A DNA stretch of 52,445 bases. Origin: Anaerolineae bacterium. Its GTDB lineage: Bacteria > Chloroflexota > Anaerolineae > UBA4142 > SHND01. The translations under genes were made by a program, and so were the position numbers. The notes beneath the pieces were generated by a model. It saw only the letters and a list, made by a program, of their open reading frames with translations. It was not told the origin of the DNA and searched no databases. The stretch covers positions 1 to 52,445 of the forward strand of contig JAJTXZ010000028.1 of the NCBI GenBank assembly GCA_021463195.1. Reading direction: 5' to 3'. Position 1 is the stretch's first letter. The number at the start of each line of letters is the position of its first letter. This document shows positions 1-52,445 of this stretch, in pieces.

Positions 1-101
1 AGTTGATAACGCCGGTGGCGTTGGAGAACGGATCGCGGTTTGCGATTCGGGAAGGCGGACGCACGGTCGGCGCGGGCGTGATTACCAATGTGATTAGTTA
101 A
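1..101 (+). CDS. tuf: Elongation factor Tu, C-terminal end (partial)
   Basis: Only the last 32 codons are inside the window. They read from base 3 to the TAA at 99-101 and end in the residues [11 protein letters not shown]. The preceding stretch [16 protein letters not shown] is the conserved end of EF-Tu domain III. EF-Tu delivers aminoacyl-tRNA to the ribosome in the cytoplasm. Its position just before rpsJ is the classic str/S10 arrangement, so the ribosomal protein cluster that follows may be read through from the str operon. The gene continues upstream of the window. Confidence 0.93.
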
Positions 102-109
102 TCTCAAAG

Positions 110-137
110 CTCTAGTCTCTGGTTATAGAGACTAGAG
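110..137. repeat. Spacer hairpin of the AGAGACTAGAG word family
   Basis: CTCTAGTCTCT (110-120) and AGAGACTAGAG (127-137) form a perfect 11-bp stem with a 6-base loop. Further imperfect copies of the same word follow up to about 152. The same vocabulary returns in the rplW-rplB spacer (2260-2335). There is no T-run, so it is not an obvious terminator. Confidence 0.75.
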
Positions 138-165
138 ACTGGAGACGAGAGATTCAAGATTCGAT

Positions 166-474
166 ATGGCGCGACAAAAAATTCGCATTCGGCTCAAAGG
201 GTACGACCACCGCGTGCTTGACCAATCGGTAAAACAAATTGTAGAGACGGCGGAACGCACCGGCGCGGCGGTGATTGGTCCGGTGCCGCTGCCGACCAAG
301 ATTGAAAAGTTCACTGTCATTCGCGGCGCGTTCATTGACAAAGATTCGCGCGAACAATTCGAGATTCGCACGCACAAGCGGCTCATTGACGTACTGGAAC
401 CGAGCAGCAAAACGATTGATACGCTCATGCGGCTGAATTTGCCCGCGGGCGTGGACATTGAAATTAAATTATAG
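166..474 (+). CDS. rpsJ: 30S ribosomal protein S10
   Basis: 102 residues, the normal length for S10. It starts [20 protein letters not shown] and contains the conserved GPVPLPT and [15 protein letters not shown] segments. S10 sits in the head of the small subunit near the A site and, in other bacteria, also binds NusB during antitermination. It is the first gene of the S10 cluster after tuf. The 64-base tuf-rpsJ spacer is mostly the hairpin at 110-137. Confidence 0.97.
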
Positions 475-485
475 CTTTGATTTAC

Positions 486-531
486 GATTTTTGATTGGAC
501 GAACTTTTTGAGCGCTCGGAAATCAAAAATC
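486..531. repeat. Spacer hairpin of the GATTTTTGATT word family
   Basis: GATTTTTGATT (486-496) pairs perfectly with AATCAAAAATC (521-531). Related words recur in the rplB-rpsS spacer (3188-3258) and in the gcvT-gcvH spacer (44738-44812). The arms are not followed by a T-run, so a role in termination is not supported. Confidence 0.75.
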
Positions 532-601
532 CAAAAGCATAAACTCAAACGCCTACTGTCGCGCGAAATTATTTTCGACGCGATGAAGGGGAGAAATTGA
601 A

Positions 602-1237
602 ATGGCAGAAGGATTGTTGGGCCGCAAGCGCGGCATGACACAGATTTTTTCGAGCAAAGGGCATGTGATTCCAGTGACCGTGCTCGAAGTCGGGCCGTGC
701 TATGTCACCCATATTCGCACGAACGAAAAAGAAGGTTATACCGCGATTCAAATCGGTTATGACGAAACGCGTCGTTTGAACAAACCCGAACGCGGTCATT
801 TGAAAAATTTGCCATCGCTCAAGCATTTGCGCGAAGTGCGGACGAGCCAAATCGCTAATTTCAAAGTCGGTCAAAAATTGAACGCGGCGCTGTTTGAAAC
901 GGGCGAACGCGTGGATGTGACCGGCATCAGCAAAGGCAAAGGCACCGCCGGCGGCGTCAAACGCTATCATTTCCGCGGCGGTCCCAAAACGCATGGTCAA
1001 TCCGACCGCTTGCGCCGCCCCGGTTCCTCGTCGGCAACGACGACGCCCGGACGTGTTTTAAAAGGCACGCGCCGCGCGGGCCGCATGGGCGCCGAACGCG
1101 TCACCGCGTCGAATCTGGAAGTGATTCAGGTGGATACGGAACGCAATTTAGTGGTGGTTCGAGGCGCCGTGCCGGGAGCCAAGAACGGACTGATTTTTAT
1201 TAAAAAGGCGCGCAAACTGCCCAAGGGAAAAAAGTAG
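602..1237 (+). CDS. rplC: 50S ribosomal protein L3
   Basis: 211 residues, typical for L3. The N-terminus [14 protein letters not shown] and the central loop segment [19 protein letters not shown] are diagnostic. That loop reaches toward the peptidyl transferase centre and contains the glutamine that is methylated in some bacteria. L3 nucleates 50S assembly. A weak purine-rich site (GGGGAG) lies about 10 bases before the ATG. It precedes rplD, as in the standard S10 order. Confidence 0.97.
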
Positions 1238-1320
1238 CATATCGCCTATAGCTTGGCGTGAATCGTTCGACCGATTCTGGCGTCATGCGATACGCGGTAC
1301 GCGATACGCGGAGTTTTTCG

Positions 1321-1959
1321 ATGCAAGTTCCATTGTTTAATCAAGCAGGACAAGAAATCAGCCAGATTGAGCTGCGCGACGATATTTTTGGCATCGCGCC
1401 GAATAAACCGGTGATGCATCAAGCGCTCGTGCGCCAAAACGCGAATGCGCGGCAAGGCAATCATCAGACCAAAACGCGCGGCATGGTGCGCGGCGGCGGC
1501 AAAAAACCGTGGAAGCAAAAAGGCACGGGCCGCGCGCGGCAAGGTTCGACGCGCGCGCCGCACTGGAAAGGCGGCGGCGTCGTGTTTGGCCCGCACCCGC
1601 GTTCGTACGAACAAAGGATGCCTAAAAAGATGCGTCATCTTGCGTTAAAATCGGCGCTCGCCGCCAAAGCGCAAGAGAATCAAATCGTCGTGGTGGATGA
1701 AATTAAATTGGATGACGTCAAGACCGCCGCCATGCGCCGTATCTTGAGCAATCTCAAAGCCGAACCCACCGCGTTGCTGCTCTTGCACGAAGCGAATGAA
1801 CCGCTCACGCGCGCGGCGCATAATCTGGAAAATGTCAAAACACTGCGCGCGAGTTATTTGAATGTGCGTGATTTGCTCGGCTATGAAAAAGTGATCATGA
1901 GCCAAGCCGCCTTGAGCGCCGTCGAAACCTTTTTCGACGCCGGAAACGGAGGCAAATAA
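1321..1959 (+). CDS. rplD: 50S ribosomal protein L4
   Basis: 212 residues from the ATG at 1321, beginning [10 protein letters not shown]. An in-frame GTG at 1258 would add 21 residues, but they are encoded by spacer words such as GCGATACGCG and do not resemble L4, so 1321 is preferred; GGAG lies 9 bases before it. The basic extended loop [20 protein letters not shown], which lines the exit tunnel, is intact. In some bacteria L4 represses its own operon; no leader for that is visible inside the window. Confidence 0.95.
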
Positions 1960-1960
1960 G

Positions 1961-2257
1961 ATGCACGTTTACGAAGTATTGCGCCGTCCGCTCACGACGG
2001 AAAAGAGTAATCTCTTGCGCGATTTGTACCGCAAGTACGCCTTTGAAGTGGACCCGCGCGCCAACAAACAACAAATCAAACAAGCTGTTGAAACCGCGTT
2101 TCCCAAAATCACCGTCATTGACGTGCATGTCATGACCATGCCGCGCAAAGCGCGCCGCTCCTTGCGGCGCCGTCAAACGCGCTGGACATCCATGTGGAAA
2201 AAAGCCATCGTCACGATTCCGGCGAATCAGCGCATAGATTTATTTGAAGGGGTCTAG
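1961..2257 (+). CDS. rplW: 50S ribosomal protein L23
   Basis: 98 residues, normal length. It begins MHVYEVLRRPLTTEKSNLL, the L23 signature, followed by the YAFEVDPRANKQQIKQAVE helix region. L23 lies at the tunnel exit and docks trigger factor and SRP. It starts two bases after the rplD stop, so translational coupling is likely. Confidence 0.96.
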   Translation: MHVYEVLRRPLTTEKSNLLRDLYRKYAFEVDPRANKQQIKQAVETAFPKITVIDVHVMTMPRKARRSLRRRQTRWTSMWKKAIVTIPANQRIDLFEGV

Positions 2258-2339
2258 AAATTAGAGACTCGAGGCGGCCGTTCCGAACAGTGCGCGGAAT
2301 TTCCATACTCTAATCTCCAATCTCTAATCGCTAACTAAG

Positions 2340-3173
2340 ATGCCAACTAAAGCATATAAACCTACATCGCCCGGTCGCCGCTGGCAAACTGTTTCGACGT
2401 TTGAAGAAGTGACCAAAGGCAAAGCGCCAGAAAAACGGCTCTTGCGCCACAAAAAGAAATGGGCGGGTCGCAATAATCGCGGCGAATTGAGCGTGCGCCA
2501 TCGCGGCGGCGGCACCAGCCCCAAATATCGCATCATTGATTTTCGACGCGATAAGACGGGCATTCCCGCCAAAGTGGCGGCAATCGAGTACGACCCGAAC
2601 CGCACCGCGCGCATTGCATTATTGCATTACGCGGACGGCGAAAAGCGCTACATCATTGCGCCGCTCGAAGTGCGCGTCGGCGATATGTTAATGTCCGGGC
2701 CCGAGGCCGAAGTGAAATCCGGCAACGCGCTGCCCATTAAAAATATTCCGCTTGGCACGCTCATTCACAATATCGAACTCATCAAAGGCAAAGGCGGCCA
2801 AATCGCGCGCAGCGCCGGCGTTGGCGCGCAGCTGCTCGCCAAAGAAGGCAAATATGCCCAAGTGCGTATGCCGTCCGGCGAAGTGCGCTATATTTCGATG
2901 GAATGCGCTGCCACGATTGGGCAGATTGGCAACATCGAACAAAGCACTATCAAGTTGGGCAAAGCGGGCCGCAGACGCCACATGGGTTGGCGCCCCAGCG
3001 TGCGCGGGATTGCTATGACGCCGCGCGATCATCCGCACGGCGGCGGCGAAGGCAAATCCGGTATCGGGATGCCTGGGCCCAAAACGCCGTGGGGCAAACC
3101 TGCGCTTGGCTATCGTACGCGCAACAACTCGCGCACCGACAAATATATTGTGCGGCGACGCGGAAAGAAGTAA
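2340..3173 (+). CDS. rplB: 50S ribosomal protein L2
   Basis: 277 residues, full length. Signatures are [16 protein letters not shown] near the N-terminus and the C-terminal [14 protein letters not shown], which holds the conserved histidine near the peptidyl transferase centre. L2 bridges the subunits and is needed for peptide bond formation. The 82-base spacer from rplW carries a TTAGAGA/TCTCTAA inverted repeat of the same word family as the hairpin at 110-137. Confidence 0.97.
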
Positions 3174-3259
3174 ATCAACTGACGATTTTTGATTTATGCT
3201 TTTTGATTAGGGAACGACCCATTTAAATCGTAAACCATAAATCCGAAATCAGAAATCCA

Positions 3260-3541
3260 ATGAGCCGTTCTCTTAAAAAAGGACCTTTTGTCGAACCCAA
3301 GCTGCTCAAACGCATCGAGCAGATGAATCGCAGCGGCGAAAAGCGCGTTGTGAAAACATGGTCGCGCGCGTCGGTCATCTTTCCGCAAATGGTAGGACAC
3401 ACGATTGCTATCCATGACGGGCGCCGCCATGTGCCGATTTATATTACTGAAAATATGGTCGGGCATCGTCTAGGTGAATTTGCGCCGACGCGGCATTTCC
3501 GCGGACATTCGTCCAAAGAAAAAGCGACGGAAGCGAAATAA
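3260..3541 (+). CDS. rpsS: 30S ribosomal protein S19
   Basis: 93 residues, normal length, beginning [16 protein letters not shown]. It contains [20 protein letters not shown] and ends with the [13 protein letters not shown] block typical of S19. S19 forms a complex with S13 in the 30S head and contacts the A-site tRNA region. The upstream spacer (3174-3259) is made of GATTTTTGATTTATG words and their complements. Confidence 0.97.
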
Positions 3542-3617
3542 GAGGGAGAGATAGAGCGAAGGAGAGATTGTTTTCGCGCAACGAAAATTTCTCTCAATCT
3601 CTCAATCATTTACGAAT

Positions 3618-3968
3618 ATGGCAGAGATTGAAGTCAAGGCGGTAGAAAAATACTTGCGGATGTCGCCCCGCAAAGCGCGCTTGGTGCTGGACATGGTGCG
3701 CGGCAAACAGGTGGATCAGGCAATTAGCATCTTAAAGTTGACCCCCAAGGGCAGCGCCGTACCCATTGCCAAAGCCATCCATTCCGCAGCCGCTAACGCG
3801 GAAAACAATTTCGGCTTTGCGCGCGACGATTTATTTGTCAGCACTGCCGTCGCCGACAAAGCGCCATCGCGCCGTTGGCGCAAACTGGGCGCGCGCTCGC
3901 GCGTCAAACCGATTGAACATCGCTATACCCACATCACCGTGGGCGTTTCCGAAAAGGAGAGCAACTAA
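3618..3968 (+). CDS. rplV: 50S ribosomal protein L22
   Basis: 116 residues. LRMSPRKARLVLDMVRGK is the family signature, and the C-terminal hairpin around RRWRKLGARSRVKPIEHRYTH reaches into the exit tunnel, where macrolide resistance mutations fall in other species. The stop at 3966-3968 abuts the GTG start of rpsC. The spacer before it holds an AGAGATTG/CAATCTCT hairpin (3563-3602). Confidence 0.96.
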   Translation: MAEIEVKAVEKYLRMSPRKARLVLDMVRGKQVDQAISILKLTPKGSAVPIAKAIHSAAANAENNFGFARDDLFVSTAVADKAPSRRWRKLGARSRVKPIEHRYTHITVGVSEKESN

Positions 3969-4664
3969 GTGGGTCGCAAAGTTCATCCCTATGGTTTTCG
4001 CCTCGGCGTCATCAAAGACAGCCGTTCGCGCTGGTATGCTGCCGAAAAGAAAACGTATCAACAGCTCTTGATCGAAGACCGCGCGATTCGCAAACTAGTG
4101 CTTGACAAAGTAGCGAACGCGGGCATCGCCGATGTTGAAATCGAACGCTATCCCGGCAACGTCACGGTCAATGTGTGGACTGCCAAGCCCGGCCTCGTCA
4201 TCGGCCGCAAAGGCATCACGGTCAACGATCTACGCAAAAAATTGGACGAGTTGACCAAAAAGAAAACCAAGCTCGAAGTCTTGGAAGTGCCCAAGCCCGA
4301 AATCAACGCGACGTTGATTGGCGACAGCATCGCGCAGCAAGTTGAAAAACGCATCTCGCACAAACGCGCGATGAAACAATCTGTGCAGCGCGCTATGCGC
4401 GCCGGCGCCAAAGGCATCAAAGTCGAAATGGCGGGACGGCTGGCGGGTTCAGAAATGAAACGCCGCGAAACTGTCAAAGATGGTCGCGTGCCGCTCGGCA
4501 CCTTGCGCGCCGATATTGATTTCGCGCGCACCGAAGCCAAGACGACATATGGCAAAATTGGAATCAAAGTGTGGGTCTATCACGGCGAAATCTTGCCCGA
4601 AGACCGCCAACGCAAATTAGAAGAGCGCATTGCGCGAGTTGTCGAATCAAGCGCGACGAATTAG
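3969..4664 (+). CDS. rpsC: 30S ribosomal protein S3
   Basis: 231 residues with a GTG start directly after the rplV TAA. It begins MGRKVHPYGFRLGVIKD and has the KH domain motif GLVIGRKGITVNDLRKKL and the C-terminal GKIGIKVWVYHGE. S3 lines the mRNA entry channel and has helicase activity with S4 and S5. The abutting stop and start imply coupled translation. Confidence 0.96.
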   Translation: MGRKVHPYGFRLGVIKDSRSRWYAAEKKTYQQLLIEDRAIRKLVLDKVANAGIADVEIERYPGNVTVNVWTAKPGLVIGRKGITVNDLRKKLDELTKKKTKLEVLEVPKPEINATLIGDSIAQQVEKRISHKRAMKQSVQRAMRAGAKGIKVEMAGRLAGSEMKRRETVKDGRVPLGTLRADIDFARTEAKTTYGKIGIKVWVYHGEILPEDRQRKLEERIARVVESSATN

Positions 4665-4751
4665 CATGTCGCGTATCGCCTCTTGCTTATCGCCACAGGA
4701 TTAGCCGCGATATGCGACGCGCGATACGCGATGCGCGACAAGCAATTAATT

Positions 4752-5171
4752 ATGTTGATGCCAAAACGCACCAAATTTAGAAAGCAGCATCGCGGCCGCA
4801 TGAAGGGTAAAGAATTGCGCGGCGTCCAAGTCTCGTTCGGCGAGTTCGGGCTGCAAGCATTGGAACCCGCATGGATTACCAGTCGGCAACTCGAAGCTGC
4901 GCGCCGCGCGATTGTCCGCTTTGTGAAACGCGGCGGCAAAATTTGGATTCGCGTCTTTCCAGACCATGTGGTGACAATCAAAGGCGCCGAAACTCGGATG
5001 GGCGGCGGCAAAGGCGCGCCCGACCATTGGGTCGCGGTCGTCAAGCCCGGACGCGTATTGATTGAAATCGGCGGAATCAAAGAGGACGTGGCGGAAGAAG
5101 CCATGCGCCTCGCGGCGCACAAATTTCCCATCAAGACGCAATTTGTCCGCAAGCCAGAGGTGGGACAATGA
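4752..5171 (+). CDS. rplP: 50S ribosomal protein L16
   Basis: 139 residues from the ATG at 4752, beginning [19 protein letters not shown]. The frame is open back to 4683, but those 23 codons come from spacer words (GCGATACGCG type) and do not match L16. The family motif [18 protein letters not shown] is present. L16 organises the A-site finger and tRNA accommodation. It overlaps rpmC by ATGA at 5168-5171. Confidence 0.96.
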
Positions 5172-5392
5172 AAACGAATATTGGCGAATTGCGCCGGCTG
5201 AACGACGCCGAATTGGATAAACAACTCGACGATTTGTATCAAGAACAGTTTAACCTGCGCTTTCAGAATGCCTCGGGGCAGGTCAAGGACATGAACCGTT
5301 TCAAGCAAGTGCGCCGCCAAATCGCGCGGATTAAAACATTGCAACGCGAACGGCAGCTCGGCGGAATCGTGGTCAAGAAGGGAGCGACATAA
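5168..5392 (+). CDS. rpmC: 50S ribosomal protein L29
   Basis: 74 residues, near the usual 60-70. It begins [20 protein letters not shown] and holds the L29 motif LRFQNASGQ and a basic second helix. L29 sits beside L23 at the tunnel exit. It overlaps rplP by 4 bases (ATGA) and rpsQ by one base (TAATG), so rplP-rpmC-rpsQ are likely translationally coupled. Confidence 0.95.
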
Positions 5393-5880
5393 TGAGCGAA
5401 CGTCAATACAAAGGCAAAGTGATGGTCGGCAAAGTCGTTTCCGACAAAATGCAAAAAACGGTTGTGGTTGTGGTCGAGACGCGGCGCCGCCATCCGTTGT
5501 ATGGCAAGATTATCACGGTGCGCCGCCGTTTCAAAGCGCATAATGAAACGCCGCATGCCAAAGCAGGCGATTTGGTCAAAATTGTCGAAGCCCGCCCGCT
5601 CTCGCGCACCAAACATTGGCGCGTCGCTGAAATCGTGCGCGCCGGTGAAGTGGTCGAGATGATTCGCGAAAAGGAACTCGAATCCTTGCTCGAAAAGGAA
5701 CGCGTCGAAAAGCAAACGCGCAAAGATGAAGAGCGCAAACGCGCGGCGGAACGGCTCGCGGCGCTGGGCGGCTTTGAATCGGTGGACGAGATGTCCGGCG
5801 ACCAAGCGCAAGCCAGCGAATTCGAGCAAGAATATGCCGACGGGGATGCTTTGGCGGAGACCGAAGGAGACGAGGAATGA
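5392..5880 (+). CDS. rpsQ: 30S ribosomal protein S17 with long charged C-terminal tail
   Basis: 162 residues, against about 85 for typical S17. Residues 1-90 are a normal OB-fold S17 ([30 protein letters not shown]-like [19 protein letters not shown]). Residues 91-162 are a highly charged extension: first a predicted helix rich in E, K and R ([20 protein letters not shown]), then an acidic end finishing [12 protein letters not shown]. The reading frame is continuous and the next gene overlaps its stop by ATGA, so the tail is not a frameshift artefact. The role of the tail is unknown. Confidence 0.93.
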
Positions 5881-6248
5881 TTCAGGAAACTACGCGCCTC
5901 AAGGTCGCCGATAACACAGGCGCGCGCGTAATCATGTGCATTCGCGTCATCGGCGGTTCCGGGCGTCGCTATGCCGCCGTCGGCGACATTATTATCGCTT
6001 CAGTCAAAGCGGCGGCGCCAAACGCGTCCATTAAAAAAGGCGAAGTTGTGCGCGCGGTGGTTGTGCGCACCGCCAAAGAGTACAGTCGCAGCGACGGATC
6101 GTCCATTAAATTTGACGAGAACGCGGCGGTGATTTTGGAAAAGGAAACAACAAACCCGCGCGGCACGCGCATTTTTGGCCCGGTCGGGCGCGAATTGCGT
6201 GAAAAAGGTTTCATGAAAATCGTGTCGCTGTCGCCGGAAGTATTATAA
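5877..6248 (+). CDS. rplN: 50S ribosomal protein L14
   Basis: 123 residues, normal length, starting [21 protein letters not shown], the L14 signature. [23 protein letters not shown] closes the protein. L14 contacts L19 and binds the silencing factor RsfS in other bacteria. Its start overlaps the rpsQ stop by four bases. Confidence 0.97.
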
Positions 6249-6323
6249 AACGACGGCGGGTGACGGACAGCAGCCAATATTTTTTGCGGTCGGCAGTCCG
6301 TTGACAGCGGTCGAGCAGTTACC

Positions 6324-6647
6324 ATGAACAAGATTCGTAAAGGCGATACCGTCCAAATCTTGAGCGGCGAAGATAAAGGCAAGACAGGCGCGGTGCAATA
6401 CGTTTATCCAAAACAAGAGCGCGTCATTGTGCAGGGCGTCAATATGCAGAAAAAAGCTCAGCGTCGCACCGGGATGCAAGTTCGCACCCAGACTGGCATT
6501 ATCGAACGCGAAGGTCCGATGCACTGGTCCAAAGTGGCGGTGGTGTGTCCACATTGCGGCAAGCCGACGCGCGTTGGGTTTGAAGCTGGCGAAAAGGATA
6601 GTAAATACCGCGTCTGTCGCAAATGCGGCAGCGCGATTGATAAATAA
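6324..6647 (+). CDS. rplX: 50S ribosomal protein L24, zinc-ribbon type
   Basis: 107 residues. The KOW motif lies in [22 protein letters not shown] and the central [11 protein letters not shown] is typical. The C-terminus carries two CxxC pairs (CPHC and CRKC), a zinc-ribbon form found in several phyla. L24 initiates 50S assembly and lies near the tunnel exit. The 75-base upstream spacer is built of GCGGTCGGCAGTCCG-like words. Confidence 0.95.
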
Positions 6648-6738
6648 TAAGTTAAAAGTTAAAAGCTAAAAACGCAAACAAGCGAAATTTTTTCACTTTG
6701 CGCTTGACCCTTTTCCCTTTTGACTTTTTTTCCTCAAC

Positions 6739-7422
6739 ATGGCTGACGAAAAGAAAGCAAAGCAAGCTGCGGGCAAAGATACCGCAAAAAAGAGCGCTGC
6801 CACTCAAGACGCGGCGGCTTCCAAAACCGAAGGCAAAGCCAAAGGCGCCGCCAAAGCGAGCGCGCCGGCGCAGCGTGTCCCGCCGCGCTTGCGCGAACGC
6901 TATCGCCAAGAAATCGCGCCGACCTTGATGAAAGAATTCAGCTATGCGAACGCGATGGAATTGCCCCAAGTCAAAAAAGTGGTGGTCAACATTGGACTCG
7001 GCGAAGCGTTGAGCAATGCCAAAGCGTTGGACGCGGCGGTCAAAGATTTGACCACCATCACGGGCCAAAAGCCGCTGGTGCGTAAAGCCAAAAAATCTAT
7101 CGCCACCTTTAAATTGCGCGAAGGCAACGCCATTGGCGTCAAGGTCACGCTGCGCGGCGAACGCATGTATTGGTTCTTGGACCGTTTGATGAATACCGCC
7201 CTCCCACGCGTGCGCGATTTTCGCGGCGTGCCGCGCGATGCTTTTGACGGGCGCGGCAATTATACGTTGGGTTTGCGCGAGCAGTTGATTTTTCCGGAAA
7301 TTGATTACGACGCGATTGACAAATTGCGCGGGATGGAAATCACGATTGTGACGAGCGCCAAGAATGACGAAGAGGCGCGTCGCCTGTTGCAGTTGATGGG
7401 CATGCCGTTTCGGCAAAAATGA
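6739..7422 (+). CDS. rplE: 50S ribosomal protein L5 with basic N-terminal extension
   Basis: 227 residues, against about 180 for typical L5. Residues 1-47 are a low-complexity K/A/S/T-rich extension. The L5 core begins near [17 protein letters not shown] and includes [29 protein letters not shown] and the 5S rRNA-binding region [20 protein letters not shown]5 binds 5S rRNA and contacts S13. The ATG at 6739 is preferred because no other start lies between it and the core, but a shorter product cannot be excluded. Confidence 0.92.
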
Positions 7423-7562
7423 TTGCAAGCGTCATTGTGGGCGTTCCGGCTAAATCAATGCGCGGACTCGGCGCGGACTTGCTGTGACAACGCTCTTCAC
7501 AAATCCTCACGTTGGTCGTTTGATGGATTGTGACCGCGCAATGACTCTGTGGAGAATAAATA

Positions 7563-7745
7563 GTGGCAAAAAAATCCATGATTAATCGCGAGCTGCGCCG
7601 GAAATACCCAACGCGGGTGCGCAATCGCTGCAAGTTGTGCGGACGCCCGCGCGGATATATCCGCCGCTTTCAGCTCTGCCGCATTTGCTTTCGCAAGGAA
7701 GCGCTCGAAGGGCGGCTGCCCGGTGTGACTAAATCATCTTGGTAA
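7563..7745 (+). CDS. rpsN: 30S ribosomal protein S14, type Z
   Basis: 60 residues with a GTG start. It is the short zinc-binding form: CKLC and CRIC pairs flank the [11 protein letters not shown] segment, and the end is LPGVTKSSW as in other type Z S14 proteins. It assembles late into the 30S head near S3 and S10. The 140-base spacers on either side (7423-7562 and 7746-7888) hold no gene that I can see. Confidence 0.96.
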
Positions 7746-7888
7746 GTTGTGTGTGCCGATATTGACACGGATATTTTGAGCGACGTAATGCCATGCGCGA
7801 GACCGTCGAGACGCGCGATGAATTTCCATCGCCTGTATCATAGTTTTGCTCAGGTACGGCTAATGCGTAGCTCCCAGGAGTTCGACCG

Positions 7889-8284
7889 ATGACGAATGAT
7901 CCGATTGCTGATATGTTAGTGCGCTTGCATAACGCGGCGATGGTGCGCCATCCGATGGCGCTGATGCCTGTGTCCAAAATGCGCGTAGCAATCGCAAAAA
8001 TATTAAAGGACGAAGGTTTTGTGGAAAAAATCGAAGTGACGCGCGAACGCCCGCACCCGATGCTCAAAGTGTGGTTGAAATATGATACCGCCAAACAGCC
8101 GGTGCTATCGGGAACGCGTCGCGTTTCGAAACCCGGACGCCGCATTTACGCCACCAAGCGCGACATTCCCTGGGTACGTAACGGTTTGGGCGTTGCCATT
8201 GTGTCAACTACCAAAGGCGTCATGTCTGGCGCGCGCGCGAAAAAAGAGGGCTTGGGCGGCGAGATTTTGTGTGAGGTGTGGTAA
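7889..8284 (+). CDS. rpsH: 30S ribosomal protein S8
   Basis: 131 residues, normal length. It begins MTNDPIADMLVRLHNA and has the C-terminal family motif STTKGVMSGARAKKEGLGGEILCEVW. S8 is a primary 16S rRNA binder and the autogenous repressor of the spc operon in E. coli. The tract AGGAG lies about 10 bases before the ATG. Confidence 0.97.
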   Translation: MTNDPIADMLVRLHNAAMVRHPMALMPVSKMRVAIAKILKDEGFVEKIEVTRERPHPMLKVWLKYDTAKQPVLSGTRRVSKPGRRIYATKRDIPWVRNGLGVAIVSTTKGVMSGARAKKEGLGGEILCEVW

Positions 8285-8286
8285 TT

Positions 8287-8835
8287 ATGTCACGGATTGG
8301 CAAGATGCCCGTGGCGTTGCCCAAGGGCGTAAACATTAGTATTGATGGCTCGACAGTCAAGGTCAAAGGTCCAAAAGGCGAATTGTCTCGGACCTTTCAT
8401 CAGGACATGGCCCTCAAGCAGGAAAATGGCATAGTTAGCGTGCAGGCGCCAGAAGACCCGGCATACAATGCGATGCACGGTCTGACGCGCGCGCTGCTCA
8501 ATAACATGGTCAAGGGCGTTTCGGACGGTTTTATCAAAACCCTCGAAATCGAAGGGGTCGGTTATCGCGGCGAGCTGCAGGGCAAAAATTTGGTGCTGGC
8601 GCTCGGCTTTTCGCATCCGGTGCCGGTTGAACCGCCGGACGGAATCACCTTTACGGTGGATAAATCGCAACGGATTATCACCATCGAAGGCCCCGATAAA
8701 CAAATGGTTGGCCAAGTAGCGGCGAATATTCGTTCGCTGCGCCCGCCCGAACCCTACAAAGGCAAAGGAATTCATTATCAGGGCGAAAAAGTGCGCCGCA
8801 AAGCTGGCAAAGCCGGCAAGGCGGGAGGCAAGTAA
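8287..8835 (+). CDS. rplF: 50S ribosomal protein L6
   Basis: 182 residues from ATG 8287 ([17 protein letters not shown]). A GTG three codons upstream overlaps rpsH and is less likely. Two L6 repeats are present, ending in the conserved [21 protein letters not shown]6 lies at the base of the L7/L12 stalk near the sarcin-ricin loop. Its stop overlaps the rplR start by one base. Confidence 0.96.
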
Positions 8836-9215
8836 TGGCAACTGCTACCAAGAATAAAGCCGCGCTGTTGCGCGAACGGCGGCACTGGCGCGCGCGCGCG
8901 CGTCACAATTTAAAAGGGACCGGCGAGCGGCCGCGTCTGAATGTATTTCGCAGCTCTAAACATATTTTTGCCCAAGTAATTGACGACAGCAAAGGGCATA
9001 CGCTCGCGGCGGCTTCGACGTTGGACGCCAGTATTCGCGCTCAAGCTAAAGAACTGAACAAAGTTGAAGAAGCCAAGCGTGTAGGCAAATTGGTTGCTGA
9101 ACGCGCCCAGCAAGTCGGTGTTAAAAAGGTTGTTTTCGATCGCGGCGGATTTCGTTATCATGGACGCGTCAAAGCGCTCGCCGACGCGTCACGCGAAGCA
9201 GGATTGGAGTTTTAA
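8835..9215 (+). CDS. rplR: 50S ribosomal protein L18
   Basis: 126 residues, normal length. The motifs [20 protein letters not shown] and [18 protein letters not shown] are characteristic. L18 binds 5S rRNA with L5 and L25. It starts on the last base of the rplF stop codon, so the two are probably translated in a coupled way. Confidence 0.96.
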
Positions 9216-9218
9216 ACT

Positions 9219-9791
9219 ATGGCAGACGAACGAGAAAAGCGCCCGCGCGGCCGGCGTCAGGATGATCGCGACCGCGAACCGGAATCAACCTTTGATGAAC
9301 GCGTCGTGGACATTGGGCGCACCGCCAAAGTGGTCAAGGGCGGTCGCCATTTTGGATTCCGCGCGGTAGTCGTCGTCGGCGACAATAAAGGCACGGTCGG
9401 CGTCGGCGTCGGCAAAGCGCGCGAAGTTCCGGATGCTGTCCGCAAAGGCACGGAAAAAGCGCGCAAAGCCATGAAACCAGTGTCGCTCGCGGAGAATACG
9501 ATTCCGCATCCTGTCACCGCGAAATTTGGCGCGTCGCAAGTGATGCTCAAACCGGCGACTCCCGGCACCGGCGTGATCGCGGGCGGCGGCGTGCGCGCGG
9601 TTTTGGAATGCGCGGGCGTGCGCGACGTATTGACCAAATCACTGGGCAGCTCGAATAAATTGAATGTGGTGCGCGCGACGCTTTTGGCGCTAGGCGAAAT
9701 GAAAAACGTCGAAGCCGAGTCGAAAAAGCGCGGCAAAACGGCAGGCGAATTGCTGCCGCCGTGGAGAAAGAACAATGGCAGCGCAAATTAA
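9219..9791 (+). CDS. rpsE: 30S ribosomal protein S5
   Basis: 190 residues. The N-terminal [20 protein letters not shown] loop, where spectinomycin resistance maps in other species, and the [21 protein letters not shown] motif are clear. The first 20 residues ([16 protein letters not shown]) are a charged extension. S5 acts in decoding fidelity and mRNA unwinding. It overlaps rpmD by 17 bases. Confidence 0.96.
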
Positions 9792-9981
9792 CAGCGAAAC
9801 AAAAACTTTACGGATCACATATACCAAAAGCGCTATTGGTTATAAACGAGACCAAAAGGCGACGATTGCGGCGTTGGGTCTTCGCAAACTCGGTCAAACC
9901 GTTGAACGTCCGGATACGCCGTCGATTCGCGGCATGATTCATAAAGTGATTCATTTGGTGACGGTCCAAGTCAAGTCGTAA
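9775..9981 (+). CDS. rpmD: 50S ribosomal protein L30
   Basis: 68 residues. The core [25 protein letters not shown] and HKVIHLVTV match L30. The ATG at 9775 lies inside rpsE; starting there gives a 10-residue leader before the first beta strand, which is common in the family. L30 is a small protein of the 50S subunit near helix 38. Confidence 0.92.
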
Positions 9982-10048
9982 TTTGAAATTTGAAATTTGA
10001 AATTCGCGCGCCAAAATGCCGAATTCGAATTTTCAATTTTGAATTTTT
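9981..10048. repeat. AATTTGAAATTTGAAATT word spacer
   Basis: Between rpmD and rplO the left half repeats TTTGAAA three times and the right half repeats its approximate complement (TTTTCAATTTTGAATTT). The two halves can fold back on one another imperfectly. This is the same architecture as the other spacers of the cluster, with a different word. Confidence 0.6.
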
Positions 10049-10056
10049 TAATCGCA

Positions 10057-10530
10057 ATGAAACTTTCTGATTTGCGTCCGGCGTCGGGCGCCACAAAAAA
10101 TAAAAAACGCAAAGGACGCGGAATTGCCGCCGGACAAGGCAAAACCGCCGGTCGCGGCACAAAGGGGCAGGGCGCGCGCGCGGGCGGCACCAAAGGACCG
10201 TATTTTGAAGGCGGTCAGCTGCCATTGGTGCGGCGTTTACCGCACGTGCGCGGCTTTACCAATATTTATCGGATTCCGTTTACAGTGGTAAATTTGGATA
10301 CGCTGGAGCAAGCGTTCGAGGTCAACGCGCAGATTACGCCGGAAATGCTGTTGCAGCGCGGCTTGATTGACAATACCGCGCGCGTCAAAGTGCTGGGTCG
10401 CGGCGAATTGACCAAAGCTTTGCAAGTGAGCGCGCACGCTTTTTCGGATACCGCCAAAGAAAAGATTGCGGCGGCGGGCGGCAGCGCAAGCGAATTGGCG
10501 TGGACGCGTCCGCCGCGTAAAGTGCGCTAA
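10057..10530 (+). CDS. rplO: 50S ribosomal protein L15
   Basis: 157 residues from ATG 10057 (MKLSDLRPASGATKNKKRKG). An upstream in-frame ATG at 9997 would add 20 residues translated from the spacer repeat and is rejected. The glycine- and basic-rich segment GRGIAAGQGKTAGRGTKGQ and FEGGQLPLVRRLP are diagnostic. L15 is a late-assembling 50S protein. It precedes secY as in most bacteria. Confidence 0.96.
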   Translation: MKLSDLRPASGATKNKKRKGRGIAAGQGKTAGRGTKGQGARAGGTKGPYFEGGQLPLVRRLPHVRGFTNIYRIPFTVVNLDTLEQAFEVNAQITPEMLLQRGLIDNTARVKVLGRGELTKALQVSAHAFSDTAKEKIAAAGGSASELAWTRPPRKVR

Positions 10531-10628
10531 ATTATCTCTGCGATGTTTTTTATTTCTCTCGCCTGATGCGCGACAGTGCGCACGCTAGGCGGTTAGAGAG
10601 ATAGAAAATCAAGAAAAGATTTCTAAAG

Positions 10629-11957
10629 ATGCTGGAAGCCATTCAAAATGCAATGCGGCTGCCGGATTTGCGGCGTAAAATTCTGTTTACGCTGTTTATT
10701 CTGGTCGTCTATCGTCTTGCGGCGCATATTCCTGTTCCGGGCGTCAATCTGGATGCGTTGGAGCAAGTCTTTAGTCCCTCGAACACAAGCGCGACAAGCG
10801 GCTTGTTGGGCGTGTTGGATATTTTTTCCGGCGGCGCGTTGTCCAACTTTTCGGTTGTGGCAATGGGCGTGTATCCATATATCACCGCTTCTATCATTAT
10901 TCAACTGATAACGCCGCTCATTCCGCAGTTGACGGCATTGCAAAAAGAGGGCGACCAAGGGCGCCGTCAACTCAATCGTTATACACATTGGCTCACGATT
11001 CCGCTGGCTTTGCTGCAAGGCATGGGACAGGCGTCCATTATGGCGAATACATCGCCGCCGGTTTTGCCGGGCTTTAACATGTTGAATATCGTCAATCCGC
11101 TGGCGCCGCAGTTCATTTCGACTTGGGCAATTCTGATTTCGATGACGGCTGGGACGATGTTTGCGCTGTGGTTGGGCGAATTGATTTCGGAACAGGGTAT
11201 CGGCAGCGGCGTTTCGATCATCATTTTCGGCGGCATCGTGGCGGCGATTCCGTCACGCGTCTTTCAGTTGGCGACGACAAACATTCCCGCGTTGTTCATT
11301 TTTATCGCCATCACCATTGTCACCGTCGTCGGCGTGGTTTATTTGCAAGAAGGGCAGCGCCGCATTCCGGTGCAATACGGCAAACGTCAGCGCGGGATGC
11401 GCATCTATGGCGGCGGCAGCACATATATTCCGCTGCGCGTCAACGCGGCGGGCATGATTCCGTTGATTTTCGCGCTCTCGATTTTGATTTTTCCCGGGCT
11501 CATCGCCGCGTTCTTTCAAAATTCAAGTATCGAATGGCTGCGTAATTTCGCCACGACGATTGTGCAGTTGTTTGACCAGCGCGGCTGGTTGTACGCGGTG
11601 ACGTATTTTGTGATGGTGATTGTGTTTACGTTCTTTTATACCTTTATCGTCTTTCAGCAGCAAAATCTATCTGAAACGCTGCAAAATCAGGGCGGGTTTA
11701 TTCCCGGCATTCGTCCCGGTCCGCAGACGACGCGCTATTTGAACGGGGTCGTCATGCGTATCACCATCATCGGCGCGCTGGGGTTGGGTATTATCGCGCT
11801 CTTGCCTTTTCTGGAACGGTTTATTTCGGGGACGGATACACAGACATTTATCGTCTCCAGCACCGGATTGTTGATTGTGGTCGGTGTCGTTTTGGATACG
11901 ATGAAGCAATTGGAGGCGCAGCTGATGATGCGTCATTACGAGGGCTTTATCAAGTAG
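10629..11957 (+). CDS. secY: Protein translocase subunit SecY
   Basis: 442 residues, full length. About ten hydrophobic segments can be traced, with the SecY signatures PVPGVNLDAL near the N-terminus, YPYITASIIIQL, the EQGIGSGVSIIIFGGIV motif and the cytoplasmic loop GKRQRGMRIYGGGSTYIPLRVN. SecY is the channel of the general secretion pathway in the inner membrane and will serve the lepB substrates and the secreted proteins of this window. The 98-base upstream spacer has an AGAGAGATAGAAAATC repeat. Confidence 0.97.
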   Translation: MLEAIQNAMRLPDLRRKILFTLFILVVYRLAAHIPVPGVNLDALEQVFSPSNTSATSGLLGVLDIFSGGALSNFSVVAMGVYPYITASIIIQLITPLIPQLTALQKEGDQGRRQLNRYTHWLTIPLALLQGMGQASIMANTSPPVLPGFNMLNIVNPLAPQFISTWAILISMTAGTMFALWLGELISEQGIGSGVSIIIFGGIVAAIPSRVFQLATTNIPALFIFIAITIVTVVGVVYLQEGQRRIPVQYGKRQRGMRIYGGGSTYIPLRVNAAGMIPLIFALSILIFPGLIAAFFQNSSIEWLRNFATTIVQLFDQRGWLYAVTYFVMVIVFTFFYTFIVFQQQNLSETLQNQGGFIPGIRPGPQTTRYLNGVVMRITIIGALGLGIIALLPFLERFISGTDTQTFIVSSTGLLIVVGVVLDTMKQLEAQLMMRHYEGFIK

Positions 11958-11967
11958 AGACGGTGGA

Positions 11968-12735
11968 ATGCAGGCGGGCGCGCGGCGCAAGCCCGACGCG
12001 CCGTCAGCCAAAACATCAACGGCGATGGCTAAAGTGAAACGGTCGTTTAACAATCGCACATGTGAAGCGCCTTATCTGATTTTTTTGGGACCGCCGGGTT
12101 CGGGCAAAGGCACTCAAGCGGAAAAATTACATCAAAGCTTTCGTCTCGTTCAGCTCTCAACCGGCAATCTGTTTCGCGAACACATTAAAAATGAAACGCC
12201 GCTCGGACTCAAGGTCAAATCTATTCTAGCCAAAGGCGAATTGGTGCCGGACGATTTGACTGTGCAAATGGTTGTAGACCGTCTTGACAAGCCGGATACA
12301 ATCATGGGCGTTGTGTTTGACGGTTTTCCACGCACGCGCGATCAGGCATTGGCGTTGCACCAGCGGCTGGATGAAAAAGCCAAGTGTATCACGGCAGCGG
12401 TCTCGTTCAGGATAACGGACGATGAAATCGTCGAACGCTTGAGCGCGCGACGAACTTGTCCGAAAGATAATAGTGTCTTTAATCTGAAAAGCAATCCGCC
12501 GAGAGAAAATGACAAGTGCGATTTATGCGGCACGACATTGCTTAGGCGGGATGATGATATGCCGGAGGTGATTCGGCATCGTTTGCAAGTGTATCGTCAA
12601 CAAACCGAGCCGCTGATTGAATTTTATCGCGAGCAGGATATGTTGATTGATATTGACGCGACGCGTTCGATTCAAGAAATCGAAGCGCAACTGGATGAAT
12701 GGATGCCAATGTTCATCTACAACGCAAACTCATAA
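11968..12735 (+). CDS. adk: Adenylate kinase
   Basis: 255 residues from the ATG 10 bases after secY. The P-loop GPPGSGKGTQAEKL, the AMP-binding STGNLFREHI and the DGFPRTRDQA motif are all present. The LID holds C-x2-D and C-x2-C around residues 170-190, consistent with a metal-binding LID. The first 35 residues are not conserved, so translation might start at the ATG at 12025; no good ribosome-binding site decides it. The enzyme interconverts ATP + AMP and 2 ADP. Its place between secY and map is standard. Confidence 0.94.
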   Translation: MQAGARRKPDAPSAKTSTAMAKVKRSFNNRTCEAPYLIFLGPPGSGKGTQAEKLHQSFRLVQLSTGNLFREHIKNETPLGLKVKSILAKGELVPDDLTVQMVVDRLDKPDTIMGVVFDGFPRTRDQALALHQRLDEKAKCITAAVSFRITDDEIVERLSARRTCPKDNSVFNLKSNPPRENDKCDLCGTTLLRRDDDMPEVIRHRLQVYRQQTEPLIEFYREQDMLIDIDATRSIQEIEAQLDEWMPMFIYNANS

Positions 12736-12761
12736 CGTTTTCATTCACGCGTCAGGCAATC

Positions 12762-13577
12762 ATGTACGAGGAACAGCATCAACGCATGCCGGTGGAAATT
12801 AAATCTAAAAAAGAATTGGATTTGATGCGCGCGGCAGGCAAAATTGTGGCGGAAGTTTTGAGCGCGATGGACGCGCACGCCAAACCCGGTGTCACCACCG
12901 GCGAATTGGAAAAGCGCGCGCGCGCGATTTTGGAAAAATACGGCGCCACATCGCCTTTTCTCGGTTATCCAAACGCTAAACGCAATTTACCGCCTTTTCC
13001 GGGTTGGATTTGCGCGTCGGTGAACGATGAAATCGTGCATGGCATCCCGCGCGCGAAACGCGTTCTATATGACGGCGACCTTTTAAAAATTGATGTGGGC
13101 GCGTTTTATGGCGGCTTTATTGGCGATTCGGCATGGACGTTCGCGATTGGCGATGTCAGCGCGCAAGCGCGCCGCCTAATGCAAGTGACCGAAGCGGCTT
13201 TATATCAAGGTATCGCCCAAGTTCAGTTGAACAAACGGCTGTGGGATGTGATTGCGGCGATTCAAACCCAAGTCGAGTCCAACGATTTTACCGTGATACG
13301 CGAGTATCAGGGTCACGGCGTGGGGCGCCAGATGCACGAAGAGCCGAGCATCCCAAATTTTTTGGATAAAGAATTTGACAAACGTCCGACCAACATCGCT
13401 TTGAAAGCGGGGATGACGATCGCCATTGAGCCGATGGTAGTCACCGGCAAATGGGATACCAAAGTGCTGGGCGATAAATGGACCGTCGTGACCAAAGATC
13501 ATGGCTTGGCGGCGCATTACGAACATACCGTCGCGGTAACGGATAACGGACCAGAAATTTTGACCTTGTGGAAGTAA
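12762..13577 (+). CDS. map: Methionine aminopeptidase, type I
   Basis: 271 residues from ATG 12762. Signatures include [15 protein letters not shown] (metal-binding aspartates), [17 protein letters not shown] (His ligand) and the C-terminal EPMVV and HYEHTVAVT segments. The enzyme removes the initiator methionine from nascent proteins. The frame is open to 12699, but that region overlaps adk; an internal start at 12786 ([11 protein letters not shown]) is also possible. infA, which often follows map, is not found here. Confidence 0.95.
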
Positions 13578-13629
13578 AAACGGGATTTGGATGTGGACGC
13601 GCGTCGCGTACGCGCAGGGAGTGGCAAGC

Positions 13630-13743
13630 ATGAAAGTGAAACCATCAGTAAAAAAGCGTTGTGAAAAGTGCAAGATAATTCGTCGCAAGGGAATTGTGCG
13701 CATCGTGTGCCAAAACCCCAAGCATAATCAGCGGCAAGGGTAA
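13630..13743 (+). CDS. rpmJ: 50S ribosomal protein L36
   Basis: 37 residues, too short for a usual ORF cutoff. It reads [20 protein letters not shown], then [17 protein letters not shown], and is a textbook zinc-type L36: C-x2-C, then a Cys and a His completing the site. It lies between map and rpsM, its usual place. L36 contributes to late 50S assembly near the peptidyl transferase ring. Confidence 0.96.
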
Positions 13744-13835
13744 TCGCGTATCGCAAGTCGCGTATCGCAAAGCGCCGAAAACATTTGATCACGCGCGCTC
13801 AGCTATAAGCGATATGCGCTTCGCTCGGAGGAACA

Positions 13836-14219
13836 ATGGCTCGTATTGCAGGAGTTGACCTGCCTCGACAAAAACGCGTGGATATCGCGCTGCGCTATAT
13901 TTACGGCGTCGGTCCAACGCGCTCAAATGAAATTTTGGACAAGGCGCAAGTCGCGCCCGAAATTCGCGTCAAAGATTTGTCCGAAGCCGAAGTCAGTCGC
14001 ATTCGTTCGGTCATTGACCGCGATTATAAAGTCGAAGGCGATTTGCGGCGCGAAGTGGCGTTGAATATCAAACGCCTTCAGGAAATCGGCTCGTATCGCG
14101 GCTTGCGCCATCGTCGCAATTTGCCGGCGCGTGGACAGCGCACGCGCACCAACGCGCGCACGAAACGCGGCACCAAAAAGACGGTCGCTGGTCGCAAGAA
14201 ATCCAAGGCAAAGAAGTAA
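13836..14219 (+). CDS. rpsM: 30S ribosomal protein S13
   Basis: 127 residues. It begins [20 protein letters not shown] and carries the helix-two-turns-helix region and the C-terminal [20 protein letters not shown] basic tail that contacts P-site tRNA. A GGAGG site lies 7 bases before the ATG. S13 bridges the subunits via L5. The upstream spacer (13744-13835) contains repeated TCGCGTATCGCAA words. Confidence 0.97.
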
Positions 14220-14227
14220 TTCAAGTA

Positions 14228-14286
14228 AAAAGCTAAAAGTAAAGCGCAAGCTGGCTCTATGCTTTTCATCTGGACTTTTAGCTTTT
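14228..14286. repeat. Spacer hairpin of the AAAAGCTAAAAGT word family
   Basis: AAAAGCTAAAAGT (14228-14240) pairs perfectly over 13 bp with ACTTTTAGCTTTT (14274-14286). The same 13-mer pair is found at 42508/42541 and a 12-bp version at 42095/42119, about 28 kb away, next to an unrelated gene. Related words fill the rplX-rplE spacer (6650-6735). Confidence 0.8.
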
Positions 14287-14298
14287 AACTTTTTCATT

Positions 14299-14706
14299 AT
14301 GGCTGACGAAAAACAAGCGCCGCGCCGCCCCCGTTCCGGACGGCGCAAAGAAAAGAAAAATATTCCATTGGGCATTGCGACGGTCAACGCGTCGTTCAAC
14401 AATACGCTCATCACCATCGCCGATCCGCAAGGCAATATCCTGGCGCAAGGCAGCGCCGGCGCCAGCGGCTTTCGCGGTTCGCGCAAAAGCACGCCCTTTG
14501 CCGCCGGCATCGCCGCGCAAAATGCGGCGCGTCAAGCGATGGAACAGGGGATGCGCGAAGTGGACGTGCGCGTCATTGGGCCTGGACCGGGACGCGAGTC
14601 GGCCGTGCGTTCGTTGCAAAATGCCGGCTTGAAAGTGCGCTCCATTACCGACATGACGCCGATCCCGCACAACGGCTGCCGCCCGCCCAAGAAACGTAGA
14701 GTGTAA
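14299..14706 (+). CDS. rpsK: 30S ribosomal protein S11
   Basis: 135 residues from ATG 14299 ([20 protein letters not shown]). The longer open frame back to 14131 runs through rpsM and the spacer and is rejected. Core motifs are [30 protein letters not shown] and the end [16 protein letters not shown]11 sits on the platform at the E site and forms a pair with S18. The order rpsM-rpsK-rpsD-rpoA-rplQ is the standard alpha operon. Confidence 0.97.
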
Positions 14707-14794
14707 TGCAGTATACAGTCATCAGCGTCAAGCAGCTGTCAAGCATAAACTGCGCACTGATAACTACTCACTGCCAAATGACCACTGGAGAACT

Positions 14795-15430
14795 ATGGCT
14801 CGATATATTGGCCCTGTCTGCAAATTATGCCGCCGTGAAGGCGAAAAATTATATTTAAAGGGTGAACGTTGTTTCACCCCCAAATGCGCGATTGAAAAAC
14901 GCAATCAGCCGCCCGGACAACACGGCAACGCACGCACATTTCGCAAAAAAGTGAGCGATTATGGCATCCAACTGCGCGAAAAGCAAAAAGCGCGCCGCAT
15001 CTATGGCGTGTTGGAGCGTCAATTTCGGCGCTATTACGCGGATTCCACGCGGCGCAGCGGCGTCACCGGCGCGGTTTTGCTCCAATATTTGGAATCGCGT
15101 CTCGACAATGTGGTGTTCCGACTCGGCTTTGCGAGTTCGCGCAAACAAGCGCGTCAACTGATTGATCACGGTCACTTTACGGTCAATAGCAAAAAAGTGA
15201 CTGTGCCGTCCTTTTTGGTTAAACCCGGCGACAAAATCGCGGTGGCGGAACGCAGCCGCAAGAGCCAATACTTTGTCGAAATGGACAAGGAGCTCAAAAG
15301 CGCGCGCACACCGGGCTGGCTTTCGGTGGATGCCCGTCAACTTAGCGGCAACGTCTTGAACCTGCCCTCACGCGAACAAATTGACACGCCGCTCAAAGAG
15401 CAGTTGATTATTGAATTTTACAGCCGATAA
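14795..15430 (+). CDS. rpsD: 30S ribosomal protein S4, zinc-binding type
   Basis: 211 residues. The N-terminus [20 protein letters not shown] followed by two more cysteines (RCFTPKC) is the four-cysteine zinc form of S4. The S4 RNA-binding domain is visible as [30 protein letters not shown]4 is a primary 16S binder and, in E. coli, represses the alpha operon; no leader structure can be claimed here. Confidence 0.97.
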
Positions 15431-15529
15431 GGTAAAGGATGAGGGCAGAGAGGCGCAGGATGAAGCGGATGGTTGAATCGCGATTTCATCCTCTCGTCTT
15501 TCGTCTTCCGCCTTCGTTTCACGGAGGTC

Positions 15530-16525
15530 ATGTTGTTAGACATTTTTCCAAAAATCGAAGCCGAAGCGATTAGCAAAAATTATGGCAAGTTCGTCATTGG
15601 TCCGTTGGAAAGCGGCTATGGCGTAACTTTGGGCAATGCCCTGCGTCGTGTGTTGCTCTCATCGCTGCCGGGCGCGGCGGTGACTTCGATCAAAATTGAT
15701 GGCGTACATCACGAATTCACGCCTATTCCAAACGCCAAAGAAGACACTACACAGCTTATTTTGAACGTCAAACAGCTGCGAATGAAAATGCACGGCGACG
15801 AAGGTCCAGTGCGTCTTATGTTGGAAGCGCGCGGTAAAGGCGTGGTAACCGCCGCCGATATCCAAGCGCCCGCGCAAGTCGAAATCATCAATCCCGATTT
15901 GCAGTTGTTCACCTTGGACTCGGATGATGCCGCCTTTGCGATGGATTTGACGGTCAATCGCGGCAAAGGGTATCAACCGGCGGAAAGCGGCGGAAAACTT
16001 TCTATTGATGAAATTCCGGTGGACGCGATTTTCAGCCCCGTGCGCAAAGCCAATTTTCGCGTCGAACGCGCGCGCGTCCAACAAATGACCAATTTCGATT
16101 CACTCGTGATGGAAGTGTGGACCGACGGCTCGATTACGCCGCGCGAAGCATTGACCGATTCCGCTAAACTATTGGTGAAATTATTGGGCATGGTCGCGGG
16201 CTTTGCGGGCGAAGAAGCGATCGAGACGACAACCGAATCGGAAATTCCGAGCCGCATTTACGAGACGCCGATTGAAGAACTCGAACTTTCAGTGCGCGCG
16301 TACAACTGTTTGAAACGCGCTAGCATTACCAAAGTTGGCGAAATTCTTGAAAAATTGAAAAAGGGGCGCGAAGAGCTTTTAACCATCCGCAATTTCGGTC
16401 AAAAGTCACTCGACGAATTGATGGAACGCCTCGAGCAAAAGGGTTATCTGGAGGCGATTCAGCCGCCGCCCGACCTTGTCTTGTCGGACGATGGCGCCGC
16501 TTCCCCCGACGCAATCGAAGAGTAA
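15530..16525 (+). CDS. rpoA: DNA-directed RNA polymerase subunit alpha
   Basis: 331 residues from ATG 15530, preceded by GGAGGT 5 bases upstream; the open frame back to 15473 is spacer. The alpha-NTD (about 1-235) has the motif FVIGPLESGYGVTLGNALRRVLLSSLPG. The alpha-CTD (about 255-315) has ELELSVRAYNCLKRASI and the HhH segment FGQKSLDELMERL. Alpha dimerises to start polymerase assembly and its CTD contacts UP elements and activators. Confidence 0.97.
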   Translation: MLLDIFPKIEAEAISKNYGKFVIGPLESGYGVTLGNALRRVLLSSLPGAAVTSIKIDGVHHEFTPIPNAKEDTTQLILNVKQLRMKMHGDEGPVRLMLEARGKGVVTAADIQAPAQVEIINPDLQLFTLDSDDAAFAMDLTVNRGKGYQPAESGGKLSIDEIPVDAIFSPVRKANFRVERARVQQMTNFDSLVMEVWTDGSITPREALTDSAKLLVKLLGMVAGFAGEEAIETTTESEIPSRIYETPIEELELSVRAYNCLKRASITKVGEILEKLKKGREELLTIRNFGQKSLDELMERLEQKGYLEAIQPPPDLVLSDDGAASPDAIEE

Positions 16526-16561
16526 GAACCGCCTCATGGGGCGTGTGGAGACGATACAGAA

Positions 16562-16930
16562 ATGCCGCATCAAATTGCCGGACGTCATCTGGGCCGCAAC
16601 AGCGCGCAGCGCAAAGCGCTTTTTCGGGGCCTCGTGACCCAAGTGATTCAATACGAACGCATCGAGACGACCGAAGCCAAAGCCAAAGCTGTGCGCGGCG
16701 ATGTCGAAAAAGTCATCGGTTACGCGAAACGCGGCGACGTGCATTCGCGCCGTCTCGCGCTGCGCGTCGTCCAAGATAAAAAAACCGTAGAAAAATTGTT
16801 CGACAAAATCGGTCCGCGCTTTAAAGACCGCAATGGCGGTTATACGCGCATCATCAAACTCGGCCCGCGCAGAGGTGACGCCGCCGAGATGGTCTTGTTG
16901 GAATTGGTGGAACGCGAAGAAGCGGAATAA
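16562..16930 (+). CDS. rplQ: 50S ribosomal protein L17
   Basis: 122 residues with the family signature [20 protein letters not shown] and [22 protein letters not shown]. It ends the alpha operon block. L17 lies at the bottom of the 50S subunit near the tunnel exit. A 36-base gap separates it from rpoA. Confidence 0.96.
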
Positions 16931-16999
16931 TTCGCGCTTTCGCAAAGCGCAATCGCGTGAATAAAAAGCGATGGGCGCTGCGCGCAAACCCTACGCGTT

Positions 17000-17758
17000 A
17001 TGCACTTGCTCGCCATTTTAGAATATGATGGGACCGAGTTTCAAGGGTTCCAAATTCAAAAAAATGGTCGAACGGTCCAAGCTGAATTGGAGCGCGCGCT
17101 CGTCGAATTTCTGCCGCAAGCGGAACGTAAAACCGGACGCGTGAAAACGGTTGGCGGCGGGCGGACTGACGCCGGAGTGCATGCGCACGGACAGACCGCT
17201 TCTTTTCAACTAGGCTGGACGCGTGATTTAGAAACGCTTCGGCGCGCGTTAAACGCAAAATTACCAAACGATATTTTTGTGCGCCGCTTGACGCAAACGC
17301 CGGAAAAATTTTCGGCGCGTTATGCCGCACTCGGGCGGACGTACGAATACCATGTCTGGAATCATCCCGAACGCTCGGTTTTTCGGACGCGGTTCGCGCA
17401 TTGGATTCCCGAAGCGTTGGATACAATGGCGATGGCGCAAGCGGCGCGGCGCCTTCAAGGCGCGCACGATTTCAGCGCGTTTGGCACGCCGCCGCAAGGC
17501 AATAATCCAGTGCGTCACGTGCGGCGCGCCGAGGTCGCCCGCGCGGACAGTGAAATTATTTTCACGTTCGAAGCCAACGCCTTTTTATATCGAATGGTGC
17601 GCCGCATGGTCGGCACATTATTATTGGTCGGACGCGGCGCAATGCCGCCCGATGAAATAATTAAAGTAATGCAGCGCAAACGGCGCGCGGGCTTTTCCGC
17701 TCCACCGCAAGGTTTGCGCTTGATGAAAATACAGTACGCCTTTGAGAATGCAACATAG
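17000..17758 (+). CDS. truA: tRNA pseudouridine(38-40) synthase TruA
   Basis: 252 residues. The catalytic aspartate lies in GGGRTDAGVHAHGQ. N-terminal YDGTEFQGFQIQ and the later FLYRMVRRMVGTLLLVGRG motif are family signatures. TruA converts uridines 38-40 in the anticodon arm to pseudouridine. Its place between rplQ and rplM-rpsI is common in Gram-positive-like gene orders. Confidence 0.95.
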   Translation: MHLLAILEYDGTEFQGFQIQKNGRTVQAELERALVEFLPQAERKTGRVKTVGGGRTDAGVHAHGQTASFQLGWTRDLETLRRALNAKLPNDIFVRRLTQTPEKFSARYAALGRTYEYHVWNHPERSVFRTRFAHWIPEALDTMAMAQAARRLQGAHDFSAFGTPPQGNNPVRHVRRAEVARADSEIIFTFEANAFLYRMVRRMVGTLLLVGRGAMPPDEIIKVMQRKRRAGFSAPPQGLRLMKIQYAFENAT

Positions 17759-17816
17759 CCCATGAGGGGCGTCGTAACGCGCGGCGCAGCCGCGCAAGGA
17801 TGGAGACTTAGCGCAA

Positions 17817-18251
17817 ATGAAAACGTTTCAGGCGAAACCGGCCGAGGTCAAACGCGAATGGTATGTGGTGGATGCCGAGGGCAAAACGCTCGGGCGTCTT
17901 GCCAGCCAAATCGCGCACGTCCTGACCGGCAAACACAAACGCATTTATACGCCGGGCGTTGACACCGGCGATTTTATCATCGTCATCAATGCCGCCAAAT
18001 TTGTGGTGACCGGCAACAAGATGGAAGAAAAATTTTATACGCGGCACTCGCAATATCCGGGCGGTTTTCGCAAAACCATCTTGCGCGAGCAGTTGGTGAC
18101 GCATCCCGAGATTGTGATTCAAAAAGCGGTCTGGGGCATGATGCCGCATAATCGGTTGGGACGCCAGCAACTAAAGAAAATGAAAATTTATACGCGGGCG
18201 ACGCATCCCCACGCGGCGCAGCAGCCCAAAGTTTTGGAGGTAAAAGCGTAA
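17817..18251 (+). CDS. rplM: 50S ribosomal protein L13
   Basis: 144 residues. Signatures are [37 protein letters not shown] and the [18 protein letters not shown] helix. L13 is an early 50S assembly protein. It is separated from rpsI by a single base, the usual pairing. Confidence 0.97.
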
Positions 18252-18252
18252 C

Positions 18253-18651
18253 ATGGCAGCGACAGGCAAATATTACGAAGGCATCGGTCGCCGCAAGAGC
18301 GCGACCGCGCGCGTGCGGATTTACGCGGGGCAGGGCAGTTTTCTCGTGAACGAACGTCCGGTCGAAGAATATTTCCCGCGCCCCTTGTGGATGCAAATGA
18401 TGCGCGAACCGTTGCGCGCGACGCAGAATGAGGGACGCTTTACGATTTCCGCCAAAGTGATGGGCGGTGGCCCTTCGGGTCAGGCCGCAGCGGTGCAACT
18501 CGGACTTGCCCGCGCGCTCGTCGCGGCGGATGAAAATTTCAAAAAGCAGCTGCGCGCCACCAATCTTTTGACGCGCGATCCGCGCGAAAAAGAGCGCAAA
18601 AAGCCCGGTTTGAAAAAGGCGCGCAAAGCCAAACAATACACCAAACGCTAA
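18253..18651 (+). CDS. rpsI: 30S ribosomal protein S9
   Basis: 132 residues. It starts with the S9 pattern YYEGIGRRKSATARVRIYAG and ends in the extended basic tail KKPGLKKARKAKQYTKR, whose final arginine or lysine contacts P-site tRNA. It follows rplM immediately and is the last ribosomal protein gene of the block. Confidence 0.97.
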   Translation: MAATGKYYEGIGRRKSATARVRIYAGQGSFLVNERPVEEYFPRPLWMQMMREPLRATQNEGRFTISAKVMGGGPSGQAAAVQLGLARALVAADENFKKQLRATNLLTRDPREKERKKPGLKKARKAKQYTKR

Positions 18652-18715
18652 TCAAATATTGATCGCGAAACAAAAAGTTCTTTTGTTCCGCGATTTATTT
18701 TTAAGGAGGCAGAAA

Positions 18716-19204
18716 ATGGCCGAGCCCAAAGACCAAGATAAAATATACGTTCCTAGCGCAGGCGAACAACGCGACGCGTACAACGCCTGGCAAATGGCGC
18801 AGGCGCAATTAAAGAACGCGGAAAAGATGTCCGCCGATGCGACCAGCCCCGAGCTGCGTGTGGCGGCATTGAATGCCGTTCACGCCGCGCAGGCGGAAAT
18901 CAAGCGCGTGCGCGAAAAATATGGACGCATCCTCGATTGGCAGCAGGCGGAAGCGGCGAAAAAGGAACACGAAGCCGCAAGCGCCGCGCCCGCCGTCGAA
19001 CAATCCGCGCCGGTCGCGGCAGCGCCCGCTGCGCCGACTGTGAAAAAACATGTCGTCCAAAAAGGCGAATCGCTTTCGTTAATCGCGAAACAATATTATG
19101 GCGACATCCATAAATGGAAGCAGCTGTACGAAGCTAACAAAGCGTTGATTGGCGATAATCCCGACCGCATCCAACCGGGCCAAGAATTGGTCATTCCGGA
19201 TTGA
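18716..19204 (+). CDS. LysM domain protein
   Basis: 162 residues from ATG 18716, which has a strong AAGGAGG site 7 bases upstream; the open frame to 18659 lacks one. Residues 1-85 are helical and charged, then an A/P-rich linker (about 88-112) leads to a C-terminal LysM domain (VVQKGESLSLIAKQYYGDIHKWKQ to PGQELVIPD). LysM modules usually bind peptidoglycan, yet there is no signal peptide, so the protein may be cytoplasmic, as in the BON/LysM (YgaU-like) group. It is the last gene before the terminator. The family is clear; the function is not. Confidence 0.85.
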   Translation: MAEPKDQDKIYVPSAGEQRDAYNAWQMAQAQLKNAEKMSADATSPELRVAALNAVHAAQAEIKRVREKYGRILDWQQAEAAKKEHEAASAAPAVEQSAPVAAAPAAPTVKKHVVQKGESLSLIAKQYYGDIHKWKQLYEANKALIGDNPDRIQPGQELVIPD

Positions 19205-19243
19205 ATTTAAACCGTCGCGTAATCGCAGCCAAATAAAAAAATC

Positions 19244-19275
19244 GCGCCAACCGAAAACGGTCGGCGCTTTTTTTT
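19244..19275. terminator. Bidirectional Rho-independent terminator
   Basis: GCGCCAACCG (19244-19253) pairs with CGGTCGGCGC (19258-19267) around an AAAA loop with one A/C mismatch, followed by eight T. On the other strand the stem is followed by the complement of an A-run (19237-19241). It can stop both the ribosomal/LysM transcript and the convergent UROD-like gene. Confidence 0.9.
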
Positions 19276-20482
19276 ATTTGCGATAACGCAGCGCAGGTTC
19301 ATACATTGCCAAGATATTTTCCACCGGCGTATCGGATTGGATGTGATGCGAACTCGCCATCACATAGCCGCCGTCTTGACCCAAGATCTGAACGCGTGCG
19401 CGCGCTTCGGCGCGCACCTCGTCCGGCGTTCCGCGCGGCAAGGTCTGGATAATATCAATGCCGCCGTGAAAAGAGAGCCGCGCGCCAAAATCGCGTTTCA
19501 ATCGTTCGCACTCCATGCCGGGTGAATCGGGTTGAATCGGATTCAATAAATCAATCCCCATCTCAATCAATTCGGGAATGAGCGCCGCAATCGCGCCGTC
19601 GCAATGATACATCACCGGCTTGTTGTATTTTTTCGCGACGGCGATTATTTTTTCGTGACACGGTTTCACCATCGCGCGCCACATCTGCGGCGAAATCATG
19701 AGCGAACGCGCGGTCGCCACGTCGTCATAAAAATAAATCATGTCGAGGTCAGCGGCGGCGACCCGCAGCGCGCGCTCTAGATTTTCAACATGCGTTTCCG
19801 TGAGCCGCTCCATGATATAGATTGGAATTTCCGGTTGCGACGCGAGGTCCATCAAAAATTCCTGCATCCCGCGAATCTGCCATGCTTGCTCAAAAATGGA
19901 ACCGATGCGAAAACGTAAAAATAATTCACGCGCGGGATCCAGCGCGCGAATGACTTGCGGCAGCGGCGTCCAATCCCACCAATCCGGCTCTGCCCAAATA
20001 AATTGTTTTAGATCATTCACCATAGTCGCGTTCGCAAGAGGATATGTCGCGAATTCTTCGTACGCGCCCGTCGGATTTTCCACCACGCGATAATGATGTC
20101 CCCAAATATCAATCGAATCGCCGCCAGGCAGTTGCTGCCGCCACATGCGGTTGGGTGTGGAACGCGTTAACGCATCCCACCATTCCACGCGCGCGCCCGG
20201 ACGCAAGATGGATTCCGGCGGATTGCAAAACTGATCGTAGGAAAGTAAACGCATGTCGCTTTCCAGCCGCGCGGCGACCTGTTCCCACACCGGGTCAAAA
20301 AATTGCTCGTCGCTCGGTTTGCGCCATTCCAACCCAAAATGCTGAATCAGTTTGTGCCACACTTCGGGCGTCATTAAAACGTCCACCGGCGTCCGGTCCG
20401 GTTCGCGATGTTGAAGCGCGGTTTGAATGCGCTGCCGCGCGGTGATGGTCGCGCGCGGCGAATTGGTCTCGGTCATTTGCAT
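19274..20482 (-). CDS. Uroporphyrinogen decarboxylase (URO-D) family protein
   Basis: 402 residues. The N-terminal TARQRIQTALQHREPDRTPVD and the C-terminal FHGGIDIIQTLPRGTPDEVRAEA region, ending in ASSHHIQSDTPVENILAMYEA-like residues, match the URO-D/MtaA-type TIM-barrel family. That C-terminal DTP-x-ENI pattern is typical of the corrinoid-methyltransferase-like branch rather than haem-making HemE. YHCDGAIAALIPELIEMGID may hold a metal-ligand His/Cys pair. No corrinoid protein or haem gene is adjacent, so the substrate is open. It is transcribed toward the ribosomal block and shares its terminator. Confidence 0.85.
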   Translation of the reverse strand: MQMTETNSPRATITARQRIQTALQHREPDRTPVDVLMTPEVWHKLIQHFGLEWRKPSDEQFFDPVWEQVAARLESDMRLLSYDQFCNPPESILRPGARVEWWDALTRSTPNRMWRQQLPGGDSIDIWGHHYRVVENPTGAYEEFATYPLANATMVNDLKQFIWAEPDWWDWTPLPQVIRALDPARELFLRFRIGSIFEQAWQIRGMQEFLMDLASQPEIPIYIMERLTETHVENLERALRVAAADLDMIYFYDDVATARSLMISPQMWRAMVKPCHEKIIAVAKKYNKPVMYHCDGAIAALIPELIEMGIDLLNPIQPDSPGMECERLKRDFGARLSFHGGIDIIQTLPRGTPDEVRAEARARVQILGQDGGYVMASSHHIQSDTPVENILAMYEPALRYRK

Positions 20483-20515
20483 TCTCGAATCAACGAAGCG
20501 GTTTCATCCTACGAA

Positions 20516-20549
20516 TAAAAAAAAGCCAACGAAACGCTACTTGTTGGCT
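20516..20549 (-). terminator. Terminator of the tRNA-Glu transcript
   Basis: On the - strand AGCCAAC and GTTGGCT form a stem around a loop of about 12 bases and are followed by eight T. It lies directly downstream of tRNA-Glu and upstream of the URO-D gene. Confidence 0.85.
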
Positions 20550-20555
20550 CAGGGA

Positions 20556-20628
20556 TGCCCCTAACGGGATTCGAACCCGTGTCTTGGCCTTGAAAGGGCC
20601 ACGTCCTAGTCCACTAGACGATAGGGAC
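20556..20628 (-). tRNA. tRNA-Glu (anticodon TTC)
   Basis: 73 bases read on the - strand. The acceptor stem GTCCCTA pairs with TAGGGGC (one G-U). The D-arm begins TCGTCTAGTGG. The anticodon stem TGGCC/GGCCA encloses the loop CTTTCAA with anticodon TTC. The T-arm ACGGGTTCGAATCCCGT is canonical, and the discriminator base is A. The 3' CCA is not encoded and must be added. Confidence 0.96.
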
Positions 20629-20639
20629 ACTTGCGAGTG

Positions 20640-20667
20640 ATTATATGCAGAACGCGTGCCGCGTCAA
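20640..20667 (-). promoter_or_regulatory. Sigma-70-type promoter of tRNA-Glu
   Basis: On the - strand TTGACG (20662-20667), 16 bases, then TATAAT (20640-20645), ending 11 bases before the first base of the tRNA. This near-consensus match fits a strong stable-RNA promoter with a leader of only a few bases. Confidence 0.85.
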
Positions 20668-20693
20668 AAAATTAAAACTGCGCCGCTCCAAAT

Positions 20694-21467
20694 TCATACG
20701 GGCGGCCAGGGAATGTGGGGCCAACCATCGGGCGGCGCGGGATAGAGGCGCGTTTGCAAAAGCGCATTCAAGCGCGCGTTCAGCGCGCGTATTTCAGCGC
20801 GCGCGAGCAGCTGCTCCAATTCTGCGCGAATCGGCTCGCCGCGTTTTAGCGCGTCGCGCAAAGCAGTCAATGCCGCGCACAGCTCGGACGGAATCGGCTC
20901 GTCTATGAAATCCCAAATTACTGTCCGCAATTTCGGCTCTTGATGAAAGGTTACGCCGTGATCAATCGCCCATACGATATCTTGCGCGTCCACCAGAACA
21001 TGTCCGCCTTTGCGGTCGGTATTGTTCACCAACGCGTCAAATACCGCAATCGCCTGCATTGCGCCGCGCTGGCGCGCGCGCAAGGTAAAAAAATTTTCGC
21101 GGCGTTTGTGTTCGATGAATTCTTGCACCATGCCCAAACCTTGCGGCGCGTCCGCGCGCAGCACCGTGACCGGGATATTGGGAAAACCGAGAAAGGCGCT
21201 CAATGCGTACGCCGCGACTTCGCGCTTGCACAACGTGCCATCTTCAAAATCCCACAAGGGTCGTTCGCCGCACTGTGGTTTATAAATCGCGGATATTTCA
21301 TGGTCGGCGTATTTCACTGAAACCAGATAGGTATAATTGGAACTCCATGGCACCATGCCTTGCAGTTCGATCGCGCCGCGCATCAAATGCTCGCGCATTC
21401 GCGCGCGGTCCGCGTCCGCGCGCGCGGCGAGGTTGAAAAGTTTTTTATCGCCGCTTTCGCTACTCAT
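20694..21467 (-). CDS. SCO1664 family protein (PI3/4-kinase-like fold)
   Basis: 257 residues. Conserved blocks are WSSNYTYLVSV, AIYKPQCGERPLWDFEDGTL, KREVAAYALS, DALVNNTDRKGGHVLV and WAIDHGVTFHQE. The NNTDRKGGH and AIDHG blocks resemble the catalytic loop and metal-binding positions of the PI3K/HipA-like kinase fold. The activity is unknown. It follows the phosphatase-DUF3090 fusion by 9 bases, reproducing a cluster known in Actinobacteria and Chloroflexota, so the products probably act in one pathway. Confidence 0.85.
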   Translation of the reverse strand: MSSESGDKKLFNLAARADADRARMREHLMRGAIELQGMVPWSSNYTYLVSVKYADHEISAIYKPQCGERPLWDFEDGTLCKREVAAYALSAFLGFPNIPVTVLRADAPQGLGMVQEFIEHKRRENFFTLRARQRGAMQAIAVFDALVNNTDRKGGHVLVDAQDIVWAIDHGVTFHQEPKLRTVIWDFIDEPIPSELCAALTALRDALKRGEPIRAELEQLLARAEIRALNARLNALLQTRLYPAPPDGWPHIPWPPV

Positions 21468-21476
21468 CGGTTTGAA

Positions 21477-22685
21477 TCACATCATTTGCACATACGTGCC
21501 GTGCCCGTTGCGGCGTGGACAAAAATGACCGCCCGGATCAATCGGTCGCCCGCACAAAACGCAGGTTGGACGTCCTGCCGCCGCGATTTCGCCGATGTGA
21601 CGCGCTAGCGCGCGCATCTGGTCGCGCGTTCCCCAAATGCGCACCACGTCCAAAACTTCCGCGTCTGTGGCTTCGGGCAGCGCGTACGCCACAATCACCA
21701 ATAAATCGCTTTGTTGGTCAAAACCCAAACCCAGTTGTCCAACGCGAAACAGCGGCTCGACGGGCTGCTCCAGCGCGAGCTCGTATGCGCTCGCGTGCGT
21801 GGACGCGACGCTCGAGTCGCCAAGACGCGTCAATAATTCAGTGATGCCTTGCGCTAGCGATTGCATCTGTTCTTTTTCCGTGACCAGACTCACCAGCGTC
21901 TCGGCTTGACGCGCTTGCAGAAAAAAAGTGCGCTGTCCGGGTTCGCCTAATGCGCCAACCGTAACGCGTGTAGCTGGGTTCAAATCATGCAAAATATTCG
22001 CTTCTGCCATGGGCGGCTCTTTCTCGAGATTCGTGCTTTGTGATTTTGTCGTATCGGATTTTGATTTGGGCGGCGGTTCAATTTTAGGCAACTTGCCCGT
22101 ATCGTTCAAGCGCACCAGCGTCGCTGTGTTATCGGTCAAGTGTAGCATAGTTACCGAAGCGGGATGAATGGCGATGCGCTGAAATTGATTCAAATCCCAA
22201 TTTAGATAATGCGCGATTAAACTCTTTAATGGATCGGCGTGCGATACCAGCGCAATGATGCCATCGGGATGTTTTTGACGCAGCGCTTCGACCGCGGCGA
22301 CCATACGCGCTTGCACCTCGTCAATACTCTCGCCACCCGGCAATTTTACGCCGACGGGATTATTTTGGAGCGCGCGCCAAGTATCCGTGTCTTTTAGCTC
22401 ATCGAGCTTGCGCCCGGTCCATTCGCCCGCTTCCGTTTCCATCAAACCCGGCACAATCTGCACCGACAATTTTTGACAAGTCGAAACGGCATTCGCGGTA
22501 TCCAGCGCGCGTTCGAGCGGACTGGAATAGATTGCCTCAATCGGCAAATGCGCGGTGCGCCTAGCTAAATCATCGGCTTGGCGTTGTCCTTCGGCGTTAA
22601 TATGCACGCCCGGGGTGCGCCCCGCCAAACGTCCTGCCTGCACGTAATCATTTGTCGCATGTCGAATCAATAATAAAGTGGTCAT
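21477..22685 (-). CDS. Histidine phosphatase (MSMEG_4193-like) fused to DUF3090
   Basis: 402 residues from ATG at 22683-22685 (MTTLLLIRHATNDYV). Residues 1-205 are a phosphoglycerate mutase-like histidine phosphatase: LIRHAT with the nucleophile His, YSSPLERALDTA, and VSHADPLKSL with the second His. Residues 206-245 are a P/K/S/T-rich linker. Residues 246-402 match DUF3090: VGALGEPGQRTFFLQAR, then the ending PTCVLCGRPIDPGGHFCPRRNG with three cysteines and a His that could bind zinc. The frame is continuous. An ATG in the linker (MAEANILHDL) could allow a separate DUF3090 product. Start overlaps the Nudix stop by ATGA. Confidence 0.88.
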   Translation of the reverse strand: MTTLLLIRHATNDYVQAGRLAGRTPGVHINAEGQRQADDLARRTAHLPIEAIYSSPLERALDTANAVSTCQKLSVQIVPGLMETEAGEWTGRKLDELKDTDTWRALQNNPVGVKLPGGESIDEVQARMVAAVEALRQKHPDGIIALVSHADPLKSLIAHYLNWDLNQFQRIAIHPASVTMLHLTDNTATLVRLNDTGKLPKIEPPPKSKSDTTKSQSTNLEKEPPMAEANILHDLNPATRVTVGALGEPGQRTFFLQARQAETLVSLVTEKEQMQSLAQGITELLTRLGDSSVASTHASAYELALEQPVEPLFRVGQLGLGFDQQSDLLVIVAYALPEATDAEVLDVVRIWGTRDQMRALARHIGEIAAAGRPTCVLCGRPIDPGGHFCPRRNGHGTYVQMM

Positions 22686-23326
22686 TTTTCCTTTGACGCG
22701 CAAAGCAGCGCCGCAAATTCGCTCAACAACATCGCGGTCGCGCCCCACACTTTAGCGCCATGCAAATCAAAAAACGGCACGCGCATAGCAAATCCGCGCA
22801 ATACCCAGTCTTCTTCGCGGACGCGCGCGGCGTCCAAAATATCCGCGAGCCGCGTCGGCAAAATCGCCAACACTTCGCGTTCCGACGCGCGCGTGATAGG
22901 TTCAGCGCAGCAATAATATCCGACGAACGCGGTCACCCAATACTGACTGACCGGAATATACAGCGGCGTCAAGGGTTTGCCCAAAATTTCAATTTGCGTC
23001 GGGTCCAGCCCCAATTCTTCGCGCGCTTCGCGCAATGCGGTCGCGTCCAAATTTTCGGAGGCATCCTGTTCGCCGCCCGGCAGCGAAATTTGGCCCTTGT
23101 GCGCGCCGACGCTTTCGGTGCGGCGCGTTAGAAAAAAATACAATTCGCCGTCGCGCTCGAACAACAAAATCAATACCGCGGCTTGTTTGCCCGGCGGATG
23201 TTCGGGCATTGGAAAAATATCGCCGGGGCGCGGGCGCGGCGACATGCGTTCTTGCGCGGGCCGCCCCGGGCGCGGCGCGTCAAGCGCGGCGCGCACATCG
23301 GCAAGCGAAAGCGTGAGCGCGGACAT
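22682..23326 (-). CDS. Nudix hydrolase, CoA pyrophosphatase type
   Basis: 214 residues. A full Nudix box is present (G-x5-E-x7-REAREELGL, within GEQDASENLDATALREAREE), preceded by the CoA-pyrophosphatase pattern FLTRRTESVGAHKGQISLPG. Such enzymes cleave CoA or its oxidised forms to 3',5'-ADP and phosphopantetheine. It is the first gene of the four-gene - strand group ending with SCO1664. Substrate is inferred from motifs only. Confidence 0.88.
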   Translation of the reverse strand: MSALTLSLADVRAALDAPRPGRPAQERMSPRPRPGDIFPMPEHPPGKQAAVLILLFERDGELYFFLTRRTESVGAHKGQISLPGGEQDASENLDATALREAREELGLDPTQIEILGKPLTPLYIPVSQYWVTAFVGYYCCAEPITRASEREVLAILPTRLADILDAARVREEDWVLRGFAMRVPFFDLHGAKVWGATAMLLSEFAALLCASKEK

Positions 23327-23360
23327 TAGATTGGAATTGTAGTGTAAAGCTAGGGGACGG

Positions 23361-24092
23361 TCAAGAATCAGCGCGCCGCGCCAAATGAATCAAAAATTCC
23401 GTATTCCCTTCCGTCCCTTGAATCGGCGATTGAATCAACCCGCGTCGTTCCAATCCTAGCGCCGCCGCCGCGCGCGTGATTTTTTCAATCACTTGAGTAT
23501 GGATTTGCGGATCGCGCACAATGCCGCCGCGGCCCACTTGCGCGCGGCCCGCTTCAAATTGCGGTTTGATGAGCGCGATGATTTCGCCGCGCGTTTGCAA
23601 TAAATGTTTCGCGGGCGGTAGAATCAATTCTAATGAAATGAATGAAACATCAATGACAACCAAATCAATCGGTTCGGGCAAATGTTCCAGCTGCCGCGCG
23701 TTCACGCGGTCCATGACAATGACGCGCGGGTCTTGGCGTAATTTCCACGCGAGCTGTCCGTATCCGACATCCAACGCGTACACGCGCGCCGCGCCGCGTT
23801 GAAGCAAAACGTCGGTAAAACCGCCGGTGGACGCGCCCAGATCCGCGCACACCCAAGCGCGCGGATCTATGTTGAACGCATCGAGCGCGCCCGCGAGTTT
23901 ATATCCGCCGCGACTGACATAGGGCAGCGGTTCGCGGATAACAATCGCCGCCGCGCTGTCCACTTGCGCGGCGGCTTTGTCCATGACGCGTCCGTGAATG
24001 ATTACCTCACCCGCGCGAATCAATTCTTGCGCGCGTTCGCGCGTTTCCGCCAAACCGCGTTCCACCAACAATACGTCCAGTCGTTTTCGCAT
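23361..24092 (-). CDS. tlyA: TlyA family rRNA 2'-O-methyltransferase
   Basis: 243 residues from the ATG at 24090-24092 (MRKRLDVLLVERGLAETRER); six more codons upstream are open but less likely. Residues 1-60 are an S4 RNA-binding domain. Then comes YVSRGGYKLAGALDAF and a Rossmann methyltransferase with ADLGASTGGFTDVLLQRGA and DVSFISLELILP. TlyA methylates 16S and 23S rRNA riboses in mycobacteria and sets capreomycin sensitivity. Target specificity here is inferred. Confidence 0.88.
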   Translation of the reverse strand: MRKRLDVLLVERGLAETRERAQELIRAGEVIIHGRVMDKAAAQVDSAAAIVIREPLPYVSRGGYKLAGALDAFNIDPRAWVCADLGASTGGFTDVLLQRGAARVYALDVGYGQLAWKLRQDPRVIVMDRVNARQLEHLPEPIDLVVIDVSFISLELILPPAKHLLQTRGEIIALIKPQFEAGRAQVGRGGIVRDPQIHTQVIEKITRAAAALGLERRGLIQSPIQGTEGNTEFLIHLARRADS

Positions 24093-24155
24093 AGCGCAAA
24101 TTGAATCCAAAAATTATACCACGCGCGCTTTGACTTGCATCCGGTTTCGATTAAG

Positions 24156-25112
24156 ATGCCAGACGCCATGTTGAAACTCATTATTCGAGAGATGCGCCCG
24201 CGGCAGTGGCCCAAAAATTTCTTTGTGTTTTTGCCCCTTTTGTTTACAGTGCGCCAATATTGGCGTCCGTTCACCGAAACGATGTGGGTGTTTTTGGGCT
24301 TGACACTCGGCGCGTTTATCGTTTTTTGTTTTGCGTCGGGGTTTGTTTATTTCTTGAACGATTTGGTGGATGTGGATAAAGATCGCGCGCATCCGCGCAA
24401 ACGCATGCGTCCGATCGCGTCCGGCGCGCTGCCCGAATCGGTTGCGCGTGTGACTGCGGCGGGCTTGCTACTCATTACGCTGGTTAGCGCGACGGCGCTC
24501 GATCTGTTTTCGCAAAACTTTCCCTATCCAGCCGGCGCGCCGATTTTTCCGCTGCCGTTCGCGTTCACCGTCGTCACCGTCGCGTATCTCGCGCTGCAAA
24601 TCGCGTATTCGTTTTATCTGAAACATATCGTCATCATTGACGTCTTTTGCATCGCGGGCGGATTCGTCTTGCGCGCGGTCGCGGGCGCGGCGATTATTCA
24701 GGTGCCGATTTCGCCGTGGTTGTACGTGCTGACGACGCTGCTCTCGTTATTCATCGGTTTCGCGAAACGGCGCAATGAAATCGTCATTCTCGAAAGCAAC
24801 GCCAAAAATCATCGCGCGATTTTAGAGGAATACAGTCCGCAGCTGCTTGACCAGATGATCGCGATTACGATGGCTTGCACCGCTATCGCGTATTTTTTAT
24901 ATACGTTCACGGCGGAAAATTTGCCAAAGAATCACGCGATGATGTTGACGATTCCATTCGCGCTGTACGGCATCTTTCGGTACATGTATTTGATTTATAT
25001 CAAGAACGAGGGCGGCAGTCCCGAAGAGGCGTTGCTGCGCGACCGTCCGCTGTTGTTTGACGCAATCTTGTGGGGCGTGGCGGTCGCGCTGATTCTCTAT
25101 TTTTTTGGCTAG
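24156..25112 (+). CDS. UbiA prenyltransferase, decaprenyl-phosphate phosphoribosyltransferase-like
   Basis: 318 residues from ATG 24156; ATG 24168 (MLKLIIREMRPRQWPKN) is equally possible. About nine hydrophobic segments. The first Asp-rich motif FLNDLVDVDKDRAHPRKRMR, with RPIASG after it, matches the branch that transfers phosphoribose to decaprenyl phosphate (the Rv3806c-like step toward arabinan precursors) better than MenA or UbiA. The membrane family is clear; the substrate is an inference. It is divergent from tlyA. Confidence 0.82.
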   Translation: MPDAMLKLIIREMRPRQWPKNFFVFLPLLFTVRQYWRPFTETMWVFLGLTLGAFIVFCFASGFVYFLNDLVDVDKDRAHPRKRMRPIASGALPESVARVTAAGLLLITLVSATALDLFSQNFPYPAGAPIFPLPFAFTVVTVAYLALQIAYSFYLKHIVIIDVFCIAGGFVLRAVAGAAIIQVPISPWLYVLTTLLSLFIGFAKRRNEIVILESNAKNHRAILEEYSPQLLDQMIAITMACTAIAYFLYTFTAENLPKNHAMMLTIPFALYGIFRYMYLIYIKNEGGSPEEALLRDRPLLFDAILWGVAVALILYFFG

Positions 25113-25155
25113 CGCGTTTTAGGCGCGGTCAACGCGCGCTGCCGCGCGAAAAATT

Positions 25156-26652
25156 TCAGTCGTATTTACGTTGTTGAATTTCTTCCAGAAACGCGGCGAT
25201 GGATGGCAAGCCGTACAACAAATCGTGAAAATAATCGTTCAATAAAGCCATCACGTCTTCACGCGGTGTTTCAAACGTCTTGTCGAGCGATTCAATCATC
25301 GGCTGCAAACCCAACGCCTCATCGCGCGCGCGCATCAAGGCGCGGACAATCCGCAGCTCGCGTTCGCCTTCGATTGAAGCAATCACCTGTTCGATAAGTT
25401 TGTCGTACTGTTTGAGCGTCGCCACGCGGTCTACGCGCGAGTCGGGCGTCGCCGCGCCGCTCAAGGTATCGAATAGCGACCAGACGCGGTATAACGCTGT
25501 CGTCGGTTCATCAAAAAGTTCGCGCATATAGGCGGCTTCGAGATGCCGTCCCGTCAAGCGAAAAATATTGTACGAACGCTTGGCGACTTTGCCGTAATTT
25601 AAATGCTTGACCAGATATTTGTACACTTCATATTCAAGCGCGGCGACATATTTTTGCAGCGCGTCTTCGCTCACCTCGCGCACGATTTTGCTAAACACCG
25701 GCACCGAAGTGGGGTCGAGATAAATTTCTTGAAAATACGGATCCACCGCGCCATCCAAGGGGGTCAACGTTCCGTCAGGCGCCTCCCATGACACGTCAAG
25801 TAAATTGCTCGCGCTTGCCAATGTTCCGCGTTCCGCATTCGCGACGACCCAATCGAATTTGGTCCAGCCCGGCTCAACCATGCCGTCTTCCCAATGGATT
25901 GTTTTTTTCGTCCCGTCCGCCAACTCTATCTCGAACGCGCCCGCTTCCAAATCCGCCGGAAACCACGTCATCGCGGAACCTTTTTTAATGGGTTTGCCGT
26001 TGCGTGTGGCGGGTTCGGTGTGCGTGCCGAATTTTACCGCGAGCAGATGATAATCCGGTCCGTTGCGTGTCGCCAAGCCTTTGGCGCGCATGAGGTCGGC
26101 GAGAATTTTTATCGCCGCGTCGCGCGTCGCGGCTTTAAGATTGACCCGTTGAAAGTAATCCGCGTCGCCGGGATTGATTTGGATTTTGCTCTGCGCGGCG
26201 CTGCCGCTCAAAGCGAGCGCGGTTTCGACAACCCCCGGCTGGTCCGGCACGGCGACGATTTTGCCGATGGCGCGAAAATATTCAAGGTCTTGCGCGGAAA
26301 AATCCATAATGGCGATGCGCGCGCCGTACACCTGATTTTTTGTGTCAAAGGTGACTTCGGTCGCGTCCTGCACCGCCATTTGCGCGAGCCATTGCAACGC
26401 TTCTTGTTCGTCTAATTCGATGCCGAGCCGCGCCGCTGACGCGCGGATTGTTTTGATTTCCTGTTCCGGCGTGCTGCGCGACGCGGTTGGTTTTTTAACG
26501 GCTGTCGTTTTGCTTTTGACGGTTCGCGTGTTTTTGGATTTGCGCGCGCTGTTCGCTTTTTTTGCCGATTTGGCTTGGGCGGACGCGCGCGGTTTTGATG
26601 TTTTGGACCGAGTGGATTTTGTCGTTTTTTTAGGTGACGTGACTTTTGCCAT
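25156..26652 (-). CDS. Uncharacterised protein with basic tail and nucleotidyltransferase-like motif
   Basis: 498 residues from the ATG at 26650-26652, which has a G-rich site (GGGGGG) upstream; ten more codons are open. Residues 1-60 are K/A/S/T-rich like a histone H1 tail. I do not recognise the family. The segment ALSGSAAQSKIQINPGDADY fits the pol-beta nucleotidyltransferase pattern hG-S-x11-D-h-D-h, and TKFDWVV could supply a third acid. The C-terminal third is helical (YVAALEYEVYKYLVKHLNYG onward), as in helical domains that follow such a fold. This is a weak, motif-only reading. No functional partner is adjacent. Confidence 0.55.
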   Translation of the reverse strand: MAKVTSPKKTTKSTRSKTSKPRASAQAKSAKKANSARKSKNTRTVKSKTTAVKKPTASRSTPEQEIKTIRASAARLGIELDEQEALQWLAQMAVQDATEVTFDTKNQVYGARIAIMDFSAQDLEYFRAIGKIVAVPDQPGVVETALALSGSAAQSKIQINPGDADYFQRVNLKAATRDAAIKILADLMRAKGLATRNGPDYHLLAVKFGTHTEPATRNGKPIKKGSAMTWFPADLEAGAFEIELADGTKKTIHWEDGMVEPGWTKFDWVVANAERGTLASASNLLDVSWEAPDGTLTPLDGAVDPYFQEIYLDPTSVPVFSKIVREVSEDALQKYVAALEYEVYKYLVKHLNYGKVAKRSYNIFRLTGRHLEAAYMRELFDEPTTALYRVWSLFDTLSGAATPDSRVDRVATLKQYDKLIEQVIASIEGERELRIVRALMRARDEALGLQPMIESLDKTFETPREDVMALLNDYFHDLLYGLPSIAAFLEEIQQRKYD

Positions 26653-26873
26653 AAGACCCCCCATCTGGACGAATCGTTTCATTTATTCTAGGACAAATCG
26701 CGATTTGATTCAAGCGTCAAACCGCGAATCCGCAAAGGATGTACGTCGCGATTTTGCGCAATCGCGCTGTGTTACCGCGATTTCTAATCGTTTGAGATGA
26801 TTCGCAATCCGCACCCAATAACAAATCGGCGATATATTGTGTTAATGAATTGTAATCGGCATTCAGAAAATTC

Positions 26874-26901
26874 TTGAGCGCAGCTATTGCGCGCGGATAA
26901 A
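26874..26901 (+). promoter_or_regulatory. Possible promoter for the structured RNA leader
   Basis: TTGAGC (26874-26879), 16 bases, GATAAA (26896-26901). It lies about 55 bases before the first RNA element, the right distance for a leader transcript. The match to consensus is only fair. The rest of the 626-base gap holds the RNA elements described next, and between 26653 and 26873 I see nothing else. Confidence 0.3.
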
Positions 26902-26955
26902 AACTATGGTATATAGAAAGTAAGTTAGTTAAAAACAGATTGGCTGGAATATTTA

Positions 26956-27047
26956 TACGGGGGCGATGAACTCGGGTCCAGCTGCGGTGAGTTGCGCAGT
27001 AGCATGGACGCCTTGACCTGAGGGAGCCAGTGGCGTAACCGACCGTA
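26956..27047 (+). ncRNA. Structured RNA element A, candidate riboswitch aptamer
   Basis: Closing stem TACGG (26956-26960)/CCGTA (27043-27047). Next come conserved GGGGC, a long arm CTCGGGTC (26971-26978)/GACCTGAG (27015-27022, one G-U), an inner CTGCG/CGCAG hairpin, ATGGACGC (27004-27011), then GAGCCA and GCGTAACCGACCGT (27033-27046). Element B repeats the conserved blocks while both stems change in a compensatory way. The 3' strand of the closing stem is also the 5' arm of the following terminator, so forming the stem should prevent termination (ON logic). I cannot match it to a known class. Confidence 0.75.
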
Positions 27048-27076
27048 CACAAGCAAAATGCTTGGTACGGTTTTTT
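27042..27076 (+). terminator. Terminator of element A (expression platform)
   Basis: ACCGTAC (27042-27048) plus CAAGC (27050-27054) pair with GCTTG (27060-27064) and GTACGGT (27065-27071), 12 bp with one bulged A, followed by a T-run. Its first arm overlaps the closing stem of RNA element A, so the two structures exclude one another. It lies 202 bases before the next start codon, so it is an attenuator rather than the end of a gene. Confidence 0.88.
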
Positions 27077-27101
27077 GTTTGGGTCATTTAAAAACAATAT
27101 A

Positions 27102-27212
27102 AACGGGGGCTGTGAAACTCTGCCGCGCTGTTATTTTACGATAGCAGCAATATGGACGCTCATTGCGTAGACGCGCAAAGGCAGAGTCGAGCCAATAGCG
27201 TAACCGACCGTT
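27102..27212 (+). ncRNA. Structured RNA element B, second copy
   Basis: Closing stem AACGG (27102-27106)/CCGTT (27208-27212); long arm ACTCTGCC (27117-27124)/GGCAGAGT (27180-27187); ATGGACGC at 27152-27159; GAGCCA and GCGTAACCGACCGT (27198-27211) identical in type to element A. Stem bases differ from A but still pair. Downstream ATTCCAA/TTGGAAT (27229-27246) followed by TTGTTT could be a weak second terminator. The start codon of the regulated gene is 67 bases away. Confidence 0.75.
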
Positions 27213-27278
27213 CATGCCCTTGACGCAGATTCCAAAGAATTGGAATTTGTTTCGGGGATTAGATGAAAGGAGAAAAAC

Positions 27279-28451
27279 ATGAAAATGTTTGCTTCGGTTT
27301 CGCGAATATCCTTGCGCGTTTTGGCAGTTTTGTTTAGTGTAGTTGCCCTGGCAGCTGTTTTTACCGGCGCTGCCTCTGCCGATTTAGCCGCTTGCGCTAG
27401 CGCCACCGGCGGCGTTTCGGGAACGGGCCCGGGCCAAAATATTAAAGGCACAATTGGCGTAACGAATTATGATATTTGGGCGGGCGTCATCTATGTAGAT
27501 TTGACCGGCACGCCTGATGACGTACAAGCATTTTGTATTGACCTAGCGCATCACATCAATATCGGAGATTGTTTCAACACTGGCGCCGCGTTGACGGGCG
27601 ACCTTGCTAAAACAATCTATTATTATCCACCTGACAAGACCCAATCCAATGACGAGAATGCGGCGCGGCAAGCAGTCGTTTGGCATTTCTCGGATGGATT
27701 TGTCCCCACCACTCCCGCCGCCGTAGTGACGCGGTATAACGCGATTTTGACGGACCTCGCCGCTCAACCAGCGCCACCTTCGTCGCATCCGCCGACGCTG
27801 ACTGTGAATCCCGCTTCCGCCACCAAATATATTTATGGCAGTCAGACCTTTACCTTTACGCTCTTGCAAGATGGCTCGCCGATGGTCGGCCAAACGATTA
27901 CGTTATCTTTGACCGGCGTCGGCTCGCTCAACGCTTCCAGCATTGTCACTGACGCGAATGGCGAAGCGACTGTTACTGTAACGAGCAATGAGGTGGGCGT
28001 CTCGAATGTACTGGGCAGTTTTGCGTATACGCTGCCCAAAGGCACGCAATTCAATCCAGTCATTGCCGATAAACAAAAATTAGTGTTGGGCGAAACGACC
28101 ACCGGCAATGTGACCCAAGACCCATCGGTGCAATGGCAAAAGCCGACTGCCATTACGTTAAGCGCCTTTAACGTCAAAATCAAAAACAAAAGCGTTCAGG
28201 CGAATTGGAAAACCGCTAATGAAGCGGCGGTCACCGGCTTTAATGTATGGCGCCGCGTTGGCAAGGGCGAATGGAAAAAGTTGAATGCGGATACGCTCTC
28301 ACCGACGAATGCAGGCGCAATGCACGGCGGCAAGTACCACTTTAACGACAAGACGGTTAAAAGCGGCAAGACATATTGGTACAAAATAGAAATAGTCGGC
28401 GTGAATGGCACGCTAGAATGGTCCGAGGCAAAACGGGTTGTGTTTCAGTAA
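27279..28451 (+). CDS. Secreted thioester-domain protein with Ig-like and FN3-like domains
   Basis: 390 residues, with an AGGAGA site before the ATG. Signal peptide 1-34 (cleavage after ASA). Residues 60-140 fit a thioester adhesin domain: AFCIDLAHHI with Cys86 and AARQAVVWHF with Gln131, the pair that forms the internal Cys-Gln thioester in Gram-positive surface proteins. Residues 171-245 are a bacterial Ig-like domain (TLTVNP, TDANGEATVTVTS). Residues 295-390 are FN3-like (WKTANEAAVTGFNVWRRVG). No LPXTG or C-terminal anchor is seen, so it may be released. Expression is probably set by the tandem RNA upstream. Confidence 0.8.
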   Translation: MKMFASVSRISLRVLAVLFSVVALAAVFTGAASADLAACASATGGVSGTGPGQNIKGTIGVTNYDIWAGVIYVDLTGTPDDVQAFCIDLAHHINIGDCFNTGAALTGDLAKTIYYYPPDKTQSNDENAARQAVVWHFSDGFVPTTPAAVVTRYNAILTDLAAQPAPPSSHPPTLTVNPASATKYIYGSQTFTFTLLQDGSPMVGQTITLSLTGVGSLNASSIVTDANGEATVTVTSNEVGVSNVLGSFAYTLPKGTQFNPVIADKQKLVLGETTTGNVTQDPSVQWQKPTAITLSAFNVKIKNKSVQANWKTANEAAVTGFNVWRRVGKGEWKKLNADTLSPTNAGAMHGGKYHFNDKTVKSGKTYWYKIEIVGVNGTLEWSEAKRVVFQ

Positions 28452-28453
28452 CG

Positions 28454-28534
28454 GATGTTATGCAAACGCACGGCAAATTTCAAACTTGACGTGCGTTTGC
28501 GCGCTATTTTTTAGCGAGTGCGCGTAACGTGAGT
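28454..28534 (+). repeat. 81-bp palindromic repeat, copy 1
   Basis: Begins GATGTTATGCAAACGCAC and ends GCGTAACGTGAGT. GCAAACGCAC and GTGCGTTTGC form a perfect 10-bp stem, followed by GCGCTATTTTTTAGCG. The same 81 bases, about 88% identical by hand alignment, occur in reverse orientation at 33405-33485. The ends contain GTTA(C/T)GC and GCGTAAC, a short terminal inverted repeat. It may also act as a terminator for the preceding gene. Confidence 0.85.
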
Positions 28535-28571
28535 GAGTAAATTCGCGACATTGTCTTTTTTGAACGGGGGG

Positions 28572-28608
28572 ATACGCGCGACACAAAATGTGTCGCGCGT
28601 ATTTTTTT
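28572..28608 (+). terminator. Rho-independent terminator after the thioester protein gene
   Basis: ATACGCGCGACACA pairs with TGTGTCGCGCGTAT over 14 bp around a three-base A loop and runs into seven T. It insulates the thioester-protein transcript from the paa genes. Confidence 0.92.
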
Positions 28609-28631
28609 GGCGCGGCGCGGCGCGATGTTGT

Positions 28632-28661
28632 TTGACGATTTTGTGTTATTCGATGTATGCT
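28632..28661 (+). promoter_or_regulatory. Promoter of the paa genes
   Basis: TTGACG (28632-28637), 18 bases, TATGCT (28656-28661). It follows the terminator and precedes the paaA ribosome-binding site (GGAGGGA) by about 15 bases, giving a short leader. No clear PaaR-type operator palindrome is visible. Confidence 0.6.
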
Positions 28662-28688
28662 AGGCGACGTACCTATGGAGGGACAATA

Positions 28689-29612
28689 ATGGACGATATG
28701 AATTTACAGGAATTCGAGGCGCGCATCGCGCGCGGCGAAAAAATCGAGCCGGGCGATTGGATGCCTGACGCTTATCGTAAACAGTTGATTCGGATGATTT
28801 CGCAGCACGCGCATAGTGAAATTATTGGCATGCTGCCCGAAGGGGTATGGCTTGGGCGCGCGCCGACGCTGCGCCGCAAAATGGTCTTGCTTTCCAAAGT
28901 GCAGGATGAAGGCGGACATGGCCAATATCTGTATCACGCAGCCGAAACGCTCGGCGCGACGCGCGAAGAAATGACTGACGCGCTGCTCGCGGGCAGAGCC
29001 AAATATTCGTCCGTGTTCAATTATCCGACGTTGACGTGGGCGGATATTGGCATGATTGGCTGGTTGGTGGATGGCGCGGCGATTCAAAATCAAACTATGC
29101 TCGCGCACTGTTCGTACGGGCCCTATTCACGCGCGATGGTGCGAATTTGCACCGAAGAAACGTTTCACAAGAAACAGGGGATGGAGCAAATCATTCGTTA
29201 CGCGCGCGGCACGCCGCGCCAGAAACAGATGGCGCAGGATGCGTTGAATCGTTGGTGGTGGCCCGCGCTCATGATGTTTGGCCCGCACGATACCGCTTCG
29301 CCCAACAGCGCGCAGTTGATTCGCTGGGGCGTCAAGACCAAAACAAATGACGAACTGCGCCAAGATTTTATCAATAAAATGGTGCCCGATTTTCACGCAA
29401 TCGGTTTGACGATTCCCGACCCCGCTTTGCGCTACGATGCCGCCAGCGGCGATTGGCTTGGCGGTGAAATCAACTGGGATGAATTTTGGCGCGTCGTCAA
29501 TGGCGATGGGCCGTGCAACGCGGAGCGGCTGCAAATTCGCCGCACGGCGCACACCGAAGGCGCGTGGGTGCGCGAAGCGTTGAACGCTTACGCGGCAAGG
29601 GCGGAAGCATGA
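28689..29612 (+). CDS. paaA: Phenylacetyl-CoA 1,2-epoxidase subunit PaaA
   Basis: 307 residues from ATG 28689 with a GGAGGGA site; the open frame to 28533 runs through the terminator. It has the ferritin-like di-iron ligands of PaaA, in [18 protein letters not shown] (E-x2-H) and [11 protein letters not shown] (E-x2-H), and the substrate-side [13 protein letters not shown]. PaaA is the catalytic subunit of the PaaABCE oxygenase that epoxidises phenylacetyl-CoA. It overlaps paaB by ATGA. Confidence 0.95.
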
Positions 29613-30163
29613 GCGATTCGCAAGGCACGCGCTATCAAGTGTTTGAACAAGAGCGCGCGGATTTGCCGCATCGTAACGCGGGCGCGATTTATGCGGCAGA
29701 CGCTGAAATGGCGTTGGAAAACGCGCGCGATGTGTTTGTGCGCCGTCCGCACTGTTTGAGCTTGTGGGTGGCGCCTGAACACGCGATTTTTTCCAAAACC
29801 GCGCAAGAATTACAAACCGACGCGTGGGATATCGAGCCCGCCGCCGCTGCGCCGAACGAAACCTATCTGGTGTTTCAAAAGCAAGGGCAAGCGGCGCGCG
29901 AAACTTTTGTCGCGCATGTGGGACAGGTGAGCGCGCGCTCGCCGCAGCAAGCCCTCCGCGCGGCGTTGAATACTTTTCCAACGCGCAATGTCTTTGTGTG
30001 GTGGGTCGTGCCGGAACGCGCCGTGACCAAAAGCGCCGCGGAAGATGTCGCGAGTCTATTCGCGCCCGCGCGCGATAAAAAATATCGGATGCACACTTTT
30101 TATCCCGTCGAACCGATTATGCGCGAATTGAAATCCGCGCAAGGAATGTTGGAAGAAGAGTAA
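29609..30163 (+). CDS. paaB: Phenylacetyl-CoA epoxidase subunit PaaB, tandem-domain form
   Basis: 184 residues from ATG 29609, about twice the usual 95. Two PaaB-like units are seen: residues 9-70 ([20 protein letters not shown] to [11 protein letters not shown]) and 85-160 ([20 protein letters not shown] to [12 protein letters not shown]). Both share the VF-x-Q start, an H-x-G turn, and an ending W-V-x-P-E-x-A. PaaB bridges the epoxidase assembly and is needed for activity. The duplication is internal and in frame. The ATG overlaps the paaA stop. Confidence 0.9.
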
Positions 30164-30196
30164 AGATGAAAGGCAGAAAGCGCAAAGCAGAATGCC

Positions 30197-30260
30197 CCAA
30201 TCATCCAATCACCCAATCATCCAATCACCCAATCACCTAATCACTCAATCACTCAATCAC
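30197..30260. repeat. Eight-base tandem repeat (YCAATCAY x8)
   Basis: Eight consecutive 8-base units between paaB and paaC: CCAATCAT, CCAATCAC, CCAATCAT, CCAATCAC, CCAATCAC, CTAATCAC, TCAATCAC, TCAATCAC. It ends 19 bases before the paaC ATG, so copy number could alter spacing within the operon. Confidence 0.9.
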
Positions 30261-30279
30261 TCGACTCGAAACTCTAAAA

Positions 30280-31029
30280 ATGACTGAAACAACACTGGCT
30301 CTCAAAATCCTTGCGCTCGCGGACGATGAATTGATTCTCGGACATCGCGATTCGGAATGGGCGGGCCATGCGCCGATTCTAGAGGAAGATATCGCGTTCT
30401 CCAATATCGCGCTAGATGAATTAGGTCACGCGCAGTTGTGGTACGAATTGCATCAAACGCTCACCGCAAAAGAACCGGACCGCGTTATCTTTTTTCGCCG
30501 CGCGGCGGATTATCGCAATACGCAATTCGTGGAATTGCCAAAAGGCGATTGGGCTTTTTCGATGACGCGGCAATATTTGTTTGACGCGTACGAAAATGTT
30601 TTGCTCGGTCATTTGATTCATAGCTCTGACGCGCGCGTCGCCGAAATCGCGGCGAAAATGCGTCCCGAAGAAATTTATCATTTACGGCACACGTCAAATT
30701 GGGTGAAACGCCTGGGCTTGGGCACGGCAACAAGTCGGCGGCGGATGCAAAACGCGTTGGATGAATTGTGGCAATACGCGCTGCAACTGTTTACGCCGTC
30801 GGCGGACGACCTCGCATTGATTGCGGCGAATATTTTTCCCGACCTCGCGGTCTTGCAACAAGAATGGGAAACCAATGTCCGCGCGCAGTTGACCGCGTCG
30901 GACTTGGTTGCGCCGCCATCGCGTGCGCCGCTTGCGCTGACGCGCGCGCAGCATACCGAACATTTACAAACATTGTTGGACGAGCTGCAAATGGTCGCGC
31001 GCAGCGAAGCGTACGGAGTGGAATGGTAA
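30280..31029 (+). CDS. paaC: Phenylacetyl-CoA epoxidase subunit PaaC
   Basis: 249 residues, normal length. It has the ferritin-like fold of PaaA without full di-iron function: LILGHRDSEWAGHAPILEED, ALDELGHAQLWYELH, and MRPEEIYHLRHTSNWVKRLG. PaaC is the structural partner of PaaA. Its stop TAATG overlaps the paaD start by one base. Confidence 0.94.
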   Translation: MTETTLALKILALADDELILGHRDSEWAGHAPILEEDIAFSNIALDELGHAQLWYELHQTLTAKEPDRVIFFRRAADYRNTQFVELPKGDWAFSMTRQYLFDAYENVLLGHLIHSSDARVAEIAAKMRPEEIYHLRHTSNWVKRLGLGTATSRRRMQNALDELWQYALQLFTPSADDLALIAANIFPDLAVLQQEWETNVRAQLTASDLVAPPSRAPLALTRAQHTEHLQTLLDELQMVARSEAYGVEW

Positions 31030-31508
31030 TGGTTACGCTGCAAGAGATTTGGCGCGCGCTGGATGAGGTCGTTGACCCGGAAATTCCCGTTGTCTCGCTC
31101 GTCGAAATGGGCATTGTGCGCGAGGTGCAAATGGACGCCGACGGCGTGACAGTTTCAATGACGCCGACGTTTGCGGGTTGTCCCGCGCTGGGCATGATGC
31201 GGAACGAGATTGTCGAAAAACTGCGCGGTTTAGGCATTGCGCGCGTCGAGGTGAAAACAATTTTGAATCCGCCATGGTCGAGCGATATGATTGCCGATTC
31301 CGCGCGCGCAAAATTGAAAACGTTTGGCCTCGCGCCGCCGCCGCGCCATGGCGGCGATGTCCAATTATTTTTTCCCGCCGAGGTTGCCTGTCCTTATTGC
31401 GGTTCGACCGATACGCGCGTCACCAATCCTTTTGGTCCGACGCTGTGCCGCGCGATTTATTTTTGTCGCGGCTGTCAGCAGCCGTTTGAAAAATTCAAAG
31501 CGTTATAG
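31029..31508 (+). CDS. paaD: Phenylacetate pathway protein PaaD (DUF59 + zinc ribbon)
   Basis: 159 residues from ATG 31029; ATG 31023 adds two residues. Residues 1-100 are a MIP18/DUF59 domain (VVDPEIPVVSLVEMGIV, FAGCPALGMMRNEI, NPPWSSDMI). Residues 115-159 hold CPYC and CRGC pairs plus another Cys, a zinc or iron-sulfur ribbon. PaaD is thought to mature the Fe-S cluster of the PaaE reductase. paaE itself is not in the window. Confidence 0.93.
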   Translation: MVTLQEIWRALDEVVDPEIPVVSLVEMGIVREVQMDADGVTVSMTPTFAGCPALGMMRNEIVEKLRGLGIARVEVKTILNPPWSSDMIADSARAKLKTFGLAPPPRHGGDVQLFFPAEVACPYCGSTDTRVTNPFGPTLCRAIYFCRGCQQPFEKFKAL

Positions 31509-31571
31509 TTTTCAAACGCGCGCGCCGTGACAGCGCTTGCGAAATTTTCGACGCGCCATTTTTTTCTACAC

Positions 31572-32639
31572 ATGAATATGTCTGAAACCGAAAGCCGCAC
31601 GCGGGCGGCGATGGCCAAGTTTAACGTGCCGGGCATAACGGTCGTGACGGCGCGCGGCGAGCAAGCGAGCGAGACGCTATCCATCGGCGTGGACGCGGCG
31701 GGCGCGCCCGTCGGCGCGTCAAGCTTATTTATCATCGCGTCGCTGACTAAACTCGCGACGGCGTTATGTATTTTGCGTTTGGCGGATGCGGGCGCGTTGA
31801 CGTTGGACGACGCGCTGTCAAAATATTTTCCCGATGCCGCGTCGGCGCGCGCGGGCGTCACGCTGCGAACGATGTTGTGTCATACGGCGGGCTTGCCGCC
31901 CGATATTCCCAACGCCGACGCGCTGTATGGAACGCCGTTGACGTGGAACGAAATCGCGCAAGAATGTTTGCGCGTCGAATTGGAACGCGCGCCGCGTACG
32001 CGCGTCGTGTATGGCAATGTCGGCTATGGTCTGTTGGCGATGGTCGTGGAGCATGTTACCCAAGATAATTTTGAAACGGCGCTGCAGAAATTAACGCTGC
32101 AACCGCTGCGAATTGAAGGTTATTTGGGCAGCGAGCCGCCGCGCGCGCCGATGAAAATCGCCGATGTGCGCGGGCGACACGCGGGGACGAACATCGAGCC
32201 ATTCAATTCGCGTTATTATCGCGCGCTGGCGCTGCCGTGGTCGCAGTTGGTGATGACGGCAGCCGATGCGTTGAAACTTGTCCGCGCATACGCGGGTTAT
32301 CCGCGTCTGTTTCTTTCTGACGCGCTGCGTCAACAAGCGACGACAAGTCAGACGAATGATTTGCCCGGCGGTTACGGCGGACCATTCAGCTATGATAAAT
32401 GCGCGTGGGGCTTGGGCGTGGATATCAAGGACGACAAGAAACCGCATTGGACGCCGCCGAATGCGAGTCCGCGCGTCTTTGGCCACGCGGGCGCGTCGGG
32501 CTGCGTCGTCTGGCATGATCCCGACGCCAATGTGTCATGGGGTATTTTCGGCACGCGCACCGCGGATAATGCTTGGCTCATGCGCGCGGGCCCAAAAATT
32601 GGCGCGGCGCTTTTGGAAAGAGAAACGCGCAATGTCTAG
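31572..32639 (+). CDS. Serine hydrolase, beta-lactamase/DD-peptidase family
   Basis: 355 residues from ATG 31572; a GTG at 31527 and an ATG at 31578 are alternatives. Class C-like motifs are IIASLTKLATAL (S-x-x-K with nucleophile Ser), VYGNVGYGLLAMV (Y-x-N) and, near the C-terminus, GHAGASGCVVW in the place of the third motif. MLCHTAGLPPDI is typical of EstB/AmpC-like esterases. There is no signal peptide, so a cytoplasmic esterase is likelier than a cell-wall enzyme. It overlaps the next gene by 8 bases. Confidence 0.85.
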   Translation: MNMSETESRTRAAMAKFNVPGITVVTARGEQASETLSIGVDAAGAPVGASSLFIIASLTKLATALCILRLADAGALTLDDALSKYFPDAASARAGVTLRTMLCHTAGLPPDIPNADALYGTPLTWNEIAQECLRVELERAPRTRVVYGNVGYGLLAMVVEHVTQDNFETALQKLTLQPLRIEGYLGSEPPRAPMKIADVRGRHAGTNIEPFNSRYYRALALPWSQLVMTAADALKLVRAYAGYPRLFLSDALRQQATTSQTNDLPGGYGGPFSYDKCAWGLGVDIKDDKKPHWTPPNASPRVFGHAGASGCVVWHDPDANVSWGIFGTRTADNAWLMRAGPKIGAALLERETRNV

Positions 32640-33405
32640 CGCGCCGAATCAATTCACCTACGCGCTGACGCGTCCGCCCGGCGCGAACTATGTCAATGCG
32701 CTTGCGGAAAATCCGCAGCGGATTGATGTCGCGCTGGCGCGCAGACAACATGGGGAATATGTGGACGCGCTGCGCGCGGCGGGCGTTCAAACTGAAATTC
32801 TCGAACCGAACGAAAATTTTCCCGACGCGTGTTTTATGCAAGACCCCGCGATGGTTCTGGGTGGCGTCGCGGTTTTGAATCGCATGGGCGCGCCGAGTCG
32901 CGTTGGCGAAACAGATTTGGTCGCGGGATTTTTGCGCGCGCGTTTTGAAACGCGCGCGTTGACCGCGCCCGCGACTTTGGAAGGCGGCGATGTGTTAAAT
33001 TGCGGCGCGCGCGTGGTGGTCGGCGAAACGGCGCGGACAAATTCGGCTGGCATCGCGCAGCTGCGCGCGTGGCTTGAACCGCGCGACATTTGTGTAATTT
33101 CGACTCCCGTCGGCGCTTTTTTGCATCTATTGACGGCGGTGACGTATGTGGGGCAGGGGATTGTGGTCGCGCATGAAGATTTCGCGGAGCATCCGCTGCT
33201 GCGCGAATTTGGCAAGGTGATTGTGCCGCGCGCAGAGGCGTACGCGGCGAACACGCTGGGCATTGGCGAATATGTAATTATGCCGGCGGGTTATCCGAAA
33301 ACGAATGAACAATTACGCGCCAAAGGGTTTCAAGTTTTGCCCGTTCCGATGAGCGAATTTCACAAAGCGGATGGGGGCCCAAGTTGCTTGAGCTTGATTT
33401 GGTAA
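32632..33405 (+). CDS. Dimethylarginine dimethylaminohydrolase-like amidinotransferase-family enzyme
   Basis: 257 residues from ATG 32632, starting inside the previous gene. Motifs fit DDAH: ENFPDACFMQDPAMVL, LEGGDVLNCGARVVVGET, LHLLTAVTYVG with the catalytic His165, and the C-terminal GGPSCLSLIW with nucleophile Cys252. DDAH hydrolyses methylated arginines to citrulline and an amine; an arginine- or agmatine-related substrate is also possible. It is the last gene before the second 81-bp repeat, which begins on its stop codon. Confidence 0.87.
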   Translation: MSSAPNQFTYALTRPPGANYVNALAENPQRIDVALARRQHGEYVDALRAAGVQTEILEPNENFPDACFMQDPAMVLGGVAVLNRMGAPSRVGETDLVAGFLRARFETRALTAPATLEGGDVLNCGARVVVGETARTNSAGIAQLRAWLEPRDICVISTPVGAFLHLLTAVTYVGQGIVVAHEDFAEHPLLREFGKVIVPRAEAYAANTLGIGEYVIMPAGYPKTNEQLRAKGFQVLPVPMSEFHKADGGPSCLSLIW

Positions 33406-33485
33406 CTCACGTTACGCCTATGCGCTAAAAAATAGCGCGCAAACGTACGGCAAATTTCAAATTTGCCGTACGTTTGCGTAACATC
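33405..33485 (-). repeat. 81-bp palindromic repeat, copy 2 (inverted)
   Basis: The reverse complement of this segment aligns over its whole length with 28454-28534, with about 10 differences. The palindrome here is longer: ACGTACGGCAAATTT / AAATTTGCCGTACGT. It retains the GTTACGC/GCGTAAC end repeats. With copy 1 it brackets paaA to the DDAH-like gene. Confidence 0.85.
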
Positions 33486-33497
33486 AGCTGGTCAATT

Positions 33498-33532
33498 AAA
33501 AAATCCGACCTCAAAGCGGGTCGGATTTTTTT
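33498..33532. terminator. Bidirectional terminator
   Basis: AAATCCGACC (33501-33510) and GGTCGGATTT (33519-33528) form a 10-bp stem with A-run and T-run on either side. It separates the + strand DDAH gene from the convergent VWA gene. Confidence 0.92.
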
Positions 33533-34928
33533 ATGCATAAATATCAAATAATCGGTCTATCGCTTCCGCTAACTGCGCGAGATTAGAGACCTCATGCACC
33601 GCGTCGAAATGCGGCAGGTACGCGAGCATGTCGCTGTCGCCCGAACCCCACAAACGCGGGTCTTCATTATTGAACCACAACATTTTGCGCGCGCGTTTTT
33701 TAATTTCATCCACTGCGTCGAGACGCGGATTTAAATAATTGTTGCGCCCGTCGCCGAGAATAATGACGGTGGTGCGGTGGTCTATCGCGTCAAGATAATC
33801 TTGCGTGAAATGCGCGAGCGCATAGCCGAGATTCGTGTTGTAATAGCCCGGCGGATTCGCCTGCAAAACCATTTCGATCGCGACTTCGGGCCGATATTGT
33901 TGAAATGCCGCGCCGATATCGGTAATGTCGTCAATGAAAATAAAGGGGCGCGCTTTGGCGAGTTGGTCTTGCAACTCGTACACCAAACGCAGCATAAATT
34001 CCGCGACCGGTCGCACCGAAGTCGAAACGTCGCAGATGATGACGAGTTTTGGTTTTTGATGATGAATTTTGTGTTTCAATTCGAGCGGCACGCCGCCATG
34101 CCGTAAATTGGCGCGGAGCGTTTTTTTGGCGTCGAGCGCGCCGCGTTTGCCTTTTTTCATCCGCAGCGCGGCGCGCGAACGCAAACGCGCGGCGAGACGG
34201 CGCACTTGATGGCGCAGCTCTTGAATATCCGCCTCTGATAAATTTTGAAATTTGCGGTGCATCAAGTCGGGACTCTCGAACGGCGCGCGTGGATTCTGTT
34301 CCGCTTGCTGCCGCGCAATCTGCTGTCCGACGTAATTTTCAAGCTGCTCTTGCAAAATGCCTTCGTTCGCGCGAATGCGCGCGGCGAGTTCTTGCAGCGC
34401 TTGGTCGCTCATCCCCATCTCGCGCAGACGCTCCAAAAGCTGCTGCGCCAATTCTTGAAATTCTTGGTCCATACCCAGTTGACGCAGCATGCGGCGCGAT
34501 AGCCATTGTTTTTGATAATCTTGGCGCGATAGCGGCACGCCCGCGCGGCGTCCCATGTCGTCCAATTCTGCTTGCGATGGATTCATGCCCTGCATGATGT
34601 AGCGCACAAGTTGCTCGAGACGCGCGTTATCGCCCAACAGCGCGCGCAACGCGTCTTTGAACAGCTCGGCGTCTTCGGGCGACATGTCTTCGGCGGGATT
34701 CACCAATGGCGGTCCACCGCTGCCGAAATAGTACGGAAATAATTTTTCAAAAACTTGACGGTCGGGTTCTTCTTTGATGAGCGTTGCGCTTAACGCTGAT
34801 TTCCACGTTTGGCGTTCTTGCACTCCGGTAATTTCGGTTGCGCGAAAAGCATCTGCGCTTTCGGCGAGGGAAACGCGCACGCCCGCCGCGCGCAGCGCGG
34901 CGATAAATTCCACAATTCGTTGGTCCAT
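33531..34928 (-). CDS. VWA domain protein, CoxE-like
   Basis: 465 residues from the ATG at 34926-34928 (MDQRIVEFIAALRAAGVRVS), with GGAG upstream; twelve more codons are open. The C-terminal half is a von Willebrand A domain with the MIDAS motif DVSTSV and later ILGDGRNNYLNPR. The N-terminal half is helical. This layout matches CoxE-like proteins that work with a MoxR/CoxD AAA+ ATPase in metal-centre or complex maturation. The matching MoxR gene lies one gene upstream at 35683. The client is unknown; no CO dehydrogenase genes are present. Confidence 0.85.
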   Translation of the reverse strand: MDQRIVEFIAALRAAGVRVSLAESADAFRATEITGVQERQTWKSALSATLIKEEPDRQVFEKLFPYYFGSGGPPLVNPAEDMSPEDAELFKDALRALLGDNARLEQLVRYIMQGMNPSQAELDDMGRRAGVPLSRQDYQKQWLSRRMLRQLGMDQEFQELAQQLLERLREMGMSDQALQELAARIRANEGILQEQLENYVGQQIARQQAEQNPRAPFESPDLMHRKFQNLSEADIQELRHQVRRLAARLRSRAALRMKKGKRGALDAKKTLRANLRHGGVPLELKHKIHHQKPKLVIICDVSTSVRPVAEFMLRLVYELQDQLAKARPFIFIDDITDIGAAFQQYRPEVAIEMVLQANPPGYYNTNLGYALAHFTQDYLDAIDHRTTVIILGDGRNNYLNPRLDAVDEIKKRARKMLWFNNEDPRLWGSGDSDMLAYLPHFDAVHEVSNLAQLAEAIDRLFDIYA

Positions 34929-34994
34929 CTGACGTTCTCCAAATGGTCTGTAAAAATCGCTCAAACGTGTGTAAAATATGAGTGAGGTGAAAGA

Positions 34995-35663
34995 ATGCGA
35001 AAATGGTTTAGGGTTTTGAGCTTGGGTCTTGTATTGTTTTGCGCGGCGTGCGGCTCTAATGTCACGTCCGCGTCTGTGCCAACAACGCTCGCGCCAACGC
35101 TTGCGCCATCAGCGCTGTCGCTTGCGACAGCGCGCCCGTCCGCCACGCTGCCATCGGCGACTCGGACGGATACCGCGATTCCTACGGCGCAACCCATCGC
35201 CAGCGTCGCGCCGTCCGTCACGCCGGTTGCCGCGACAAATACGCCGCGCGCGACGGCGACCGCGCTTTTGCCCACGCAAACAGCGCTCCCGACACAAACC
35301 GCCACCGCGCCGGCGCCGACCGTATTGCATGGCGACGTCGCGAATGGCGAAGTCTTGTTTGAAAAGATGGGCTGCAAGGCGTGTCACATGCCGCCGCCAA
35401 ACGCCAAACGCATCGCGCCCGACCTTTCGAGCGCCGCGAGCGACGCGCGACAATTCATTCATTCGTCCGATTATCACGGCGCGGCGACCGATGTCGCGAG
35501 TTATATTCGCGAATCCATCGTCAATCCGGACGCGTTTGTGCTGCCAAAATTTCGTTATCTGACGATAGATGGCACGAGCGTCATGCCCAAAAATTTCGCG
35601 ACGCTTTTGACGCCCGCGCAGATTGACGATTTGATTGTGTATATTTTAACCTTGCAGCCGTAA
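34995..35663 (+). CDS. Cytochrome c-type lipoprotein
   Basis: 222 residues. The N-terminus MRKWFRVLSLGLVLFCAACG is a signal peptide with a lipobox-like AAC. Residues 25-108 are a P/T/A/S-rich linker. Residues 112-222 are a class I cytochrome c: GEVLFEKMGCKACHMPP has the CxxCH haem site, and DGTSVMPKNFATLL supplies the likely Met ligand. It would face the outside of the membrane and carry electrons. It is transcribed against the two flanking genes, which are a functional pair with each other. Confidence 0.87.
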   Translation: MRKWFRVLSLGLVLFCAACGSNVTSASVPTTLAPTLAPSALSLATARPSATLPSATRTDTAIPTAQPIASVAPSVTPVAATNTPRATATALLPTQTALPTQTATAPAPTVLHGDVANGEVLFEKMGCKACHMPPPNAKRIAPDLSSAASDARQFIHSSDYHGAATDVASYIRESIVNPDAFVLPKFRYLTIDGTSVMPKNFATLLTPAQIDDLIVYILTLQP

Positions 35664-35682
35664 CGCGCGCGGCGCGTTTTGA

Positions 35683-36651
35683 TTAGCGATTTTTGCGCGG
35701 ATTGTGGCGCGGCAGATTGCGCGGCAAATCATCGTCGTCGTCCATGCCGCCTTTGAATTCGCTCAAGACGCGCCGCGCGCGCTGCGCGTCTTGTTCGTAT
35801 TTCAACAAAATCGTCAGCGTATGATCCAGCGCTTGATCGTCAATACTTGACGCGTTCAACATTACCAACGCGCGCGCCCAATCCAATGTTTCGCTGACAC
35901 TCGGATATTTTTTGAGCTCCAGCCCGCGCAAACGCTGCACCAATTCCACCGCTTGTTTCGCCAACTGCGGATTTAGGTCTGGCACTTTTAAACGCACAAT
36001 ATTTAATTCGGCTTGGACGGTCGGGTAATCAATGTGCAAATACAGACAGCGGCGTTTGAGCGCTTCCGAAAGTTCGCGCGTGTTGTTGGAGGTAAGCAGA
36101 ACGAGCGGCATGTGCCTTGCCTTGATTGTTCCCAATTCCGGCACCGTCACTTGGAAATCGCTCAACACTTCCAAGAGGAACGCTTCAAATTCCGCGTCGG
36201 CGCGGTCAATTTCGTCAATCAATAACAGCGTCGGATGTTCGGAATCAATCGCGCGCAAGAGGGGCCGCGGCAAGAGAAAACGCCGCGAAAAGAAAACGTC
36301 TTCTTCATTCGCCAAATAGTCTGCGGCTTCGGTCAGCGAGCGCGCGTCTTTTAATAGCTCGGACAATTTGTCGCGCAGCAACTGCGTGTACAACATTTGT
36401 TTGGCGTATTCCCACTCGTACAACGCTTTGGTCTCGTCCAACCCTTCGTAACATTGTAAACGAATTAACTCGCGTTGGACCGCGCCCGCCCAAGCTTTTG
36501 CCAATTCCGTTTTGCCAACCCCGGCGGGACCTTCTACCAGCACTGGTTTCTGTAATTTAGCCGCCAGATAGACGACGGTCGCGATTTCATCGGTGGCAAT
36601 GTATTGTTGCGTGGCGAGCGCGTCCCGCGTCTGCGAAATAGATTCAAACAT
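35683..36651 (-). CDS. MoxR family AAA+ ATPase
   Basis: 322 residues from the ATG at 36649-36651 with AAGGAG 7 bases upstream. Walker A is EGPAGVGKTELAKA, Walker B LLLIDEIDRAD, then sensor 1 LTSNNTRELSEALKRRCLYLHID, where the Arg finger is expected. The C-terminus is acidic then basic (DDDDDLPRNLPRHNPRKNR). MoxR ATPases work with VWA proteins as chaperones; the CoxE-like gene at 33531 is the evident partner. Confidence 0.9.
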   Translation of the reverse strand: MFESISQTRDALATQQYIATDEIATVVYLAAKLQKPVLVEGPAGVGKTELAKAWAGAVQRELIRLQCYEGLDETKALYEWEYAKQMLYTQLLRDKLSELLKDARSLTEAADYLANEEDVFFSRRFLLPRPLLRAIDSEHPTLLLIDEIDRADAEFEAFLLEVLSDFQVTVPELGTIKARHMPLVLLTSNNTRELSEALKRRCLYLHIDYPTVQAELNIVRLKVPDLNPQLAKQAVELVQRLRGLELKKYPSVSETLDWARALVMLNASSIDDQALDHTLTILLKYEQDAQRARRVLSEFKGGMDDDDDLPRNLPRHNPRKNR

Positions 36652-36705
36652 AATTCTCCTTGGGCTCAACCATCGGTTCAGCCAATCCGTCGCGCGCATT
36701 CAGGC

Positions 36706-36735
36706 GAATGCGGCGCCGCGCGCGGCGTCGCATTC
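36706..36735. repeat. GC-rich inverted repeat in the ABC-moxR spacer
   Basis: GAATGCG (36706-36712) and CGCATTC (36729-36735) enclose a self-complementary CGCCGCGCGCGGCG core. A direct repeat TCAGCCAA(T/C)CCGTC flanks it (about 36678 and 36749). There is no T-run, so it may be an mRNA-stabilising hairpin rather than a terminator. Confidence 0.6.
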
Positions 36736-36773
36736 ATTCTATGCGAATCAGCCAACCCGTCAATCGTCGCGGC

Positions 36774-38723
36774 TCAATTCGTCTGCGGCGCATGGTCGCG
36801 AAATTGCGTGCGATACAAACGCGCGTATAAACCATCGCGCGCCAACAATTCGGCGTGCGTGCCGCTTTCGACAATCTGTCCGTTGTCCAAAACCAGAATC
36901 ATATCCGCCGCGAGAATGGTCGAAAGACGATGCGCGATGACAACGCTGGTGCGATTACGCATTAACGGTTTTAGCGCGTCTTGAATCAACGCCTCTGAGG
37001 CGGAATCAAGCGACGAGGTCGCTTCATCCAAAACGAGAATGCGCGGATTTTTTAAAATAACGCGCGCGATGGCGACGCGCTGTTTTTCGCCGCCGCTCAA
37101 ACGATAGCCGCGTTCGCCGACGATGGTGTCGTATCCTTTGGGCAATTTGGCGATAAAGTCGTGGATATTGGCGGCGACCGCCGCCGCTTCGATTTCCGCT
37201 TGCGTTGCCGCGGGTTTGGCGTAGAGCAAATTCGCGCGCACTGTATCGTGGAACAGATACGTCTCTTGCGTTACCATGCCGATTTGTTGGGCGAGCGATT
37301 CTTGCGTCACCGCGCGCAAATCGTGTCCATCAATCAAAATGCGCCCGTTTGTCGGATCGTACAAACGCGGAATGAGATAGGTGATGGTTGTTTTGCCCGC
37401 GCCGCTCGGCCCAACGAGCGCGACGAGCTGGCCCGCGCGCGCCTGGAATGTCACCTTTTGCAATGCCTCGCGCCGTGTTGGCGTAATCCGCGCGCTCTGT
37501 TCCGTCGCGTCCTCTGTCTGCGCGTGCCCGTTGGCGCCGTTGCCATTCGCGCTGCGCGGCTCGAGTTCGCCCATCAATTCTTGAACGTACGGATTTTGCG
37601 ATGCGGTTTCGCTTGCAGCGAGATATGAAAAAGAAACGTTTTCAAAATCGAGATCGCCTTGAATGGTTTTCAATTCCACCGCGTCCGCCGCGTCTTGAAT
37701 CTCAATGGGGATGTTGAGCGTTTCAAAAACGCGCTCGAACGAAACCAGCGAGGTCGCCAAATCCACACGCGAATTGATTAACGTCGAGATGGGACCGTAC
37801 AACTGTCCCAAATACGCGGCAAAAGCGATGATTGTGCCGACTGTGAACGCGCCTTGCATGACGAGGACGCCGCCGCCGAAATAGACGATCGCCGTGCCAA
37901 CTGCCGCGACGAGTCCGAGCATGAGAAACAAGCCGCGCCCGACGAGCGCCTGCTCCACGCCAATATCTGCCAACATTTCGGAATTGGCGCCGAATTTTTG
38001 CGCTTCGTATTTTTGGCGTCCGAATAATTTCGTCAACAGCGCGCCGCTGACGTTCAACGTTTCAGCCAGTTGCGCGTCGAGTTCGGCGTTGAGTTGATAT
38101 TGACGCTTGACCAGTTTTCTGAGGACGAGGCCCACGCGGCGCGCGGGCAAAATGAAAAGCGGAATCACAAGCAGACTCAAAAGCGTCAAGCGCCAATCGA
38201 GCGCAATCATCACGCCGAGAATAAGTATTACATCAATCGCGTTTGTAATGATGCTGATGAATGTGCCGGTTACGGCGCGTTGCGCGCCGATGACGTCGTT
38301 ATCGAGCCGCGAAATGAGTTCGCCCGTTTTGACATTGGTGAAAAAACGGAGCGACATGTTTTGCATGTGTTCGTACAACGTTTTGCGTAAATCGGCGATG
38401 AGACTTTCGCCGACGCGCGAAGAGAGATAACGTTGTCCCACGCCAATGAGTCCGTCTACTAATGGAACTAGCACGAGCCCGAGCGAGAGCAGCGCAAGCA
38501 GTTGCAAATTATTTTGCGCGATGGCGTTGTCAATGATGGCGCGATAGAGCAAAGGCGGGATAAGCCCAATCAACGCGGAAATTAGAATCGCGCCGAGCAG
38601 CAAACCCAAGCGCGGCGCGTACGGGCGCGCGAATTGCGCGACGCGCCGCAAAAGCGGAAGCGAAAGTTGTGTCTTGTCTTTTTCGTCGTACTGAATGTAT
38701 TGCCACCAACCGCCTGTGTGCAT
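36774..38723 (-). CDS. ABC exporter, fused permease and ATPase
   Basis: 649 residues with AAGGAGGG before the ATG. Residues 25-335 are a six-helix type IV transmembrane domain (FFTNVKTGELISRLDNDV is the family motif). Residues 355-645 are the ATPase: Walker A GPSGAGKTT (438-446), signature LSGGEKQR (542-549), Walker B ILVLDEATS (562-570), H-loop AHR (597-599). Residues 368-417 are an unusual N/G/E/T-rich insertion between the first ATPase strands. Substrate unknown; the MsbA/LmrA-like group moves lipids and drugs. Confidence 0.92.
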   Translation of the reverse strand: MHTGGWWQYIQYDEKDKTQLSLPLLRRVAQFARPYAPRLGLLLGAILISALIGLIPPLLYRAIIDNAIAQNNLQLLALLSLGLVLVPLVDGLIGVGQRYLSSRVGESLIADLRKTLYEHMQNMSLRFFTNVKTGELISRLDNDVIGAQRAVTGTFISIITNAIDVILILGVMIALDWRLTLLSLLVIPLFILPARRVGLVLRKLVKRQYQLNAELDAQLAETLNVSGALLTKLFGRQKYEAQKFGANSEMLADIGVEQALVGRGLFLMLGLVAAVGTAIVYFGGGVLVMQGAFTVGTIIAFAAYLGQLYGPISTLINSRVDLATSLVSFERVFETLNIPIEIQDAADAVELKTIQGDLDFENVSFSYLAASETASQNPYVQELMGELEPRSANGNGANGHAQTEDATEQSARITPTRREALQKVTFQARAGQLVALVGPSGAGKTTITYLIPRLYDPTNGRILIDGHDLRAVTQESLAQQIGMVTQETYLFHDTVRANLLYAKPAATQAEIEAAAVAANIHDFIAKLPKGYDTIVGERGYRLSGGEKQRVAIARVILKNPRILVLDEATSSLDSASEALIQDALKPLMRNRTSVVIAHRLSTILAADMILVLDNGQIVESGTHAELLARDGLYARLYRTQFRDHAPQTN

Positions 38724-38744
38724 GGACCCTCCTTGGCAAACGAC

Positions 38745-38846
38745 TATAGAGGTTCAGAAAAGGTTTTGGTCTGTCAGACCCTTCGAGTTTCCGGAAACCC
38801 GAAGGGTCTTGGCATAGCTTTCCAAAACCAAACCTGAAGGTCTATA
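38745..38846. repeat. Palindromic intergenic element, copy 1
   Basis: Core palindrome 38776-38809: AGACCCTTCG to CGAAGGGTCT, 17-base arms with one mismatch. It is nested in GGTTTTGG (38762-38769)/CCAAAACC (38822-38829) and an outer imperfect pair TATAGAGGTTCAG/CTGAAGGTCTATA. It lies between the divergent ABC exporter and GT-C-like genes. Confidence 0.8.
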
Positions 38847-38924
38847 GAGCGAAAAACAATTATAGCGCTCGCGGCGCGGCGGCATAATCCCCAAAAGGAT
38901 AGGTTTTGATTTTATGTTTCGCGT

Positions 38925-40418
38925 GTGGATAATGGAGGCGTGAAACGATTCGACATTGTTCGCCGCGCGTTGTTGCCTGCGCCTGAAATTCTTTTGTTTG
39001 CGCTGATTTTTTGGCTGGCATTGTGGTTTATGCCCGATGCGCTCAACAGCGATGGCGATTTGGGGCGACATATCACCGTCGGCAATTACATCCTCGATAC
39101 CCGCGCGATTCCGACGCGCGATGTTTTTTCGCACACCCGTTTTGACGCGGAATTGGTGCCGCACGAATGGTTGAGCGAAGCGATATTCGCGTGGGCGCAT
39201 CGCAGCGCGGGTTTGAACGGCGTGGCGTGGTTGACGGCGCTATTGATTGCGCTGACGTATTTCGCGTTGGCGGTCGGTTTGCGCGCGCTAGGGGTGAACG
39301 CGCTCATCGCGTTTTTCGTCGCGCTCTTTGCCTATTTCGCGGGGTTTATTCATCAACTGCCGCGTCCGCACATGTTCTCGCTGTTATTTTTTACGCTTGA
39401 ACTTGTATTGCTGGAAATTTTTCGCCGACGCGGCGATTGGCGCATTCTGCTGCCGCTGCCGATTTTAATGATTCTCTGGGCGAATCTGCATGGCGCATTT
39501 GTATTTGGGTTGATTTTGGCGGCGGTGTTTGGCATCGGCGCGCTCTTGGAAAAGCGCTGGCGCGTCGCGCGAATCTATTTTGCGTTATTGCTGGCGTTGA
39601 CACTGGCGTCGTTTGTGAATCCGTCGGGCGCGCAAACGCTGCGGCACGGATTTGGTTATGTGGAAAGTCGTTTGCTTGTAGATTTGACGGTCGAATATCA
39701 GAGTCCGAATTTTCACAACGCCGCGACCTATCCGTTTGCGCTGCTGCTTGTGTGGCCGCTGTTATTGGGCGCGCGCGCGCGCTGGAACGCGCCGTGGGCG
39801 CACACGCTGCTCGTGATTTTATGGACGCTGCTCGCGTTGTACAGCGCGCGCAATATTCCGCTTTACGCGCAAGTGACGCTGCTCGCGCTGACGCTGCCAA
39901 GTCAGTTATGGCTGTGGGCGCGCGCGCCGGCGCTCGAGGCGCCGCTGCGAAATTTGGATGCGCTGGCGCCGCGCGCGTCGGGTTGGGCGTTGGGCGTCGG
40001 CGGCGCGGCATTGTTGATATGGCTGCAAGCGAACGGCGCGGTATTTGACCTGCGCGGCGAGGGCAATACATTTCGCGCGGAACATTTTCCGGTCGCGGCG
40101 GTCAACGCGTTGGAAAAAGATTTGCCGCCCGGCGAAATGTTCAATGAATTTACGTGGGGCGGTTATTTGCTCTATCGTTTGTTTCCGCACAAGCGCGTGT
40201 TCATTGACGGGCAAACGGATTTTTATGGCGAAGCGTTGACGCGCGAGTATTTGCGGATTCTGAACGCCGAAGCCGGTTGGCAAGACACGTTGAATCAATA
40301 CGATGTGCAGTGGGTTATCGTGCCGCCGTCGCGCCCATTAGCGCGCGAGTTGACGCGGACCGGAGAATGGCGCGAATTTTTTCGCGATGCGACAGCCGCG
40401 ATATTTGTCAAGGAATGA
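38925..40418 (+). CDS. Polytopic membrane protein, GT-C glycosyltransferase-like
   Basis: 497 residues from GTG 38925; another GTG at 38940 lies too close to GGAGG to be favoured. About ten or eleven hydrophobic segments fill residues 15-385. The first outside loop has NSDGDLGRHITVGNYILDT, then PTRDVFSHTRFDAELVPHEW, resembling the acidic loop and EW pattern of lipid-sugar-using GT-C proteins. Residues 395-497 form a soluble domain (FNEFTWGGYLLYRLFPHKRV). Function is inferred from topology; no glycan genes are adjacent. Confidence 0.7.
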   Translation: MDNGGVKRFDIVRRALLPAPEILLFALIFWLALWFMPDALNSDGDLGRHITVGNYILDTRAIPTRDVFSHTRFDAELVPHEWLSEAIFAWAHRSAGLNGVAWLTALLIALTYFALAVGLRALGVNALIAFFVALFAYFAGFIHQLPRPHMFSLLFFTLELVLLEIFRRRGDWRILLPLPILMILWANLHGAFVFGLILAAVFGIGALLEKRWRVARIYFALLLALTLASFVNPSGAQTLRHGFGYVESRLLVDLTVEYQSPNFHNAATYPFALLLVWPLLLGARARWNAPWAHTLLVILWTLLALYSARNIPLYAQVTLLALTLPSQLWLWARAPALEAPLRNLDALAPRASGWALGVGGAALLIWLQANGAVFDLRGEGNTFRAEHFPVAAVNALEKDLPPGEMFNEFTWGGYLLYRLFPHKRVFIDGQTDFYGEALTREYLRILNAEAGWQDTLNQYDVQWVIVPPSRPLARELTRTGEWREFFRDATAAIFVKE

Positions 40419-40426
40419 ACCGCTGA

Positions 40427-40512
40427 TGATTACTCGGATTTCCAGACCCCAAGGATTTTTGAAAACCCTTGGGGTCTGAAAGTTTGTTACATTTTCGAGA
40501 TATGAGTAATCA
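40427..40512. repeat. Palindromic intergenic element, copy 2
   Basis: Outer stem TGATTACTC (40427-40435)/GAGTAATCA (40504-40512). Inner palindrome CAGACCCCAAGG to CCTTGGGGTCTG (40443-40478, one mismatch). Read on the - strand, the spacer CATATCTCGAAAATG after the outer arm matches the spacer of the copy at 50411 closely. Confidence 0.85.
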
Positions 40513-40530
40513 CCCGATAAACCGGGGGAT

Positions 40531-40569
40531 AAAAAAACTCTTGCCATACTTTGCGGCAAGAGTTTTTTT
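40531..40569. terminator. Bidirectional terminator
   Basis: AAAAACTCTTGCC and GGCAAGAGTTTTT form a 13-bp stem with a 9-base loop, with A- and T-runs outside. It separates the + strand membrane protein gene from the convergent gcvPB gene, and ends both. Confidence 0.92.
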
Positions 40570-40596
40570 ATAGCATTTGATTATCAGCGCGGCGCT

Positions 40597-42069
40597 TTAT
40601 GTTGCGGCGCGTTCGGGATGTTTGAAACGGAGGAGCGGTTCGCGCGCCGCTTTCACATCATCCAAACGCGTCACCGGCGTATCGTGCGGCGCGTCGCGCA
40701 AGAGCTGTGGATTCGCGCGCGCCTCTTCCGCGATTTTCAAAAGGGTGTCCGCGAATTCGTCCAGCGACGCTTTGGATTGCGTTTCCGTCGGTTCAATCAT
40801 CAAACATTCGGGAACGATGAGCGGAAAATAAATCGTCGGCGGATAAAAGCCGTAATCAATGATGCGTTTCGCCACGTCGAGCGTGGTGACGCCAAACTCT
40901 TTTTTGAAACGCGTGCCGTTCAACACAAATTCGTGTTTGCACAATCGTTCGGGAATTTGCGGGTCATAGACCTCACGAATCAGCGCGAGCAGATAATTCG
41001 CGTTGAGGACGGAAACCTCCGCGATTTCCGGTAGATATTCTTTGCCGTACGTGCGAATGTAGGTGTAGGCGCGCGCGAGCGCGAGGAAATTGCCCCAAAA
41101 CGATTTGATGCGCCCGATGCTGTGCGCGGGATCTTGGAAAACGTATGCGTCGCCCTGCTTGACAACAATCGGACTCGGCAAAAATTGCGCGAGGTCGGCG
41201 CGCGCCATCACGGGCCCGCTGCCGGGACCGCCGCCGCCGTGCGGAACGCTGAACGTTTTGTGCAAATTGGTGTGCATGACGTCAAAGCCCAAATCGCCGG
41301 GACGCGCAATGCCGATAATGGCGTTCAAATTCGCGCCGTCGCCGTACACCAAGCCGCCCGCGTCGTGAATGATCTGATTCACCTCGCGCACATGCTCTTC
41401 AAACAAACCGAGCGTGTTTGGGTTGGTGAACATGATGCCCGCCGTTTTGTTCGAGACTTTGGCGCGCAAATCATCCAAGTCCATGTTGCCGCGCGCGTCC
41501 GATTTCACTTCGACGACTTGATAGCCCGCCATCGCGCTCGTCGCGGGATTCGTGCCGTGCGCGGAATCGGGAATCAGCACTTGGTTGCGCGCCGTGTCGC
41601 CGCGCGCGAGATGATACGCGCGGATGATAAAGATGCCGACGAGTTCGCCTTGCGCGCCCGCCGCCGGTTGCAGCGTGACCGCGGGCAAGCCGCTGATTGC
41701 GCCGAGATATTCTTGCAATTCGTACATCAACTGCATCGCGCCTTGCGCGGTTTCGGCGGACTGCATCGGATGCACGGACGACATGCCCAACAGCCGAATC
41801 GCCTCTTCGTTGATTTTGGGATTGTATTTCATCGTGCACGAGCCGAGCGGATAAATGCCCAAGTCCACGCAATAATTTTTCTGCGAAAGACGCGTGAAAT
41901 GCCGCACGACATCCCCTTCGCTCACTTCGGGTAAATTCAATTCCTCGCGCAATAGATGATTGGGCAAGGGCGTGATTGGCACATCGCACTCGGGCAGCGA
42001 ATAACCGATCGCGCCGGGATTGCTCATTTCGTAAATGAGGGGTTCGGGTTTGTTTGCGACAATTGACAT
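40597..42069 (-). CDS. gcvPB: Glycine dehydrogenase (decarboxylating) subunit 2
   Basis: 490 residues, full length for the split P-protein's PLP-bearing half. DLGIYPLGSCTMKYNPKINE, AAGAQGELVGIFIIRAYH and HTNLHKTFSVPHGGGGPG are signatures; the Lys in NLHKTF binds PLP. With GcvPA it decarboxylates glycine and loads the aminomethyl group on GcvH. It is the last gene of the gcv operon here and is separated from gcvPA by the four-helix-bundle gene. Confidence 0.96.
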   Translation of the reverse strand: MSIVANKPEPLIYEMSNPGAIGYSLPECDVPITPLPNHLLREELNLPEVSEGDVVRHFTRLSQKNYCVDLGIYPLGSCTMKYNPKINEEAIRLLGMSSVHPMQSAETAQGAMQLMYELQEYLGAISGLPAVTLQPAAGAQGELVGIFIIRAYHLARGDTARNQVLIPDSAHGTNPATSAMAGYQVVEVKSDARGNMDLDDLRAKVSNKTAGIMFTNPNTLGLFEEHVREVNQIIHDAGGLVYGDGANLNAIIGIARPGDLGFDVMHTNLHKTFSVPHGGGGPGSGPVMARADLAQFLPSPIVVKQGDAYVFQDPAHSIGRIKSFWGNFLALARAYTYIRTYGKEYLPEIAEVSVLNANYLLALIREVYDPQIPERLCKHEFVLNGTRFKKEFGVTTLDVAKRIIDYGFYPPTIYFPLIVPECLMIEPTETQSKASLDEFADTLLKIAEEARANPQLLRDAPHDTPVTRLDDVKAAREPLLRFKHPERAAT

Positions 42070-42071
42070 GG

Positions 42072-42154
42072 AAAAGTTAAAAGTGAAAAGCTAAAAGCTA
42101 AAAGTAAGAAACTTATGCTACTTTTAGCTTTGTCCTTTTAGCTTTTTACTTGTT
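42072..42154. repeat. AAAAGCTAAAAGT word spacer, left flank of the four-helix gene
   Basis: Left half: AAAAGT and AAAAGCT words. Right half: their complements. AAGCTAAAAGTA (42095-42106) pairs perfectly with TACTTTTAGCTT (42119-42130). The right half encodes the last residues and stop of the four-helix-bundle gene. Confidence 0.8.
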
Positions 42155-42480
42155 AATACGGTTTTACCCAAAATTAATTTGATTTCGAGCGCCTCTTGGA
42201 TGAGCGAGTCAATTCGATTTGTTGTGACGAGCTCTGAATCCTTGATGAGTCGCAACCAATAATATGTTTCGCGCGCTTCTTTGAGCGCGATGCTCATCTT
42301 TTGCGCGAATTCGCGAGAGCTCACTGCTGCGTATGCTTTCTCTACGTTTGCGCCGATGGATGTGCCTGAATGCAAAGCCTGTCTGCCAACTACATCCGCT
42401 GTTGAGTTATGCGGAAGCGATGAAACGAGCTTGATAATTCGCAATGCAAATTTGTAGGTGCGCTCGTCAATACGCTCCAT
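42124..42480 (-). CDS. Four-helix-bundle protein (23S rRNA-intervening-sequence protein family)
   Basis: 118 residues. YKFALRIIKLVSSLP, RQALHSGTSIGANVEKAYAA, FAQKMSIALKEARETYYWLR and the final helix LIQEALEIKLILGK match the four-helix-bundle family first found in intervening sequences of 23S rRNA genes. The role is unknown. It sits inside the gcv operon between two copies of the AAAAGCTAAAAGT spacer repeat, and its last residues (SKKLKG) are encoded by that repeat. This suggests it arrived as a unit. Confidence 0.85.
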   Translation of the reverse strand: MERIDERTYKFALRIIKLVSSLPHNSTADVVGRQALHSGTSIGANVEKAYAAVSSREFAQKMSIALKEARETYYWLRLIKDSELVTTNRIDSLIQEALEIKLILGKTVLTSKKLKGQS

Positions 42481-42489
42481 GTTGAATCA

Positions 42490-42574
42490 AGCTAAAAGTT
42501 AAAAATGAAAAGCTAAAAGTGAAAAGCGCATTTGGAATTTACTTTTAGCTTTTAGCTTTGTACTTTTTACTTTA
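42490..42574. repeat. AAAAGCTAAAAGT word spacer, right flank of the four-helix gene
   Basis: AAAAGCTAAAAGT (42508-42520) and ACTTTTAGCTTTT (42541-42553) form a perfect 13-bp stem, the same pair as in the rpsM-rpsK spacer at 14228. It reaches the gcvPA stop codon. Confidence 0.8.
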
Positions 42575-43909
42575 CAGCTCGCGCAGCGCGTTCACCAGAT
42601 GATCAATCTGTTCCCGCGTATTCATCTCTGTCACGGCGATTAGCATCCCGTTTTTGAGATGCGGATAATCGTTCGATAAATCATAGCCGCCGATGATGCC
42701 TTGTTCATACAACGCATGATTGATTTCGGCGACGGGGCGCGGACATTCGACGACGAATTCATTGAAAAATTCCGCGTTCAGAGCGCGATAGCCGTTCAGT
42801 TTTGAAATTTCTTGCGCGGCGTAATGCGCTTTTTGATAACACAGTTCCGCGACTTGGCGCAATCCCTGTTTGCCCATTGTCGCCATGTAGACGCACGCGG
42901 CGAGCGCGTTCAGCGCTTCGTTCGTGCAAATGTTCGATGTCGCTTTTTCGCGGCGAATATGTTGCTCGCGCGCTTGGAGCGTCAACACGAAACCGCGCCG
43001 CCCTTGCGTGTCCGTCGTTTGTCCGATGAGGCGCCCCGCCATACGGCGCAGATATTTTTCTTTGCACGCGAACATGCCGAGATACGGTCCGCCGAAACCG
43101 AGCGCATTGCCGAGCGATTGTCCTTCGCCAATCACAATGTCGGCGCCGTACGCGCCGGGCGGTTGATACATGCCGAGCGCAATCGGATACGCGCTGACGA
43201 TGAGCAGCGCGCCCGCCGCGTGCACGCGTTCCGCGATCGGTTTCATGTCGCGCACATTGCCGAGAAAATCGGGATTGGCGACGAGGACGCCCGCGGTTTG
43301 CTTGTCGAGATGTTTGTCGAGAACGGCGTTGAGCGAAAGCGATGTGTCCTCATCGCCGACGATGGGGATTTTTTGCCCTTCCAAATATGTTCGCATCGTT
43401 TCGCGATAATGCGGATGCAGCGTGGGCGAGACGATAATTTTGTTGCCGCCGCGCACGGAATTGATTGCCATGACCGCCGCTTCCGCCGCCGCCGTCGCCG
43501 CGTCGTAATGCGATGCGTTCGCCGCGTCCATGCCCGTCAAATCGCAAAGCATGGATTGATATTCAAAAATCGTTTGCAGCGTGCCTTGCGAAATTTCGGG
43601 TTGATACGGCGTATAGGCGGTATAAAATTCCGAACGGAAAATCAGATGCGGCACCGTCGCGGGGACGAAATGGTTGTACGCGCCCGCGCCGAGAAAATAC
43701 GCGTACGCGCCGGTGTGCGCGTTTCGATTCGCCAGGGCATGCAGCGTTCGCGTCATTTCCATTTCGGAAAGCGCGGCGGGCAAATTGATTTCAGGATATC
43801 GCGCGTCTTGAGGAATATCGTCAAACAAATCGTCAACCGAATTGACGCCGATGGTTTTGAGCATCTGCGCGCGGTCGGCGTCGGTGATGGGGATGAATCT
43901 ATGACTCAT
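42572..43909 (-). CDS. gcvPA: Glycine dehydrogenase (decarboxylating) subunit 1
   Basis: 445 residues, the PLP-free half of the split P-protein. It starts MSHRFIPITDADRAQMLKTI and contains GAGAYNHFVPATVPHLIFRS, TAYTPYQPEISQGTLQ, and GEGQSLGNALGFGGPYLGMF. It forms the glycine decarboxylase heterotetramer with GcvPB. The start overlaps the end of the truncated retropepsin-like gene by 11 bases. Confidence 0.96.
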   Translation of the reverse strand: MSHRFIPITDADRAQMLKTIGVNSVDDLFDDIPQDARYPEINLPAALSEMEMTRTLHALANRNAHTGAYAYFLGAGAYNHFVPATVPHLIFRSEFYTAYTPYQPEISQGTLQTIFEYQSMLCDLTGMDAANASHYDAATAAAEAAVMAINSVRGGNKIIVSPTLHPHYRETMRTYLEGQKIPIVGDEDTSLSLNAVLDKHLDKQTAGVLVANPDFLGNVRDMKPIAERVHAAGALLIVSAYPIALGMYQPPGAYGADIVIGEGQSLGNALGFGGPYLGMFACKEKYLRRMAGRLIGQTTDTQGRRGFVLTLQAREQHIRREKATSNICTNEALNALAACVYMATMGKQGLRQVAELCYQKAHYAAQEISKLNGYRALNAEFFNEFVVECPRPVAEINHALYEQGIIGGYDLSNDYPHLKNGMLIAVTEMNTREQIDHLVNALREL

Positions 43910-44093
43910 GTTTCAATGCATACCATTCTTGGCGCGGACCGTGTAGGACAAGTGGAATTTTGTTCAACACATTTCGTCCCAACACGCCCACATCATCTTG
44001 CGTAATCAAAAACTGTCCGCGAAATTTTCTGTCTTCAAACGTCAATTCGAGATGGATTACTGGGTCAAAATGCTCAGCGTCATACGCCGCCAT
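43899..44093 (-). CDS. Truncated retropepsin-like protein
   Basis: 64 residues. LELTFEDRKFRGQFLITQDD and VGVLGRNVLNKIPLVLHGP match the C-terminal half of a small retropepsin-like aspartic protease family, in which the full protein is about 130-140 residues. The N-terminal half with the catalytic D-T/S-G is missing; an opening stretch AAYDAEHFDP runs straight into the C-terminal part. It overlaps both neighbours (14 bases with the gene before, 11 with gcvPA), so it is translated but probably inactive. It may be a decaying gene. Confidence 0.6.
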   Translation of the reverse strand: MAAYDAEHFDPVIHLELTFEDRKFRGQFLITQDDVGVLGRNVLNKIPLVLHGPRQEWYALKHES

Positions 44094-44301
44094 TGTTGTT
44101 CTCCGCGCTCACTTCCAATTCAAAATCGCGACTCTGTTCGGAATTTTTCAGACGCGGTGAATAAATACGCGCTTGTTGTTGAATATGCATATCAGGAACA
44201 ATAATGAAAACACGCGCGCCCTCGGGCAAATGAACCTGCGATGGGAAACGAATTTGACCGTTCTCTATCACACCCTCCAAGGTAAGGATATTCGTTGCCA
44301 T
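44080..44301 (-). CDS. Small antitoxin-like protein
   Basis: 73 residues. NILTLEGVIENGQIRFPSQV followed by HLPEGARVFIIVPD is the beta-strand pattern of small proteins of the DUF104/AbrB-like type that often pair with a PIN toxin or, as here, with a retropepsin-like gene. The C-terminus is charged and less ordered. It lies 15 bases after gcvH and overlaps the next gene. Family by pattern only; role unknown. Confidence 0.55.
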   Translation of the reverse strand: MATNILTLEGVIENGQIRFPSQVHLPEGARVFIIVPDMHIQQQARIYSPRLKNSEQSRDFELEVSAENNNGGV

Positions 44302-44316
44302 TCCGCTTTCCTACTT

Positions 44317-44727
44317 TCAGTGAATTTCTCCACTCTCAATCTTGCTCTTGTACGTTGCCGCGTCCATCAGCTTGTCCAAATCCGCCGCGTTGTACGGGAA
44401 AACTTTTAGCAGCCAGCCCGCGCCGAACGCGTCGCTGTTGACCGTTTCGGGCGCGTCTTTTAACGCGTCATTGGTCGCCGCAATCGCGCCGCCGATGGGC
44501 ATGTAGACATCGCTCGCGGCTTTTACGCTTTCGACGACGCCGAACGCATCACCCGCTTTCAACTCCATGCCGACGGTGGGCAATTCGACAAACACAATAT
44601 CGCCGAGCGCGTCTTGCGCGTAATCGCTGATGCCGACGATGGCGGTGTCGCCGTCAATTTTGACCCACTCGTGCGATGCCGCGTATTTTACATCGTTGGG
44701 ATAGGAAATTTCTTTGCCGCTAGACAT
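44317..44727 (-). CDS. gcvH: Glycine cleavage system H protein
   Basis: 136 residues from the ATG at 44725-44727 (MSSGKEISYPNDVKYAASHE) with GAGGT upstream; the open frame to 44793 is spacer repeat. The lipoyl-lysine motif is GVVESVKAASDVYMP, and HEWVKIDGDTAIVGISDYAQ is typical. The lipoyl arm shuttles the aminomethyl group between P, T and L proteins. No lipoate ligase or L protein gene is in the window. Confidence 0.96.
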   Translation of the reverse strand: MSSGKEISYPNDVKYAASHEWVKIDGDTAIVGISDYAQDALGDIVFVELPTVGMELKAGDAFGVVESVKAASDVYMPIGGAIAATNDALKDAPETVNSDAFGAGWLLKVFPYNAADLDKLMDAATYKSKIESGEIH

Positions 44728-44737
44728 GAGTGACCTC

Positions 44738-44812
44738 GATTTATGATTTTGGATTTGGGATTTATGATTTTTGGATTTCAAATCAACAATCAAAAATCAT
44801 AAATCAAAAATT
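44738..44812. repeat. GATTTATGATTTTTG word spacer in the gcvT-gcvH gap
   Basis: GATTTATGATTTTTG (44759-44773) pairs perfectly over 15 bp with CAAAAATCATAAATC (44791-44805). A second partial copy of the left word lies at 44739-44753. The same words occur in the rplB-rpsS and rpsJ-rplC spacers more than 40 kb away. Confidence 0.8.
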
Positions 44813-44815
44813 GTG

Positions 44816-45913
44816 TTACTTGCCTCTCGCTCTGTTCGCATAAAACGGCGTTTTTACCACGCGCGCTTTCGTCGGTTTGCCGCGAATGATTACATCGAAT
44901 TCTGCGCCAACTTTGGCGAGTTCGGGCGGAACGTAGCCGAGTCCGATATTTTTTTCGAGCGTCGGCGCGGGCATTCCGCTTGTCACAACGCCGACGACGT
45001 TGCCGTTCGACGCGATTTCGTAGCCCGCGCGCGCGATGCCGCGTTCGAGCATTTCAAATCCGACGAGTTTCTTGGTCGTCCCTTCCAATTTTTGTTTCAA
45101 TAAAACATCGCGCCCGATAAAATTTTTGTTCAAATCGCACGCCCAACCGAGCGCGGCTTCGATGGGCGTCGTATGCGCGTCAATCTCGTGACCGTACAAG
45201 GCGAACTTTGCCTCAAAGCGCAATGAATCGCGCGCGCCGAGTCCGATGGGCAAAACGCCGTCGTCCTTGCCCGCCTCAAGAATCGCGTCCCACACCTCTT
45301 TGCCGCGCGCATTGGGAACGAACAATTCAAAGCCATCTTCGCCGGTATAGCCCGTGCGCGCGATAATGCCGCGTTCGCTGCCAAGCGAAAATTCGCGCGC
45401 GTGACGATATTGCAAATCCGCGACATTGAATGTTCCGAGTTTTTGCAAAACCGCTTCCGCTTTCGGTCCTTGAAACGCGAGCATGTAAAATTCGTCGCTC
45501 ACGTCTTTTAATTCAATATCGAATCCCGCCGCTTGCGCTTTGATCCACGCGTTATCTTTGTCGCGATTGCCCGCGTTGACGACGACCATATATTCATTTT
45601 TCAGACGATACACAAACGTATCATCCACGCATGTGCCATCGGCATAACACATCACCGCGTATTTTGCCGAGTTGATTTCCATGTCGGAAAAATTCGCGGT
45701 GAGCAGATGATTGAGAAATTTCAACGCGTCGGCGCCCGTCACGCGCACTTGACCCATGTGGTCAATGTCGAACAAGCCCGCCGCGTTGCGCACGGCGCGA
45801 TGTTCGTCGAGAATGCCTTGATACTGCACTGGCATCTCCCAGCCGCCGAATTCCACCATTTTCGCGCCGAGCGCGCGATGCGTATCGTAGAGCGGAGTGC
45901 GTTTCAAATCCAT
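44816..45913 (-). CDS. gcvT: Aminomethyltransferase (glycine cleavage T protein)
   Basis: 365 residues from the ATG at 45911-45913 (MDLKRTPLYDTHRALGAKMV). A much longer open frame to 47086 is antisense to lepB and rpiB and is rejected. Folate-binding and catalytic motifs include FDIDHMGQVRVTGADAL, ARTGYTGEDGFELFVP and GLGARDSLRFEAKFALYGHE. It releases ammonia and makes methylene-THF from the H-bound intermediate. It is first in the operon, behind the promoter at 45996. Confidence 0.96.
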   Translation of the reverse strand: MDLKRTPLYDTHRALGAKMVEFGGWEMPVQYQGILDEHRAVRNAAGLFDIDHMGQVRVTGADALKFLNHLLTANFSDMEINSAKYAVMCYADGTCVDDTFVYRLKNEYMVVVNAGNRDKDNAWIKAQAAGFDIELKDVSDEFYMLAFQGPKAEAVLQKLGTFNVADLQYRHAREFSLGSERGIIARTGYTGEDGFELFVPNARGKEVWDAILEAGKDDGVLPIGLGARDSLRFEAKFALYGHEIDAHTTPIEAALGWACDLNKNFIGRDVLLKQKLEGTTKKLVGFEMLERGIARAGYEIASNGNVVGVVTSGMPAPTLEKNIGLGYVPPELAKVGAEFDVIIRGKPTKARVVKTPFYANRARGK

Positions 45914-45995
45914 GTAAAATATTCCTGAAAAAAATTCGCGCGGCGCGCGCGCGTAGGGGAAAGCGAGCAGTTTGTCGGCATTGACATTAGGGGCG

Positions 45996-46024
45996 ATTGT
46001 AACGCAAACCGCGCCTGCAAGCAA
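45996..46024 (-). promoter_or_regulatory. Promoter of the gcv operon
   Basis: On the - strand TTGCTT (46019-46024), 17 bases, TACAAT (45996-46001). The leader to gcvT is about 75 bases. I find no glycine riboswitch in it. The 336-base gap 45914-46249 otherwise holds only the lepB promoter. Confidence 0.7.
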
Positions 46025-46177
46025 GAGGCATGTGTCATATAATTCGCGGGGCAGGCGCGCGCCAACGTCGGACGCGCTGAAACGTTTGTCGAAACGCGCG
46101 ATAGATGGATTGCCGCGAATTCGATTCGTTTTAATTTGTCCTTTATCTGGATACGTTATGGTAGAGACCGACGCGGT

Positions 46178-46206
46178 TTGCCAGCGCGTTTTGATTCCGT
46201 TATAAT
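46178..46206 (+). promoter_or_regulatory. Promoter of lepB
   Basis: TTGCCA (46178-46183), exactly 17 bases, TATAAT (46201-46206). This near-consensus promoter lies inside the longest open frame of lepB, which shows that translation must start further down, at the TTG at 46250. Confidence 0.85.
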
Positions 46207-46249
46207 TTGGTCGCTGCGCGCGCTGCGTCGCGGCGAGAGGAGTTTGATT

Positions 46250-46888
46250 TTGGAACCTGCGAATCGTTATGATTTTGAACCGACCCCTACGGTCAATAAT
46301 TATCCTTTGGCTAATCCGCCGCCGCTCTCTGAAACGACCGCGCCGGCGCCGCCTCGAAGCAACTGGGGCAATGCGACGCGCGAATTGGTCGAGACCGTGT
46401 TGTTGACGCTCGTCATATTTTTCATGATTCGGTTCGCCGTCGAAAATTACCGCATCGAAGGATATTCGATGGAGCCGAATTTCCATGACGGTCAATTTTT
46501 GTTGGTGAGCCGTCTGAATTATTTGTTGGGTCAACCGGAACGCGGCGATGTGGTCATTTTTCAATATCCGCTGAATCCCAAAAAGAATTTTATCAAACGC
46601 GTCATCGGCTTGCCCGGCGAAAAAGTTCAAATCCGCGCCGGCAAAATTTTCGTGAATGATGTGCGCGTGCCGGAACCGTATCCCTACAACTTTGCCAATT
46701 ACGACTGGGGCCCCGTGACAATTCCGCCCGACGAATATTTTGTGTTGGGCGACAATCGGCCCGAGTCGTCCGATTCGCACGCGTGGGGCATGTTGCCCGC
46801 GAAAAATATTATCGGCAAAGCGTGGGTCAGCTATTGGCCCCCCGACGAATGGGCGATTATCCAAGATTATACATACGCGTCGAAATGA
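46250..46888 (+). CDS. lepB: Signal peptidase I
   Basis: 212 residues from TTG 46250, with AGAGGAG 7 bases upstream; the ORF is open to 46136, but the promoter at 46178-46206 excludes that. One transmembrane segment, LVETVLLTLVIFFMIRFAVE. Catalytic Ser in IEGYSMEPNF and general-base Lys in NFIKRVIGLPGEKVQIRAG; GDNRPESSDSHAWG is box E. It cleaves Sec signal peptides outside the membrane, including that of the thioester protein. Confidence 0.94.
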   Translation: MEPANRYDFEPTPTVNNYPLANPPPLSETTAPAPPRSNWGNATRELVETVLLTLVIFFMIRFAVENYRIEGYSMEPNFHDGQFLLVSRLNYLLGQPERGDVVIFQYPLNPKKNFIKRVIGLPGEKVQIRAGKIFVNDVRVPEPYPYNFANYDWGPVTIPPDEYFVLGDNRPESSDSHAWGMLPAKNIIGKAWVSYWPPDEWAIIQDYTYASK

Positions 46889-46946
46889 GGTCGCGCGCGG
46901 AGGTCTGCGGCGAAAATCAATCAGCCGCCCGCGCTCGATTTTTTTC

Positions 46947-47495
46947 ATGATGGATGAGCAACTCGCCGCGCGCGTGCGCGAGATTGTGGAACGTGTTTTG
47001 CGCGAGCAAGGCGCTGCTCTCGCGCCGTCAGCCGCCGACGCGTTGACGGTGGCGCTTGGCGCGGACCACGGCGGCTTTGCGCTCAAGCGTGTTTTGCTTC
47101 AAACGCTCGTCGCGCGCGGTTATCGCGTTTTGGATTGCGGAACGTTTTCCGCCGACCCGGTGGATTATCCCGATCTGGCGTACGCCGTCGCGAAATTGGT
47201 CGGCGCGGGCGCGGCGTGGCGCGGCATTTTGATTGATGGCGCGGGCATCGGCTCGGCGATGGCGGCGAACAAAGTCCCGGGCGCGCGCGCGGCGAATTGC
47301 AACGCGGTGAACATGGCGCGCAACGCGCGCGAACACAACGACGCGAATATTTTGACGCTCGGCGCGAAAATGACGGATGAAGCGACCGCGCTCGAAATCG
47401 TCCATATTTTTTTGACGACCGAATGCGTCGAACCGCGCCACCAAAAGCGCGTCGCGAAAATTATGGAAATCGAGCGGCGATATCTGCGCAAGTGA
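46947..47495 (+). CDS. RpiB/LacAB family sugar-phosphate isomerase with N-terminal helix
   Basis: 182 residues from ATG 46947 (a second ATG follows at once), against about 150 for RpiB. The core starts near residue 34: TVALGADHGGFALKRVL, then GAGIGSAMAANKVPGARAAN and AREHNDANILTLGAK. The position normally held by the catalytic Cys (C-G-x-G) is Asp97 here. Residues 2-21 (MDEQLAARVREIVERVLREQ) form an amphipathic helix followed by an A/P linker, like encapsulation peptides of microcompartment enzymes. It is followed by deoC after 21 bases. Ribose-5-phosphate isomerase activity is likely but not certain. Confidence 0.82.
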   Translation: MMDEQLAARVREIVERVLREQGAALAPSAADALTVALGADHGGFALKRVLLQTLVARGYRVLDCGTFSADPVDYPDLAYAVAKLVGAGAAWRGILIDGAGIGSAMAANKVPGARAANCNAVNMARNAREHNDANILTLGAKMTDEATALEIVHIFLTTECVEPRHQKRVAKIMEIERRYLRK

Positions 47496-47516
47496 ACGAA
47501 AACAAGATAGGCGAAT

Positions 47517-48422
47517 ATGTCTGACCTTACTCTGCTGATTCAAGAACTCACCGACGCGATTACGCGCGCGCTGCAGGCGCAGGCGCGCAAAGTGTGCGAC
47601 GACGCGGCGGGCGGTTTGTGCGTGGATTGCGGCGTCTGCGCGGTCATGTGCGAAGGACGCGCGCGACGCATTCTCGACGCGGGCGCGACGCGCCTCACCG
47701 CGCGCGGCGTGAACGCGTCCGATGTGCCAAAAGACATCGCCGGCTATATTGACCATACGCTGTTGAAACCGGACGCGACGCCGGCGGAAATCGCAAAGTT
47801 GTGTCAAGAGGCGCGCGAATTTCATTTCGCCGCCGTATGCGTCAATCCGCCGTTTGTGAAACAGTGCGCCGAGTTGTTGCGCGGCAGCGACGTCCAAGTG
47901 GCGACGGTCGTCGGTTTTCCGCTCGGCGCGCATACGACCGCGACCAAAGTGTTCGAGACGGAACAGGCGTGCGTGGACGGCGCGACCGAAATTGATATGG
48001 TGATTAACGTCGGCGAACTCAAAGCCAAACACGATGATTTGGTACGCCAAGATATTCGCGATGTGGTTGAGGCGGCGCATCGCGCGGGCGCGCTGGTCAA
48101 AGTCATTATCGAAACCGCGCTGTTGACGGATGAAGAAAAAGCGCGCGCCTCGCGTCTGGCGCAAACGGCGGGCGCGGATTTTGTCAAAACATCAACGGGC
48201 TTTGGTTCGGGCGGCGCGACGGCGCACGATGTCGCGTTGATGCGCGACACGGTCGGACCCAATCTCGGCATCAAGGCGGCGGGCGGCATCCGCGATTTCG
48301 CGCAGGCGCAAGAGATGATCCAAGCGGGCGCGACGCGCATTGGCGCGAGCGCGGGCGTGAAAATCGTTCAAGCCGCGCGCGGCGAAAAGGTCGCGGCGGC
48401 GAGCGACGGGTCCAAGTATTAA
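47517..48422 (+). CDS. deoC: Deoxyribose-phosphate aldolase with Cys-rich N-terminal extension
   Basis: 301 residues, against about 220-250 for DeoC. The core begins near residue 74 ([20 protein letters not shown]); the Schiff-base lysine is in [15 protein letters not shown] (Lys224) and a second Lys is at [10 protein letters not shown]. Residues 1-22 form an amphipathic helix. Residues 35-45 ([11 protein letters not shown]) give C-x2-C-x2-C-x3-C, three-quarters of a ferredoxin-like Fe-S motif. DeoC splits 2-deoxyribose-5-phosphate into glyceraldehyde-3-phosphate and acetaldehyde. The extension is not part of ordinary DeoC. Confidence 0.88.
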
Positions 48423-48455
48423 AGCATACGCGAGTTTGCGTGCGCGTCAAGCATC

Positions 48456-49118
48456 ATGGCTATCGCTCGTTTTCTCCTCGTCCTCTCGGCGCAATCCAAT
48501 CTGGTGCGCGCCGCGCTGGTGACGCGCGACGCGCAGGTCGCTTCGTCGGCGCACAAGACTTTTCAATGCGCTCACGGCGCGTTCGATCCGGCGGAAGTTT
48601 GGTTCCAAACGAAACGCGTGACCGCCGCGTGTTTTGATATTGGACGCACGCAGCCGCGCGAATTGGCGGCGTGCGTGTTGGTGAGCGACGATGACGCGTG
48701 GTGCGTGTGGCAGGACAACGCGGGCGTGGTGGACGCGGCGGGTTTTTTGGACGGGGACGCTTGGACGGTTCCCGCGCGCTTTCGAGAACGCGCCGCGCCG
48801 GTGATGGCTGGCACGCTGCGCGCGTGGTTGTTGTGGAATTTGTCGGACGCGTATGTTTTAACCGCGTCCGATTTTTTGAAATGGCAAACGCGCGCCGCCG
48901 CGCGCGCGCCAGCGTTGACCGCGCCGCGCGTGCGCGACGCGCGCGACACATCCGATTTTGGCATGCTGCGCGCGCGCAGTCCCTTTGCCGCGACGTTGGC
49001 GCTGCGCGCGGTTTTGGCGACGGCGGATTTGCGCGCGGCAGGCGAGACCGAAATCTCGGCGGATGATTTGGCGCGCCGCGCCGCCGCGCGCGCGTTCGCG
49101 CTGCGCGCGACGACATGA
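48456..49118 (+). CDS. Uncharacterised protein, degenerate FGGY-kinase-like
   Basis: 220 residues, rich in Ala and Arg. FLLVLSAQSNLVRAALVTRD, FDPAEVWFQTKRVTAACFDI and WCVWQDNAGVVDAAGF follow the order of the N-terminal domain of FGGY sugar kinases (phosphate loop, D-P-x-x-W, then W-Q-D). The phosphate-loop aspartate and glycines are lost, and the C-terminal ATPase domain is absent. It is therefore unlikely to be an active kinase. Its place after rpiB and deoC suggests descent from a sugar or nucleoside kinase gene. This is a weak, motif-level call. Confidence 0.5.
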   Translation: MAIARFLLVLSAQSNLVRAALVTRDAQVASSAHKTFQCAHGAFDPAEVWFQTKRVTAACFDIGRTQPRELAACVLVSDDDAWCVWQDNAGVVDAAGFLDGDAWTVPARFRERAAPVMAGTLRAWLLWNLSDAYVLTASDFLKWQTRAAARAPALTAPRVRDARDTSDFGMLRARSPFAATLALRAVLATADLRAAGETEISADDLARRAAARAFALRATT

Positions 49119-49244
49119 GCAAGCTGGGATGCGCTGGCGGCAGGGCGCGCGTTTCGCCGAGCGCGAGCGAAATGAAAAAAGTTTTGCGATGTTTCAAAAT
49201 TAAAATTTTAGCGTTGCGCGCTATCGGCGCGAGGAGTCAAGAAA

Positions 49245-50306
49245 ATGGCGCAAGACATTGTAAACGCGAAAAAAGGTTTGACGCCGCAGTATTGGCTGCC
49301 GGCGTTGTACACGCTGCCCAAATTTGGCGCGGATGAACATCCCGACGCGCTTACGCGTTGGCTCATCGCTTCGCGCGCGTCGGTCGTCGTCATGTCGTTG
49401 ATTTCGGGTTTGCTCGGCGGCTTGCTGGTCTTGGTCGGCGCGCCGAGTCAATTCTCGTTGGGGTTGACGCTGTTGACCGCGCTGGGCTTGGTGTTGGCGC
49501 ACGCGGGCAGCAATTTGGTGAACGATTATTGGGACGCGCGGCATGGGATTGATTCGCCCGATTCGCCGCGCGTGAGATACAGCGCGCAGGCGTTTGTAAC
49601 TGGCGAATTCACCAAACGGCAGCTGCTGCTCGGCACGGGCATTATTCTGGCGTGCGCGGCGGCGATTGGTCTTTATCTCGCGTATGTGGCGGGCGCGGGC
49701 GTATTGGTCTTTATGGGTTTGGGCGCGGCGATTTTGCTTTTTTACGCGGGCGATCCGTTTCCGCTCAAATATCGCGGCTTGGGTGAAATCGCGGTGTTGT
49801 TGGTGTGGGGCCCCTTGATGGTGGGCGGCGCGTATTATATTCAAACGCAAACGCTGCCGTGGTGGACGCTGGCGGCATCGCTGCCGTACGCGCTCGGCGT
49901 GACCACGGTGCTGTTTGGCAAACATCTCGACAAGGTGGATTTTGACGCGAGCAATAAAACGCATACGCTGGTCGTTTTGCTTGGCGACCGCAACGCGCGC
50001 CGGGTGACGCGCGCGTTAATCGCGTTGATGTATCTTTTGCCGCTTGTTCTCGTGGCGATGGGCATTTTCTTGCCGACAATTTTATTGGTCGCGTTCGCGC
50101 TGCCGCTCGCCGCGTGGGTGTGGCGCCTCTTGGGCGCGCCCAAGCCCGCGACGCCGCCGTCTTGGGCGATTCGCTGGCCCCTTTATTTTGTCAGCGCCGC
50201 ATTCATTCACAATCGGCGCTTTGGGATGTTGTATTTGCTCGGCATCATTTTGCATCTGGTCGTGATGGCGCTCTGGCCGGGGCTGCAAATGCCAAAGTTA
50301 TTCTAG
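49245..50306 (+). CDS. UbiA prenyltransferase, MenA-like
   Basis: 353 residues with GAGGAG 9 bases before the ATG. Eight or nine membrane segments. The first Asp motif SNLVNDYWDARHGIDSPDS (N-D-x2-D) and the second FGKHLDKVDFDASNKTHTL are in the order of UbiA enzymes, and the N-D-Y-x-D form is that of 1,4-dihydroxy-2-naphthoate prenyltransferase (menaquinone synthesis). No other men genes are in the window, so the substrate is inferred. Confidence 0.85.
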   Translation: MAQDIVNAKKGLTPQYWLPALYTLPKFGADEHPDALTRWLIASRASVVVMSLISGLLGGLLVLVGAPSQFSLGLTLLTALGLVLAHAGSNLVNDYWDARHGIDSPDSPRVRYSAQAFVTGEFTKRQLLLGTGIILACAAAIGLYLAYVAGAGVLVFMGLGAAILLFYAGDPFPLKYRGLGEIAVLLVWGPLMVGGAYYIQTQTLPWWTLAASLPYALGVTTVLFGKHLDKVDFDASNKTHTLVVLLGDRNARRVTRALIALMYLLPLVLVAMGIFLPTILLVAFALPLAAWVWRLLGAPKPATPPSWAIRWPLYFVSAAFIHNRRFGMLYLLGIILHLVVMALWPGLQMPKLF

Positions 50307-50410
50307 CGCGAATTTTTGCGCGCGGCGTCAAACGATTTTTCCGGCAAGAAGATTGTTTATGCCGCGCGTTCGTTTACGCGCTTTTGGCAAGGTGAGAGTA
50401 ACCCACTTGT

Positions 50411-50506
50411 TCTGGTGATTGCCCACATCTCGAAAACGCAGCGGATTTCCAGACCCTAAGGGTTTTCGAAAACCCTTAGGGTCTGGAAATCCGGGCAATC
50501 ACCAGA
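50411..50506. repeat. Palindromic intergenic element, copy 3 (perfect)
   Basis: Outer stem TCTGGTGATTGCCC (50411-50424)/GGGCAATCACCAGA (50493-50506), perfect over 14 bp. Inner palindrome 50443-50492 is perfect over 50 bases, centred on TTCGAA. The single-stranded spacer CACATCTCGAAAACGCA lies between the outer and inner 5' arms. It is the best-preserved copy. The rest of 50307-50568 holds nothing else that I can identify. Confidence 0.9.
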
Positions 50507-50568
50507 TTTGTTGACGCAGTATAGGCGCGATGATTTGCAAGGGGGGGCGTAAAGGATGCGAGACTGAG

Positions 50569-51069
50569 ATGGATGACGCGATTTTTCCCCGCGCACGCGC
50601 GGCGCGTTTGGTGGTCGAAACAGTGGGCGTGGAAGCGCTCACGTATGATTTGGATGCCGATGTCGCGAACTGTTTGAATGACACCGCGCGACGGGTGTGG
50701 CTATATTGCGATGGCAAAAATTCGGTCGCGGACATCGCGGCGCAGCTCGCGCGCGAGCTGCAGCTGGCGGATGCCACGGCGCTCGTGTGGTACGCGCTCG
50801 CGGAATTGTCCGCGCGGAATTTATTGCAAGAGAAAATCGTTCCGCCGACGCGCTATACTTTTTTGTCGCGGCGCGATTTTTTGCGGCGCGCCGGTTGGGT
50901 TGGCGCGGCGGGACTTTTGCCGAGTATTCTTTCGATTGGCGCGCCGAGCATAAATCAGGGCGTGTCCTGCGCGCCCAATGGTTCGTCCTGCGCGACCGAT
51001 AGCCAGTGCTGCAGTCATTGCTGTCGGCTGGTGATGCGGGAATATGTGTGTATGCCGTGCGGCGGATAG
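50569..51069 (+). CDS. PqqD-like (RRE) domain + twin-arginine signal + cysteine-rich tail
   Basis: 166 residues from ATG 50569 (in-frame ATG at 50530 is possible). Residues 5-90 resemble PqqD: ALTYDLDADVANCLNDTARR, VWLYCDGKNSVADIAAQLAR and a closing ELSARNLL. PqqD-type domains bind leader peptides of ribosomally made modified peptides. Residues 99-126 read LSRRDFLRRAGWVGAAGLLP, a twin-arginine-like motif plus hydrophobic stretch, placed internally. Residues 134-164 have eight cysteines (C134, 141, 147, 148, 151, 152, 161, 164) in a knottin-like spacing. No maturase gene is adjacent. Domain reading is by motif; function unknown. Confidence 0.7.
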   Translation: MDDAIFPRARAARLVVETVGVEALTYDLDADVANCLNDTARRVWLYCDGKNSVADIAAQLARELQLADATALVWYALAELSARNLLQEKIVPPTRYTFLSRRDFLRRAGWVGAAGLLPSILSIGAPSINQGVSCAPNGSSCATDSQCCSHCCRLVMREYVCMPCGG

Positions 51070-51086
51070 CGCAATATGTGGGCAAA

Positions 51087-51120
51087 AGACCTTTCGGGTT
51101 TCCGAAAACCCGAAAGGTCT
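51087..51120. repeat. Palindromic intergenic element, copy 4
   Basis: AGACCTTTCGGGTTT and AAACCCGAAAGGTCT, 15-bp perfect arms with a CCGA centre. A short outer TGGG/CCCA pair is seen, but the longer outer stem of copies 2 and 3 is not. It lies between two convergent genes. Confidence 0.85.
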
Positions 51121-51140
51121 GACCCAAATCGGAAACGGGT

Positions 51141-51452
51141 CTAGAATTGAAATTGGTTTTTGTACGGCACCATGCGTTTGCTGTAATTTTTGACAAAGCG
51201 CAATAATTTTTTCTCGAGCCGTTGAAAACGTTCGCTTTGCAGCGCTTGTTTGCACGCGGCGGCATCGGTGGCGACGAACACGATGAGCCGCCGCGGATAA
51301 GCGCCATACACGGTTTCCCACACTTCGGCGAGTTCGAGCCCGACGTGATTGACCTGCGGCACAAATTCGCCGGTCACGAAACGATAATACGTTTCTTGCG
51401 CCTGTTCGGGAATGTCGTAGGCGAGCAAAAGTTTGACGGGTTGATTATTCAT
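51141..51452 (-). CDS. Hypothetical protein, possible dimeric alpha-beta barrel
   Basis: 103 residues from the ATG at 51450-51452 (MNNQPVKLLLAYDIPEQAQE); the open frame above it overlaps the DUF971 gene. The order of strands and helices (KLLLAYDIP, ETYYRFVTGEFVPQV, ELAEVWETVYG, RRLIVFVAT, then a helix QSERFQRLEKKLLRFV) is that of ferredoxin-like dimeric barrels. I do not recognise the family. It follows DUF971 by 4 bases in the same operon. Confidence 0.7.
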   Translation of the reverse strand: MNNQPVKLLLAYDIPEQAQETYYRFVTGEFVPQVNHVGLELAEVWETVYGAYPRRLIVFVATDAAACKQALQSERFQRLEKKLLRFVKNYSKRMVPYKNQFQF

Positions 51453-51456
51453 GTGA

Positions 51457-51801
51457 TTACGTCGCCGTCTCGGCGAGCGCGCGCAAATAATTCCAATCAT
51501 AAATGCCCGACGTGTGGCCGTCCGCCCAGTTGAAATGGAGCGCGTACGCGCCGACGGGCTGAATGTCTTGGAGCGACGCGAGCTCGCCGACGGCGTTGCG
51601 CGTTTCGTCCGAAATTTCGCGCGGCGTGGCATCGGTCAGCATGTCATGAATCCAGGGCCGACACGCGGCGCATGGACAGGCGCGGCGCAGCGTGTCAAAA
51701 TCGTACACGCTCGCGGCGGCGTCGTTCCAGTTGATTTGCAGACGTCGCTGCGGCAAATCCACCACGATGCCGTTGGGTTTAAGGGAAACGGGCGCGTTCA
51801 T
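51457..51801 (-). CDS. DUF971 domain protein
   Basis: 114 residues. INWNDAAASVYDFDTLRRAC, the CPCAAC pair, then YALHFNWADGHTSGIYDWNY are DUF971 signatures (the domain also found at the N-terminus of gamma-butyrobetaine hydroxylase). The two or three cysteines suggest metal or Fe-S binding. Related proteins are linked to Fe-S assembly, but function is not proven. Start overlaps the upstream gene by ATGA. Confidence 0.88.
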   Translation of the reverse strand: MNAPVSLKPNGIVVDLPQRRLQINWNDAAASVYDFDTLRRACPCAACRPWIHDMLTDATPREISDETRNAVGELASLQDIQPVGAYALHFNWADGHTSGIYDWNYLRALAETAT

Positions 51802-52037
51802 TTGGTATACAACTGCAATTCCAATTCATCTACGCGCTGTTCCAGTCGTTCGATTTGTTCATTGAGTTGACGATGCTGTTCGATTTGCGCGGACGAATAA
51901 TCGCGCGGGAATTTATCGGGCGCGCCGAGCGGGTCCGTGTTCGGCGGAAAGAGCCGCGCCTTTTCGGCTTTGGCGGCGGCGAGCTGTTGCCGCGCGTCGT
52001 CGAGCGATTTTTGGATCGCGGGATTGGGTGTGGGCAT
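51798..52037 (-). CDS. Small coiled-coil protein
   Basis: 79 residues from the ATG at 52035-52037 with GAGG 8 bases upstream; the longer frame to 52199 runs through the palindromic repeat and is rejected. Residues 8-30 form a helix (QKSLDDARQQLAAAKAEKAR), a P/D/F-rich linker follows, and residues 50-77 form a coiled coil (EQHRQLNEQIERLEQRVDEL). No family recognised. It is first in the three-gene operon with DUF971 and the 51141 gene. Confidence 0.75.
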   Translation of the reverse strand: MPTPNPAIQKSLDDARQQLAAAKAEKARLFPPNTDPLGAPDKFPRDYSSAQIEQHRQLNEQIERLEQRVDELELQLYTK

Positions 52038-52134
52038 GAATTTAACCTCGGTGGGGCGGAATAAACTGTTTAACATTCTAGGACGGGTCGCGCAAATCGT
52101 CAACCAACCGATGACTGGTGATCGCCCCGAGTTC

Positions 52135-52187
52135 CAGACCCCAAGGGTTTGGCGATGAACTCTATCGCAGAAAACCCTTGGGGTCTG
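52135..52187. repeat. Palindromic intergenic element, copy 5
   Basis: CAGACCCCAAGGGTTT (52135-52150) and AAACCCTTGGGGTCTG (52172-52187) form a perfect 16-bp stem. The loop carries its own GCGAT/ATCGC hairpin. The left outer arm TGATCGCCC (52119-52127) resembles that of copies 2 and 3, while the right outer arm has decayed. Confidence 0.85.
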
Positions 52188-52216
52188 AAACTCCGGCAAA
52201 CGCGCGAAAATCGCGC

Positions 52217-52244
52217 TTGTAAAATTACAATTCCATGATAAAAT
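52217..52244 (+). promoter_or_regulatory. Possible promoter reading out of the window
   Basis: TTGTAA (52217-52222), 16 bases, TAAAAT (52239-52244). Downstream to 52379 I see no complete gene; this region may be the leader of a gene beyond the window. Confidence is low because AT-rich spacers give chance matches. Confidence 0.35.
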
Positions 52245-52379
52245 ACGCGAGTATATAGATATAAAAAACTTTATTTTTGTTCCTGTCGGATTAGGCGCCT
52301 AGTTTTGGCTGGAACGGCGCAGATCCAAGATGCGGCGAATGGCTTGGCTAGTGCATCTTTAACAGAGTACTTGGTCGAA

Positions 52380-52445
52380 AGACCTTTGGGGTTTCTGGGC
52401 AATTTGCTTGGTTTGGCGCACCCGCGTCGAAAACCCCAAAGGTCT
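52380..52445. repeat. Palindromic intergenic element, copy 6 (at window end)
   Basis: AGACCTTTGGGGTTT (52380-52394) and AAACCCCAAAGGTCT (52431-52445) form a perfect 15-bp stem with a 36-base loop. The window ends on its last base, so outer arms cannot be judged. Confidence 0.85.

Follow-up and report, generated by a model that had tools for sequence, protein, structure and literature searches.

Tandem c-di-GMP-II-type riboswitches, very probably ON switches, in the leader of a putative thioester-domain adhesin gene of an Anaerolineae bacterium

Riboswitches for c-di-GMP are enriched in tandem arrangements (PMC12452182). For the c-di-GMP-II class, 59 doublets and 9 triplets have been described in Paraclostridium and relatives, mostly before surface-anchor genes, and in bi-mechanism tandems a SAM-II riboswitch with a terminator is followed by a SAM-II or SAM-V riboswitch that acts on the ribosome-binding site (PMC9481103). 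The c-di-GMP-II class, its tandems before surface-protein genes and bi-mechanism tandems are known; what may be new is a c-di-GMP-II tandem with mixed expression platforms, along with how abundant such arrays are in the class Anaerolineae.

We analyzed a stretch of 52,445 nt from an Anaerolineae bacterium of the phylum Chloroflexota (contig JAJTXZ010000028.1, forward strand; hereafter the window). Two RNA elements lie in the leader of a gene for 390 amino acids, at 26950-27053 (element 1) and 27096-27218 (element 2), both on the + strand and separated by 42 nt. They extend a little beyond both ends of the region singled out in an initial annotation (26956-27212), whose quoted blocks and stems were each located by a sequence check, and the expression platform of element 2 reaches 27281. 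A promoter scan of the + strand found no sigma-70-like site. Computational comparison establishes the clan-level membership of the elements, their structure and pseudoknot, the overlap with a terminator and the conservation of the tandem. The leader is very probably a tandem of c-di-GMP-II-type ON switches before a putative adhesin with a thioester domain (TED), for which we infer both the ligand and the ON polarity.

The initial annotation had read the elements as a candidate new riboswitch and could not match them to c-di-GMP-II. The Rfam search that it suggested as a check recovered a known class, which removes the novelty. In a cmscan of the whole window, element 1 was identified as c-di-GMP-II-GAG (RF03169; 51.2 bits, gathering score 40). 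Element 2 matched c-di-GMP-II (RF01786) over its full length in a local search (41.0 bits, E 1.2e-7; gathering score 53.5) and RF03169 at 38.3 bits, just under the gathering score of 40. Element 1 scored 46.6 bits against RF01786, likewise below 53.5. E values against Rfam, obtained with a 401-base stretch, were 2.3e-9 for element 1 and 1.2e-7 for element 2, and the matches covered model positions 1-86 and 1-84, respectively. Because element 2 falls under both gathering scores and element 1 exceeds only that of RF03169, sequence comparison places both at clan level (CL00127, c-di-GMP-II) and not as typical members of RF01786 or the GAG family. An unrelated, new class could appeal to the scores of element 2, which taken alone lie under the gathering thresholds, but significant full-length matches to two CL00127 models, in which pseudoknot and conserved core are both present, make this reading exceedingly improbable, and we regard it as ruled out by the Rfam matches. 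The 4.7 Mb genome holds no other match to RF03169 or RF01786 besides the two elements. Two congeneric genomes carry the same tandem before orthologues of the TED gene; the proteins are 63% identical for G586 and 61% for G544.

Both elements have the same layout. In element 1, the closing stem P1 (TACGG 26956-26960 / CCGTA 27043-27047) encloses an inner helix (GGC/GCC, 26962-26964/27026-27028) and the long arm P2 (CTCGGGTC 26971-26978 / GACCTGAG 27015-27022). In element 2, the corresponding parts are P1 (AACGG 27102-27106 / CCGTT 27208-27212), the inner helix (GGC/GCC, 27108-27110/27191-27193) and P2 (ACTCTGCC 27117-27124 / GGCAGAGT 27180-27187); it also carries inserts that are found in the second elements of the two orthologous leaders. 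In both, the P2 loop forms a 5-bp pseudoknot with the strand after the inner helix, which had been overlooked initially: ACGCC/GGCGU in element 1 (27008-27012/27032-27036) and ACGCU/AGCGU in element 2 (27156-27160/27197-27201), a difference that is itself a covariation.

We collected 48 elements, including those of the window, from the genus, order, class and phylum; blocks were delimited by terminal sequence anchors together with a pseudoknot-loop motif, and the strands of P1, the inner helix and P2 were not fitted to pairing in the alignment. Across 36 of these elements, 92.3% of cells form standard pairs, compared with 73.1% in shuffles, and 16 of the 21 pairs show double changes, among them all eight P2 pairs (8/8). 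Sliding the partner by one column lowers pairing to 28-34%. The pseudoknot is paired in 98.3% of cells and shows double changes in 3/5 pairs; as the anchor motif largely fixes its inner letters, only the outer pairs provide an independent test. The first of these is seen as A-U, U-A and G-C, and the last as C-G, U-A and G-C. P1, the inner 3-bp helix, P2 and the loop-to-3' pseudoknot are, at the level of sequence, supported by covariation. Together with the Rfam matches, the pairing in relatives bears out the earlier proposal of tandem, covarying aptamers.

The two elements share the core GCGUAACCGACC. At the GAG position, a feature of RF03169 that we took from the Rfam consensus line, both read GCGUAACCG, and no GAG precedes ACCG in the 3' joining strand. 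UAACCG (GCGUAACCG or similar) occurs in 37 of the 47 compared elements, which places the window among most of its relatives: it is common to all five sampled congeners, several members of the order and G407. AAACCG or CAACCG is found mostly in other families of the class, and AGACCG prevails elsewhere in the phylum. The core GGCGUAACCG differs from both the class II consensus GUGCAACCG and that of GAG, GGCGAGACCG, and one altered position in the ligand pocket lets c-di-GMP-I variants sense c-AMP-GMP (PMC9481103). Both points could suggest a c-di-GMP-II variant that binds a different ligand, such as some other cyclic dinucleotide, so that the pair forms a two-input gate. We consider this very unlikely: the differing letter, a U, forms the 3' side of the first pseudoknot pair and changes together with its partner, while AACCG is kept as in class II, so the change looks like drift of a pseudoknot pair and not a change of ligand. 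An altered ligand arising from the GUAA core was accordingly rejected as the main reading. Elements with the same core should also share a ligand, and the genome encodes GGDEF proteins (seven matches over the cut-off). The two-input control offered in the initial annotation finds no support, with both elements belonging to the same class and carrying the same core.

Element 1 runs into an intrinsic terminator (27043..27076, + strand; CCGUACACAAGCAAAAUGCUUGGUACGG-U6), formed by a hairpin at 27043-27070 and a U6 tract at 27071-27076. It starts exactly at the 3' strand of P1, which serves as its 5' arm, and folds with -19.2 kcal/mol (z -5.95), in agreement with the strong terminator described earlier as sharing the closing-stem strand. 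Most elements of the genus have a terminator beginning at exactly this point. P1 and the terminator are mutually exclusive in the computed ensemble, which passes from P1 (0.70) to the terminator (0.98) as the transcript end moves from 27066 to 27070. Since the ensemble shifts to the terminator as the transcript grows, read-through would need P1 to be held, presumably by ligand. Without c-di-GMP, the 3' strand of P1 would enter the terminator and transcription would end near 27076; when c-di-GMP is bound, the aptamer with its pseudoknot would hold P1 and RNA polymerase would read through to element 2. On these modeled folds, element 1 should be an ON switch whose ligand turns the gene on, a polarity that we infer and that supports the ON mechanism first proposed for the shared strand.

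Element 2 would repeat this test, most likely on translation. Its candidate platform (27208..27272, + strand) sets the 3' strand of P1 against the Shine-Dalgarno region, with a long hairpin (27218-27257) enclosed. In the predicted pairing, CC.UUCAU (27208-27209, 27211-27215) binds AUGAA.GG (27263-27267, 27269-27270) and overlaps the Shine-Dalgarno sequence AAAGGAG (27266-27272). The probability of this pairing is ~0.9 for the leader alone and 0 once the aptamer with P1 is imposed; without ligand, the P1 strand would thus cover the Shine-Dalgarno region, and with ligand it would be kept in P1. For transcripts that extend beyond ~27295 (~15 nt of coding sequence), the Shine-Dalgarno sequence is predicted to be covered by coding sequence in the ligand-bound state too, so that support for the anti-Shine-Dalgarno reading is moderate. 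A terminator reading was dropped for this element, as neither candidate hairpin has a U tract: that at 27218-27257 is followed by AUUAGAUG, and the inner one, ending at 27250, by UUCGGGG.

Action of element 2 on translation, through pairing of its P1 strand with the Shine-Dalgarno sequence, has about an even chance of being correct on these models. The competing explanation retains the ON-switch tandem with element 1 as the sole regulator: a terminator of the orthologous type would have decayed at element 2, and its platform would be lost. The second elements of both orthologous leaders, in G586 and G544, have P1-overlapping terminators (CCGUUCGCGAAUUAUUCGUGAACGG-U8 and similar) where the window has none, so that translational action is not a conserved trait of the locus, and the anti-Shine-Dalgarno pairing exceeds shuffles only moderately (with the intervening sequence shuffled, the native value is attained in 3-5% of cases; fractions 0.03-0.05). 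Such a loss is a serious possibility, to which we give somewhat less than an even chance. The aptamer core of element 2 is nevertheless intact, and from P1 through the Shine-Dalgarno sequence to the start codon the RNA folds into a single long hairpin (z -4.37). Moreover, the congener G530 has another tandem, in which the P1 3' strand of the second element, CCAUGAGCAU, pairs with AUGCUCAUG over the start codon of a gene for a probably secreted protein of 495-497 amino acids, and this element lacks a terminator, which makes translational second elements plausible in the genus. From its predicted pairing, this G530 element (L081:1771-1920) is itself likely a translational c-di-GMP-II ON switch. 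A bi-mechanism ON/ON tandem, in which element 1 would control termination and element 2 would uncover the ribosome-binding site, parallel to the start-codon pairing in G530, is on the modeled folds a reading that may prove right or wrong with equal probability. It would carry with it, at evenly balanced chances, a conversion of the second platform from a terminator to an anti-Shine-Dalgarno hairpin since the split from the congeners.

The regulated gene (27279..28451, + strand) encodes a probably secreted protein of 390 amino acids, with its signal peptide judged by eye, that combines a thioester domain (PF08341) with a Big_1-like Ig domain. The TED match of 24.0 bits exceeds the Pfam cut-off of 22, supporting the thioester surface protein named in the initial annotation, and Big_1 reaches 34.3 bits, just under its cut-off of 34.9. 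Described TED motifs comprise [YFL]C, TQxx-W, the thioester Gln and an LPXTG anchor (PMC4450167). By eye, FCID corresponds to [YFL]C and RQAVVWHFS to TQxx-W; in the same inspection, LPXTG was not seen and the thioester Gln was not identifiable. The C-terminal ~110 amino acids (28118-28451) recur at about ten places in the genome, and congeneric genomes have 4-13 copies with ~30-49% identity, often inside larger open frames; this domain may serve in secretion or surface sorting. Directly downstream of the TED gene (28533-31508) lie phenylacetate-degradation-like genes (PaaA/PaaC), of which only the first was scanned (PF05138, E 5e-91).

Two more distant TED homologues in Anaerolineae metagenome-assembled genomes (32-34% identity) lie behind c-di-GMP-I-GGC riboswitches, located ~20-45 nt from the open frame (L132:2805-2890, L133:2263-2344). 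This kind of adhesin appears to be c-di-GMP-controlled through two unrelated RNA classes, which is good circumstantial support for c-di-GMP as the ligand and suggests that genes of this kind have exchanged one c-di-GMP riboswitch class for another. A c-di-GMP-I riboswitch is present in the genome under study as well (RF01051, 64.5 bits; L134:1502-1599; G000:C87:3658-3755).

Of 400 genomes from the phylum, 101 have RF03169 matches, and of 298 from the same class, 43 have RF01786 matches; the named homologues are from Anaerolineae, Chloroflexota. We also found c-di-GMP-II-type triplet arrays before secreted-protein genes in G407 and G595 (L091:818-1170 and 2588-2949; L092:2528-2888; L095:723-1164). 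In the G407 triplets, only the last element has a clear P1-overlapping terminator and the upstream elements have none; adjacent aptamers could share one platform in these arrays.

With two elements of one class and one core, a steeper response to a single ligand is to be expected, as published for such tandems (PMC9481103), and the adhesin would be expected to respond to its signal in a more switch-like manner. The locus points to a TED adhesin that is likely controlled by c-di-GMP in one Chloroflexota lineage. Terminator-terminator pairs, terminator-translation pairs and triplets together form a natural series for testing the effects of tandems on dose response. The locus also illustrates how an RNA without an apparent match can belong to a known class, as a divergent member that falls under the Rfam cut-off.

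Compared with RF01786, the elements share the full-length match, the layout of P1, inner helix, P2 and pseudoknot, the AACCG core and the putative adhesin target, element 1 has the P1-overlapping terminator, and the predicted ON polarity is that of c-di-GMP-II in C. difficile (PMC6200980). They differ in the pseudoknot (ACGCC/GGCGU in the window versus GCACC/GGUGC) and in their longer P2 loops. Element 1 exceeds the cut-off of RF03169, and the GGCG pseudoknot strand is held in common; in contrast, the consensus GGCGAGACCG reads GGCGUAACCG in the window, and the apparently name-giving GAG is absent. As in the tandems of the Paraclostridium type, two apparently complete riboswitches stand in series before a surface-protein gene, whereas the host here is a member of the Chloroflexota, the protein carries a TED and the expression platforms are probably mixed. 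Like the SAM-II tandems, the leader would place a first riboswitch on transcription and a second on translation initiation, the second step here being only predicted; those tandems, however, respond to SAM with ligand-induced termination, while the present one would respond to c-di-GMP as an ON/ON pair.
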